Shown piece by piece: positions 1 through 64,000 of a stretch of 64,000 bases of DNA (the stretch's first letter is position 1; each line of letters begins with the position of its first letter). A program made the translations under genes and the position numbers. The notes under the pieces are model-generated. The model was not told where the DNA came from. It searched no databases and worked only from the letters and a program-made list of their open reading frames with translations. Source of the stretch: Fragilaria crotonensis. Taxonomy: Eukaryota > Bacillariophyta > Fragilariophyceae > Fragilariales > Fragilariaceae. The stretch lies in contig JAKSYS010000020.1 in assembly GCA_022925895.1 (NCBI GenBank), forward strand, positions 165,958 through 229,957, in the 5' to 3' direction.

Positions 1-1
1 C

Positions 2-166
2 AAGCCATCGAGTGAAACAAGGATCATCATTAGAGACAGAGCGCCGGCGAATGCGGTTCCTGCGCCGTGGAAGGCTGTTGGTTTGGCCGTAACGCCGATG
101 ATTACCCTTCACGCTGATAGCGCGAGTATGAGCTCAGTGTCCGAATCCGATACTGACGTCGAATAG
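2..166 (+). CDS. 3' end of an unidentified gene (partial)
   Basis: A frame open from the window edge runs 54 codons to a TAG at 164-166. The last residues are acidic and Ser-rich (MSSVSESDTDVE), a common kind of eukaryotic protein C-terminus. No domain is recognisable. It would converge on VTA1, whose stop lies 88 bp away. An open stretch this short can arise by chance, so the call rests mainly on position and the plausible tail. Confidence 0.4.
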   Translation, partial: KPSSETRIIIRDRAPANAVPAPWKAVGLAVTPMITLHADSASMSSVSESDTDVE

Positions 167-253
167 GTTCGATGAGTCGCTTCTACGTAGCATGTATGGC
201 CAGAGAATGAATTCAGTAAACTAGTTCTGTTCAATATACTCCACAACTTTTTT

Positions 254-1237
254 CTATCGACCTAAAGCCTTCAGAGCTTGTTCTAGACGAGTTGCAGCCA
301 GGTCGTCGTCCTTGCTCTCAAGGGCGGCGAGGGCGAAGCGGGTCAGTTCCTTAGCGTCTGCAAGCATTTCCTTCGAGACACCGCCTGCCCTGCCATTACT
401 CATTCCAAATGCAGCGAAGATATTGTTCGCCTTCTTGGCAGGGGACTCCCTTTCGGGAGGAGGAACCGGAGGCGGGAGTGGCACGAAAACCTCTCTAGAT
501 TCAACAGCGGCGGGGGCAGATGGAGCTGGATACGCAGGCGGTGGTCCAATGTCAAACGGAACCTCTGTTCCCTCCTCCTCATAGGAATCCGGCGGTGCAA
601 TGGGAACGGGACCCGACGTTTGCGTCGATGGAGGAGACGAAGGCATGCTAGGAGTGAATGGTGGTGGTGGTCGTGTTGATGGCGGCTGAGCTTCTTCAAT
701 AATTTCAGTCGGCGCATCGTCGGATTGCTCTCCATACCCACCGGGGGTAGGTCGTCGGCCTTCTTTGAATGCCTTCAAAATCTCGGTGGCCTTCCACTTG
801 GAGTAAACAATCCTTTTCCTTTCTTCCTCACGTTCTTCCGATTCGTCGTCATCCGTATAGAACTGCTGTAATATCTCTATGAAACTGGCAGCTGCATAGA
901 AGGATTTTGCAGTATTTTTGTCCGCCAGTCCCGCTCGGTCTTCAGCATCGGCTTTCTGGAATATCTTCTCAGCAAACTGAGTGCAGAGAAACTTGGATTC
1001 TTCCCTCGTAAACGCTGACATGGCCACCTTCTCCTTCTCCAAATCATTGAGGATAGTGCCGAGGGCAGTCTTAGACGCAGGCGACTGCGCAAGAGATATC
1101 CCCGTGTGGACAGCGTACTGGCGGCAGTAGTAGGCCACGAGGCGAGATTCAGGGTTCGCCTTGTCTCGATCAAGCTCTTCCGCACGTCGAATGTAGGGCG
1201 TTACCTTTTTCAATTCTGCTGGTAGAGCAAGCGGCAT
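254..1237 (-). CDS. VTA1: VTA1/LIP5 homologue, ESCRT cofactor of Vps4
   Basis: Single-exon gene of 327 residues. VTA1 (LIP5) binds the AAA ATPase Vps4 and ESCRT-III in the cytosol and stimulates ESCRT-III disassembly during multivesicular body formation. The N-terminal ~150 residues form the conserved helical part, starting with LPAELKKVTPYIRRAEELD and including the YYCRQYAV segment. A long Pro/Ser-rich linker (about residues 165-270) follows. The last ~45 residues form the Vps4-binding helical domain, with the sequences AKELTRFALAALES and LEQALKAL. Length and layout match the family (about 300-330 residues). The ATG at 1237 begins directly with the conserved N-terminus, so the start is secure. 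No frame problem is seen. Confidence 0.93.
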   Translation of the reverse strand: MPLALPAELKKVTPYIRRAEELDRDKANPESRLVAYYCRQYAVHTGISLAQSPASKTALGTILNDLEKEKVAMSAFTREESKFLCTQFAEKIFQKADAEDRAGLADKNTAKSFYAAASFIEILQQFYTDDDESEEREEERKRIVYSKWKATEILKAFKEGRRPTPGGYGEQSDDAPTEIIEEAQPPSTRPPPPFTPSMPSSPPSTQTSGPVPIAPPDSYEEEGTEVPFDIGPPPAYPAPSAPAAVESREVFVPLPPPVPPPERESPAKKANNIFAAFGMSNGRAGGVSKEMLADAKELTRFALAALESKDDDLAATRLEQALKALGR

Positions 1238-2131
1238 GGTAAATGTTGCTTATAAATTCTGCCAAACTACACAAGGAAAGAAGAGTGCGTTTAGAAATGA
1301 GGGACATTAAAGACTGCACAGTCGATCAGATGCCCTTCGCTCCGCAACGGGACCGCGCTTGTGAAGCACGACTCGCACTCTCCAAGACTAAATCAACACA
1401 GTGCTGAAAACGTGGGCTGTTGCTCAACTCTCGCTCAATGAAACTATCGAGATGGAACAACCAGCGCCTTACTAGAGCAACAGAGGGTGATTCATAGCAA
1501 ACACAGCAGTTCTTACTTCGTATCCTAATTTATGCTTTGATATCGCGATTCGAGTCGCCGTGCGATTTTGCACGAAAACGAAAGGCACTTCTCATACTCT
1601 CATACATGTATGATGAGTACTCTAGTAGTAGAGTACCGTAGAATGTCTATCGTCCATATGTGTGATATATACCACAGCATACATGCAGATACAGTGGACA
1701 GTGGAGCATCACCGGAACACAGGACGCATGCCTGGTAAAAACAGAGTTCATTGTACCGGTACAAGTTCCTGGTACAAGGTGCTCACACAAATGAACGAAG
1801 TCGTAGTACATAGCAGTACTACAGTACATCCTGTGTACAGTAACAGGGCACAGTCATTAAATACTGGTAGTAGTACGACTACTGGAGTATGAGTACTATG
1901 ACATACCGGTAGTACTCATACTCCAGTGGGGACAATACATGTATACATATCATATACAATATACTGTATATGAGTATATCATCTATGATATTCATATAAT
2001 GTGTATCACATGCATATCATATGACATACCTACCGTGTAATCCAGTACAGGTTGTACGTTGTACTCGTACTTGTATGCTTACTGCACATAACAGGTTCGA
2101 AGAGAGGACAACACATAGGAACGTACTATTT
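1238..2131. other. Intergenic region with GTAC-rich tract
   Basis: No gene is supported between the VTA1 start and the GH3 gene. From about 1600 to 2080 the sequence is dominated by short palindromic words (GTAC, AGTACT, CCGGTA, ATATAC). Open frames here are short and of biased composition. The same kind of tract recurs between other genes of the window. Confidence 0.6.
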
Positions 2132-2139
2132 TGACGTCA
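2132..2139. promoter_or_regulatory. CRE-like palindrome TGACGTCA upstream of the GH3 gene
   Basis: A perfect TGACGTCA, within the 10-bp palindrome TTGACGTCAA, lies 13 bp before the ATG at 2153. TGACGT-type CREs bound by bZIP factors are known from CO2/cAMP-responsive diatom promoters. Its closeness to the start codon would place it in the 5' UTR or core promoter. Function here is inference. Confidence 0.35.
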
Positions 2140-2152
2140 AACGATTCAGAAG

Positions 2153-5144
2153 ATGAAGATCTTGCTATTCATTGAGCTTTTGACAACCCTCTCGTCGCTT
2201 CGCGTTGATGCTGCAAAATGTCGAAAGATTGCGGGTTGTTTGACTGGAAGGAAGCTGGAGACGGCCCACTGGATTAGTGCACTGGAGCAGCCCAATCCAA
2301 CCGTCTGCGCAAATGCATGCAAAGATTCGTACTTTTCCACTTTTTCTGTGCTCCAAGGTTGCTTCTGTTCCCATCACCACGATCTCGAACCCATAGATGG
2401 ATCGCTTTGCGAGTACCAATTCCATGCCACCGACTGTGACGATCCTCGTCCATCTAACAACCTCTGTCCCGATCCGGACCGATTCTATTGCCAAACCAAT
2501 CATCCATTGGAGGCCCGTATCGATCATCTTATGTCTTTCATGACGCTGGACGACAAAATTCAAACTATGGGACAAATGTCAGTTGCAGGAAAATTCTCGG
2601 ATCAAACACCGCTGGTTGCCAGAGACTATGTATGGTGGAGTGAATCGCTCCACGGGTTAGACCCCAACCACCAGCCAAATGGTGCTTGTGGGGAAGTCTG
2701 TCCCACGTCCTTTGCCGAAGCAAATGCCTTGAGTTGCAGTTGGAATGTGTCTCTCTGGCATGCAACTGCTGTTGCAATCAGTACTGAAGGTCGCGCTTAC
2801 TTCAATCAGCATGCAAACAATGGACTAACATTCTACGCACCCAACATCAACTTGGCATCGCATCCATTGTGGGGCCGAACAATGGAGACTCCAGGGGAGG
2901 ATCCGTTTTTAGCATCCATGTATGCCAAAGCGTACGTTCAGGGTCTCCAAGGAAACCACCCTCGTGTATTAAAAGTCGCTGCTACACCAAAGCATTTTGT
3001 GGGTCACTTTTTTGAAGGCGAAAAGTCTGATCCGTGGGGGAATGGAACGCTTGTCACTCGACTACAGAATGATACACGTTATTCATTGCAAGATTTGGAG
3101 CAGTACTTTTTGCCACCCTTCCGAGCTGCTCTAAAGGATGCTAAAGCCGAAAGTCTAATGTGCGCATATCAGAGTGTCAACGGAGTGCCCATGTGCGCCA
3201 ACGGTTTTTTGCTGAATCGATTAGTTCGACAGGAGTGGAACTGGTCGGGTTTTATTGTCTCTGACTGCGACTCAATTCAGACCATGGAGCTGTCATTTCA
3301 TGGTTATTCAATGGATCCGCTGTCTGCGGTGCACGACGGTATCAGAGCTGGCTGCGATCAGAACTGTGGCGGAAGGTATAAAAAATATGGACTGAAAGCA
3401 GTCCTCGATGGTCGCCTCACAGAAATGCAAATAGACACTTCTGTTCGTCGCCAATTAAGAACATTGTTCCGACTTGGCTTGTTCGATTCCGCGGACCAAG
3501 ATCCATACGGTCATATCGGCTGGGAACATGTCGGAACTGACACACATAAACAACTTGCGTTGGACGGAGCTAGACAATCGATTGTGCTACTCCAGAATGG
3601 CAATGGGACCACCGTCCTCCCAATCGACAAGAGCCAAAGAATTGTGCTGGCAGGACCCATGGCAAATGCAACAGCTGCGCTCCTTGGAAATTATCATGGA
3701 GCAGCATGTCCGGATGGAACAGGGGAGTGCCTCGTCTCTTTGGACAAAGCGCTTGCAGGATCGAATTTTTTCCTTGGCGTTCCACCCGGGTGCAGCAAAA
3801 GCGTAGATGGCATTGCCGAAGTTGTCCATGCAGCGAAACGTTCTGACGTTGTCGTTCTTGTTTTAGGCGGTACCTGCCATGAGGAAGAAGGTGGGGATCG
3901 CGACTTCTTGAGTCTACCAGGATCGCAGATGGATCTCTTTCGAGCCGTCTACGAAGTTGGAAAGCCTATCGCAGTTGTTATCATTAACGGTGGTCCATAC
4001 AGCATTGACGAGCTTAAGGAGTGCGGCGATGTTGCTATCATGCAAGCTGGATTCCCGGACAAGCTGGTGCGCAAGCTATTGCCGACGTTCTCACGGAGTT
4101 GTCAACCCTTCTGGAAAGTTGACCACAACTATTTATCCAGCATCATATGCCAATGGAAAACCAATGAGGGGTACCCTTGATAGATTCCAATCTTCGACTG
4201 ACGAAGGAGCGAAGGTCGCTCGTACATGTTTTACACTGGAAGTGCTCTTTTCAATTTGGGCACGGGCTTTCTTACACGGACTTCGAGATGAATTGGGACG
4301 TGCCCCCTCCAGTTCTGGAATGGCATCATGACGAAATTGTTAGCATGGACGATGAGGATTACTATTTCGTTCGGGTCACTAACACTGGACCTGTGCCTGG
4401 ACGAGAGGTTGTTCAAGCCTATTGGTCTCCACCCATGGACGTTGACGCTGAGCTGAAGCGCCAGTTGTTCGACTTTCAATCCTCATTTTTGCATCCGGGT
4501 GAGAGTCAAGTATTACGGTTTTCAACGAAGGAAGCTCTCAAGTCAATCTCCACGGTTACCCCTTTCGGCGACCGTGTGGTTCGTCCTGGCATATACACAA
4601 TCCAATTTTCACGTGGCCATGGCACAGAACTAAAGGCGGAGGCGAGAGCGCTTTCGTACCACATGGTTAGCAAGTTTCCGAGTCCGTGGGTAAACATGCA
4701 CGAAGTCGTCGGGGAGGCCTGCATCGAGGGTAGCTCTGATGTCATTCCTCACACTGAATCGTTTCTGACGGCCTACAAGCTGTGGCGATGGGATCATCGC
4801 AGATTGCAACATATTGCCTCGACGATGTGTCTCACCTACGATCCTACGTCACTAGCTGTTTACTTGCAGAGCTGCGACAAACCTCATCAGTTGTGGAATC
4901 ACGACAATGATGGCATGATTAAACCAAAACAGTGCGTGGTATGTGCCTCCTAGCGACAGCTCATGCTGCCGACCAGCTCAGAATGCCGGTGAAGCTCAGC
5001 GACCAGTGTACCTTTGCCAACGCTCTGTGGAGCTTGACGGAGGATGGACTGCTCCGCAGCATGGTGCGCGACGGAAGCGCACCCTCCGCGCAAGAGGGTC
5101 TCTGTCTTGCGGCTCGATCGGAGGGTCGATTTAACTACTCTTAA
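2153..5144 (+). pseudogene. Secreted GH3 beta-xylosidase/glucosidase with C-terminal beta-trefoil, five frameshifts
   Basis: The product begins with a secretory signal peptide (MKILLFIELLTTLSSL). A Cys-rich WSC-like segment (about residues 22-100) comes next, then a family 3 glycoside hydrolase barrel with TMETPGEDP, KHFVGH and the nucleophile motif VSDCDS (Asp371). The second GH3 domain (GGDRDFLSLPGSQ, FGHGLSYTDF) and a fibronectin-like region follow, and a ricin-B-type lectin fold (QLW and ALW repeats) closes the protein. It most resembles beta-xylosidase-type GH3 enzymes acting on plant or algal polysaccharide outside the cell. The frame changes five times: near 4058, 4104, 4205-4215, 4252 and 4928. 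Every change is a loss of one base, and at least four are cured by one more base in a homopolymer. No in-frame stop lies between the breaks. It is either a very young pseudogene or an intact gene with uncorrected indels. The stop at 5142-5144 lies 32 bp from the convergent neighbour. Confidence 0.82.
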
Positions 5145-5176
5145 TCCTAATATTAATAGTAGTGGAACTTATACCT

Positions 5177-6748
5177 TTACAACATCAACAACTCTGGTTT
5201 GGATAGATAGTGCCGAAGAGCGCTCAGGAACAGACTAGCAGTGGCTTCATCCACGACACGGCGATCTGCGCTGAGGCGAGCCGTCATGATGGTTCTAATT
5301 TGTGGACTTTGCTGCTTCTCAGCCCCATCCACCCATGGTGTTGGCACGACGCGAGCAGTCCCTTCTCCAACGGCCAATATGGCTGCCTGCGGAGGATTGA
5401 TGACAGCGCTGAATTCATCAATTCCGAACATTCCAAGATTGGAAATGCAAAAGGTTCCACCCTGATATTCATGCGGTTGCAACTTCCCATCCCTGGCGCG
5501 GCCGGCCAAGTCGCGTACCTTATCCGAAATTTCCGCCAAACCAAGCCTGTCAGTGGAGGGGACGATGGGGGTGATGAGCCCTGTTGGAGTTGCGACAGCG
5601 ACAGAGATATCGATAGATGATTGAATCGAAACTTGATTTGTCTTGGGATCATATGTTGCATTAACTTCTGGGACATCTCTCAACGCAAGGGCGGAAGATC
5701 GGATGATAAGATCGTTCACGGACACCTTGACTCCATGATTGTTGGCAAGGTTCTTTCGTAAGGAGATAATGTTATCAAGCTCAATTTCCATCGACGTGTA
5801 AAAGTGAGGGACTTGAGATTTCGATTCTGTCAAGCGGCGAGCAATGATTTTGCGCATGTTATTGTTTGCGACATCGTGAAACGAACCATTCGATTCAATC
5901 ATTGGAAGGGGAAGGTTGATGAATTCCTTCAACGAAGCAGGAGAAGTAGACGCAGATGCAGGCACGGGAGAGGACGTGGCAACATGAGCAGAGGCGACAA
6001 CAGCAGTTTCCTCAGAAGCTGCCGCAGTTGAGAGCAAAGGCATGTGAGTTCCATTTGCGAGTGCAGCAAGGACGTCTCCTTTGGTAACTCTGCCGCCCTT
6101 GCCAGATCCACTCAAGACCGACGCGTCGATTCCTTTGCTTTGACTGAGGTGCCGAGCGGATGGCAAGAGTACGAAATCATCAGCGACGCTTCGACTCTGG
6201 ACAGGCGCGGAAGCAGGGGTTGGGGTAGGAATTGCGACGGTGGCAGCTGAAGTGTGAGCCACTTCTGGCAGTGCGAAGTCGGAAAAAGCGTCTAGATCAC
6301 CAAGATCGTCAATAACAACGCAGATAGGGGTTCCGACAGCAATATCCTGAGCCGTAGATCCTGTCCTCAAAATCTTCGCCAAAACACCATCATCCTGGGC
6401 TTCAAAATCGACGCTGGCCTTGTCTGTTTCAATTGAGCACAAGACATCGCCTGCGGAAAATGAGTCCCCCTCCTTCAAGGTCCAGCTGGCAATCGTTCCA
6501 GTCTCCATGGTTGGAGATAAAGCAGGCATGGGAAACAGTGAATGAGGAGGGTATTCCTTGTCGAGAAAAGTGGTGGTAGAGTATTGACGGATACGACATT
6601 CCGAGGAACACAATTGACTACAGTTCAAAGTAGTAACGCAAGGAATATTTGTCCTTGGTGGGATTGTAGAGAATGAAGCGCCCATCGGTCTCTTCACCTG
6701 CCGAGCCCATCTTTGGCAGATTCGAAGCCGCAATAGAGACGATGACAT
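5177..6748 (-). CDS. Mitochondrial dihydrolipoamide acyltransferase-like protein (PDC E2 or E3BP-like)
   Basis: Intact 523-residue protein. The first ~60 residues are rich in Arg and Ser and lack acidic residues, as in a mitochondrial presequence. A lipoyl domain spans about residues 71-147, with lipoyl-lysine motif ETDKAS (Lys110). An Ala/Pro-rich linker leads to an E3-binding domain (about 194-230, PSARHLSQSKGID). The 2-oxoacid dehydrogenase acyltransferase domain ends the protein. In active E2 enzymes the catalytic motif is DHRxxDG. Here it is DRRVVDE (residues 495-501): His is replaced by Arg496 and Gly by Glu501, while Asp500 remains. The DNA confirms the CGC and GAA codons. Loss of this His is typical of the non-catalytic E3-binding protein (PDHX) of animals, so the gene could encode a structural subunit or a lineage-specific E2. 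The family assignment is firm; catalytic activity is doubtful. Confidence 0.9.
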   Translation of the reverse strand: MSSSLLRLRICQRWARQVKRPMGASFSTIPPRTNIPCVTTLNCSQLCSSECRIRQYSTTTFLDKEYPPHSLFPMPALSPTMETGTIASWTLKEGDSFSAGDVLCSIETDKASVDFEAQDDGVLAKILRTGSTAQDIAVGTPICVVIDDLGDLDAFSDFALPEVAHTSAATVAIPTPTPASAPVQSRSVADDFVLLPSARHLSQSKGIDASVLSGSGKGGRVTKGDVLAALANGTHMPLLSTAAASEETAVVASAHVATSSPVPASASTSPASLKEFINLPLPMIESNGSFHDVANNNMRKIIARRLTESKSQVPHFYTSMEIELDNIISLRKNLANNHGVKVSVNDLIIRSSALALRDVPEVNATYDPKTNQVSIQSSIDISVAVATPTGLITPIVPSTDRLGLAEISDKVRDLAGRARDGKLQPHEYQGGTFCISNLGMFGIDEFSAVINPPQAAILAVGEGTARVVPTPWVDGAEKQQSPQIRTIMTARLSADRRVVDEATASLFLSALRHYLSKPELLML

Positions 6749-7050
6749 CTTATACTTTCAATTTTCAGAATGCAGATGCTCTGATCTCTGATACACAAGT
6801 GAAGTAAAGGCTCGCACTCGAACTTCCCCCTACACTGCACGCAGTCCCTCTTGTCCCTTGGCAGCTGGCAGCGGCACCTCGAACGAAGTTTCAGCCGTGG
6901 ACGAAGATCCAAGAACGTCTGTGCGTCTGTAAGTTGTCTGCCATCCAATAATGGAGTATGCAGAAGGTACCCAGAGTAGTGTAAAAAGATTTACTGTTGC
7001 AATGTCACGCTCGTTATGATGGTAATATGGTAATACAGCGTTATTGTACC

Positions 7051-8502
7051 AGTACAAGCATAAACATAGTACCTGGACTAGTAAAATTATTCGTTGTGTC
7101 GGGACACTTCATGCACAACTTCTAACCAGGGATGCGCACAATAATATTGTTATTGTATTGTTGGTTTTTGATTTTACAATACAATATATTGTTATTGTTG
7201 GACCAACCAATACAATATATTGTTATTGTCCGACAGACCAATACAATATATTGTTATTGTCAGACAGTCCAATACAATATATTGTTATTGTCCGACAGAC
7301 CAATACAATATATTGATAACAATATATTGCAATATATTGCAATATATTGTTCATACTCGCAGTACTTCATACTACGTACGGCACGCTGGTACGCTGCTCA
7401 GCAGTAGTAGATCATACTACTACTGTCTTACTGTACATATACAATATATTGTACAATATATTGTTATTGTTAGGCCTACCAATACAATATATTGTTATTG
7501 TTGGACCTACCAATACAATATATTGGTATTGTTGGAAATGCCAATACAATATATTGTTATTGTCAGACGAACCAATACAATATATTGGTAACAATATATT
7601 GCAATATATTGTACATACAATATATTGTTGCGCTTCCCTGCTTCTAACGGCACCAAATTGTAGATCTCATAAAAGGCTTTCTTTTCAGCTACTCAAAGCC
7701 GCGATACAATATGTATTGATGGAGTTATGAGTGGTCTAATTTTATTTTTTGAGATTTTTTTAAACATAGTACCTGGACTTTCAGTCACTAGTGTAGCAAA
7801 TTGAGTCCCTTTTGACAATGTCAAGTTGGAACAAGTTTTTTTTCACGTTACAAATATATCACAAGGGCCTATTCTACAATTCTGCCATCTTGAAATTTAT
7901 GTATTCAGCAATAAATACACTCGGATTGGCATTGAGATGGACAGCAGTAAAATTTCGAAGTTCGTAATGAAACTCTTGCTTTGTATGCGATTAAATTAGT
8001 AGCATGCAATTTTTTGTATGAAACATATGGAAAGTGCCGTAGGATTAAAAAATTGCGACGTTGACGCACTTCAATGTTCAAAATTGACTTTGACCATGTT
8101 GATTTTGCAGTGGCCGTCAGAAATGCAAAAGTAAGTTATGTGACTGCAAATTTGACCGGACATTAGAATACCGGCATACTAACAAGTAATAACAGTGTCA
8201 AAGAAGCACTACTGTCGTTCTTTGCATCTGTTGACATGATACAAAATGTGCAATTAAATTACGAAGCAAAACTTTACATTCGCCAAAAAAATCCAAAATT
8301 TTAACTCGCCACATCTTTTGAACTGTCCCACCTCACCACAAACAAGCTACAGTAACCCCATATGTTTGAGGGCATAGGACAATTCTCTAGTTACTCAAAT
8401 GCACAATCTTCGTGCATGAATGTGATGAAATGAGTGGTTTTAAAATCCGTCCAGCTACTCTCGTAATTTTGGTCGTCCAGATACTATGTTTATGCTTGTA
8501 CT
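7051..8502. mobile_element. MITE-like element with ~40-bp imperfect terminal inverted repeats
   Basis: The left end (7051 onward, AGTACAAGCATAAACATAG) recurs in inverted orientation at the right end (about 8463-8502). Identity covers roughly 38 bp with a few mismatches, including the later words CTGGAC and AAAATTA. A third copy of the inner part (TAAACATAGTACCTGGACT) lies at about 7764-7782 in direct orientation. No transposase gene is present, so the element is non-autonomous. No target-site duplication is evident by eye. The minisatellite at 7179-7632 lies inside it. Confidence 0.6.
7179..7632. repeat. Minisatellite built on the palindrome ACAATATATTGT
   Basis: Two blocks (about 7179-7350 and 7438-7632) of ~31-32 bp units, each carrying ACAATATATTGTTATTGT followed by a variable linker such as CCGACAGACCA. 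More than ten copies of the 12-bp perfect palindrome are present. Some blocks end in a shorter ATATTGCA-type repeat. Open reading frames crossing the array (rich in Ile, Tyr, Leu, Gln, Asn) are by-products of the unit. Confidence 0.85.
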
Positions 8503-11500
8503 CGGAATACTTGATACTTCATCCCTTCATCCTATGCACATCTTCATTACCATTCCCAGCACCCTGACATTTCCGGGTAGTCTGGTCTATGTCATTGACC
8601 ACACTCTCTTATATCAGTTCCTCTTGACAACACTCTTATTGTGGGATTATGACAACTCTATTTTACCACACTCCAAGGAAAGAAATACACATCCCAATTC
8701 ATTTTTCAGCTCAGTTTTAATCTCATAATTATTCACATCCCAAAACGTAAGTGCCTCTGCTTCCTAGCTTCCAAATCTTCTTCATTCCATCTATATGTTT
8801 TACAGTATTGTCATTCTACACAATAGTTTACTACTACTTCCCAGGGCTGGTCATTTTGTCTGGTTTGTTTCCTCTCCTACCAATCATTAGTCAATTATGC
8901 CTCCTTAGGTTCTACAAATTGCCTTATGCATATGCCTACTAGCTACCGTCAGTCAGTACTAGTACATGCAAATCAATCAAACAAATACTGCCAGGTACTG
9001 AGAGTATTCCAGTGCAATTTTAGTTTAACTGTATTCTACTACACCAGGACAGTACTACACAGAGTTTTGAAGGACATGTTCAATATGCTCATTTAGATGC
9101 AGAGCATGACCTGCCATTTTAGGAAGTCAACACCTTTGGTCAGTATGATTCAAGCAGGTCATGGTGAAAGGTGAAGCAATACTGTAACAATATTTCTACT
9201 GTAGTACACGTTCGAACAACGAAGGACTAGAGTGTTATTTATGTAATGCAAAATAGTCAATTAACCAATACTGGATCGGAAAACATGACTTTAAAAGCTA
9301 TTGCTGGAACATTGCTGTTTTTCAGACTTAGTATTCAGTATTTAAAATTAGGTTAACTTCAACTCTACAGTATACTAGCTCCTCACTGTGCTACTACCGT
9401 GAGTGAGGTCTAATCAGTGCATTCAGTACTTGTACTACCTGCGGGGGTCGCAAGCAATATCAGACCATTGTTTTGCAACAAGATAGTGCCAAGAAGACAC
9501 AGGATGTAAACAATAGAATAGAGAACTTACCCATCATGTGACTGGTGAGCAGTGCATAATAAATTCTTGTTCGATGCAGCAGGGATGTATGCCTCTGATA
9601 CCATCAAGTCCATGACATTGGTATACACTAGATGGTTCAATAGAAGCCAATAATGCACTGTAGTCAGCAGGAATGCCATCGGTTGGCACTCGGTACTGAC
9701 AAATTGTGTGAGCCGCAAGCAAAGGCCTTCAAGATCATCATTCAATGCCACAAACTATGAAGAGGAAGGAACATGAAACTGAAGATAAAAGTCTCCGTAA
9801 GAAATGCTTGATATCAATGTGTGGATGCTTGGCATAAATGATGAACAAAGTCAACTATGTTGGATGCCGCATACAATGATATCCTCAATTCTCAATGTCA
9901 ATTATCCAACCTGCCTGACATCTCCAGTGCTGTAGTCCCTGCTCTTTCTTCTTTTCCTTTTGCATTGCAGCCGCAGTGATGATTTGATAACATCATCAGG
10001 ATTCATTCTTGACAGAATACTTTCTAGCAAAGTGGACACGTGTTGATTCCTCCTAATTCTGACATAATATCTTGTTTCGTTTTGCCCTTCAGTGAAAACA
10101 ATTGAAAAAGAAGCCCAAAGGAAGCCAATCCATCGTTAACCAAAGAAGAGGATGATCACTGTTGTAGACAGCGCTCCCAATATCCCAAGAATTTGATTAA
10201 CATGATTTACATTGTGGTTTTTTTATTTGTAGACAATCGAAAGAGACATAAACAAGCCTTTCAGCTTCAACTAAGTATGAATATTAATGATATGGATTAT
10301 TGTTTTTGTTCTTGTAAACCCCGTGATGAACAACCTTATGCATACAACTGAAAACATGGTCTGACCTTGCTTGTCCTGCATTATAAGCCGGAATACTCCG
10401 ATTACTGATAGTCTCTCGGATAAGAGTTCGATAAAAGGGGCTCAGGAAATCCCGGGTTTTCTGAAGTTGATCGGTTGATTCCCCATTCCCCAGTCCTTGT
10501 ACTGTACTATCGGTAGTATCATGCAAACACAGTACATGTACCAAGTACTACTAGCTAGTACAGTAGCATTCGGAGTAGGTATAGTAAAAGCCCCAGCTCA
10601 TGTATGTCATAGACTTTATTTAATAACGCTTCTAACGTTACATTTTTGCAAAATTCCCCAATGCTACGAGTACCAGGTATGGCTGGTTTCACCGTCAACA
10701 CTCGCGAGGTACACTGTGGTACAATTTCTACTGTCGTCCAATAAAATCCATAGTAGACGTCATCAATCTTTCCGCAAAATCGATTCGCCAAGTGCCATAT
10801 GATGCGTGTCATATCTCCTTATCGACATCACATTCATCAACAATCAGCAATTGATAGTCGACTTGGCTGCATCAACAGTCAATCAAGATGGAATGCTTCA
10901 TTGTATCCACCCAGCAGGGCCAAAGCCGATCAATAAAAGGGACAAGTCCCTGATGTGTCTTGCCGCTGAATGAAGATCCTTCGTTCCATTTCTCTTGCTG
11001 CTCAGACACGCCGGACGACAGTCATTGAGAGTATGGGAGGGACCCACCTCGAGATTATTGTTGACCGAATGGAGTGCGATTGCAACGTTGAGGTCAGCAT
11101 CTTCGGTGCACAACAAGTGTCTTGCCGAGAATCTATCACTGCCAAGGTGGCGAAGATTGACTATGTCCATACTAAGTAGGTCTGGAGGTGCACTAAGAAG
11201 TTGGTTTTCAAGCAAAAGGATTTTCAGGGGAAGAGTGATCTGGCCCATGACGTTTGAAGTTATTTTTGATGTTATGGGCGGGAGTTAGTGATGAAGTTCC
11301 AGCAATGGTTACATTGTGTATGAACGGATATTGAATGAGTTCTTGGGCGTGAGGCTGTGATTTCTGGATTCCCAGCTCTCGGTATAAAGACCACCCTTAT
11401 CGATGGTGTTGACGATCACAGTGTCAATTCCACCGTCATGGCTTCCGACATTGCTGGCCGCACCGCCACTCCACACAAAGTTCTTCCGAAAGCCATGGAT

Positions 11501-12282
11501 CGTCCCACGCCACCCCTATTGCCAGAATTCGATATCACTCTGCCTGAAGAATTAGAATGTTTGCAGTGGTATGGTTGTTGGATATCTTGGAGAGCAAAAG
11601 GATGTCAAGACTATGTGGTTTCATGGACTACCAAGTAGTATGCTTCACCGGTATGCTTCTAATCGGCATGCTAGCTAACTATACTAGTACTCCAGCGGCA
11701 GCAAACGACATTTCTGAGGATAAATTGAATAGGAGCTGCTCCAATGCCAGGGACAACAAATGAAGTTGTTCCAAATGCAGTATCATCATGATTCCCTGTC
11801 ATTTGAGGTTTGCTTCTTTCTGGTTCTCATAGCAGTAACTAGAGTTCTACTACTAGCAATCGATCACTCAAGGATTAATTGGGTAAATTGAAGACGTTTC
11901 GGCTACGGCCAAAAGCACAGTTCCTTCCAACTCTCACCAGAGAGGGATGCAGATCTTGGTTCTTCACACCAGTCTCTTATTTTGAAACGTTGCTTGCTGA
12001 AAGGTCCGCTGAGATTTTCTTATTGAGTTGGCTCCAGCATCGTAGCGCGACGGCGTTTGGCCATCGAAGTCACCTTTGCTGCTTCCCATTGCAGAATTAA
12101 AAGTTACCGCATTCATTGAGGATGACAACAATCTTCAATGTATCATCAATAGCTTGAGTACAATTTGGTTAGGGCTACTTCCCAGGTCGTGGCAGGGAAC
12201 CACCTGTTCCACAGACGTCGTTGAAACACTTTCAAGCAGCACTTCCTGTAATCAAAATTTTAGAGCCAAGACTATTGACACA
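8503..12282. other. Gene-poor region, nothing recognised
   Basis: No supported gene is seen. Short open frames on both strands (up to 116 codons near 10.9-11.25 kb) show no recognisable motif, no start context and no linked exon. Small GTAC-rich patches occur near 10.5 kb. Parts may be old transposon debris, but no family can be named. Confidence 0.5.
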
Positions 12283-12349
12283 GCTTGACTCACTCATATT
12301 TTTCGAATCCTATGACAATAATGGACGCAAAGGTTTGGGTGAGTCAAGC
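12283..12349. repeat. Inverted repeat with TGACTCA/TGAGTCA arms
   Basis: GCTTGACTCACTC (12283-12295) and GGGTGAGTCAAGC (12337-12349) form an inverted repeat with a ~41-nt loop and one mismatch. Each arm holds an AP-1/bZIP-type heptamer. It lies about 550 bp upstream of the hydrolase start. It may be a chance hairpin or a paired regulatory site. Confidence 0.35.
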
Positions 12350-12901
12350 CACGGTTGCTAGTGCAATGATTCCGAACGCGTTCAATCACATCGTCAATGC
12401 TGTTGCTTACCCCGAGTAAATTTTTGCTCTTCATGACGTCGGAGGCCCATATTGTACTTAGGGGAATGCACCCAGCTGTACAAAATGTATGAAGGCCTAC
12501 CTCGCGTTACTCGAGCGTGAAACCAGCCATACCATGTATGATCCACTCTGGAGTCTGGAGGTCTGGAGTACCGGTACCAAGTATGTTGGGCCACCTGCCA
12601 CTGCCACCTCTCTATTGTACTCCAATAGTACCAGCTACCAGGTACTGGATACTGGAGGCGGGCCTATAAGACATTGGACATTGGCAAAAGCAATCGGAGC
12701 CTCATGTACTCGGAGTACATCGTGCTAAAGAAAAAAAACGGCCCTTGCTTCCACAGGAGCTCAACGGGCCGCAAGAATCAGAAAATTGGCATACGTCGTA
12801 GAAGTCCGGTGTCTACGTCGTGTTCCAGTCTTCAGTATTCGGAGACCCTCACACGCAGAAGAAAGAAAGTCGACGTGATTACCGTCTCCTCCTGTTCAAC
12901 C

Positions 12902-14480
12902 ATGGGGAACGACGTCTCGCAAGAAGAGGAGCAGTTCTACAAGACCGAGTACGACGAACCGCTCGACTCCCCGAAAGTGAATGAGGTTGTTAACGCTGGC
13001 ACGACGGCACCAAATTGTCAACCAAAACACACCCGACAAGCGCAGGAAATAGGGGAGGATGAGCACGCGGTGGAAAGCAAGTATCGGAGAATGAATTCGT
13101 CTAGAAGTGGAGGCAATCAGAAACAAAGAGAAAGCGATGAACAGGAGCAGAAGAAACCCTCCTATATTCAAATGGCCAAGATGGGTTACCAGGAATTGGT
13201 CAATGCCATTATCAGACCTCCCCGGGCTGATTATAAGGTGCGTGTCGAATATCTTCTCCAGCGATTCTCTTGCAACGAAAAAGTTCACATTTCATTTCTT
13301 GTCTCAGGAAGAAGCATTGGGACCTCCTGCCTTCTCGTTTTGCGGAAAACGATTCACACGGACAGACTTCACTCTCATGACCAAGCGCGGTTTGAACCTG
13401 CAATGTTCTCATTGGGAGCCGGTCGAAAGAACTTCTGATCGAATCCCGGTGGTCATTTACATGCACGGAAACTCGTCAGCGCGTGTCGAAGTTCTTCCAC
13501 AGCTCTCTTATCTTCTGTCTCTTGGACTTGCTGTCTTCTCTTTTGACTTCGCTGGATCTGGGAAGTCTGATGGCGAATATGTATCCTTGGGATACTATGA
13601 ACGCGAGGACTTGATGTGTATCATTGCTCACTTGAGAGCAACGAACGTTGTTTCTACGATTGCCCTCTGGGGGCGTTCGATGGGTGCTGCGACGGCTTTG
13701 ATGCACGGCGATCGCGACCCAAGCATCGCATGCATGATTTTAGATTCTTCTTTTGCAGATTTGACACAACTTTGCGAGGAAATGGTTGAAAAGGGAAAGG
13801 AACAGGGGATACATGTGCCAGGCATGATTGTCAGCGTGGCCATCCGTTTGCTCCAATCCTCGGTCAAGAAGCAAGCTAATTTCAACCTTCGTTTGATTTC
13901 TCCCATCTCACACGCTGACAAGTGCTTCATCCCGGCTCTCTTTGTTGCTGGAGAGCACGATGACTTTATCCAGAAGCATCACTCAGAGCAAATTTATGCG
14001 CGCTACGCCGGTGACAAGAATTTGATAGTCGTGGAAGGAGATCACAACTCTCCTCGTCCAAAATTCATGTTCGATTCTGTATCAATCTTTTTACAAACAT
14101 GTTTGCAGATTCCAAACTCGTGGGCTTTGCCTGTCCATCCCGGGATGAACTTGATGGCACCACCATGGTATTATCCTAGTACCTACCCGCAACCTCGCAG
14201 CCTTCGATCTCCGACACGCAAGCCGCAGACTTCAGACGCTGGCTTTAACAACAAGGAAATGGGCATGACTCAAGAGCGCCAGCGTGAGATACAGGCGTCG
14301 CTTTTCAAAATGTTGGGTCAACCGGATGACAAGAAGGATGCAGAGGACGCTTCAAAAACGTCATCAGCACCTAGTAGCAAAGGAGCCCCAAATGTTGCTA
14401 AAAGTGGTGCTAGCAGACCTGAGCAAAACGGCGATAGGGGCACCACCGTCGCAGTTGGGGTCCCTTACGTTCCAAAATGA
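12902..14480 (+). CDS. N-myristoylated-type alpha/beta hydrolase (serine hydrolase)
   Basis: Two exons, 12902-13237 and 13308-14480, flank a 70-bp phase-0 intron (GTGCGT...CAG), giving 502 residues. The protein starts MGNDVSQ, which fits the N-myristoylation consensus (Gly2, Ser6) and suggests membrane attachment. A hydrophilic region (about 1-95) precedes the motif IIRPPRADY, frequent in this protist hydrolase group. The alpha/beta hydrolase domain (about 115-375) has the oxyanion segment YMHGNSSAR, nucleophile elbow GRSMG (Ser236), acid in GEHDDF (Asp330 or Asp331) and His358 in GDHNS. The tail (375-502) is polar and low-complexity. The substrate is unknown; relatives include acyl-thioesterases, lipases and aminopeptidases. 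The ATG at 12902 was chosen for the myristoylation motif; the frame is open further upstream but only in low-quality sequence. Confidence 0.85.
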
Positions 14481-14608
14481 GCAAATAGGATAAGAGCATT
14501 GAGTACTTTCGCCCTGGTTGAATTGATGTTACTACAGTTTGTCGTATTTGTAAGATTGCAGAGCAACGAGTAACAAGAGAGTATAGTCATCTTTGCTCGT
14601 GGATATCC

Positions 14609-17466
14609 TTAGGTTGGCAGGTAACCGAGACATGAACTCACATGTGAGATCTGCTGGTGCATCCATAGGCGCTGTTCCTTCATGAGATGTTCCTGATCGT
14701 CAAGAAGGTCAAGTAGACAACGCAGAGCTTTGCTGTGGCGACCTTCACTTTTCAGAGTAGTTATGACGGCTTTCGCTGTCTCGAATCGAGAGGGGGAAGC
14801 ACCTAAGGAAAGCCGATTATTATGTTGATTGGCATGAATTGGGGTGGGAGGAGCATAAGGATGAACTCCATTGCAGCGGTTTTGGGTGTCCACGGATTGC
14901 GGATTCTTTCGATCGTGGTTCACAGGAACAACGACAGCAGGTTTTCCAAGAAGGACTCGGCGTGCTTTTCCGGCGATCTTAACTGGCGTTGGACCACCAA
15001 ACGGAGAATGCGGTGGCGAAGAATCCAGACTACCGGTAGTCCCTTCCATGTACACGGCATCGTGACGCGACAATCCAATAACCCCCTTGTGTTTTGCGAA
15101 GAAGACTCCCTGCCTCGACGTGCTCACGTCGCCAACACGTCCTTTCTCTTGAAGTTTTTCCAGCAGTTCGCATTTTCCCGGTGGAGCGAGCTTGAAAAGG
15201 CGGCTTAGATCTTTCTTATCGAAGTATCGTTCTGTCTTGTTGCCAGTGCTTGACGTGACGACTCGATTAATGCCATCTTTGAAAATCTGCTTCTCGTACG
15301 TTTTTTCTTCCACGGTTCCAGCTGCTATAAAGCGATACACCTCAACTGACTTTTTCTGACCAATGCGATAGCATCGATCAACCGCTTGGGAATCGTCTGT
15401 AGGATTCCAGCTCGGATTGTATATCACCGCGCGGTCTGCTCCCGTCAGTGTGAGCCCCAAGCCTCCTGCTTTGGTGCTAAGTAACATCACATCGACATTG
15501 CTGCCTTCTTGATTAAACTCTTCCACTGATCGCTGTCTATCGTTTTCCTTTGTTGTACCATCAATACGTGAGATGTTCAAGCCATGCAGAACTCGCTGGA
15601 TGATATCCAGCGTCATCGTGCTGTTGCTGAATATAAGCGTTCGGTGCCCTGAAGTGGAGAGTCTTTGAATTAAGCCGCACAGAACTTCGAGCTTGGCGCT
15701 TTGCTCGAGAAGCGTGGCTACATCAAGCCGATCGAGAGTTGATTGCTTCCTATCATAACTGACATCAACAAGTAGAGGATGGCCAATTAGCTTTCTAAGC
15801 CAATCGATTGCCACCAACGGGGACTTGGACTCACTTGAGAGGACAGCATTGACGGTATCACTGGTCGTGACATAATCTTCATAACGTCGCCGTTGAACCG
15901 GGGATAGATGAGTCCACACAACAAACTCCTGTTTCGGTGGCATGTCTGACAGGACGTCGGCTTTCATGCGTTGAAGAAAATACGGCTTCAGAAGAGTCTG
16001 TAACTTCAAATTGGCTCGTTGCGCTGCTTCGACTGTGGATTCGGTCGCATTCTTGTTCCTTCCTAACTCGATTGGATCACCGAAATCCTTCTTGAAGCTT
16101 TGAACGAGACGTGCATTGCGTAAGATTCGGGATGGGGACATTGCAACAATGTTTACACACGGTTCAAACCTACCGCCTGTACGGGCCGAGAACCTTTCCA
16201 GATGTGGCGAAATCGAAAAGCACCCACATCTCCTTAAGGTTATTTTGAATGGGTGTGCCAGTTAGAAGTAGGCGACGAGTGTTGTCGCAAGCGCACACTC
16301 TACGACAACCAGATGTCACTTGAGTTGAATCGTTCTTGATTTTATGTGCCTCGTCCAAAACAACATAGTCAAAGCCTTGATGCCCGCACACGAAATCCCG
16401 GGGATCGTTGGAAATCAATCCGTAGCTCGTAATGATCAAATGCTGCATTCGCTTCTCGCCACTGAGTGCAGAGCGGAGTACACGTAGTCGGTCCTTTCGC
16501 TGAGTCTGACTGGTTAGGACATGGATGTGAAGTTCAGGGACACACGAATGTGCAATGACTTTTTGCGCTTCCTTTTCCCAGGATCTGAGAATGGAAACTG
16601 GTGCGATGACCAATGCTGAGAAGATTGTTTTCGCTCTCATGAGCCCTCCAATGAAAGTTAGGCTGGACCATGTTTTGCTGCAATCAAGGATGAAAGGATG
16701 GATTAGTTCCCTCAGTTGCACGCTGCTGTTTCTTCGGTTGACCCCTTACCCAAGTCCCATATCATCAGCTCTATTTGTTTGTGGAAAAGCAGCTCTGAGT
16801 GACTGGAACAACATATAGGCAATGAACGACATTCAATTCAACTTACAGAATGCCGCCAATCTTGTGCGAATGCATGCTTGCAGCCCACTGAACCCCAACC
16901 TTTTGATGAGGATATAGAGATTCGAAGAGTTTGGCTGGAAGTGAGAAGTTCGGCCAGACAATTTCCGCGTTCTCAAACTCAGCACGAGTTAACAAGAATT
17001 CATTCCTCTCCTTGTCGTATGCCCAAGCGGAATCCTCGCTCTCCATCGTCAATTTTTTCATCTTATCGGTGAGGTCGTCGTCCTCGTTGGATCGTCCTCC
17101 AACAGGAGCATCATCATCCGATGAATCAATATCAATACATTCTTGCATAACGTTCTTAATTTTTCTTTGAGGCGTGAACTCATCGTCCGAGGAGTCAATC
17201 AAGACGTTCTTGCGAGGTGTCTGCGTCAAACCATGGTTCACAAATATGGATTCATCGTCACTGCTGTCGTCCACCAAAATGTAGGAATCATTCATAGTGC
17301 AACCACTGCACGAAGCAACTTCTGATCGATCTAGGATATGCACGACCTCTCTATTCTTTCCATAGAAGTGGTGCTTTTGTTCGTCGTTTGGCGAGCTTCG
17401 ATGTGTACTGTACCGATTTGAAAAAACGTGCTCGTGAATCGAGCCTCGACATTCCACAAACCACAA
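14609..17466 (-). CDS. ERCC6L: ERCC6L/PICH-like SNF2 family DNA translocase
   Basis: Four exons in coding order: 17466-16847, 16770-16750, 16677-16174 and 16097-14609, giving 877 residues. Introns are 76, 72 and 76 bp with GT-AG ends and phases that fit. The 21-nt second exon carries most of the Walker A motif (ADDMGLGKT, completed across the junction). The LDEAHKIK box lies in exon 3. The helicase C half has STKAGGLGLTLTGAD, and the segment YRIGQKKSVEVYRF is of the ERCC6/ERCC6L type. A C-terminal helical segment near NRLSLG...EGRHSKALRCLLDLLDD resembles the PICH family domain. The family acts on chromatin; PICH works on ultrafine anaphase bridges. The N-terminus has three hydrophobic-acidic Ser-Asp motifs (ILVDDSSDDE, VLIDSSDDE, CIDIDSSDDD) that look like SUMO-interacting motifs. 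The start could instead be Met59. Confidence 0.9.
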
Positions 17467-18417
17467 ATGCTCTACGAACTCAGATGTAATCGCACCCGAG
17501 CGAAGTGAGTTTGAATTTTGAATTCTCTGGATTCTCTCTACGTATACATGTCATACGCATACTATACTGTACACATTCGTTCGAGGTCGAATCGTGTACA
17601 CATATGCATACCAGCTACTGGAGTATGGTACTGTACCAGGTGCTTTGAGGTTGGAATTTGGAATGCAACTCTACTACTATACTACAGTACTCCGAGTATG
17701 ATTTTTTGGTGCTAAGCTTAAGAGTACGACTCTACCGGTAGTATGACGTATGACGTATGACGGTATGTGACGAGATATCATTTTAAGTTACGTGCGAGTC
17801 TGTACGGCGGTACCAGGTTCGTACTCCAGAATTAACATACACTCCAGTACTAGCTACTACTACTCTACTAGTAGTACGTGTAGAGATCACACGTGAAAAT
17901 AGAACGATGTAGCTAGAGGGGTGGCAGGTGGCAGGTGGCACTACAGTAAGTTTTGTTGATCTCTCTATTCTAGAGCTATTAGCTAACACTCCATCAGGGT
18001 CTGGAAAATTCACAGAACACAGAAAAATTCACAGGAACATAGCTGACAAGTTTTAACAACTCAATTACAGACAACTTTGAGCAATCCACTGTTTAATCAT
18101 GCAACAGTTTACTGTTCCAAGGAGATAGGCCAAGTTTGGAGTTCAGCCAACACATTCTTGTCAAAGATAAGGGAAAGCATATCTGAGATTGGCAAATATG
18201 GGGCAGGTTAACTTACCCGAAACCCCAATTGGGGCTGAGCCCCATTGTGTGGAATTCACTACCCATTAGGTGCATGCTAGCTAGCAGGTGCATATATCAG
18301 GTGCATGATCCTACCAGTTGGTGCATGCAAGGTGCAAAGTCCATTGGTCGCATATGCAGTATATGCTTCATAGGCTTCATAGGTGCATACCACTACTACC
18401 GGTGGGTACCACCTAAG
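17467..18417. other. Intergenic region with GTAC-rich tract
   Basis: No gene is supported. About 17540-17880 is dense in AGTACT, CGGTAC and TACTAG words. Around 18190-18250 there are short inverted runs (GGTTAACTTACC, CCCCAATTGGGG) related to the ends of the 21.9-23.1 kb element. Repeated GGTGCAT words occur at 18270-18390. Confidence 0.55.
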
Positions 18418-18963
18418 AAGTGCCTGGAGCCGTGAAATGGGTTTTTTTACTCCTCGCCTCATACAAAGAAGTCACTCAATTTCAAGAAATCAATGGCACT
18501 TGCTTTGGCTGTTTTGATCTCTGATATGCAGTACAACAAAGTCTACTGGAGTGGTGAACAAACCAATTAGTAAACTGGTGTTGTAAACATCACTGGAAGT
18601 TGAGGGCTCGCAATCTTTCACCCCTTCGGGTTTTCACCCCATTGATCGCGTACCACCAATAGGGAAAAACTCTGTAGCAGTAGAAAACGAGTACAAAAAA
18701 TCATAGTCGAATGGGGTGAAAAATCTCGTCAACCGATGCCTAAAAAATGTCTTAAGCTGCGTATACATTTAAATGAAGTGCCTGGAGCTGATACATAAAT
18801 GCTAAAATGAGCGTCACAAGTTCAGCAACAACTTCATCAATTCTTGCACTTGTAGAAGAATGATTAATGTTCTGGATACTAGCCTAGAACATTGAAATCA
18901 AAGCATTTTTGAGCAAGATATCTTTAGTCCACAACGGGGTGAAAGTAACGGCTCCAGGCACTT
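18418..18963. mobile_element. MITE-like element with 16-bp perfect terminal inverted repeats
   Basis: AAGTGCCTGGAGCCGT at 18418-18433 is exactly inverted at 18948-18963. A partial third copy (GAAGTGCCTGGAGCTG) lies at about 18775. TTTCACCCC and GGGGTGAAA words recur inside. The 546-bp interval has no coding sequence, as expected for a non-autonomous element. No clear target-site duplication is seen. It lies 350 bp upstream of the FCP gene. Confidence 0.6.
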
Positions 18964-19316
18964 TTATGTGGTAGTAGTAGCTGCAGAGGGAAGAGGGCTG
19001 GCTGTGGTGAACGCGTTTGACGTGGCTACGTGTAGATGACGGCACATGGCGAATGGCTGGTAGAGTGGTACAGGCTGTGTGTCCAATTGTTGTGAGGTGG
19101 GAGACAGGGTGCCCAGGGAAATTGAGACAGACGATGAACGCCGAACGAAGAATTGAGTCGAATTGGTCCGAAATTGAAGCTGATCCTTGCGATCTTCTTT
19201 ACGCAGATCCACGTACCAGCAGATGCCTGAAGTGGCGTGTGGTGTGTGGGTGCATCAATCTTCCTGCTTCTCACCGATAGACAACAGATTAATTATCGTC
19301 TCTAGATTATTTCACC

Positions 19317-20007
19317 ATGGTCAAGCTTTCTGCCGCTCTCGCTCTCGCTCTTTCCGCTTCGGCAGCAGCCTTTGCCCCACAGGCTGTCCCTGTCCAGAAG
19401 TCTGCCTTGTTTTCATGGGACCCTTTGAGCCTTGGAGAGCTCGGAACTGGGGAGTCGTTCGACACCTTCCCTACCATGTTCCCACACAAACAGTACTTGC
19501 AAGAGTCTGAGATCAAGCAAGGACGTATGTGCATGCTCGCTTGGACTGGTATCTGGGCCACTCATGAGGTAAGTACTTGTGATGCGGCGTATCCAGCTGG
19601 TGTAATTGCTGTCCACTTATCTTACCAGCGAATGCCAGGGTGGTTTGGGACTTGGCATGCACTTCCCTGGTGCACCTGTGGAGCCAGATTGGACCAAAGC
19701 ACTCGGAGTTTTTGCTTCTGAGCAGCCAGGAGTATTCGGAGCTATCCTTCTTTTCATCGCCATTGCGGAGGGTGAGTCTGTCGGCCACACAGGCGATAAC
19801 TGGAAGGGTCTATCAACCAAGGAGCCGGGCAACTTGGGTTTTGACCCTTGGGGCTTCAAGGCTAGACTTTCCCCTGAGAAACTGGAACGCTACAAGCTCG
19901 TTGAGACCACAAACGGCCGTGCTGCCATGATCGCCATGGCATCCATGTTCGCGTTCGAGTCCATCCCAGGGTCTGTTCCACTTATGGATCTGTTCGGAGC
20001 TCAGTAG
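19317..20007 (+). CDS. Fucoxanthin chlorophyll a/c-binding light-harvesting protein (FCP)
   Basis: Two exons, 19317-19568 and 19639-20007, with a 70-bp phase-0 intron (GTAAGT...CCAG), give 206 residues. The protein binds chlorophyll a/c and fucoxanthin in the thylakoid membrane and passes excitation energy to the photosystems. It starts with a signal peptide (MVKLSAALALALSASA) and an AAAFAP cleavage site, the diatom ASAFAP-type bipartite plastid signal. Helix 1 contains EIKQGRMCMLAW and helix 3 contains ETTNGRAAMIAM, the two ExxxxR/ExxNGR chlorophyll-binding helices. The junction WATHE/GGLGLGMHFPG fits the family. Codon use is clean and no defect is seen. The subfamily (Lhcf, Lhcr or other) cannot be settled from the sequence alone. 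Confidence 0.95.
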
Positions 20008-20259
20008 ATTCCTCGGCGGAAGTCCAAAATCTTTCCAGTTATTTTCTCTTCTATGGAATGGAAATGGTGCTGACCGATGCTTTGCTGCGACCTTCAGACT
20101 CGTTCTCCGAGAATGTGCGTAACTCAGCGATTCTCTTCTCAGATACTTGTAACGAATTTATTGGCTTAAATTTTAGGTACAATACATTTGGGAAACCGGT
20201 TTGTGAACGTTGTCTCCCGAGTTGATATCGTAGTTTCAGCTTCCCCCTACGAATGTGCG

Positions 20260-21076
20260 CTACACGCGCGGAGTGAAGCACGAATGCAAGAGCCTCCACA
20301 TGCTCAAAAGTACGAGCCCGAAGGCGATCTCCAAAGGAACCAAGTCTTCTCCAGGTACCGCACCCACTTTTCTGTGTTCAAGAACTGCCGATATTAAGGC
20401 CACCACCACTCGAAGACTCGCGGTATTGATAAACGTATGCAATCCCAGCATGCCTGCAGCCTTCGGCCCGGCGCGTTCATCGGACGGGTTGTAATGCCCG
20501 TCTACGGCAGAAAATAAAAATGCTCCATTGAAGAGGCCGCAAATAATCCAAAGAATGCACATCAGAGACCCTTCACTGAGAGCTGCTGAAATGTAATCAA
20601 AGGACAGGCGGTGAATCACCCAGAAAGAAATTGACGCTGTCAAGTTGAGAAGCAAGACAATGTCGTAGAGGAGCAGTTGGTTGTCTTCGACCAACAGAGG
20701 GGGGAGCTTTCGTTGTTCTTTCGGTTGAAACTTCGGGAAGAACGACGACTTTTCCAACAGCTCATCGACCCACCTGATAATCATGTGGCGGGGTGATATT
20801 CTCGTCCGTGGCAGTTCCATCATCTGGGTCTTTCGCTTCACTCGACATGAGAAGTGGTCTCGGTCGATGAGTGTCCTTATACCCAGCGTAAGCCTTCGGA
20901 ACGGCGGCGACTAGGTTGCGATGGGTCAATATCGAGTGAACTGTAAACCTCGAAAGAGAACAGGCGAATCCAGACGCCACCCCGCATGTCCAGCCAAGAA
21001 TAATTGCGACCAGAAGCATAGGCCCGGCCTTTCGCTGATCTGAACGACTGCCTCTATCAGATATGGCTCTTGTCAT
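20260..21076 (-). CDS. Conserved-type plastid multi-pass membrane protein, function unknown
   Basis: Two exons, 21076-20774 and 20706-20260, with an inferred 67-bp phase-0 intron (GTGGGT...AAAG), give about 249 residues. The N-terminus has a hydrophobic signal (MLLVAIILGWTCGVASGF, from Met20), and VASGF resembles the diatom plastid ASAF cleavage motif. The mature part has about four hydrophobic segments, among them LYDIVLLLNLTASISFWVI, LMCILWIICGLFNGAFLF and LVPLEIAFGLVLLSMW. The family is not recognised. Plastid targeting is inferred from the presequence. The splice site was chosen because it is the only nearby acceptor keeping the frame with a typical intron length; the acceptor is less certain than the donor. 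Confidence 0.65.
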
Positions 21077-21882
21077 TGTGTGCGTCGTTTCTTCAGTCAG
21101 ATGCGAGTTCTAGGATGTCTGTAGTCTGTATCATATGTACATTCTAAAATCTGACCGCGAAATTCGTCATGTCTGATCTCTGTTGGCATCTGCCGGCTAC
21201 AGCGGTGATTGTGAGCCTGTGAGTCGATCGTAAAAGTTCTCATCGCAGCTTCGGTGACGTGGGACGTACGACTAGTATTTCGCCTTCCGACATTCCGAAT
21301 TCGGGTCGAGAGTCGAGAGGTCCACAGTACAATTGTGCCGTATGTTTGTCCTTGTAGGATGGGCGTCGTAGAGGATGCAGTACACCGTATGTACGTCGAT
21401 GGCGTCTTTCTTTCAACGAGATCGTAGAGAACGATCTGACATTTATTACGCTGTGCTCGGGTAGGAATAGTACTACCTAGTACCTGGTACCAGGTAATAA
21501 CGAACGACAGCGGTTGCGTAACTGTAGACGGGTGCAAAGACGAAGCGACGGACGGACAGTCACTCCGCTCAATCGACGCGTTGAACTGCACAGCAAACGA
21601 TAGTCACTCCTTTGGGTTGAACGGTTTCAACCATTGTCTACGAGTGTAGCGGCGCTAGTTGGAGGGACGAGCATGAACCTAGACGGGATCTTCTTACTAC
21701 TTGTTCGTTGACATCGCTGCCGGCACACCGTGCGTACGAGCGTATCCGCGATCATACTATGGCACAACTGCTACAGGTCAACTTGGACAGGACGCCTCGG
21801 AACTACCGCGAACTCTACGCCACCAGAGGTCCCCAAGTTGGGGCTGAAGCGGCGGGCGAGTAGTGGCAAGTTTCTGCTTCAC
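21077..21882. other. Intergenic region, no gene supported
   Basis: A 164-codon minus-strand frame covers 21097-21591, but it shows no domain and crosses a GTAC-rich patch near 21470-21500. It is not accepted as a gene. Nothing else is seen up to the TIR element. Confidence 0.5.
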
Positions 21883-21883
21883 C

Positions 21884-23128
21884 TAGTGTCTACCCACCCG
21901 GGGCCATGGGGTTAACTGACCCCGTCGTTTGCCTTAATTAACCCCATCATTTTCGTACGTGTGCATGACGCTTTTCTGTACATTTTATACTACAGTCCAC
22001 TGAAAAAGATGTTCCAATTGCATTCACAAAGTGAAAAGAATAATGCCCCTTATCAGTGTTCATTTGATCCATTTTCCTTTTCTTCATCTTCAGTGGAAGT
22101 CACTGATAGGAAGAAAAGCTCGATACTTGAGTTTTTCATCCCCAATCAGTCTCCGACAAAAGGGATGCAATGTTGCGTGAAGTGTGGTACATGTTCTACG
22201 TATGGTCAAAACAGGTTTTAATTTTTGAAGTCCATTTTCATTCAATTATGCTATGCCTAATTGAGATATCCAAGCAAACATCCTGAGTGACCGATGCCCA
22301 ACTACTTATCAAAGTATCTGGCATCCTCACTCTTTAAGTATTGTGTGGCAAAATCATCTTCTGACAGTTCATACAAAATCTGTCGATGTGGTGAATTTTT
22401 TCGAAAAGCTTGGTATATATTCTACACGATTTCTGTCAAGAAATTGTCCGTTGGGGTTCCTCTTTCATTTCAATTATCCATTGAGAATAGTTCAAGAAGC
22501 TGGTCAGATATCCGGCATGCTGCATAACCATTAGAAGTATACTGAAGATGATGATAACCTAAGTTGTTTCAATCTTAGGAAACACACGATCTAAAAGAAT
22601 TGGGACAGAAATCAATTCATCCACCGTAGACTACAGTATATATTCTACACGATTGCTTCTTCTACGTAGTTTTCTTCTGATTTGATGTCTCTCTATAATT
22701 GAGTACTGTTGCTTGAATAAAGAAAATGAGGACAAGTTTCACGTTTAGAAACAACACTTCAATGTATTTGAAACACAATGGTCGCCTTACTTTTGTTTGA
22801 ATTTGTCGAGAACATGATCAAAACGAAGGCCTTCACGGTGTGTCAGAATCGTGGGTTTCACGTAGCATCTGGTATTACTTCTACAGCTGGACAACATCTG
22901 AAATGACATGAAAAAATTTGAGGGTAAAGAAAATTGATGCCGAAAAACTCTTGTTTCTTGATGATAAACATTATTCAGATACTGTGCTTTGAAACCATAC
23001 ACATTCATAAAGTTCTTGAGCCACTGCCCAGGTTTCCAGTCCAACGGACAACTTGCAAGTAATAGCAAGCTGTTTCTGTAATGAGCAAATACGGGGTTAA
23101 CTAACCCCGTCGGATGGGTACACACGAG
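21884..23128. mobile_element. TIR element with palindromic GGGGTTAACTRACCCC ends
   Basis: The left end (about 21884-21935) and the inverted right end (about 23082-23128) align over ~45 bp with gaps. They share GTGT-TACCCA-CCG, then the near-palindrome GGGGTTAACTGACCCC (left) or GGGGTTAACTAACCCC (right), then CGT and TTTGC. The ~1.24-kb interior is AT-rich with only short open frames, so it looks non-autonomous. Outer limits are approximate, and no target duplication was found by eye. Confidence 0.5.
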
Positions 23129-23179
23129 ATAGCGGGAACCGGCGAGCGACCGACTCCCGTGACGAGTCTCGAGAAGGAA

Positions 23180-24905
23180 CGGACGTGCGTTAGCTCTCAG
23201 CAACCGGCGGTATATGGCCATCTTATGCCTCGCACATACCACGGATACAACCGGTGTGGAAGTGCAAATCCTGCATGGAATGATGCGGTATTTGGAGCTC
23301 CCTGGGGAGGGAGAGGCAACAACAATAGCCGACATAAGCATGGGACTCTTGGGTGATGTCAGAGCCGCCCAAGTCCCTGCTGTGGTCGAGATCAACAATA
23401 GGCACTTCTCCCACATTGGTGCAGCAGGAGTACGGGTGCCAACAGTGGCCACAATGCTGGACCAGATAACGGGAGCGCCACCTGGCACCATGCTAGGACC
23501 GTATGTAGCGGAGGATGCTCCGGGCTCGTGCGCCTTCGCATCACACAAGTGGTGCCCACCCAATAGTATGCAGCGAGCTTGCTGGTGCATTGCGATGCTG
23601 GGGTGGCACCTACCATTGCGTACTATCAAGAATTGTATGGGATAATGGAGGCGGACGGGGCCCTCAAACCTCAAAGCGTGCGCGGATATCGTGGCGTGGC
23701 TAAGGGTTGCGTGTACCGCACGGGGCGGAACTGGGGAGGCAGCTGGCGGCACTACCCGCGGTATTGAATTGTTACCCAGCACTCCTACTGCTAGTACCGG
23801 AAGCCGTGAGCAACTACGTCGCAGCGAAGGTCACATCCAATCTCCCAGGGCAACTAGGAGGGAATGTGACGCAACACAACCTAGACCAGATGACAGCTGC
23901 GATGCAGCTACTCGCGGAGAATGTAGAAGGATCCGTGCAAAACGCACGCAAAGCGCGAGGCGTGGCGGAATCCTACCGGGAAACTTACCCGGTACTTCTA
24001 CAATATTCTTGCCAGGTGGCGACTGTTGAGAAACTTGCCCCCCTGTAGGTACTACGGCTTGATAATGGAGCCAAAGGGAGCAACAATCTACCATTCAGCA
24101 GGAGCTCACCTGGGTTTGCATTGGGTGTGGTCTCACCACAGACTTATATTGTCCAGTGGTGACCACTGGTATCAAACAGATGTTGTCAAGCCTTAACTTT
24201 GCCGGTAATGGCCCTGACGATCTCACCGCTGGCTAGCTGCCAACCTTTCTTGGTTGTCTACATGGGAGCGCAGGATCACTACCGTGCGCTTGGCCACATC
24301 ATGGTGGCCAATCAGTTGGACCAAGGAGTGGCTAACGCATCCTTGTCCTCCAACATCCAAGACATCAGGGAGAACGCAAAACTACTAAGGATGCCCCGGG
24401 ATCTACACCAGGTTAGCCTTCTGTTGCAGCAGTTCGCTGTGCTGCTGACTCACGCCCTGTTTCAAGGTCCAGGCACACCCAACCCCTTTGTTCGCTGTCT
24501 GTGGCTCCTCTCCTGCGCCTTTCACGAACGGCTGCTATTTGGGGCAGCACCAAGCGCTCATGGGCACACCATGATGGGCAGAGGTATACCCCACACACGT
24601 GCTCAGACACGTGCAGGTCACCGTGCACGAGTATCTGCAGGTGCTGCAGTTGGGCGGGGGCGGTTGTGCCATTGCGGTGTCGGCACCAGAGTTGCCAGAT
24701 TTCCACAAACTGCTGCGAGACTTGTAATGGGGCTCATTCCACATGTCGGCGTCGTGGCTGCCACTTCCGGCCTCAGCGACGGTCGAACCGCCACCAGGGG
24801 GTCCAACTCTGCACGGTGCAGTCTCTGTATAGTACAAGGCAGGGATTATCAAAGCTGATTGCGGAAAGCATTCAACTGGCAGGTGGGGGTATGACCTTCA
24901 ACAAA
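23180..24905 (+). pseudogene. Degraded GC-richer coding block, unrecognised
   Basis: Successive plus-strand frames look coding but are broken by shifts and stops: about 23214-23519 (ADISMGLLGDVRAAQ, VVEINNRHFSHIGAAG), 23707-24045 (PAVLNCYPALLLLVPEAVSN), 24199-24500 (MVANQLDQGVANASLSSNIQ, HALFQGPGTPNPFVRCLWLL) and 24592-24726 (VQVTVHEYLQVLQLGG, ELPDFHKLLRDL, then a stop). The block is GC-richer than its surroundings and starts just after the TIR element. The Ala/Val/Leu/Pro-rich composition suggests a structural (capsid- or gag-like) protein of a mobile or viral element, but no family can be named. The function is unknown. Confidence 0.4.
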
Positions 24906-25354
24906 GAGGTGTATCAATGCTATCAGCAATGCTGAGACAGTGGACACGACATATCTCTTCACGGCGGTGAAGATAAATAATCAAACACAAAACCATAAAC
25001 GTAAACGTGAACTAATTATAAGGGTTAGCACCACGCAGCGGCCGGTAGGCCGCTGCTGTGTACCCTCTTCCAGCGGTTGCCCGCGAGAATGTGTTATCTT
25101 TAAAGAGTCCTCATTGTATGCGAAAATAATTTGTGAGGAGTGTCTGGTGCGTACCATCCTTCGTCAGTTCGGCAGACGATTGTTTAACCTTACGTAGCCA
25201 CCTGCGACGTGTAGCTGGTTTCGCAGCCAATATAACAGGTAGAGGACGGTTACAGTAATGTTGATCGCCAGTGCGCAGTAGATGTGGTCTACTGTGATAG
25301 TAGTGAATCTCCGCTGACTCGGCTGATCGAATACTATCCAAAGTCTGATCGGCA

Positions 25355-26250
25355 TTAGGTGAGTGGAGGACTTCTTTCCGCGAAAGCCATAAGCGTCGAA
25401 TGTGGGAGCTGAGTGCGCATACAATCTGCTTCATACGCTTTGCCCCTTGATGTGGTCCTGCCGGTATGGTCCATGTGATATTGAGCGAGGATGCCCCACT
25501 GCTTGGCAAGATATCCTTTCATTGAATGTGGCCATCCTATTGAGTTTTGAGTCGCCATCGCCTCGCGGATCATATCCTGGAAATGGGAGGGGTATCGAGA
25601 CGTTAGAGGAGAATACTGTGTCGCACTGCGTGAGAAATGACTGAAGCCGTCTGCCAAGCGATATCGTACAGGATGGACGTCATCAGCAACCAGGATGTCT
25701 GACCGAAGGGTATTGAGGCTTGTCTGAAAGGACGGGTTTAATGAGCAGCGCATAAAATGATGTTGCGTTTCCTCCTCAGCCCGGCAGCATGGACAGCGTT
25801 TCAGCGATTCATCTTTCACATTTGCTTCTCGATATCTTCGTTCCCCCAGAGGAAGTTGGCCATGGATAAGTTTGAAGTGTTGGCTCCGGATCGTTGGTTT
25901 CAGCCTTTTAAAATGGTTCCCGAAAGTGTGGAAATCGATGGCGTCCCAAGTCGAGTTGTCCCAACCGTTTAAGTGCTGTACGTAATTCCGGTAGTGGTAT
26001 CCATTGATGTGAAACCGGGCACAGTCGTCATATTGGCTTGTGATTGGTACTCCATTTATAAAGACCGAAACCTGTTGATCCGTTCTATGGTCGAGCATCT
26101 CTTTTGCTCGAAGCCGACCACGTTGACGATAACGCGTCGCCAAAAAATCGGCGTCGATATTCAGACGCGCAGCGAGGGGTAGTTTATCATATGCGATATT
26201 GGCGTCTTGATGCGACCTGACCCACTTCGGTTTAAAGGGTCGCCGAAGGT
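25355..26250 (-). pseudogene. Relic of a retroelement polyprotein: RNase H end plus zinc-binding C-terminus
   Basis: A minus-strand frame open from about 26250 down to 25355 has no frameshift. It starts with WVRSHQD and LNIDADFLATRY, the end of an RNase H-like domain of the kind found after reverse transcriptase. It then has a W-rich region and the zinc-binding pattern CPCC...HHFMRC, typical of the C-terminal domain behind reverse transcriptase in non-LTR-type elements. The upstream reverse transcriptase is absent: the frame is lost beyond about 26260 and the next DNA is AT-rich. This is therefore a 5'-truncated copy. Confidence 0.7.
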
Positions 26251-26329
26251 GACGGCGGCACGAAGATCAAACACGAAACCACCGGATTTCCAGTGCTTTG
26301 ATGAGTTCGATGAAAAGTCAGACTAGGAC

Positions 26330-28381
26330 ACATAACAACAAAACAGCACAGCCGTCAACTTGGAAAACATTACTAGGACATCTGAGAATATGTAGTATTA
26401 ATTGATGAAAAATAATATTTTTTTGCTGCAACAAAGGTTTAAAATCACCATATGTAGAAGGTGCATATGTGGAAATAATGATCAAAATTATGACTGCATT
26501 CCGATGTATACTAATGTATGCCTTGCTGTTCTTGCATTGCAGTTTGATGAGATTTTGATAAATGAAGTGCAACATATTTTTCCTCAGAGTGACAGCATAA
26601 AAGCTCAGATTCCATTGAAGCATCCCTCTGCATTACTTCATGAAGTATTGCAGTGCACAAGATAAAGCTATTTACTCTCAGTGCATACCGAGCTATTTGG
26701 TTCCTCAGCAATGCTGGGAAACTTGTACATTTGTCCGGCTCTTATTTTGCTTGAAAATACCTCTCTAGCCCTTAGATGCTATTCTGGATGTCACCAGAGA
26801 ATAGTACACACCATTATGACCCTATCCTACTGGCTCCCACCAAGCACACACAAAAATGTAAGACAACAAGACAGTTGCTGAGGAGCTTCAATCTGCTGAT
26901 CTTTACCAATGCAACATTAGCTAAGCAAGCACTACCAATATTGATAGAACTGCAACAGATTGCAAATGTTGATCTCAGAGTTGAGCAGAAAAGCGATAAC
27001 TTTTTTGACTGGTCAGCCAAAAGGTCCCCTTCAAGTTTGGTGTGAGTGATCACATTGGATCAATACCAACCAAATAGACAAAAAACTATGGATATTCCAA
27101 AAGATAATGAGGATGGTGGCATTATTGAAGGAGAAGAGAATTAGTGCTTGAAGTATTTGATGGCTTGTTGCCTTGATTTTGCTGGAGAGATGACATCATT
27201 GCAGCATGTTGGCATACGCTTGGTGTCTCTGTTCTGATAGCTCTGAAGACCCATGTCATAATGGCTGGAGAAGGAATCAAGTTTATCTGGGGGATAGCAA
27301 AGAGCGCATACCACAGAATGCCACTGAATTCTAAAATGGGAAGGGCATCTATCCAGGTGTTAGTGAAAGAATGTACAAGCAGAGATGTCCTCACAACAGA
27401 GACTGCATGAAAGCTCTCATAGCGAGCATGAGCATACATCTGTGCGTACTTCACATAACACCAACTCAAGCAGCCTCACCTTGCATCTCATTGAACATCT
27501 CATGAAAGTGATGGTGAATAGCTTTGTGTCACCTGCAATGGAGGATGTTGTTGTGCACGCATTAGACCATGAAACGAAACGAAAGCAAGATGAACTAGAG
27601 ATCAGGGATTTTCAGGTTCCACTAAAATTTTAAAGTACGAAGTCTACGAGCACCAACGATACGCGATGGGTAGCACAACGATGCACAGTGTACGAAGTAC
27701 GAATTATACTAAGTACAGTACGAGAGCTCTTACAGTACTGCAGTACACGGTTTCATGCGAGAGTGCAGATTAAGAAAGCACCAGGTACTCTAGTACTAGC
27801 TACCAGGTAGTACTTGTACCGGTACACTGGGGTGGGGTTATGCTTTACGCTATTGGCGGTAAAGAAATTCAGTTAAATCCACGACGATAGGTTGAGTTTC
27901 GTCACTTTGAGATGTCGCGGCCTGCGGCTGCGATGTTCCCTACCGTATGACATACTCTCTAGTAGATAGTTTCTCGCACCGCGCCATGTTTTCACTCTGG
28001 TAGTGTCATTCTTTTCTGAAACCGCTAAAGGAGAACTGAAGTCAGCACAACCCAAACGACGATCATTTCGACAAGTATGTTTCGATGGTCCTGGTTTAAC
28101 CGTCCTTTGTCGCCACTGATCTGAAGATGAATGTCACTGAAGCATGTGGCACTATACGCGCTGGCGTAATTTTTGCACGTAAAACATGCGATGATCGCTG
28201 ATGCCAGGTGGACGTCGGTACGAGGTGCTTTCGAACGATCCTGAAACTTGCCGCCGCGAATTCAAATACTTCCACCAGTCCGCCTACCAACAAAATGAAT
28301 GCCAACATAATGGTGCTCACACAATTTGGAACCCGCCAAAAACGCCGTTGCCATCGAACCTTCCTCCAGTGATTCTTGAAG
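26330..28381. other. Region without recognised gene; GTAC tract at 27640-27830
   Basis: Several plus-strand frames of 60-90 codons between 26.4 and 27.6 kb (for example 26776-27045 with NATLAKQALPILIELQQ) could be old coding debris, but no family is recognisable. From 27640 to 27830 the sequence is again rich in AGTACT and TACGAG words, just upstream of the giant repeat gene. Confidence 0.4.
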
Positions 28382-31300
28382 ATGAAGCTCCCCTGCTATG
28401 CCCTCCCAAGCTGTGCCTCTAAGTCCATCCGGACGTTCCTTGTCGCAACCTTACTCCTCGTTTCAGCCGCAACTTCAATTCACTTTGGTCAAGTCAATGC
28501 TTCTACGAACAGCGTTCGCGAGTATCGCAAATCGACGGTCCAAAATGTAGGTACACATGGAAAGAATTACGCAGCGGTTTATCCTTTTCTCCAGCTCTCT
28601 CATCTATCCATCACATGCCGGAGCAGACTTCAGGCACAAGTTTCTTTGATGACGTTGATGGAATCAGAACTTCATTCCACCGTTCCTTCAACGACGACGA
28701 TCGCGACACCATGAATGTTGAATCCTCAATTAGCGCTTTCTTCGAAGAATGTTCTGCATCGTGCACTGCACCGCACGAACGTCGTATGTCGAACTCCTGC
28801 TGTCGCGGCGGACTTTCCTCACTAAAGCTCACCTATCACGGCCCGAATGGAAGTCTTTTGGTGCCAGACGACCCATCTCTCAAGGCGCTGATCAAGATCG
28901 ATCCCTGTAATGAGTACAGGCGACTTTCCGGCGGAGCAAATGAAGCACCGGATTCGATTCGTTTCGCAAGTTGCGATCGCTGTTTTCCGGCATCCAACGA
29001 CGATTGTGATATTACTCTCGACGTCGCTACGGTTCAAGATGTATCGTCGGGTGATATGATATGCCTCGTTCGAGTCGACGATGTATCTAATCACATCCTT
29101 CCAAACACCAAGTTTCCTTCGATCATGGACCTGTACTTCGTTGTTCCAGAAGACGACGATTTTGTGGTGGCTACCAGCATTCGCACCTCATGCTCCAGCG
29201 CAATCTACGCGCCATTTGGTGTGCGCGTTGGACAGTGCTCCGATAATTCCGACTTTTATGTCACTGATTTGTCCACCACATCACTTGCCGAAGGAGAGTC
29301 TGTGCTGGAATTTGTTGATGGAAGCAGCTCGTGTCATTCGGAGACGTCCTTCTCTGACTGTTTTGCCACAACGCCGAGCTCGCCTTCACATCCAAGCGCG
29401 GATGACTCATGTTGCGAAGGAGGCGCGAGCTTCATCAAGGTCCGTTTGATAGGTGGACAAGACATCGCAGGTTTCCTCACCATCGACTCCGAAATAGTGG
29501 CGTCGTCGATGGATTGCGATGACTTGGCCTTCGGCAGCCTCGGTCGTGTCAACAGCAGAAAGACCAATTCCTCCTCACGAGTTCGTTTCGTCGACTGCAG
29601 TGACGAGTGCCTTCTCCAAGGTTTCGATGTGGATTGTACAACAGTCAAAACTTCGATCGATGGAATTGGGACCGGAGTAGAGTTTTGCGTTGTGTCTTTT
29701 CACGATGGTGCAGTTTCGTTGGCGGAGAGGCTACCGACGACTTTTGGCCTTTGGTTCATTCCAGAGTCCAACGCTATTGTTCATTCTTTGCTGATGCATT
29801 CTTCGTGTAGCAAACCCTTCCTTGGTTACGGACAAACTTTCGGTTTCGAATGCGACGGCTCGGACTCTACTAGTGTGGACATTTCTCAGGAGCAACCTGA
29901 TGAAAACTTGATCTTTGTCGAATTCGTTGATGGCTTCAGTGATGGATACTTCAAGGCACGTCAAAAATTGGATAAGTCGGCTAGTTCGTTTGACATCTCG
30001 TTCTCTGGGTGCGGCTGTGCCTGTGAACAAGTAGGGGCTCCAAGCCCCCCTAACGGTGATGCACCTTTCTTGCTCAGTGCCAGTCCTTCAGGAGTCTCAT
30101 CACCCCCGAGCAAATTTCCAAATAGCAAGACGTCAACGTTGCCATCAGAGCATTCCGATTCCACCCCGTTTGGAAGCATGCCTCCCCATGTCAAGAATTC
30201 GGATTCTCCTGTCGCGTCGAAAATGCCGCTGGGTCCGCGCATTCCTGGGCGCGGGAAGAAAGCCGCGACACCGGGCGCATTCCCAGAGCGCCCAAGCCGC
30301 CCTCCCTCCTTGGTGCCCTCAGTCATGAACATTGCCACTAGCACTTCTCCTTCCAACGAGCCCACGAATCCTCGCCGGCCTGGACCTGGTCGTGGGAAAA
30401 AGGCCACTACCCCGAATGAATCTCTTGAACGCCCAAGTTTGATGCCCTTCGCCGAGAAAGGCACCCCAAGCGCTTCTCCTTCCTTTGAGTCCACAAGTCC
30501 GCGCCGACCTGGACCTGGTCGTGGAAAGAAGGCCACCACACCAAGCGAATCATTGGAGCGCCTGAGCTACCATCCTTCATTGATGCCTTCCGCTAAGAAT
30601 GACATAACATCCAATTCTCCTTCTTATGAACCCACTGGTCAGCGTCGGCCTGGATTTGGTCGTGGTAAAAAGAGCGTGACGCCGAATCACACTCTCGAAC
30701 GCTCTAGTCGCCGTCCTTCGTTGATGCCCTTTCCCACCAAAGGCTTCCCGAGCGCTTCTCCGTCCTATGTATCCACTCAACCGCGCCAGCCTGGACCTGG
30801 CCGTGGGAAAAAGGCCACCACGCCGAATGAGCCTCTAGAACGTCCAAGCCGCCGTCGTTCCTTTATGCCTTCGACCATTAAAGATGTCGCAAGCTCATCC
30901 CCTTCCTACGAGTCCACAAGTCCCCACCGGCCAGGGACTGGTCACGGAAAGAAGGTCTCCACGCCGCGTCCTTCTGTGAAGCCCTCCGCACTCGTAGTTC
31001 CACATCCCTGTCCAGCCAAAACGCCTCCCCCGCTCGAAGTCGATTCCTTTAATCCTTCATCGGCGGAACCCACATCACAAGTCGTGCCCAGTTCCAGTCA
31101 AGCCAGGACGTCGTTTCCAACCGATGTGCTATCACTTCACCCAACTACTCCTCCATCCCTCGAGCCCACAGCCCACCGTAACCCCGGGCCAAGGCCAGTG
31201 CCTGGAAAGACAGCCTCACCAAACGCATTGCTACCCACGAACCCAAGCAGCCCAGCGATCACCCCCCCTCCAGTTCAAATCAGGACTTCGTCTCCGTCCC

Positions 31301-32685
31301 TGGAGCCCACAACCCCACGCAACCCCGGACCACGGCCATGGCCTGCAGTGACGTCATCACCTAACGCATCACATCCTCCTCGCCCGAGTAATTCAACGTA
31401 CGCTCCCAATCCAGTGCTAGTCAGGACGTCATCTCCGGCCGACGGTCGCCCAACAAGTCCTCCATCCCTCGAACCCACAACTCCACGCAACCCCGGACCA
31501 AGGCCAGGGGCTGGCAAGACAGCATCACCGAACGCATGGCGTCCTCCTCGTCCGAGTAATTCAACGAGCACTCCCAATCCAGTTCAAATCATTACGTCGT
31601 CTCCAGCCAACGGTCGCCGGACAATTCCTCCATCCCTCGAGCCCACAACCCCACGCAACCACGGACCAGGGCCTTGGCCTGCAGTGACGTCTTCACCTAA
31701 CGCATTGCGTCCTCCTCGTCCGAGTAATTCAACGAACACTCCCAATCCATTTCAGAAAAGGACTTCGTCTCCAACCGGAGTTCGCCCAACAAGTCCTCCC
31801 TCCCTCGAGCCCACAACCCCACGCAACCCCGGACCACGGCCATGGCCTGCAGTGACGTCTTCGCCTAACGCATCACGTCCTCCTCGCCCGAGTAATTCAA
31901 CGTACGCTCCCAATCCAGTGCTAGTCAGGACGTCATCTCCGGCCGACGGTCGCCCAACAAGTCCTCCATCCCTTGAGCCCACAACTCCACGCAACCCCGG
32001 ACCAAGGCCAGGGGCTGGCAAGACAGCATCACCGAACGCATGGCGTCCTCCTCGTCCGAGTAATTCAACGAAGACTCCCAATCCAGTTCAAATCATTACG
32101 TCGTCTCCAGCCAACGGTCGCCGGACAATTCCTCCATCCCTCGAGCCCACAACCCCACGCAACCCCGGAACAGGGCCTTGGCCTGCGGTGACGTCTTCAC
32201 CTAACGCGTTGCGTCCTCCTCGTCCGAGTAATTCAACGAACACTACCAATCCATTTCAGAAAAGGACTTCGTCTCCGGCAGACAGTCGCCCAACAAGTCC
32301 TCCATCCCTCGAGCCCACTACCCAGCGCAACCCTGGACCAAGGCCAGGTCCTGGAACGACGCCTTTGCCAAGTGCTTTATTTCCTTCTCTTCCAACCAAG
32401 CCCTCCGTCGAATTTACCCCATTACCTAGTCTTCATCCATCGGTCCCTATCATGCCTTCCTCTCTTCCGGGTCCCATCGACTGCAACATCCTGTGTGAAC
32501 AGTGGGTGCTTGAAAATTGCGTCGTGGTAGGCGACGATGGAGAGCCCTTGCCAGGTTTTCCCTGCGATGTATCATCTTCGATTAATGTCGATGGTGGCCG
32601 CCGCTTAGGCAACGTCGACGCAGACATTGCCTTCCACGAGAACATGATTGCTATGTACTCTCGCCTGCTTCGCTCTATTCAATAG
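28382..32685 (+). CDS. Giant secreted Pro/Ser/Thr-rich repeat protein (cell-wall or mucilage type)
   Basis: Two exons, 28382-28546 and 28627-32685, flank an 80-bp phase-0 intron (GTAGGT...GCAG), giving about 1,407 residues. Exon 1 supplies a signal peptide (FLVATLLLVSAATS). Two related Cys-rich domains follow, beginning SCCRGGLSSLKL and SCCEGGASFIKV (about residues 108-250 and 315-470), each with paired Cys and a FVDC/FASC motif. Next come about five ~45-residue units with a GRGKKATTP-type basic motif, then six 56-residue mucin-like units starting SLEPTTPRNPG. A short Cys-containing tail (CNILCEQW) ends it. It should be exported and heavily O-glycosylated; a role in the frustule, adhesion or mucilage is inferred from composition only. 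No named family is recognised with certainty. The frame stays open through all repeats, so the gene appears to be under selection. Confidence 0.85.
30230..30960 (+). repeat. Tandem ~43-48-codon repeats with GRGKK motif
   Basis: Inside the giant repeat gene, about five units contain RRPGPGRGKKATTP or a variant, followed by xLERPS, SLMPS and SPSYES segments. Each unit has one Lys-Lys pair in an otherwise Pro/Ser/Thr-rich context. Unit length varies by a few codons, always in frame. Confidence 0.8.
31297..32304 (+). repeat. Higher-order repeat: six 168-bp monomers in two 504-bp units
   Basis: Six 56-codon monomers start at 31297, 31465, 31633, 31801, 31969 and 32137, each beginning SLEPTTPRN. 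They fall into types A (AVTSSPNAS...VLVRTSS), B (GAGKTASPNAW...VQIITSS) and C (AVTSSPNAL...FQKRTSS) in the order A-B-C-A-B-C. The second triplet is far more like the first than neighbouring monomers are like each other. This shows a duplication of the whole 504-bp triplet after the monomers had diverged. Confidence 0.92.
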
Positions 32686-33771
32686 CTTCTCAAATGGCTC
32701 ACTTCCACCAAAACTCGTACTTCACAATGCAGATAAGTCTTACATATGACATATGACACATAAAAAATACAGATTTCATTATATTTAATGAAACTCTAAC
32801 AGGCAAAAGGCATCGATAAGGTTCGTAGGTATGGCATGCGCACAAAGCCTGTGGACCAACATTTCTTAAGTCCGCCAGTTGCAGTGATTCACATGTGATA
32901 ATCGAGACCTGTCGGTATTTGCAGTATGCTTAGATGCTTAGTAAACTGAGGGCTTGAAAGTGAACACAACTGTTGGTGCCATTGTATATACCGAAATTTC
33001 CGGAGAGTCCTTTTCACATTCAATCCTGCCTGGGATCGCATGCCTATCTAGGACTGAAACGTCGCCTCCTTGTGGGTGATGAGATTCTCAGTCAATACAG
33101 AGCGCCATGGAGCGGAGAGTGCGTGCTTCACCGCGAAGTAGACACAAGTTGTGGCATACACTGTTCATTCATCCAAGCACATTAAAAATGGTTCGCAGTT
33201 TCGTGTTCATGCGAACAGGCCAAGAGAAACAGGTCTTCTGTCAACCTTCTTGTTAAGCGAAAACACGTTTCTCTATCGGGATGTTAAGAGAAGACAGGTA
33301 GGTCTACTGGAAGGGTACGAGAAGGAGTCTAGTCCTATTGCCATGGTAAAGCAAGACGTCTCGGTACTATGTACTGGTATTTCAGGGAAGAACAAACTGA
33401 GGGGTTTACCAGAGAGAGAACGAATGACAGATTGGTCACCCGAATTCTTGAAAAATCGCAGATGTTGAAGACCCACAAATGTTTTCATGTCTGAGACAAT
33501 ACGCCAATACCGGTACAGGCCATGCAAAAGGTTCTTCGTTAATTACACCGTCCAGCGTCTGTTTCTGGACTGAGTCTGTATGCTTATACTTAAATCGTTG
33601 AAGAGCTTGGTAACGAAACAAGCGGCTACAGCCAACCCCAACCTTAGTTCATGTCAACTTTTTGTCCGGTTTCCATGAAAGAATTTTGACAGCTGTCTAT
33701 GAAGGGACACAGTACAAGAATATTCCGCTTTGAGCAAAAGAGGTTGTCGCTACTACAGTACTACGATCTGC
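32686..33771. other. Convergent intergenic region, no gene supported
   Basis: The region lies between the 3' ends of the giant repeat gene and the V-ATPase gene. Short open frames of 60-105 codons have no recognisable features. An AT-rich stretch at 32740-32790 could hold polyadenylation signals of the upstream gene. Confidence 0.5.
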
Positions 33772-36694
33772 CTAACCCTGCGAATCCTTGATAACTTGCT
33801 TGAAAGAATAAGGAGAAAAACGAACACCATCGGCATAAAAAAACTTGTTCTGGAACTCGACCCAGTGAAGGCGAAGTGCGTGGAGGAAGCATTCCAGAAC
33901 ATCCATCATGAGTAGCACACCAAAGGTTACACCAGCGAAGATACCGAAACCAAAGTAGGCGGCAGACCAATGAATGTTCAACGTGGAAAGCATAGCTTTT
34001 TCCCAGAAGACAGTAGCAAGCTCGGAGTGGGCCAGCGACAATGCCCAAAGGCGAAGGTATGACGCGGTGTTGGAAACCATACCAAGAACAAATTCAATGG
34101 TTTCGATAGCCTGGTGAATAACAATTTCACCGAAGCCATGTTCATCGTGATCGTCATCATCGCCGTGCGCTTCTTCATCTCCATCAACGTGGTGAGTGAT
34201 CGGAGCATGGGCACGTCTCGACAAAAAGTAAGGCTTCGCAAGGAGGAGAATGGGGACAGACACAACTGCAACGAGCAGCAGCACATTCTGGATTTGTGGC
34301 TGCCCCTCATAGAGCGGCTCATCAACGTTACCCGGCTGGAGAGCGATGTTGATAAGAGTGGTGATAAGGTTGGGAGGCTGGCACCCGTCGCCGGACCCAC
34401 CAAAATCAAGAGGACACTTGGTAGCAGTGTTGTCATATCCAGTGCAAGAGTATCCCCACGGCGTGCAAGTGCCATCGCCGGATTGGTCGCATTTAATCCA
34501 TTCGCCTTCGTAGTCAGAACTTCCCCACGTGCCCCCATCAGGATCGAGGCATGTGGCGGAAAGCATTCTGGAGTTCCAGTTGATGCTCCACTTCATGAAA
34601 ATAAGGACAATCATGTACACAAAGAGCGACGATGCGAAAACAACCATAGGAATAAACTCGAAGAAAAAGTCGAGCTTCTCTCCGAAGTAGACAGCGTTTG
34701 CTCCTTTCAAACAAGTACCGGCAAACATCTGGATGATGCCGAAGATGACACTAAGCTTCATCTTGAAAGAATTGAAGAAAAGGAGCTCGTTGGTGGAAAC
34801 TTTCCACATTGGATCGAGACCAAAAGGGTACACCGATGCATCAGACCCATAGGTGCTAGTTGGACTGGCGATAGCGCCGGCCTCAACGTTATTCTCTGAT
34901 TGGCCTTCAAACGCCCATCGAGATCCGAACGCGTTAATTCCGAGGGAGAACATGTCGTTGTAGATACAACCAGAGTAAATGGCAAAGAATCCCATCATGA
35001 TAATCATGTAACGACCTGCGTGCATTCCAGCAGCCATCTCACTGAGCCGAGACTCTTCATTCTTCTTTTCGTTGAGAATCAACATAAGACCAGCACTGAA
35101 CAAGAACAGGCCATGCCCAATATCTCCGTACATGACTCCGAAAAGGAATGGGAAAGTGGCTGCAGTGAAAAGGGCGGGATTTGCCTCTCTATAACGAGGG
35201 ATACCGTAAGTGTTGACGAATTCTTGGTAACCATAGGTGAACTTGTTGGTGGTGAAATGCGTGGGGGGAGTTGGCCACGGTTGTGGAACATGATCAACGA
35301 GGGAAGGCATGGCCAAGTCCATATTGGCGTGAGCTTTGTTGACAGCTTCGCGGACTTCGTCGACGCAATCTGCAATTACCCAACCTTCACCACGGAGCAT
35401 TCCTGACACATCAGCCTTGAACTGATTGAGGGAGTGGTAGATTGCCTTCTCGCGGAGGACGAGCCAAGTCCACTTCTCGGCACTCTTGCTGAGCATTTGA
35501 CAAAGACGGAAACGGGTATCTTGATTCTTAAGAAGGACGGTGCGGGAATCCACAAGCTCCTGAGCGTTTTCAGTCAACATGCGGTCAACGGCAGGAGAAT
35601 CATCCATATCAGGAAGTGAGTAGCGATGCGCGTCGAATGCGTCGCAAATCTTCTTGAGCTTTGTCTCGATCGACAGCGACTTGTAGAAGACAATGAAAAC
35701 ACATTTCTCAACAAGGAGACCAGATGAGGGATCGGTGATAGGCTGTTTGATTGGAGCAAAACGGACGTAGCAGTTTCCGCGAGTGGCGCGGAAGATCATC
35801 CTCTCAAAGCGAGACTTCTCCTCAGTGGAGACAACGCCAGTGATACTAGAGAAACGCATATCCATGTCACGTGCAGTGGTTCCACCTTCAGCCTCAAGGA
35901 GATTGTCGGTACGGTCGTCAGTGGCAGATTGACCACCAGTTGTAAGTTCGGACACAGCAAGGCGAGGTGCGTCAGTCATGAAAAAGCGACGAGCCTTTTC
36001 CAAGACCTCCTGGAGCTCGACCTTCTCGTTGTATTCAGTTGTGAGCTTTTCACTGTAGTTATTAAGCTCGCGAAGCTGGGTTTCGTACCCCTCAAGCTCC
36101 ACTTCCATGCTCTCTAGGAGCTGGGCACCAGTTTTGTCGTCGGATGCCACACTTGCAGGAGCGTCAAGGAATGAGTCGATGGTTCCAGCAGGCTCGAGTT
36201 CAAGATCGAATTTGTCACACTCGTTAGCAAAGTAACGAAGCTTGCGCTCCAACTCATCGCAGCGTTTGACAAAAGAGACGTAGCGGCGCTGGAACGGGGT
36301 CAAGTCAGGATTCAACTACAAGGTAGAACGAGAGAAAAGGTTAAAAAAAAATTTCCAATGATATCTTCGGCAGGCGCGTTGGCGAACACCCAACGGATAC
36401 AATTTTCCAGAGTGTGCGAACACCGCGCTCGCCCTTCGATTTTTTGTTCTTGGTTCGACGATGACCGGCACCTTGCCTTGCAAGATGCAAGTCTATCCTC
36501 TTTTTGTGATGCGAATTGACAAGAATCTGCACAATGTGCTTGAGTGTTCGAAATGAGGTGATGGGAGTCGGACTTACATCAGTGAACTGAATAACACCCA
36601 TCTTACCCAGATCGCCAAGGCAGCTGTGAGCAGCATCTTCGTTGACAATCAAGGAGATGTACTCCATGGGTTCGGAGCGAAACCAACGAGCCAT
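33772..36694 (-). CDS. VPH1: V-type H+-ATPase V0 subunit a
   Basis: Two exons, 36694-36578 and 36315-33772, with a 262-bp phase-0 intron (GTAAGT...TGTAG), give 886 residues. Subunit a forms the proton half-channels and stator of the vacuolar ATPase in endomembranes. In diatoms the V-ATPase also acidifies the silica deposition vesicle and the plastid-surrounding compartment. The N-terminal cytosolic half starts RSEPMEYISLIV and contains the conserved NPDLTPFQRRYV just after the intron. The membrane half has PFLFGVMYGDIGHG, a long luminal loop with several Cys (about residues 610-680), and LRLWALSLAHSELA with the essential Arg. The C-terminus has LRLHWVEFQNKFF. Length fits the family (about 820-890). 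The intron is much longer than the others in the window. Confidence 0.97.
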
Positions 36695-38200
36695 GATGAG
36701 ATATTTGTTTGGGAATTTGACCTTGCAACAAAGAAAGTGTGTTGGTCGATCAACCCAATGGATTCGTTTTTTGTGCTGCTTCTGGGATCGTCAAATATTT
36801 GGCGTACGCGGAGTACAAGTACTAGTACCAGCTAAATTGGGTTTGTTCGGACGCTTGTTTTGCTGCTTGCTGCCCAACTGAAATCACTCCTTTTGCCTGT
36901 GTATCGCCAGTGAGACTGAAAGGGACACTAGATGGTGTTCGAATGAACGAAGCGCAGACTAACACACTGAATTCTCAATTTCCACTGACGGACTGGCTGG
37001 CGTTTGAAAAAAACTCGTATGCATCTGCATGATATCATGATATATATATATATATGATGAGATGTGAGATGTGATACTTATTTGTAGGGGAAATTACAAT
37101 ATCGCGTATTTTTCAGAACTTTTCAAAAATAGTACAATGTCACTCTATCAACAACTTTACTCTTTACTACTAGTACTATATCACAAATTTGGAATTGACT
37201 AGTAGAAGCAGGATGAATGGTTGGACCAGTCTTTTTTGAGAAAATCCTGCCCATCCCCTTGACATTTATTTCACTTTTTGAGTAGGCCATTTGATAGATC
37301 GGTTAGACTTTCTAAAGCTGTCTCATTTTATAAAATTATTAGATAAGCAGATTCCGCAGAATTTCAGTTCCCGTGAAATCCTCAATTACGGTCCAAATTG
37401 GCTAAGCTGAATCAATTGGACCGCGACGATTTTACTAGTAAAATGTGGATACTGTTCACTGTGCTGCAGGCACATCAAATTGTCCGCCAATTTGCTCATA
37501 TTATTGCATTTTTGGGTAGAACAGCGCCTGCGCTCCAACAAAGCAACTGGGTGAAATATGAATTGAAAACATATTTGGAAAGAAATATGCAAATGAAGAT
37601 GGTGGGTACAACTAATAGGAGATAGCACGTAGACGACGCACACGACATTCCGAACTAGGGAGCCCGTCTAGCTATGTCCCCTTTTCGAGCCGGTCAAACG
37701 TTTTAAATAAATCGACTTCGTGAAATTAACTGCGTTATCAGCCAACCATGTACTTTTTATGGGATAAAAAAATACATCCAGAATCTCATCTCCGGATGGT
37801 ATTCGTATAGACAGTGATGTAGAAGCTACGCAAAGACGGGCTCCCACGCTTAGTACTGTACTACAGGAGAGTTCCGATTAACTGGCACTCTAATTTTGTA
37901 ATCGTGACATCATAGGAATCCTGGAAATCGGGTTGCACATACATGTGTGTTACTTTGAACGTTTGCCAAAATCAATGCCAGCCCGGTTGCCACATATTAG
38001 TTTGAAAAGTTCGAACTGCTCATTGTGTCTGCTACTACATTTAAATGCTCATTTTTTGCAACAATTCATTACTGTTGCTGCTTTTGCTGCTGCTCATTGT
38101 ACGTTGAGTGTCATTGCATCGGTGTTGTTCCTTATTGTTGTTACTATTGCATCACTGTTGTTTGCGAAGGACAAGCTGACAATCATCTTAACGAACCGCT
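36695..38200. other. Intergenic region, no gene supported
   Basis: It contains a short TATATA run near 37040 and AT-rich sequence. ORFs of 60-90 codons (for example 37933-38202) are rich in Leu, Cys and His and lack motifs. A short GTAC patch lies near 36810-36835. Confidence 0.5.
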
Positions 38201-38201
38201 G

Positions 38202-38440
38202 AACCGACACCAGTAGCAATGCTGCGATAGCCACTACCTGTCATACATCAGGAGTGGTGGTTGCGCTTGTCATTTGGTGCGGTGCTGGAGTTTGCGCTCG
38301 TGACAAGGAACCGACACCAGCAGTAGCAACGCTGCAATAGCCACTACCTGTCATACATCAGGAGTGGTGGTTGCGCTTGCAATTTGGTGCGGTGGAGTTT
38401 TTGCTCGCGACAAGGGACCGCCAAACCGACACCAGTCCCG
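38202..38440. repeat. Direct repeat, ~110-bp period
   Basis: The sequence CCACTACCTGTCATACATCA recurs at 38231 and 38341, followed by GGAGTGGTGGTTGCGCTT both times. ACCGACACCAG also recurs at about 38205, 38310 and 38427. The copies differ by a few substitutions and small indels. Confidence 0.8.
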
Positions 38441-38709
38441 ACGTGGCGCCTGTGATTTTGGTTCGGAATTGAGACCGGTTTTGACGTGTAACAATACAGC
38501 TAGTTCTTGTCCGCATCATGTCCCCAAGAAATCTGAGAGTGATGACATTGCTCGTATTGCTCTAAAGAGGAGGATGTCTTCGTCTCGCACTGCGGTGCTA
38601 CTCATGGGTGACTCCCCAAGAGTTTGTCCTGTGTCATTTCTCAAGGAGAACAAGTTGTGCCCTAATGTTGACAAATCTGTTTGGGAGGGGGTATCAAATG
38701 GAAACCTTT

Positions 38710-39150
38710 GCAAAAACCCTTGTTATCTTTCTGCACCATGTTTGCACAAATCCTCGTTTTTTTACATCATTTGCAACCTTGTTATCTTTCTGCACCATGT
38801 TTGCACAAACCCTCCTTATTTTCTACATCATTTGCCAAAACCCTTGTTATCTTTCTGCACCATGTTTGCACAACCCCTTGTTATAATTAACAACATTTGC
38901 AAAAACCCTCATTATCTTTCTGCACCATGTTTGCACAAACCCTTCTTATTTTTTACATCATTTGCAAAAACCCTTGTTATCTTTCTGCACCATGTTTGCA
39001 CAAACCCTTGTTATTTTTTACATCATTTGCAAAAACCCTCATTATCTTTCTGCACCATGTTTGCAGAAACCCTTGTTACTTTTTACATCATTTGCAAAAA
39101 CCCTCGTTATCTTTCTGCACCATGTTTGCACAAACCCTTGTTATTTTGTG
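38710..39150. repeat. 65-bp minisatellite, seven copies, open in all three plus-strand frames
   Basis: The anchor CTTTCTGCACCATG occurs at 38727, 38786, 38851, 38916, 38981, 39046 and 39111, so the spacing is 65 bp except for one 59-bp interval. Each unit is two related halves (TTGCAAAAACCCTTGTTAT and TTTGCACAAACCCTTGTTAT). Since 65 is not a multiple of three, the frame rotates at each copy, and the unit has almost no stop in any plus-strand frame. Confidence 0.9.
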
Positions 39151-39159
39151 TCTGTTGTT

Positions 39160-39385
39160 CAGAAGTGCATCATCATTTTCCTGTCACCTAGCTGGGGGTG
39201 TTTGTTGCGCTGCTTACTGACGATATGCTGTCTCTGCCCGCAAGTCATCTGGACACTTCTTGCTCATCATTAATTCCATCCACTTGGAAGCACATCATCA
39301 TTTTCCTGCCATCTAGCCGGGGGTGTTTGTTGCGCTGCTGACGATCCGCTGTCTCTGCCTGCCATCTAGCTCGTCAGAGTTCACA
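39160..39385. repeat. Imperfect direct repeat, ~127-bp period
   Basis: CATCATCATTTTCCTG and the following GGGGGTGTTTGTTGCGCTGC occur twice, at about 39167 and 39294, with diverged spacers containing GCTGTCTCTGCC. It may be an extension of the tandem-repeat cluster just upstream. Confidence 0.65.
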
Positions 39386-39429
39386 GTATGTCATGCTAGT
39401 ACTAGGTACAGAATGAAGACAATGATTCG

Positions 39430-41573
39430 TTGCGAGGTCGGACAGCATCAATTTGTTGCTCAACTGTTCTAAACCTTGGGAAGGATAATCCAAGGGTGGT
39501 GGCAGTGCCCCCCTCAAAGAAGCGGCTCAGCAACAAGATGCCACGAAAGCAAGCAAGAAGGAATTACTTTCCTTCAGGTCCCCCGGAAGTGTTGGCACTG
39601 CTAGTACTGAATTTCTTCCCCCTAGATGGGAGGGATGTTTTTCCCCGTTCTGGCTGATTTTGCAATTGCGTTTTGTTCCGCAGCTTTGACTGGAACTATG
39701 GATGGCAAGGTCAAGGTATGTGGCACGCCCTTAAGATGGATATCGTACTACTATGCGGTTAGTTGTTCGATCTGTAAGGACCTTCGGCTCGCTGACAAGG
39801 AAATGGAGGAAGCCGGTGACAAAGTTACTGATTGTTGCAGTGCCATCACACAGTTGTGCTCAATCGGCCACCATGTTGAAATACCTTTCGGAATTCATTC
39901 TCATGGATTTGATATGTAACCAAAGGATTACTCTGATGGCAGCCGCAACCTTCAATATATGTAGTGTTATTAAAACTGGTGATGCAGACACCACTCATGG
40001 GGTTACTGCTGGTGTTGTTGCGTTGGGACATGACATTGTTATGGCGCCTGCAAGTGGACCTCAGGATCTTGACAATGTCAATGACAACAAGTACAGATTT
40101 CTCCTTGCTTTTCTGCCGGGGGCGGGAGTGTTTCATGCGCAAGGGACTGGTGCAGGAAGACTGCTGAGGGTGTTGAAGGTTCACGCATTGCTCTGGACGT
40201 GAGTTGGTTTTGACTAAGGAATACGTCATTGCAGCTTCCATCAGTGTCAGACTTCCAATTACAATTTGGAGAGGATGAATATGTGAAGAGATTTGCTTCC
40301 ATTACATGTGCTGGGGTTTCTGCCTGGAAAGTTTCGTACTTTTCTGTAGCGCCAAGGTTACTGCGCGGAGTGTTCACGTCAACACAATGTGCAGATCATG
40401 ATGGCCCTCGGATGCCACCAGACATTATTGCTGATCACGATGTGGGTGTTTGGCCAGTTGCTAACCGTGTGCAAGAACACACTCGCTGCCATGTTAACTC
40501 AAATTCAACGAGGGTGCTGGGTTGTCAACATTGCGCCCCGGGATGCTCGCACCTGAAAATCCGGGACTCTTGTTGGACGATTGACCCGCTGGAACACCAC
40601 CCATTCATTGACATCATTGTTGACATTGCCCCTATTTGTTCTGGCACAGCTGTGAGAAGTATTCTTGATAGCTCCCACGAGTCAAGATATTGCCATATGG
40701 ACGGGCATGTCCTACTTGCTTCCCTCGAAGTGATCGGCGAACACAATTCTTGCCTTCGGAGAGAAGCAGCGGTTGGCATACCGGGGATGTTGGTACCATG
40801 CATGCACCAATTGGGACCCGTGTTCTGTTGGATGGAATGATGACAGCTGTCGGGTTTGCCGCAAACAATAAGATGCCTCAGCCTGTACTGAGGAGCTTTG
40901 TCGAGGCATTTGCCACTGTTGGCATCCTCTACTGTTTTCCTGGTGTACTTTCTGTTGTTCAAAACGTGGAAGCTGATTCGTCCCTTGTGCCAATAGCTCT
41001 GATGGATGGAAATTGTAATGGCCTCCGGGCTGGGTACACAATTGACGTAAGCATTGACCTGCTGGGAAACGCGTCACACTTCGGTCAATGCGAATGATGC
41101 TTCACAGGGATTTGGTCTATGGACAGAGGAGAAGCCGGGTTGTGGATGAAGCTGGTACCATACTTTTGTCTGCTTCCAAATTGTAGGAGGGCAACAAGAG
41201 GAGGAGATGTGGTGCAAATTACTAATGCATTGCCATAAAGCTTTCTCATGCAAATGCCATAAGCTGGGATGGCCGTGCACTGAGACACTGCATGTCCGTG
41301 TCTCGGCCAGATGGTGAAGGTGCTGGTTGGACAGGTGTGAATCACTTATTTGGCACTTTCACTGCGGCAAAGGAGAAGATTGTAGCAGCTGGCCGTGCTT
41401 GTGCACCTGGAAGTCTGTGCCTAGAAGTGGCTGCGGCCTGTAATGAGGAGGCTGGTGTGCAGCGTCAATTTGAAGAGCAGATGGTTTACGTTGGGTCGAC
41501 GGAGGAGGGAACCCGCATTGTCAAAGTGACAGGCGAGATGCCCGAAGACGAAACGAATTCTCAGACGAAGTAA
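39430..41573 (+). pseudogene. Degraded unknown ORF, frames broken
   Basis: Plus-strand fragments in changing frames look coding: 39430-39657 (SKKRLSNKMPRKQARRN), 40700-41095 (MHAPIGTRVLLDGMMTAVGF, GYTIDVSIDLLGNASHF), about 41090-41160 (DASQGFGLWTEEKPG) and 41250-41573 (AISWDGRALRHCMSVSRPDG, HLFGTFTAAKEKIV), ending at a TAA. The last two read as parts of one conserved protein, with the join broken near 41090-41250. The family is not recognised. Its place beside repeats and a large transposon suggests an element-borne gene. It lies just outside the transposon and could belong to it or be separate. Confidence 0.5.
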
Positions 41574-42248
41574 ATTTGTTGAATTGGATTTGGAAGAATT
41601 GCCTATTTCATGTTCCATCTCTGTTGGAAAGCAAAGGGGACACAACCAACGAAGTTGCCTCAGTCTCTAATAGTGAATAATAGGATGGAACAATTTTAGT
41701 GTCCATAACGGCTATATGCATCTTGTTGCAGAATTGATGAAGGTAACGAGGTGCTGGAAATAGGTTCATGCAATTGGTTTAGTTTGTCAGCTGAACACAA
41801 TGGTACTGTATACATCTAAAAAGCAAAACCTGAATTCGTGTCACATATCCCTATTTTTTGCATGGATTTATACGAATTAAATTACGCATAGATCCGTACA
41901 AAATAATGCCACATTATTGCTCACGTACTAGTTTTTTTTTCGTTTTCCGTACTATTGTATGCACATGTTCCGAAGTTTAGAATTCGGAATCCAACAAATA
42001 CATTTTTGATACATCCGAGTTCTAATTGATCGATTCCGGTAAAATTTAGAATACGGAATCCTGGTTCGTTTTTTACAAAACAACTTAATCTAATCATCCA
42101 TACTCCTGAGCTTTTGTCTAGCGCATACCTGATTTTGCATTTCATATTGCATGACTTAGCACTGCCTAATTATGTTGTATGGTAATGTAAATTTATGAGT
42201 TAGTGCGTGATTCATATCTGCATCTTAAATTATAGTAAACTAATCACA

Positions 42249-43819
42249 TTAAATAGGCACAATGCAATCTGGATTTTCATTTGTACACACGGTGTCAACA
42301 CATCCCATATCATCTCGTGGCATCGCTTTGCGCTTACAGTTGTTTGCCCGGCGCGGATTTGGTTTTACAACACGTTGACGTTCCAAAAACACATTGAGCA
42401 ATTGATTATTAAACATCACTCCATGCAACATTCGGTCTTCCTTCACTGAATCGTAAAGATCATTAAACTTATTCATGCCATCTTCAGTCCATCCAATTCC
42501 AGCCACACCATTTGTATCGTTGCGTTGTTTTCGTGACAATGTATATTTTGGTGCCTGTATTCAGAACTCGTGTTAGCATCTTTGCACGCTTGCGTAATTG
42601 TTGTGCAACCATCAAAAACTTACCACAGTAACAAGAACCGGAACAGCAACAGCACTAACATGTGCTTGAATCTGTGACAAAGTATCGGACATATTTTAAG
42701 CAATGTGTCAGCATTTCAATCAAACCAAATCAAAACATTGCACTGTATTGTCATACCTTTGATTGTTCCAATGCCAATTCAGACATCCATGTCGCTGTGT
42801 AATTAAGTAAAACAAGAAGCATGAAAGCTTCGTCGCTTAGCAAAAACACATACTCATTGAAAACCCCAGAATCTGAACGACAATAACTCATCATGTTAGC
42901 CTTGTCATTCCAATTACTGTGTCCAACAATGCAAGGCGCATAGATATCAATTAAATGCACATAATGAACCAAATTGTCTCGCATTGCTAACATGTAGTCC
43001 ATATCGGCATTCTGACCATGGTTAACTTTGAAGTGCGGAATCTTACCACACATGCCATCTGATTTGTGACAATAAAACAAACGTTAGTCATTTGCTTGCA
43101 CTCGAGAAATTAATATCATTTCACTTACCTCTGAATCTTAAGCGCATGTTTTTGATGACATTGTTGCGACGATCTGTGTGAGAACAAACAACAAGTTTAC
43201 GCATGTCTGCCCACCAGTATTCATCAACGTCTTCTTTCGCCACATTGCAATTAGCAACAATCATCGAACAAACCGTGCCATGTCGTAAATCATATAAACC
43301 ATGCAAGTCCTTTTTTAAAAATTTGAGACGACTGAACAACTTTGTCTTAACACACTCTTTCACCATCATACGTTGCGATGCAATTGTATTTTGTAGCTGC
43401 ATGTTAAGCGGAAGGAGATTAGGAGGAACAATTGCAACATGTTCGGGCATTGACGCACGCTCTGTTACTCTGCCTTCTAGCATTGCTGGCATAGGAGAAT
43501 AACCGCTTATGATGGGCGTTACTTGTTGTTGTGGTTGGTGATATACTTTTTGATCACTTTGCACGACATCGGCAACTGCGCGATGATTGCGACCTGACAT
43601 ATAAAACATGTTTGTGGTGAGAATTGGAGGTAGCTCATCATCCAAAACGGATGATGGGTCCAGTTGACCGCGATGATGCACTCCGTTCATCTTTAGCAAA
43701 TATGTCGAATGTTTGTATTTTGCAATTTGTGTTTTATGAACTCATAGTAAGCGCACTGCACGTTTTTTTAATTTTACGATTAACGCAAACGCATTCAAAC
43801 GTTGATCATTGAGCTTCAT
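42249..43819 (-). CDS. Transposon accessory protein, five exons, function unknown
   Basis: Exons in coding order are 43819-43757, 43690-43129, 43058-42757, 42671-42624 and 42554-42249, giving 426 residues. The introns are 66, 70, 85 and 69 bp; all have GT-AG ends and all phases fit, so the model is coherent. No frameshift is needed. The protein has a Pro/Gln-rich N-terminal part and a central segment rich in charged and aromatic residues (DVDEYWWADMRK, RNNVIKNMRLRFRDG). A compact region with conserved-looking YVFLLSDEAFMLLVLLNYTA follows. The tail contains GIGWTEDGMNKFNDLYDSV and a basic patch, which may bind DNA or the transposase. No domain family is recognised. Exon 1 is the least certain; translation might begin at the Met at 43690. 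Confidence 0.6.
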
Positions 43820-44723
43820 GAAGAAAAATGTTGGGTGCCAACATGTGGTTTGACGCATGTATGAATGTAAAAGTAAACACCTGTTAATTTTCAAACAAAC
43901 TTTACTACTTAGGATTCGTTTGAAAATCAAACTTAGAGTGCGTGCCGCGCATTATTTATTTTTGAATGTCGTTTCCCGCATTAAATACGTCAATAATAAA
44001 TTGATGGCACTGTTTAAAGGGACCCTGCCAGTTAATGCACCACAAAACCTGCGTTTGTGTGAAGGTGGCATCAACCTTCTCGGGACTTAATCCGTTAAAT
44101 CGATGTTAAAAAGACGTTAAACAACCGTTATAAGTCGAACACAATTTTGGTACACAACTCCATCCAGTGTCAGATCCTCAAGTGAACTGACACACTTCTG
44201 TGCACTCTTTTCTCAATTCTTCACCAAATTTGTTTCTGTAAGTAACATCCCATCCTCTTATGTCATGAGATGAATCTGTGAGAGTTTTGGCTTTGAAGAT
44301 GACAAGGTTGTTGTTCTTTTTGAATGGATGAGATCAGGGAATTTTTGTGTGTTGCCGCAGGGTAACCCGGATGTACAAAAACTCTACTTCCACGCGTTTT
44401 CTACAGCATCGTTGTACCAGGACTGTTGTTTTTGTACAGTGAGTACTTACTGGTAGTACGCGCCAAACTCACGTGGCTTCTACTGCATGGTGGTAGGAGC
44501 ACTGTGTACGCACTTTCTTCTTTGACAGTAGGTACTCTTTTTCACCGTACTTGCTCCACTGATCAAGATCTTGCCATTGTGCCACCAAAACTCAACTGCT
44601 TTGCTGCATCACAATCGAAATAAGGAATTTACTCACTCCAATTTTGATCTGTTGCGTCAGTTTTACATTCAGCAACTTCAGCAGGCAAGCATTGTCATCG
44701 TAATTGATTGAGAATATTGTTCA

Positions 44724-45152
44724 GTTGCTGCATCAGCTCAAGTTTTGTGTGTGGACATCAGTCACCTGCAAGGATCTTGCTCGAAAGAGTAGTGTGCCTA
44801 CACGTCGTGCCTTACTGGTAAAGCCCACATTACTTGGTTGGTGCAGTAGTCCTTTTGTTAAGCAAAGGACCGTTCAAGAAATTGGACGTCTGATACATTG
44901 TTGTTGATTGATTTGGAGGGCATTGTGCTGTTTGGCCACAATTGTTGCAAGGACGCAATTATTGTTCCTGTCATTCCTTGCTTCTCTCTGTTGCTGCACC
45001 AGCTCGAGTTTTGTGTGTGGACATCAGTCACCTGCGAGGATCTTGCTCGAAAGAGTAGTGTGCCTACACGTCGTGCCTTACTGGTAAAGCCCTCATTACT
45101 TGGTTGGTGCAGTAGTCCTTTTGTTAAGCAAAGGACCGTTCAAGCCATTGGG
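44724..45152 (+). repeat. ~160-bp direct duplication, period 267 bp
   Basis: Copies at about 44724-44885 and 44991-45152 are ~95% identical, from TTGCTGCAYCAGCTC to AAGGACCGTTCAAG. Both have an open frame (SVPTRRALLVKP, LGWCSSPFVKQRTVQ), but differences are mostly replacing rather than silent, so coding is not supported. The pair lies directly before the polyprotein gene and may be its 5' region or a subterminal repeat of the transposon. Confidence 0.7.
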
Positions 45153-45206
45153 CGTCATTGAAGTTTGTAACGTCTGATTGAGATCATACAATTGTAATTC
45201 TTTATC

Positions 45207-48200
45207 ATGAGTGGAAAAGATTTGACGAGTGAAATGCTCCGTGAAGTCAAAAGTGAAGCTGATTCGCGGCGGCATCAGAAACAGTCACCAATGCTGAGAC
45301 AACACTCATGATTGGTACAATGGAAAACCGTGATAGTTTGAATTCATCGTCATCAGAGGCAAATGTCAGAGCTGAGACAAGCCGAATTCTTCCTGGTGAA
45401 TTGGATAGCGGTGATGCAGATTTGGCAGCTTCCGCATTGGCCTTGTCAAATCTTGCAAGTGCCGATCCCATGCAAGGACTTGAGGTTATGGCCAAGGCCG
45501 CTGGTAAGGCAGTACCTCACAAAGCTTCAACTCCTGAGGTTATCAACAAACTTATTGAAGGAGACGTTGATGTTGTGGTTCCTGTTCCAAGCACCCCCAC
45601 AAAAGTTTCAACATTAGCTTCGGTGTATACGTTTGACGGAATTAATGAGTTGGCTGGACAACTTAATCATGGACAGAAGCGCGGCATAATTGCTGCGTAT
45701 ATCCGTGGGTTGGAGGTTGGCTTTGTGGAACAGAACTTACCTCCATTCCGTAATTGGTTCAAAGACTTTCGGTTTGCGGAGGCTATATTCAAGCCTGGAG
45801 ACATTGGCAATAAAATGTGGCATTTTCGCCATGTTCTCTTGGGGCCGCAATGTGTGGAAAACATTTCTTTCGGTACAGCTCCAAAGAATTTCTTAACTTG
45901 CGCTCGACAATTTTACACCGAGATTTTCCATCCCTCTCCGTCAATGGAAGAACAAATTGATCGGGCCATGAAACAAGATATCACAATCATGATTCTAGCT
46001 CTTCGGGTTGGCAAAAAGGGTGTTCTTCCAAAATCCCTGACGCCATATGTCACGTCCCTGATCACAGTGTCAGCTGTTACTTTTCAATTGCATCGCGATC
46101 CAAACGATCATGGAGCAATGTCGGTATTTGTGTCTTTCTTGGGAGTGACGCACCATTTGACAGCACATCCACCTTCGATAACGTCGTGGCGCCGCAATGG
46201 AGTGGGTTTGTTTATGATGGTACAAGTTATTAAACGGTGTGCATCCATTACGGATGTCAAGACAATTGAGGTGTTCCTTCAATGTTCAGAACCATCAGCA
46301 TTTCACTTCTACACAATGATTGGTTTTCGTCAGTTGAACAAAAATGAAGCCGATGACGGGTTCAAAATGCTTCCTTTGCATTTGCAAACAGCATTGGAAT
46401 CCCAAAACCCATCATCCTTTTTGCGCTCAACAAATGAATCAAAGCCCCCAATTCTTTTGCATTTGCGCCATGGTGAATTGAAGTACATCAATTCTGCAAA
46501 TGCCGCCAACGACAAGAAAGATGATGAAGTCACAGTCAATGTTGCTCCAAGGACACAACCATTCTGGTGCCAGTATCCACCTCCACTTTTGATTGGTGGT
46601 GGAAGATTCGTTTACGATCAAAAAGATGCGGACAATCTATTTATTTCACTACCGCTTTTGCGCAAACTCTTTCCTGGTCCACTTGAGCCGTTGTTGCCTG
46701 CCAATTCTCTGCTTCTGAAAGGCGAAATGACGCTGGTCCGTCGCAAGCAGCATAGTGAGTTGGAAGGAACGAATTGGTTTTCGAGTGGTGAGATAAACTT
46801 GATGCTTTCGATTTTGACATGTGATGGAAGATATGAAGATGCAACTTTCATTTTGTCTGTTTATTTTGAAGCGTCTTGAAGAAAGGTTTTGCGGCGCACG
46901 CATCTTACAAAGCCCTCCTTCAATTGGAAAAAGACAATGCATCAATGGATGAAAAGGAACTCGAAGCCTTGGTCCAAAAGATTTTGGGAACAGGTTCGAA
47001 ACAGATTAAACGTACACAACAAGTTCAGCAAGACTATGTGGTGCATGAAATCATCGAAAGAAATCCCGGATTGCTTTCGAAACAGGTATTAGTGTTCCCT
47101 CAAAATGAGGATGGTGAGCACTGGAGTGTTACTTTCGTCTTCAATCCAGGATACATTCGTGACAACGTTGAAGACATTGAGAATGCAGAAAATTCTCCAA
47201 AACCATTTTTCTTTCGATACTGCAGCAAACATCCCTTTGGGACGCGCGATGTGTCCATTGATACAGGCATCATTTGGTTCCTGAACTTGTCATACAGCAC
47301 CAAAATTTACCAAGAAAGCATGCCTACGGAAGGTGCGGCTATGAGATGGTGTTCCCCGTTTGGAAAAACGTCGCAAGGCAATATGCTTGGAACCAAAAGC
47401 TTTCCGGCGTTACGTCTCCCAGAAGCAAATTTGCTTCCACGACAAGAGGATGGATGGAACTGTGGAGTGGGAATTGTTGCTGCTGTCGCTATTATATTGC
47501 GAAATGTTTGCAACAAAAAAGTGGAACGTATGACTTTCAACGAGCAATTTGGTCCTCAGAAGAATTGGGAGCTACACCAGGATGACATGACAAAAGAGTG
47601 GTTTGCCTACTTCGACAGAACATTTTTTGAACCACTCCCAACGGAGAACAACGACTTGATATTGGCAGATTATCTTACTATGCTTCGCCAAGAATGGTTT
47701 GTTCTCTTTGATCGGATGGCTGCTATGCAGTATGAGGTGTTTCCAAAACGAGTGAACAAGAACAATTTGGTCAATCCGTTATACTTGGAAACAAAACAGA
47801 GTACACTTGCTTGGCCCGATTTTGACACAATGAAAAAGTGCCAGACATTGTCCAAAGCAAAACTTCGCTTACTGCGTAAACAAATTGATGAAGAGAAAAA
47901 GGAAAGACAGCAAGCTTCAGCTCAAGGTATTTCATCTGCAATTGATGTTTCTCAAAGCCCAGACAGAAACATTACTGTTGATTTATCTTCACCAGCAGAA
48001 AAAGCAGATACGGCTCTTGATTTATCATCACCAGCAAAGAGAGGGGCTGGTGTATCCATGAATCTGGATGAAAATGTGACAATCAATTTAATGTCGCCAG
48101 ATGCAAAAGCCTCTGCTGGATTGAGGGAAACTGTTGATGACAATGAAATCAATTTAATGTCGCTAGAGACAGAGCCTCTGATGCTGCTGCAACACAGGTT

Positions 48201-50030
48201 GCTTCACAATCAAATGAAACTGCAAGAGCCTCTGCTGATGAATTGACAATAATCAATCCTGATACTATTGTTGCAGACATCAAAATCGAAGACACACCAA
48301 CAAAAGAAGACAAGTCGGCAGACAAAGAACCAGGGTACAAAATCAAGAAGATTGAGGATCCTTCAAAACTTGGACCCATCAAGCTTCACATTCGAACCCC
48401 CACAAAGAAGCGCAAAGATGGCGACTTGTTGAAACGATTGCATCTTGATGATGTTCTGTTTGAAGATGACGATGTGGCACCTCAACGAAAGAAAGGAAGA
48501 CTCAAAAAACGATCGACAACTACGATTGGGGCCTTCTATCACAAATACCATGCCACAGCCACCGCTGAAGATACAATTGTCACTATCGACAAAGGTTTTA
48601 AAGCGGAACTTTCAAAATTTATTGCAGAAAGTTTTGAAAAGTGGAACTGGTCAAGTGAAAAGGATCACCAGAAGACGATTGAGTTTTGGGCAAAGCAAAT
48701 GAAAGCCCGAGATTGCTCCGAATCCAAGAAAGAATACATCCGTGAGTTGATTAAAGGCATCAAGAATGAACGAGCTCAGTTTACGAAAGAGTTGACAAAT
48801 GAGTTCATGTTTACTCGCCTTACAATGGTTAAGGGGCTCCGCTTTGAAAAAGCGAACAACAGCTTTTATGCTCGCTTGGTTTATCAAGAACCAAGCAAAT
48901 CAGATCCGAAAACAATGGTGGTCTCTGAAGAAGAACTAAAAGTCGATGAAGAATGGGTTCAAAGCGAATATGCAGATGTGGACATTCAACACATTATCAA
49001 CATGCATCAAACGGACAAGTGGACTGACGTTCCACGCGATGTTGAAGTCAGAATTGCCAAACATAAAATTGTTCGTGTGCGATATGTGCCTCCCCAAGTT
49101 CGCCATGTGATTGATTATGAAGCAACAAAGAAGGTCATAAATGAGAAGGATGTAACGAATGCCAAGAGGCGAAAGAAGCTTGGATTTGCTGACCTTCCAG
49201 CGGAGCAAATCGAAAAGCTTTCTCTCTTGGAACAGACAATTCCCAGACGCCGAACGTCACAGCAAAGTGCACCACCCACCCCTTCTAAGGTTGCCAGAAA
49301 TCCAATGAATGTCAAGAAATATGAGAAGATACGTCTTGAAAAGGAGGAGGCAAAATGGCAAAAGGCAGTTATTCGAAAGCCCGTCACTACAAATGAGAAA
49401 TGGTTAGGTCGGATGGAAAATAATAAGGAGACAACGTTGGAGGAAGAGTTTGTGACAATGGCATTTGGTGAACCGTTTGTGAAGGAATTGAAGATGGGGG
49501 ATCTGCGTGGGTTCGTGGATGTGCCCGTTGGTGATTACAAACCATCACACTTGCACCACCATCCAAACTTGCAATGTTATGGTGCGCCTGCTGTCCACTT
49601 CAATCAAACTGATGGAAAAGATTTGTGTGTGTCGAAGGCCCTTGCTTCAGCTTTGTTTTCGCTTGGTTTTCGGGAGGAGGCATCTACCATTGACAATTTT
49701 GGTGAAGAAATTTTAAAAGGGGCAGTTGTCGATGCTTTGGAAAATGTTGTGAAACATGCAAGAAGCATTCTTCCGACTTGGATAGTGATTCGGCGTTTGC
49801 CTCGACAATTCGATTGGAGAGTTGATCTCGATGCACGAAACCTCTTGCTTGGAGTTCTGACTGCATCGGACGGTAGCTGTTGTCATGCCGTTTGCATTCA
49901 TGGAGGATTTGTGTATGATGCGAATGAGGTGAAAGCCCTCCCTCTTTGCGAAGAGGCTTTGAATTATTGTACCTCTACTCCATTGGTGAAGAGTGAGTTT
50001 GTTGGATTCCGGCGGGGTTACATCTTTTGA
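45207..50030 (+). pseudogene. Transposon polyprotein: GNAT-like, Ulp1/C48 peptidase, papain/OTU-like domain; three frameshifts
   Basis: One gene of about 1,600 codons is read in three frames: from ATG 45207 to about 45264, to 46876, to about 48170, and then to the stop at 50028-50030. Each change is a loss of one base and no other stop interrupts. The break at 46876 lies inside a Ulp1-type domain: its entry motif NWFSSGEIN is before the break, and His (GEHWSV, 47119) and Cys (RQEDGWNCGVG, 47461) are after it. The two parts must therefore be one protein. Upstream, 45950-46350 has GNAT features (SWRRNGVGLFM as motif A, FYTMIGF as motif B). A Ser/Asp-rich linker repeats NLMSP and DLSSPA. The C-terminal ~150 residues hold a second candidate Cys-His-Asn triad (LCVSKALASAL, CCHAVCIHG, VYDANE) of papain/OTU-like order. 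Peptidase activity and role in transposition are inferred. Confidence 0.75.
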
Positions 50031-50126
50031 TATGAAGGACAGCGACAACAGAGGATTGAAAAAATGACATGGAGGACAGAAATGAATTGAAACCTTATAC
50101 ATGAATTAAGTATAACATTTATTTTA

Positions 50127-52972
50127 TTATGACCCTGTTTTGAGATGGCATTTGCTTGACTCGTCCACAGGTTCAGTAAATTCGGATGCCCACAAATGGC
50201 GAGGCAAAGTTTGCAAAATTTTTGAGCCATCATCCTTAATCAAAATAGCAAAGCAGGGACCTTCTATATCAGAAGGTTCAATAACGGTATAATCATCGGA
50301 CATTAACCATTCGGTCAGAAGCACTGATTTGATGCCAGTTGTGTGTAAGCCTTTTTGGACAACCAATCGGATGGGTTGCAGATTGTTGGTAAGAACAACC
50401 ACAGTTAAACGGCACGGATGCACCGAGACTCTGTTGGACGTTTGGGATTTGAAGTTTACATTCATCCAATCATAAACAGGACCCCCAGATTGGAATGATG
50501 GATGGCATCGATACGTGGATGAGTTGTGCCTCAGCTCCGTGCACACATGCACCTTTGAACCAAATTGGTAACTCAAGAACTGCAATACAGTATCGGGAAT
50601 GTGCATCAATGATACATTGGTTTGAGTATGCCAACACAGCCGATATCCAGTTGTGAAGTCACATGTCAGAGTTCCAAAAGTGGCTTTGCCAGTGCTGCTC
50701 GGAGGATTGGTGTTGTCAGGAACGTTAGCGGCACCATTTGTGGTGTCCCATATTCTGGTATAGACTGCATTAATCATCAGTGAATAAGACAAGCGTTGCG
50801 CAGATTGTAGTTCGTAAGCAGATCCATTGTGACGTTTTTGTGCTCGGCGGCCAGGCTTTTTGGCAACTGGAATTAACAGTGATTCTGGACGTTGAGCACA
50901 ATAATTGATTGGAGCACCAAACCGTTCCATATTGTCGAGTAAATGCAACAATTCGTGAAACTTCGGAAACTTCCACGATTTATTTTTGGACAGTGGAATG
51001 TCAGTCACACACATGGACATTAACGTTTTGATGGCATTCTGAACAACAATTTTGGATTCTGCATGATGCTGCGGGGTCCAGTATGAGGTTTTATTGAGCC
51101 ATTGATCAAAACATAACATTGCCTCAAAGACAGAAATCACAGCAGGAAGGTTGGCAGCTTCTTCTGCTGCAGCGTTCTTATCAGCACTTTGTGCTCTTGC
51201 TCGCCGCATTTCAAACGTGGATTCTAAAATCAGCCATCCTTCATCATATTGTGCCAAAATTACAAACAAAAATACCAAACCCAAACGTTCCGCTGCTGAA
51301 ATTTTGGTCAAATTTGTGATACCTTGGCTAAAATCCGTTGCAGGAAACGTTCGGCGAATTGTTTGTCGGTGAGTATTGTGAAACCGAATTGCAAGGGCGT
51401 CCAACGCCGCCAACTGGCTGGGAGGGACATTTTCAAGAATCAAGAACGTGACCATTTCGATCATGCCTTTACGAAATGCATGCATGGTTTCAACCGGTGT
51501 TGCACCATATATTCCACGAATTGGGTCGGCCATTGGAATGCTATCAAAGACATTATTCAAACGATGTTGTGACCATCGTTTTCGAGTTGCCACGTTGGGA
51601 TCACGCGCAATGGCTGAAATGTCTTGGGCTGAAAGCATAGAACATTGGACCTCAGGATTATCCAAATTTTCATGATCAACATCACACGCACGACTATGTC
51701 GTTGAATGCCTGCTCCGTGTGACCCAAATCGACCACACAACATGTCACCTTCTTGCATGTCTTGAATGACATAAAGAATACAAGTGATGACATCCACTTG
51801 CATGATTCCCTGTGGACCAATTGGCAATGATACATTCATTAAATAGGGACCGGCCGAAGTAAATGAACTCAACACTGCATCCAACTGGGCATGATAGTTC
51901 CGCACATTGTCACCTTGTTTCATGTTAGTTTGATTTTGTGCGGATGATAATTTTGCTTTTGGGAGGAAGCCATGATATCCCCAGGCCTGGAGCTTACGAC
52001 GAAACTCCTCTTTAAAAATAGCAGGCGCGAACATGTATGGTTTCAGTGAAAATCGGGCATTACCTGTCACATGTGTGCGGTCAATCCATTGGATAATGGG
52101 AACAAATAATTGTCGTGCCGGATTCGTTATCATTCGTTGATATGCATCGCGATACACACTCCCAGAAAGCGCATCCCCAAGTCTTCCATCAGGGCTCTGA
52201 TATGGTTTCAAGGGATTGTTCAAATCAATCAATAGATTTTCAGAAGTCATGATGGACGGGTTTTGCAACAAGTTAAGTAATTGCGGTGCAAATTCATAAG
52301 CGATGACATCGCACGGTGGTCCGTGCGGCACCTCCACAGTGACAACCGCAGGTAACAGCCTCTTTGCGTTTGTCACAGATTGAAACAGAACATCCACATT
52401 TTTTAATCGCGATTGCCCACCGACGGGATAAAATGAGTACCCATCTGCTTGGGCATGTCTGGCCCATTTTAGGACCGATTCAAACGCATAATCAGGCGCA
52501 TTCATGTCATCCAATATCTTTAACAATGAAATGGTCCATTTTTGATCCGTAGAAAACATAAATTGTGATGCGGCAACTGTATCATGACGTGTTGGACATT
52601 CAGGTATATCATTGGGTTTGTCCACAAGAATTTGAATGTCATTTATATCATCAAACGGTGATTCCGTCATATGAATGACGGGTGGCAACAATGCTGGCAG
52701 TGCGTTCAACGACGATGGAGCTGAACTATTGTACAAGTCATTTACCACTTCGCAACGCAAATGCTTGGGACGTTTGGTACTTGTAAAGACGCTTTCATCA
52801 AAGTTGCGTCAACGCGACATTGCGCAACGGGTGTTGTGGTTGTTGAATGGCCGCAACGGAGAAAAGCTAAACATGTCGGTGACCGCTGAAAATGGATTGT
52901 GAATGCCTTTTCTGTTGTGAACAGTTTGTGACGGCTCATGCAATGCGGGTTGTAACATACAAATCCTGACAT
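50127..52972 (-). pseudogene. DDE transposase, CMC/Plavaka-like, with N-terminal C2H2 finger; one frameshift
   Basis: About 948 codons. The frame starting at ATG 52972 encodes a C2H2-type finger (CYNPHC...FTIHFQRSPTC) and is linked to the main 877-codon frame by one missing base in TTT near 52800. The main part carries three candidate catalytic acids: Asp in IIQWIDRTHVTGNARFSLKP, Asp in YVIQDMQEGDMLCGRFG, and Glu in IYGATPVETMHAFRKGM. A Cys/His cluster (CDVDHE...VQC) lies between the last two. The N-terminal finger and the order D-D-E with WIDRTH match Plavaka-type transposases of the CMC superfamily as I know them. Beyond the one shift the frame is open throughout, so the copy may be young or even active. 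No intron is needed. Confidence 0.78.
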
Positions 52973-54290
52973 GTTTTGAGAGTGATTGAGAATTGTTTAT
53001 GTTGTGAGGGATAATAAACGTGGTGTTTGCGTCACTGCGTGTTTGCAAGTGGGTGTGTCATCAAACGGCTGCTTTCACAACACTGGCTTACAATATCAAC
53101 ATAAATTCATGGACAACCAATGAAAACTGGTCATGCATACTGACTACTGACAAACAGGGATGACGTGTTTGAGCGCACACATAAGGAAGAAACACAAATC
53201 TCATTTATCCGTATTGACTTCAGAAATACCAACTCAAATGTCAATCCGAATCCTTAGACGTGATTTGGTACTGATTAGTATATAGGTTGAGAAACACGTA
53301 GAACGATTAATTTGAATTAATAGACAAACACGTATATTAACGTGTACGGATGTATGAGCTTGTGGAAAAATATGGAAACAAAATTGTGGTTATGTACTAA
53401 AATTGGCTAAATATCTACCTTTTTAAGTTTGTACGAACTTGAGCATTCGTAAGTACTGCATTATTTCGATTTTTGGCCCTTAGATGTACCACAGTAAGGT
53501 GCGTAGACTACTGTATGCATCAGGTTCAGTTGATACAAATGTATCACCCACAATGGTCAATTTGAAGTTGTAAGTTAAAAGCAGAAGAAGCACAACGCAA
53601 ATAATGACCACAGTAGAAGAGTGATGATAAATACCATATTAGCACAATTAGACTTGGAGCTACAAGTGATTGAAATGAAATGACGGAGAAAGAGGTCATG
53701 AGCAAGGTTGGCCATTCTTCATTCTTGATTTTGGCTACAATACGGTGTACCATATCATCTGGTGTGGAGAGAGGATGTGGCAGGCAACAAAATGTGATTT
53801 AGTAAAAATTTACGTGATATAGTAATTCTTTCTGAACAAATGTATAATTGGTGATATAGTAAGATGCATGTAGTAAGGTTATATGTAGAGGGCCATTGTA
53901 TACTATATTGAAAAGTGGCTGAAAAATACACAATTTTGTAACTTCCCCTTTACATATAGATAGAGGGAGAGAGTGCATAATCAGTTTAAGCTTGGAAGAT
54001 TGTAAAAACTGCACTTGGTCGGTTTTTATCTTCTTCAGGCCAGCACAATGGACCCAATAGCAAGTGAACCTCTGCCAGGCAAAGACCCAATCTCCAAGGG
54101 CAACTGCTGAGGAAGAAGCTAACCTCAGCACCTCAGTCAGCAGGACAGACAAGAGAGATTCTTGTATCAATGCTTGCTTTGGAGCCACTGTAGCAAAGCA
54201 TTGTTGCTGTGTCATGTCTGCAGGAGCAAACACCTGCTTTCATCTGCATTAAACATCATTTAGGAGAATTTAGGCTTGCACACTCGAAAA
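52973..54290. other. Region without recognised gene
   Basis: AT-rich sequence beside the transposase. The right end of the large transposon should lie here. A small inverted motif (CACGTATATTAACGTG) is at about 53329-53344. ORFs such as 53799-54233 (-) have no recognisable features and partly run opposite the mariner relic. Confidence 0.45.
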
Positions 54291-54299
54291 TTTTCATGA

Positions 54300-55370
54300 T
54301 CCGTATGTCCGTGCATTTCAAGCCTCGCCTAAAAAGAGGTGTGGTCGAACGAGGTAGTGACGATGAAGTTGGGGACGAGGCAGTGAAAAGTACCACTGCA
54401 TCAAAGCGGACTTTGAGAGACGCTGCACTAGGAATACCATTGACAATGCTATTTAGGATGAAAAGTGGACTTGGCAGGGTAAGTTTGCCATTTACAAGTG
54501 CACTTAAACCTGTGTTGACCAAACATAAGGTTGGTCACATGCTGTATTCTCCTGTCCCTAAACATGATCCTGATGTTCTTGACCTCCATTACTAAGACAG
54601 ACTTCACCAACTCCCCTCATGTTGACAAGAGGTGGTTCTTTGTGTCAGAGAAGGAAATTTGTTTTTCATTGCAACTGATGAAACTGGTGTTCTTCGTCAA
54701 ACCTGGCGCGCTGCTAGAACCAAGACCAAATAACGAGAGAGCTGCTTCTAACCGCAGTCGCAAGACCTTAATTCGATTAAAATGGCATCTGCACCTTTGA
54801 TGGAAAGATTAGAATGTTCACCACATTCGTCGATTCTATCCCTGCACAACGTGTGAGTGTTAATTGTCCACCTAAAGTTGCCATTGATACAACTAGCTGT
54901 ATTCAGTGTTGCGAAGAACAAGTATCGAGACATCATGGTGATAACGGTAATCGTCGCAATCAAAGACAAGTGGCCAGACTGCATTCACAACATGAGTATC
55001 CAACAACGAGGTGGACCACCAGCACGAATAAAAAAATGACGCAGAGCTTGTTACGGCAGCAATGACAGGCCTATAGAACTCAAGCTTAAATTGCATTCAC
55101 GAGAGTCGGCAGATGATGTCAACATGACTATCATTCTTTCGCACTCTACACCAGACAGCGCAGTGGAGGAGAGAACCTGCAGGTGCCATTGACGGTCGGA
55201 TCCAACAAGGAAATGGGGCATTTGGAGAATTCAATCCTCGGAAAGAAACTATGGATTCTTAACTCTACAGTGTTGAAAGTTTGACATTTTGTTGGCATAT
55301 GGAAACAAAAACTTCAAGATCAGACACATTGACAAGCTTGCACCACTACATCAGGTCATTAATGCTCTTA
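54300..55370 (+). pseudogene. Tc1/mariner-like transposase relic
   Basis: Broken plus-strand frames follow the order of a mariner transposase. The HTH region comes first (KRTLRDAALGIPL...FTSALKPVLTKHK, about 54395-54530). Next comes HVDKRWFF (about 54618), where the conserved form is HVDEKWF with the first catalytic Asp. AIKDKWPD and NMSIQQ (about 54945-54995) correspond to the second-Asp region IQQDN, and NKNFKIRHI (about 55301) to the C-terminus. Several shifts and stops lie between these segments, so the copy is dead. Confidence 0.7.
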
Positions 55371-55851
55371 ACACGTACATCCATCAATGCCAAACAATGC
55401 AGTGCCAAACAGGACAAAATTCTTCACTATTGTATGAAAACTGTCAATTACAGCAGACCAACACTACTGTGACAGGCCTCAATACTATCCTAAATTCTAC
55501 CCCATCTGTCCGCCACCGCTAGCTCATACAAGTCCGCCGCTCCCGCGCCACCCGGCTACATGACAGTAAGCGCCAGCAGACAGTAGCCCAGTCACTAGCA
55601 CTTCCCACGACGCACGCCCACCATTGAGGAAACTGAGCCATTACAAGAACCGGCTAGCATCTTCATTCACCAGGCTCCCCCGCTCTCACCGCGGTGCCTG
55701 CTCAGATGTCTATTCTCTTGTATTTCAAATGCCGCTTTGCCAGATATCTGTCATGAAGAATACGTGGTGAATGAATGTCCAAGTAATGACAATGGTTGCT
55801 GAATGAACATCCTAGGACTGGCTGCCTCCCCTTCCATCTCAAATGTGTTAA

Positions 55852-55953
55852 ACATGGTCTGGATTTAATACAGAAATGAGAGAGCCTTCTTGCTTGTTCT
55901 AGACATGGTATGGATTTAACACAGAAAAGGAGAGAGCCTTCTTGTTCTTGTAG
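55852..55953. repeat. 51-bp tandem duplication
   Basis: ACATGGTCTGGATTTAA (55852) and ACATGGTATGGATTTAA (55903) begin two ~51-bp units, each continuing with CAGAAA and GAGAGAGCCTTCTTG. It lies just downstream (minus strand) of the gag-like relic. Confidence 0.7.
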
Positions 55954-55978
55954 TGGAGAGTATTGTGGTATTGGGGTA

Positions 55979-56400
55979 TCACCCCGTGATGGCAATGCAT
56001 TGGCTTGTGTTGCCTTCTTCACTGCTGTAGTGGCCTCTACTCAGGGCTTCCATATCCCTGTGTCCATCCTGATGCCTGACTAGTAGTGGTTTGATCCACT
56101 GATTGGACAATTCAGCTTGTAAGAAACTCTTCAAGATTTGGTGCACCTTCCTGGAGTCAGACTGAAAGTTGGAGCCGGTCACAAGGGCAAAATTGCCCTT
56201 TCATTGAAGCTGGTGAAGTTGACAGCGCAATCTGGGTTCTCAAGTTCCGAAATGAACGTTGCACAAAGGGATACCGTTGACAGGTTCCCACTTAAAACAA
56301 CCCACCACTTACGCTCATCTATGAACTTGCCAGGGTCAGCTGCTTTATTCTTCTTGATTGTGTCAAACTGATCCTTTTCCATTTTGCATATGACTTCATC
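55979..56400 (-). pseudogene. Retroelement gag-like relic
   Basis: Two minus-strand frames (56382-56179 and 56182-55979) join by one missing base in a CCC run near 56181. The first has NKAADPGKFIDERKWWVV and FNERAILPL. The second has VTGSNFQSDSRKVHQILKSF, NQWIKPL, RHQDGHRDMEAL and GNTS. This order resembles the capsid (gag) region at the start of diatom LTR-retroelement polyproteins. The downstream protease, integrase and reverse transcriptase are absent, so only a fragment remains. Further debris may extend upstream to about 56560. Confidence 0.55.
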
Positions 56401-57506
56401 ATGCGCTGGTGTGCGGAATTGAGCGGCGTTCTGGCTGGATGCCGATGATGGTTGGTGCCTCTAATCCTTGGTAGTCCTAGGCCCAATGAATGAGTCTGTT
56501 GAGGCAGTGAGCCCTTCATACTTCTCAGAATATATAGTAGCATCCACCTGGAGCCATAGTACAATGCCTACCATAGGAATGCACTAGTACCTAGATCACG
56601 AACATCCTTCTCTTTCTTTCTTGCAAGACCATGTGCAAAGGACTCAAATCCTTCTTCCAGGTTGTGTTCACAAATGAATTCCTGTTCAAAATGCTAGGTG
56701 AGGATCTTATCCATCACTGGTGGTGGTGGTTGGCGACCACATTGTCAAGCACTTCAATTTCTATGGTTGTTTACCATCATGTTCTGTATTGGGTGTAAAG
56801 AAGATAGTTTGTACATTGCATTCATTGTTCATGGATTGCTGCAACAGCACTCTTTGTGTGGTCAGGTGATCAGTCCTTTCTAGCTTTTATTTTCATCTGC
56901 TTTTGACTTAGTCAAAAATCGAGAATGTCACATTGGCAATGAGTTGCACATCACGCCACTCGAACGCTGAGGTTTTCATTTTTTCATTGGTGCTGTACTC
57001 TTTTGTTTCACACCTCTCTGCTGGTGTAAAGCTTGGGTTTGATAAACTGAGCAAAGGTACCTGTCCGAGGAGACAACACACTGACAACAATTCGATTCGG
57101 TAACAAAAGAGTGAGATCCATCGTCGTACGGGGATTCAGGATTCACACGAACTTATCACGAGTTTACTGTACATGTTACTCAACATACAACTACTACAAT
57201 GATTTACACCCACGTATGATATACGAGACACCGACCGTACCACGGTGCTACCGTAGTACAGTACGCTGACTATTGCGCGCATGTGTGAATAGAGTGAATA
57301 ACAGTGGATTCTGGATTTTCTACTCTATGGCTAGAAGAGCTTGGAGCACTGGAGTGGAAGCATCGGGTCACTAGTCACCACGGGGAATGAGGACTCTTCA
57401 GTGTATCCTCAAACAACAGCACAACTCCGGTTCGTCATACAGTGTGCGGACTCTTCTAAATTGGCGATCGAAGTAGCGTACGTAATCACCACTAGATGTG
57501 GTCACT
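56401..57506. other. Region without recognised gene; GTAC tract near 57220-57270
   Basis: Open frames are short and featureless. A (GGT)n patch is at about 56717-56730. From 57160 to 57290 the sequence is rich in GTAC, CCGTAG and TACGAG words, like other intergenic parts of the window. Confidence 0.45.
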
Positions 57507-60500
57507 CTAGGCTAAACTCAATCCAGACTTTTGCAAAATAGCGTCCAGGCTGACAGCCAACTTTGAGTCTGCAGCAACAGCGTGCTGAATGATTGGCTGA
57601 AGTTGCCCTGGACAAGAGTTGCTGAGAGACGCGAGCGCTTGGGCAAAAGATCGCACTGGATCCCCAATCTCCGCAAATGGGTCCTCAATTGGCTTTCGAG
57701 CATTGTTCAAAACCGAATAGCCTGCATCTGAAGTGATTTCCGTCTCAACAGGACCGTCGTCCGGAGCAGGCTGTCCCATATCCGGAGAACTCAAGAGAAA
57801 CACCACGGTGGCCACCGTGTCTCCAAATATCTTTTTGGCAGTTTCATCTCTCAGCAAGGCAGGGGTTTCACAACACAACTTGGTGAGGGCCACGACATGC
57901 ATTTTTGAATCCAATCGAACTGGAGGATCAGATCTTAGACGCGGCAGCCAAATCTGTAACATCACCGTCAAAGCCAAGCCATCTTGCATGTTATTGACGC
58001 GATCAACGAAATATTGCGACCCATACTTGCCCACGAAAAGTGCGAAAAAATTGGTCACCAGACGAATATATCTTGGAGTCCGTCCGCTCTGGCTCTGAAG
58101 TCTTGTGAACAGGATTGTAAAAATCTGTTTCAACACCGGTTCGAGCGCGTTTGGAGGTACAAATCGAACCACTGAAGTCAAGAGCTCAAACGAGTTTTGC
58201 TCGTTGGCTTTGCTAGAAACAAGCTTTTGCCATACTCCCAACAACGACATAAAGCTTCCTGAGCTGACAATATCGCGAGCAGCCTGTTGAAGGTAGGCCC
58301 TGAGTAGGCGGGTAAGGGCGGGGATGTTGCCCTTACGTTCCCAAGCAACAGGATTCAAGCAGCCTTGTAACATCCCGGTGTAAGCATCGCCAAGTCCCGA
58401 ACCCGGTGGACGATATTCCAGGAGTTGGGCGAAGATTTGGAAGACATAAGGCGTGAACTCGGACACATCCATCTGGAGGATGACTTGGAAAGGTGGAAAA
58501 AGGAATCCTTCGAAAGATGAGGTGGCGTTGGGATCAACGTTGCATACGGATTTGATGAGTGCTGCTACTGATTCAAAAAGCCAGTGGTTGTACCGAGGAT
58601 TGCGCGGATTTTTGGCGACGCGGGCTAGTGATGACGTCAATTTGTCGAGAACAGCCTGAGTCGCCGGCAACACATCATCTTTGGCCACAATCAGGATTCT
58701 CATCACGCACTTCATAGCATGTTCATTTTCATTGATGTTGACGTTATCAATGATTCCAAACAAGGACGTAAAAATGGGTTCCAGGAAGGGTCGGAGCTCC
58801 AGGGTACCGAACTTCAGGACATTGCCGTCCTTAGTGGTCATAATCTTCTCGATCGTGAACGCTGAATACGTATGAACGACAATCGAGGGAGATGACAGGT
58901 GAATAATGAGTAACGGCATCAAAGCGACAAGTTGTTCTTGGTGAACTGATTCCGGAAGGTGCTGACAAACTTAAGAGCGGTGCTCTTCAACATGGCTCGT
59001 TCAGAATGGTCACCATCTTGGAGCTCAGGAATGACATGCGAGGAAAAGAACTCCATCAACTTTCCAAGGTCATTAACTTGCGACACTCCATGATTAGTGC
59101 TTGCAGCCGTGATTGATATACCGAACATCAAATTCATCTTTCAGCGAGGGTTAGCAAAAATGAAAGTCAAACATTACTTTAGAAACACAAACTTACTGCT
59201 GCATCTTTGGCTGTCCAATTATTCCTCGGGTTGGCCTGGTACTCGGTCAACATCGTTCCAACGTGCTCATGACAAATCGCTGCAGCTTCTTGTTCAAACT
59301 GGCGGCACATGGCGCGCAGCAACTCTTGACTACACTTTCGTCGACTATCTGTTTCGGAACCTTCGATGTCTGTTGCGATGAACTCGGCTGGGTCGTCCTC
59401 AAAGCGTTCTTGATCGACTTCTCGTATCATGAGATTCGGGATAACGATCTTTCCAATAATCTGTCGCAATGTCGCCTCATCCTTAAAAAGCTCACGGTGC
59501 ATTTGCTTCTTGACAAGGGAAGCGAGGAATCGAATACATTTCGTGGCCAAGTCATCATGCTTGGACCAGGAGGTAAGGCGCATAAGAAGATTCCAAACAA
59601 GCCGGGTAAAGGTAGGCAGGAATGGCAAGAACGGCTCCTCATCCTTGTCAGTATACAGATTCAAGTTCTCGACAATAGCCGCCTGCAGCTTGTCGATGGG
59701 ACTTGGCTCAAGTTCTTCGTCCAGGTCAGTCAACAACGGATTCTGATACTCCAAGTACTTGGCAAAGATTGCCATCCATTCCCCCATGGTGTCTTCAAAG
59801 AATTCGGGTAAATCCTGGTAATTAAGGGAAAAATAAATGCGCGAAACCAAACGCAAAGCTTCAAAATAAAGCTTCAATTGGTACGCGTCCGATGCAAATC
59901 CATCCACGGCCTGGTCGGTCGATTTGAAGAGCGTCAACAGGGGTTCTTGGACCAGCTTGAGCGAGTAGAGAATATCCGCGTAGAGTTTGTCGCTTCGTTG
60001 CACGTACCGAAATGGCTTGAAGAGTGAGTTCGCCGTAAGCAAGACTCCATTCACGATGCGGGTGTCGTTAGAACCAAACTTGTGAACCAGCATGGGCAAG
60101 AGATTGTCCCATTTGGCTGGAAAGTCAACAGCAGCAATCAGACTAATTGATTCAGAGCACTGAGACTGAATGTTGGGTGGAACTTCGCACATGAGCTGAA
60201 CAAGATTTTCCTTGATTAACATGCGATCACGCTCAGAAATGACAATCCCATCGTTTCCATCCTCCTTTGCGGTGTCCCAACCCTTCTTGACAACATTCTT
60301 GAAGTGAACTGCTGCAGCTTGTCTGATGGCCGCATTGGAGATGTCTTCAGTTTCTATAAGGCGAAGGACCGACAGGGGATGGCCGTCTATCTTTGTTGCT
60401 TCTAAGAGGTGTCCTTCCGCTGAAAAGAGATATGAGTCAGATGCAGTGTACGAACGAATCGATGTCCTTCCATTGTTTTTCTTCTTACCAGCCTTTCTAA

Positions 60501-60570
60501 TCTCTGCATGAGGGGACAGGGTTTGCTCAAACAAAAGTCGAAGCTGATCGGGGGAAAGCGGTTGCGCCAT
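57507..60570 (-). CDS. CSE1: Exportin-2 (CSE1/CAS), importin-alpha re-exporter; one frameshift in the assembly
   Basis: Exons in coding order are 60570-60489, 60419-59197 and 59137-57507; introns are 69 and 59 bp with GT-AG ends. The product is about 978 residues, close to animal CSE1L (971). CSE1 is a HEAT-repeat karyopherin that, with Ran-GTP, returns importin-alpha to the cytoplasm. The importin-beta N-terminal region has LLFEQTLSPHAEIRKA, then after intron 1 AEGHLLEATKIDGHPLSVLR, and AAVHFKNVVKKGW. The CAS/CSE1 C-terminal domain contains LLEYRPPGSGLG and QLQPIIQHAVAADSKLA. In exon 3, near 58938, one base is missing in an A-run. The frame otherwise ends in NNLSL-stop, while the next frame continues KEQLVALMPLL without any gap. 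Since CSE1 is essential where tested, a sequence error is likelier than a real mutation. Confidence 0.92.
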
Positions 60571-60699
60571 GGTCTTCTAGAAAAGTCGTAAGGCGAGTCA
60601 ACAGATTTTGACCGTTTTTTTCAGGATGAGATTCCGTGATTCGACGTCGACATGAAGTGGATGGGGAATGGGGAGGACGGACGAGATAGAGAGTGAACG

Positions 60700-61075
60700 A
60701 GTTGTACTCGGAGTACCGTACATCGTACTGTACTCGTATGTTCATATCACTTTCATATCGTAGTCATATGGTACTGTAGTACTACTATGTTGTAGTAGTA
60801 TGTAGTACTCTAGTATACATGCATAGGGTGTGTACTGTGTACTGGTGTACTGGAGTAGTCCGTACTCCGTATTGTGTACTTAGACGACAGCGTAGAAGAT
60901 AGTTCAAGTCATACCTGGTACTATGTACTGTAGTACAATACTATTACTCAGACTATGTACCAGTACTTTTTAACGGTCTCGATTAGACTGCAAGGAAATG
61001 ACGTCAAGGATGACGTCACAGTACTGACCCTTTCACGTGCTACCTACGGTGATACAGTACTCCAGTAAGACAGTA
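60700..61075. repeat. GTAC-rich tract upstream of CSE1
   Basis: Dense AGTACT, GTACTG, CCAGTAC and ACTGTAGT words upstream of the CSE1 start, locally forming many 6-8 bp palindromes. Similar tracts lie at 1.6-2.1, 10.5, 12.5-12.7, 17.5-17.9, 27.6-27.8, 57.2 and 61.9 kb. Confidence 0.6.
60999..61018. promoter_or_regulatory. Paired CRE-like sites TGACGTCA
   Basis: Two perfect TGACGTCA palindromes at 60999-61006 and 61011-61018, 12 bp apart start to start (AAGG between them). They lie ~430 bp upstream of the CSE1 start and far from any plus-strand gene. bZIP proteins bind such sites; TGACGT elements control CO2-responsive diatom genes. Function here is inferred. Confidence 0.4.
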
Positions 61076-62257
61076 ACATAGGGAGAGCATGCTGATGATT
61101 GGTACCACATAAAAATGGCTTGGAACCAATAGTTACACAAGAGTTTCAAACTACTTTATCTCCGTAGAAACATAAATGTTTAACGAGCAGTTCTTGTATC
61201 ATTGATCCTTCATCTGCTTGTCAACAGCAATGAGGAATGATCAAAGTACTGGAGCAAGATCCGAATTGCCTATTGATGATATACAAGTCTCAGTTTTTCA
61301 TTTACTGGTTCAAAGTGGTGTATAAATATGTATACATATATAAATAATATTTTATATTCGGTTCTTGATATTTTTCACAAGAGTTTGATGAGTGAATCGT
61401 CAATCGAAATTCGTATTGGTACAAGGTTTTGTACGAGCTATTTGTACCACACAGTGTAGAACAAACGCCAAGTGGAATTCTCTCAAACGTATGAAAATAT
61501 TCAGAACTGTAGCTTGTAGAAATTGGGAGGGCATCCTCGACATGTGAAAAATGGTCGTGCAACAATGTTTTGAAGTCTCATCTACAGTATGCGTTTTTGA
61601 GAGACCTGAGCAATTATATTGCTTTTCTATCTGCAGAACATACCTCTATTTGTTCATTAAGGAGAGCTTTACAATAGGTCACGGTGTGAAATAATGAAAA
61701 TTGGAGTCTTTTTGTGTAGAGGTCGTTGAATTTCACAAGAGATTGGTTCAAAGCCATTTTATTGGGCCAAAGCCATTTTTATGTGGTACGGCTGGACGTC
61801 ATTTCCTTGCATTCTAATCGGATCCGGACCGGACCTACGCAGCCCTCCGCTATTGAATGCAAAACTTCATTCCGGTACTTGTACCAGGTACGACTGCAAG
61901 AGGTTTCTGGTACTGTAGTACCTGGTACTGCAATACGCAATTTCTCGTCGTCACTTGGGGCAATACTTTATTGCAAGGTAGACTACTCGAGTACTGTACT
62001 CGGAGTACGAAGTATGTAGCACTTGATGCAAAGGTCCACGATGACCACCAAGACTCGCAGCGAGTAATTCAATTCACCTGAACATAGGATATATGGTGAT
62101 GGAATGGCAGTCACAACCGAGTGATGCCACCCGCAGATGAGTAAGTTAATCAGGTGTTCCCTCAAAATGGCGTTGTCGGCTCTTGTGATGTATCCCTGAC
62201 AACCTCTGGTTCAGACAAACGCTATCCGCCACGAAATATCACGAGCTCGGGCTCGTC
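61076..62257. other. Intergenic region, no gene supported
   Basis: AT-rich from 61300 to 61700 with no convincing open frame. A GTAC-type patch with CCAGGTACGA and CTGTAGTACC words lies at 61865-62010. Confidence 0.5.
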
Positions 62258-62626
62258 ATGGTTGCCTTGCTTCTTGCAACTACTGCCGGATGTTTTGTTC
62301 TTATCTTCCAATTCCAAAAGCTTTACCGCATTCTTTCCAAGAATAATTTTCACGGCCATATTCCACGCACAACGCCTGAGCCGAGCGTCAGCGGTAGAGT
62401 TCAGCATCTGCAGGGATTGAAAAGAACAGTGCGATTGTCGGCTAAGATGCATCATGCGGAACTAGCGGAAGAGATTCGCGCTGTTACTAGGATGCAAATG
62501 GAATTGACATCACAACTCGGTGACCTCCAGACATATCTTGCGCAGATGAAGAGTGATTCACCATTGCAAGCCGAAGGTAACACCCAACTACAGGCCGCGG
62601 ACCAGCACAACTACAAGGGTGATTGA
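62258..62626 (+). CDS. Small membrane-anchored coiled-coil protein, unknown
   Basis: Open frame of 122 residues from ATG 62258. The first ~19 residues (MVALLLATTAGCFVLIFQF) form an N-terminal signal anchor or signal peptide. Residues about 60-100 (HHAELAEEIRAVTRMQMEL, LGDLQTYLAQM) have heptad-like spacing of Leu, Ile and Met and should form an amphipathic or coiled-coil helix. No family is recognised. It converges on the desaturase with 46 bp between the stops, an arrangement seen at other real genes here. The gene is plausible but short; an upstream exon cannot be excluded. Confidence 0.5.
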   Translation: MVALLLATTAGCFVLIFQFQKLYRILSKNNFHGHIPRTTPEPSVSGRVQHLQGLKRTVRLSAKMHHAELAEEIRAVTRMQMELTSQLGDLQTYLAQMKSDSPLQAEGNTQLQAADQHNYKGD

Positions 62627-62672
62627 ACGATGGCACACAATGAACAAGTACAATTTCTAGGTTTACATGTAT

Positions 62673-63725
62673 CTAATCCACCTTCTTGACTTGAATTTCC
62701 CATGGTCTTGGTGGAGCTTTGGGTAGAGGAATTCCATTCGCCAGATCACGGTCTCGTCGAGCTCGTCCCATGGCCCATGCGGCCGTCCCTCTTTTGCGTC
62801 CCCACACCAGACCAACAGCCGCCATCATATCGATGAGGAGCTTCGATGGATTGAACTGAGTGGAGATTCCGAATTCCGAAGCAGCGTAATCAAAGGGGTA
62901 CTTGTGGTGCCAGTTGTGCCATCCTTCACCCACGCTGCAGAATGACACAATGGGGTTTTCAGCAGGGTACGACAAGACGTCGTAAGGATGGTCGCCATAC
63001 AAGTGCGCGGCAGAGTTGACCAACCATGTGAAATGGAGAACAATGCAGTATCGAAGGGCTCCGGCAACAAAGAAAGCATTCCAGAAATTCTCACCCCAAA
63101 AGTAACTTGCTACCTGCGCAGGCATGACAAAGCACATGTAGAGGGTGAACCACGGATCAAGCTTCTTCTGGAAGACAACAAGAGAATCCTCCAATAAGTC
63201 TGAAAAATCCATCGCGCGACCAGCCTCTATCACATCAGGGTGCTTCTTCACCAAGAGCCATCCCATGTGAGCAAAGAAGAAGCCGCGTGTAGCATTATGA
63301 GGGTCAGCATCAGTCTCACTATATTTGTGGTGTACCCTGTGATCCCGAGCCCAGTGGTAAATTGATCCCTGATTGGCAATTGAGTTGCAAAGCATAAGGA
63401 AAAGGCGGGCGGGGAACGAAGCCTCGTATGATCTATGTGACCACAGACGGTGCACTCCAACTGTGATTCCAAACCCACTACAATCGATGACAAACATATG
63501 TGAGAGGCGGTACTGCACACAGGGGCGAGCAACGTGAGATATCTTGACTCACCTGATTGGCCAAAGAACAAAGGCCCACATTAAGGTGTGTACCGAGCAT
63601 GCTGGAATCTTGAGGAGACCAACGAAAGCCACGATGTGAACCAAAACAATGTAGATCCCCATAGGATAGTTTATGTTACCCTCTTTGTAGTGGTACATGG
63701 CGTTCTTGATGCTTTCAACCAACAT
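62673..63725 (-). CDS. Acyl-CoA (stearoyl-CoA, delta-9-type) desaturase
   Basis: Two exons, 63725-63553 and 63477-62673, with a 75-bp intron (GTGAGT...TGTAG) that splits a Ser codon, give 325 residues. The enzyme is a di-iron membrane desaturase of the ER that introduces the first double bond into saturated acyl-CoA. All three His boxes are present: HRLWSH (67-72), HRVHH (104-108) and HNWHH (245-249). The flanking NQGSIYHWARDHRVHHKYSE and GEGWHNWHHKYPFDY are typical of SCD/Ole1-type enzymes. Two pairs of hydrophobic segments are visible (about 20-57 and 150-200). There is no cytochrome b5 domain, unlike fungal Ole1. Position specificity (delta-9) is inferred from family resemblance. The start ATG at 63725 gives a short cytosolic N-terminus. 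Confidence 0.93.
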
Positions 63726-64000
63726 TTTGATGGTTCGCTTTCGTTACGTCCTTAATCAAGATCCTTTTAAGAGAGCAGATTTGTGAGCCTTGCATTATTA
63801 GGATGCGACTCACCGCAGTGACGAGCGCATCTTGGCGAAATCTCGTCACTGCGAATTCATGTGTTCTCTCCACATATCGTTTGACGTTGACGTGGCACAT
63901 CCCGTCCTGGGCGCGAGGCGCGACGTGATTTTGATCGCGGGCCTTGAACAAATCATCACTTTGATATCCCTATCCTTATTTCGTCGCGACGCACCATGCG
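63726..64000. other. Upstream region of the desaturase, no gene seen
   Basis: Contains the presumed 5' UTR and promoter of the desaturase. A minus-strand frame (63715-63951) overlaps the start and is not supported. TGACGTGGCACATC at about 63888 is a partial CRE-like word. Confidence 0.4.

Follow-up and report, generated by a model that had tools for sequence, protein, structure and literature searches.

A diatom Plavaka-group transposon that encodes a transposase, a spliced accessory gene and a large protein with GNAT, Ulp1-like and papain-like parts

In a 64,000-nucleotide stretch of contig JAKSYS010000020.1 (hereafter, the window), three large coding units lie side by side: an accessory gene, a large multidomain protein and a transposase. 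Do these form one mobile element, and what might the large protein do for it? We addressed these questions by comparing copies within the genome, by profile and fold searches, and by comparison with published transposons.

Results

The block is one Plavaka-group DNA transposon of the cut-and-paste type, hosted by the diatom Fragilaria crotonensis. An earlier note, made from the letters of the window alone, had set its limits at 42249–52972, but the accessory gene stops at the first of these positions and the transposase gene starts at the second; the element spans 41813–53486, and all three genes sit inside its ends (Table 1). Nor is it 'giant', as it had been called, because its length is 11.7 kb. 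The search for further genome copies that the note had proposed gave the ends, CATCTAA...TTAGATG, and a 2-bp TA target-site duplication. The 26-bp left end of this subfamily has 10 exact copies genome-wide, counting the window copy, and the reversed control gave 0. A 2-bp duplication is present in 9 of the 12 copies with both flanks read, against a chance of about 1 in 16 per copy, and that of the window copy is demonstrated by paralogous empty sites joining both flanks.

Table 1. Features of the transposon, in window coordinates
Feature	Position	Strand	Basis
Whole transposon	41813..53486 (11,674 bp)		Abrupt ends common to copies on other contigs; paralogous empty sites
Left target-site duplication, TA	41811..41812		Flank reading and empty sites
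Right target-site duplication, TA	53487..53488		Flank reading and empty sites
Left terminal inverted repeat, CATCTAA	41813..41819	+	Copy ends compared
Right terminal inverted repeat, TTAGATG	53480..53486	-	Copy ends compared
Accessory exon 1, start ATG at 43690	43129..43690	-	GT-AG introns, single 405-aa frame; conserved in relatives
Accessory exon 2	42757..43058	-	Spliced frame; matches in relatives
Accessory exon 3	42624..42671	-	Spliced frame
Accessory exon 4, stop at 42249	42249..42554	-	Spliced frame; matches in relatives
Large protein gene (GNAT, Ulp1-like, papain-like), broken in window copy	45207..50030	+	Open reading frames; frame of relative P0019
GNAT part, motifs RRNGVG and FYTMIGF	46184..46384	+	Pfam PF13673 match
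Ulp1-like (CE-clan) peptidase part; codon starts His 47119, Asn 47284, Gln 47443, Cys 47461	46870..47724	+	Alignment, profile and fold searches
Papain-like C-terminal peptidase part; codon starts Cys 49626, His 49884, Asp 49917, Asn 49923	49563..50027	+	Alignment and fold searches
Plavaka transposase gene, zinc-finger-like N-terminal motif; frame break near 52808 in window copy	50127..52972	-	Pfam and genome matches
First catalytic Asp candidate (WIDRT)	52080..52082	-	37/37 rows
Second catalytic Asp candidate (QDM)	51759..51761	-	37/37 rows
Catalytic Glu candidate (ISAAE, E507)	51288..51290	-	37/37 rows; role inferred by analogy

Could the block nevertheless be a nest of separate elements? The earlier note had taken copies with only one of the genes, or ends falling between them, as the sign of a nest, and 21 of 87 clusters do carry one component alone: the accessory gene in 16, the C-terminal piece in 3, the transposase in 1 and the GNAT piece in 1. 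However, the ends lie outside all genes, the paralogous empty sites unite both flanks, and five copies (C106, C147, C620, C474 and C200) are collinear with the window end to end, except for two stretches that the window lacks and other copies have, of about 720 bp at 44013/44020 and about 80 bp at 48507/48513. Furthermore, the wider family has 52 transposase clusters, and 50 of them have part of the large protein within 10 kb. We consider a nest scarcely credible, and for the window copy it is ruled out by the common ends and the empty sites. The three coding units that the note had placed in one block have proved to be co-mobile, moving together between ends beyond all three.

All four features are present in 28 of the 87 clusters, in two gene orders; in the second layout, the far end is absent from the first 3 kb and located in the next 5 kb. 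These counts have one row per locus, entered by judgement, and the genome match counts are lower bounds (in one transposase search, 51 of 636 candidates were scored). Transposase rows came from the main search and some from another, omitting those that matched only profile positions of about 39–170, which belong to another clade. Accessory rows are 71 of 96, as the 25 weakest were omitted, including some that were the second piece of a locus already counted. C-terminal rows came from one search plus one row (C5) from another. Genome-wide searches for the large protein used the C-terminal piece and the 538-aa GNAT piece, every match to the latter being counted.

The dN/dS values against copy C140 are 0.10 for the transposase, 0.105 for the C-terminal piece, 0.14 for the Ulp1 piece and 0.20 for the GNAT piece, and dN/dS is below 1 in every measurable comparison. 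Values printed as 0.000 reflect saturated dS and are excluded; overlapping matches raise some values, most of all that for the C-terminal piece of C147 (0.51; 967 codons against a 627-aa query), which is also excluded. Rfam gave no match anywhere in the window, five flanking ORFs had no Pfam match, and the three proteins tried against NCBIfam had none.

The transposase domain matches Pfam PF18759 (Plavaka) with 46.9 bits against a cut-off of 26.3, which bears out the earlier CMC/Plavaka-like assignment. PlavakaB has ends CATCA..TGATG and target-site duplications of 2 or 3 bp (Kojima 2025, PMC12730594, in the part describing this group), and four of the five terminal bases agree with CATCTAA..TTAGATG. 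Judged from its sequence, the transposase is a Pfam Plavaka member, and the ends partly resemble those of PlavakaB. In Plavaka, the second D and the last E enclose the patterns C(2)C and H(3-4)H. For the first, C375 is present in 37/37 rows of the alignment and its partner C372 in 25/37 (Ser in the window); for the second, H477 and H480 are separated by two residues instead of 3-4. The Asp residues of WIDRTH and VIQDMQ, proposed earlier as catalytic, are invariant in all 37 rows. However, the Glu proposed with them, in PVETMH, is replaced by D in 4 of the 37, while E507 is invariant, and the last catalytic Glu probably lies outside PVETMH. The finger, described earlier as C2H2, reads C-x4-C...H...C and so differs from a classical C2H2 finger. 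The 893-aa ORF lies in a different frame from the start at 52972 (one frame break), and a PDB profile search with the transposase alignment gave no match.

The accessory gene has four coding exons with GT-AG introns in one 405-aa frame, rather than the five exons previously claimed; a fifth was looked for and not found. In copy C147, the roughly 720 bp that the window lacks were read and contain no clear exon. The spliced protein has no Pfam match.

The large protein is split in the window across three open frames (45263–46879, 46870–48246 and 48147–50030) by three frame breaks, and the first piece is read in another frame than the start ATG at 45207. With a further break in the transposase and about 720 bp plus 80 bp missing, the description of the frames as nearly intact was too strong. 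The relative P0019, on a public contig, has the large protein as an intact single frame of 1,638 aa, in which long variable linkers separate the domains.

The GNAT part scores 25.7 bits with PF13673 (cut-off 23.6) in the window and 24.5, also above the cut-off, in copy C874. The profile falls under the cut-off in C140 (21.6) and in P0018, P0019, P0020, P0021 and P0024, and has no match in the C728 piece L029:4682-5911 or in P0023, which begins downstream of the GNAT part. Q/RxxGxG/A is the acetyl-CoA motif of GNAT acetyltransferases. RxxGxG/A is found in 7 of the 11 rows of alignment A3, the other four starting past the motif, and in the window too.

Ulp1 peptidases have the residue order His, Asp/Asn, Gln, Cys. 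In the middle part of the large protein, H84, N139, Q192 and C198 are invariant in 11/11 rows, with Asn where Asp may stand. Pfam scores for Peptidase C48 are all under the cut-off of 20.7 (C140, the best, 14.2; P0021, 12.1; P0023, 10.5), and there is no C48 match in the window, C874, P0018, P0019, P0020 or P0024. The middle part can be read as a CE-clan/Ulp1-like peptidase, with weak profile and fold support. In the C-terminal part, the C-H-D/N candidates are likewise invariant in 11/11 rows, and with moderate fold support this part broadly resembles the papain-like cysteine peptidases (clan CA), whose fold has the Cys helix before the His strand. A PDB profile search with the C-terminal alignment returned only two rows, with E of 0.73 and 1.7 and unrelated names. 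OTU had no match in the Pfam scans of the window ORFs, copies and relatives, and none among the matches listed for the C-terminal part. Thus, of the GNAT-like, Ulp1/C48 and papain/OTU-like protein described in the earlier note, the GNAT part, the Ulp1-type residue pattern and the papain-like part stand, and OTU is not specifically supported.

The modest Pfam and fold scores would fit GNAT and peptidase parts that are inactive scaffolds, binding host factors for the transposase. This seems quite improbable to us, given the catalytic candidates invariant in 11/11 rows of each peptidase alignment and RxxGxG/A in every row that covers the motif, as well as in the window.

Is the element derived from a virus? 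CE-clan peptidases are present in many DNA viruses, and one piece of copy C728 has a Pox_A6 match below threshold (15.4 bits, cut-off 21), which could point to a virophage, Polinton-like or giant-virus fragment. However, none of the scanned ORFs matched a capsid, polymerase or packaging gene above Pfam cut-offs, the large protein had no relative in the viral-contig scans, and the one viral contig matched by the transposase itself carries a second transposase. The viral-contig scans gave a viral origin no support, and we regard it as very improbable.

Discussion

The F. crotonensis element resembles Plavaka (PlavakaB) in its PF18759 transposase, ends of the form CATC...GATG, 2-bp target-site duplication and possession of an accessory gene, and differs in its diatom host and fifth terminal base (PMC12730594, Plavaka sections). 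Some Plavaka members (CMCT clade) carry an accessory TET/JBP gene with a possible anti-silencing role, according to the same sections; here, GNAT and a pair of peptidase parts are found instead, together with a spliced accessory gene, and Pfam scans of the window and copies gave no TET/JBP match. Ginger1 is also a eukaryotic DNA transposon encoding an Ulp1 or OTU peptidase. Its Table 1, with 16 rows, gives each element OTU or Ulp1 (one NA) as a C-terminal domain on an integrase-like transposase; no row has both, and no GNAT is given there (PMC2836005). The oomycete CryptonF and CryptonS elements place a C48 peptidase in a stramenopile transposon, as a separate protein in some CryptonS, but have a tyrosine recombinase rather than a DDE transposase, and one peptidase; 'gnat' in the relevant text denotes gnathostomes (PMC3212892). 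In the giant repeats of Amoebidium, a protist Plavaka transposase is again linked with other genes, but these are tandem gene clusters of up to 50 kb with many tyrosine recombinase genes, and the section describing them gives no comparable large protein (PMC11244446). In line with what the earlier note had supposed, no description of the layout of GNAT plus two peptidases appeared among the matches listed in searches of open-access literature.

What is the function of the large protein? The best explanation, which we consider moderately probable, is that of one Plavaka transposon whose large protein edits protein modifications in trans. The DDE transposase, with its zinc finger, would bind and cut the CATCTAA ends and insert the element with a 2-bp stagger. 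A weaker step is the action of the large protein as a trans-acting editor: the CE-clan/Ulp1-like part may remove SUMO-like tags, the papain-like part may remove ubiquitin-like tags, and the GNAT part may add acetyl groups to a chromatin protein or a repair protein. As a result, the element would be freed from silencing, or its transposase spared from degradation, and we infer that the large protein counters SUMO/ubiquitin-based silencing. The accessory protein would be an uncharacterised partner.

CE-clan peptidases also act as processing enzymes, and the two peptidase parts of the same transposon could instead cleave the very protein that contains them, which would then be a true polyprotein, and free the acetyltransferase and DNA- or chromatin-binding pieces. 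The single 1,638-aa frame and the long variable linkers are consistent with such self-processing. However, Ulp1 and OTU domains of other eukaryotic transposons are discussed as ubiquitin/SUMO-directed, with a link to the ubiquitin pathway proposed (PMC2836005, in the discussion of these domains), and we think self-processing unlikely.

If the large protein edits host modifications as proposed, one polypeptide would act on host regulation at three levels (acetyl, SUMO and ubiquitin), in parallel with the TET/JBP gene that some fungal Plavaka elements carry. Tentatively, one may go further and imagine a diatom Plavaka family in which one three-enzyme protein (acetyltransferase, deSUMOylase and deubiquitinase) removes or rewrites host modification marks and so lifts silencing, with the gene set kept in two orders in one genome and protein relatives on public contigs. 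This would be a candidate for a general counter-silencing module of algal transposons, a possibility that we hold as a doubtful one. For experiments, the element provides parts that are defined and testable, and its diatom host can be cultured. Deleted copies exist, for example, C339 and C874, and together with the two gene orders these are natural comparisons for cis versus trans action.

Boundaries and insertion site

The element, a Plavaka DNA transposon, is mobile and has defined limits; it carries three genes (accessory, large protein and transposase) and duplicates 2 bp of its target. The genome holding the window has 62.1 Mb in 881 contigs; the published figures for F. crotonensis SAG 28.96 are 61.85 Mb and 879 contigs, in an assembly built by Canu and Pilon from nanopore and Illumina data (PMC9476933). 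BLASTN showed abrupt ends at 41813 and 53486 common to the window and ten further copies, with seven further copies read at the left end and ten at the right. The termini are CATCTAA (left) and TTAGATG (right), and in the copy on contig C361 the terminal inverted repeat is perfect over 19 bp. The left 26 bp occurs 10 times in the genome, including the window, while the reversed control gave 0. In 12 copies the sequence on either side was read, and the 2-bp duplication is found in nine of these, listed by contig in the table; it was not found in the other three, C620, C200, and C527. Outside this set are C339, for its left flank, and C674 and C202, whose contigs hold no left end.

When the window flanks were joined via one TA and used as the query, 19 of 31 genome matches crossed the junction, and those on C520 and C614 covered the entire query. 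The alignment of the empty site at four genome places has at its junction GTACTGTATA and then CCA. Since the joined flanks match elsewhere across the junction, what the window has in addition is the element and a second TA, no more and no less. The insertion lies within another repeat family. Relatives of this target repeat on C28, C40, C22, C165, C361, and C873 occur as inverted pairs that flank a C48 peptidase match at a spacing of about 6 kb, and the target therefore seems to be a second transposon-like family carrying an Ulp1-type gene. The C48 peptidase has at least 44 matches genome-wide, all loci taken together.

Features of the window, of related copies, and of target duplications
Feature	Position or copies	Strand
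Accessory exon 1	43690-43129	-
Accessory exon 2	43058-42757	-
Accessory exon 3	42671-42624	-
Accessory exon 4	42554-42249	-
Direct repeat, two units	44721-44890; 44987-45156	
Large protein, start ATG	45207	+
Transposase, start to stop	52972-50127	-
Target repeat	41563-41812; 53489-53738	
Pro/Ser/Thr-rich frame	28423-32685	
Second-order copy	C361:123300-135183	
Silicon-transporter frame	C97:29749-33762	
Target duplication TA	window, C106, C147, C361	
Target duplication AT	C474	
Target duplication CA	C874	
Target duplication TT	C140	
Target duplication GA	C728	
Target duplication AA	C5	

Gene linkage

The earlier note had allowed that the block might be a nest of separate elements, betrayed by copies holding a single gene or by ends falling between genes. 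Genome matches to the element parts, grouped within 10 kb, gave 87 clusters. Single-component clusters do exist (21/87), but 50 of the 52 clusters with the transposase also hold part of the large protein, and both ends of the C361 copy lie outside all genes. The accessory gene, GNAT piece, C-terminal piece, and transposase occur together in 28/87 clusters, 21 in the window order (accessory-, large protein+, transposase-) and seven arranged as large protein+, transposase-, accessory+, the second order. A further six clusters, in which the GNAT piece was not detected, have the second order (five) or the window order (one). On C361 the order is the second, with the accessory gene adjoining the transposase.

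Coding capacity and constraint

The accessory gene encodes 405 aa, and its three introns are all GT...AG; four coding exons were found rather than the five proposed earlier. The protein has no Pfam match at E up to 1. Matches to the gene are present in 11 of 13 further elements; the two without it are C339 and C202.

The frames had been described as nearly intact. The element is a real, bounded transposon, but the window copy has frame breaks in both the large protein and the transposase. Three separate open frames, 538, 458, and 627 aa long, make up the large protein in this copy. A single 1,132-aa frame on C874 joins the first two pieces and part of the third, and in P0019, a relative on an ENA contig, every part lies within one 1,638-aa frame. 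Upstream of the start lies a direct repeat, imperfect and about 170 bp long, that other copies match too.

Constraint appears to be kept on all parts of the element. Nei-Gojobori dN/dS of the window copy against C140 was 0.10 for the transposase, 0.105 for the C-terminal piece, 0.14 for the Ulp1 piece, and 0.20 for the GNAT piece; against C106, the values were 0.21, 0.16, 0.26, and 0.24, with 0.27 and 0.22 for accessory exons 1 and 2. Unsaturated values ranged from 0.07 to 0.57, the highest coming from the transposase in the comparison with C874, which is partly deleted. dS was saturated for the accessory gene against C140 and in the C728 and C5 comparisons (11/12), save accessory exon 1 against C5 (0.35) and exon 2 against C728 (0.18).

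Transposase

In the window transposase, the N-terminal finger and the remaining 893 aa lie in different frames; C147 has a 967-aa open frame. Among 37 aligned rows, the proposed catalytic residues D243 (WIDRT) and D350 (QDM) are invariant, but the Glu proposed as the third, E440 (PVETMH), is Asp in four. E507 (ISAAE) is invariant, as are E353, D428, E562, and E642, so invariance alone cannot settle the third residue. We prefer E507 as the candidate because it is placed after the His pair, as in RAG1, which has a like order. The analogy is also with the CMCT clade, for which the order D-D-(C2C)-(H..H)-E is given (PMC12730594).

PF18759 has at least 80 matches in the genome and the element's own transposase at least 79. 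A second group of PF18759 matches, aligned to profile positions of about 39-170 only, suggests another transposase clade. A protein search gave 144 relatives; among the 120 of them listed, one carries an organism name, F. crotonensis. A Plavaka transposase, bordered by a CATCTAA stretch, also occurs next to a DDE_Tnp_1_7 (IS4/piggyBac-type) transposase on IMGVR_UViG_3300049043_000356, a contig catalogued as viral; this is perhaps a eukaryotic repeat contig.

Possible mechanism and known relatives

From family knowledge, we take the mode of transposition to be DDE cut-and-paste. The large protein might edit three kinds of mark (acetyl, SUMO-like, and ubiquitin-like) on proteins of the host or of the element. 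The Ulp1 and OTU parts of Ginger are proposed to tie transposition to the ubiquitin pathway (PMC2836005), and TET/JBP genes of fungal transposons, Plavaka included, are interpreted as anti-silencing tools (PMC12730594). The open-access literature on transposons with Ulp1, OTU, GNAT, or acetyltransferase includes Ginger, Crypton, and Teratorn. Among listed papers that mention both Plavaka and diatoms, one names Plavaka in a green alga and another deals with a mushroom. GNAT with two peptidases in one transposon was not seen among the open-access papers listed. What is new here is a Plavaka-kind variant in a diatom with a conserved, unusual, putative enzyme protein.

Other observations

Silicon-transporter genes have at least 19 matches over the genome, three of them in one 1,456-aa open frame on C97. 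The window also holds a 1,420-aa open frame with long repeats rich in Pro, Ser, and Thr.
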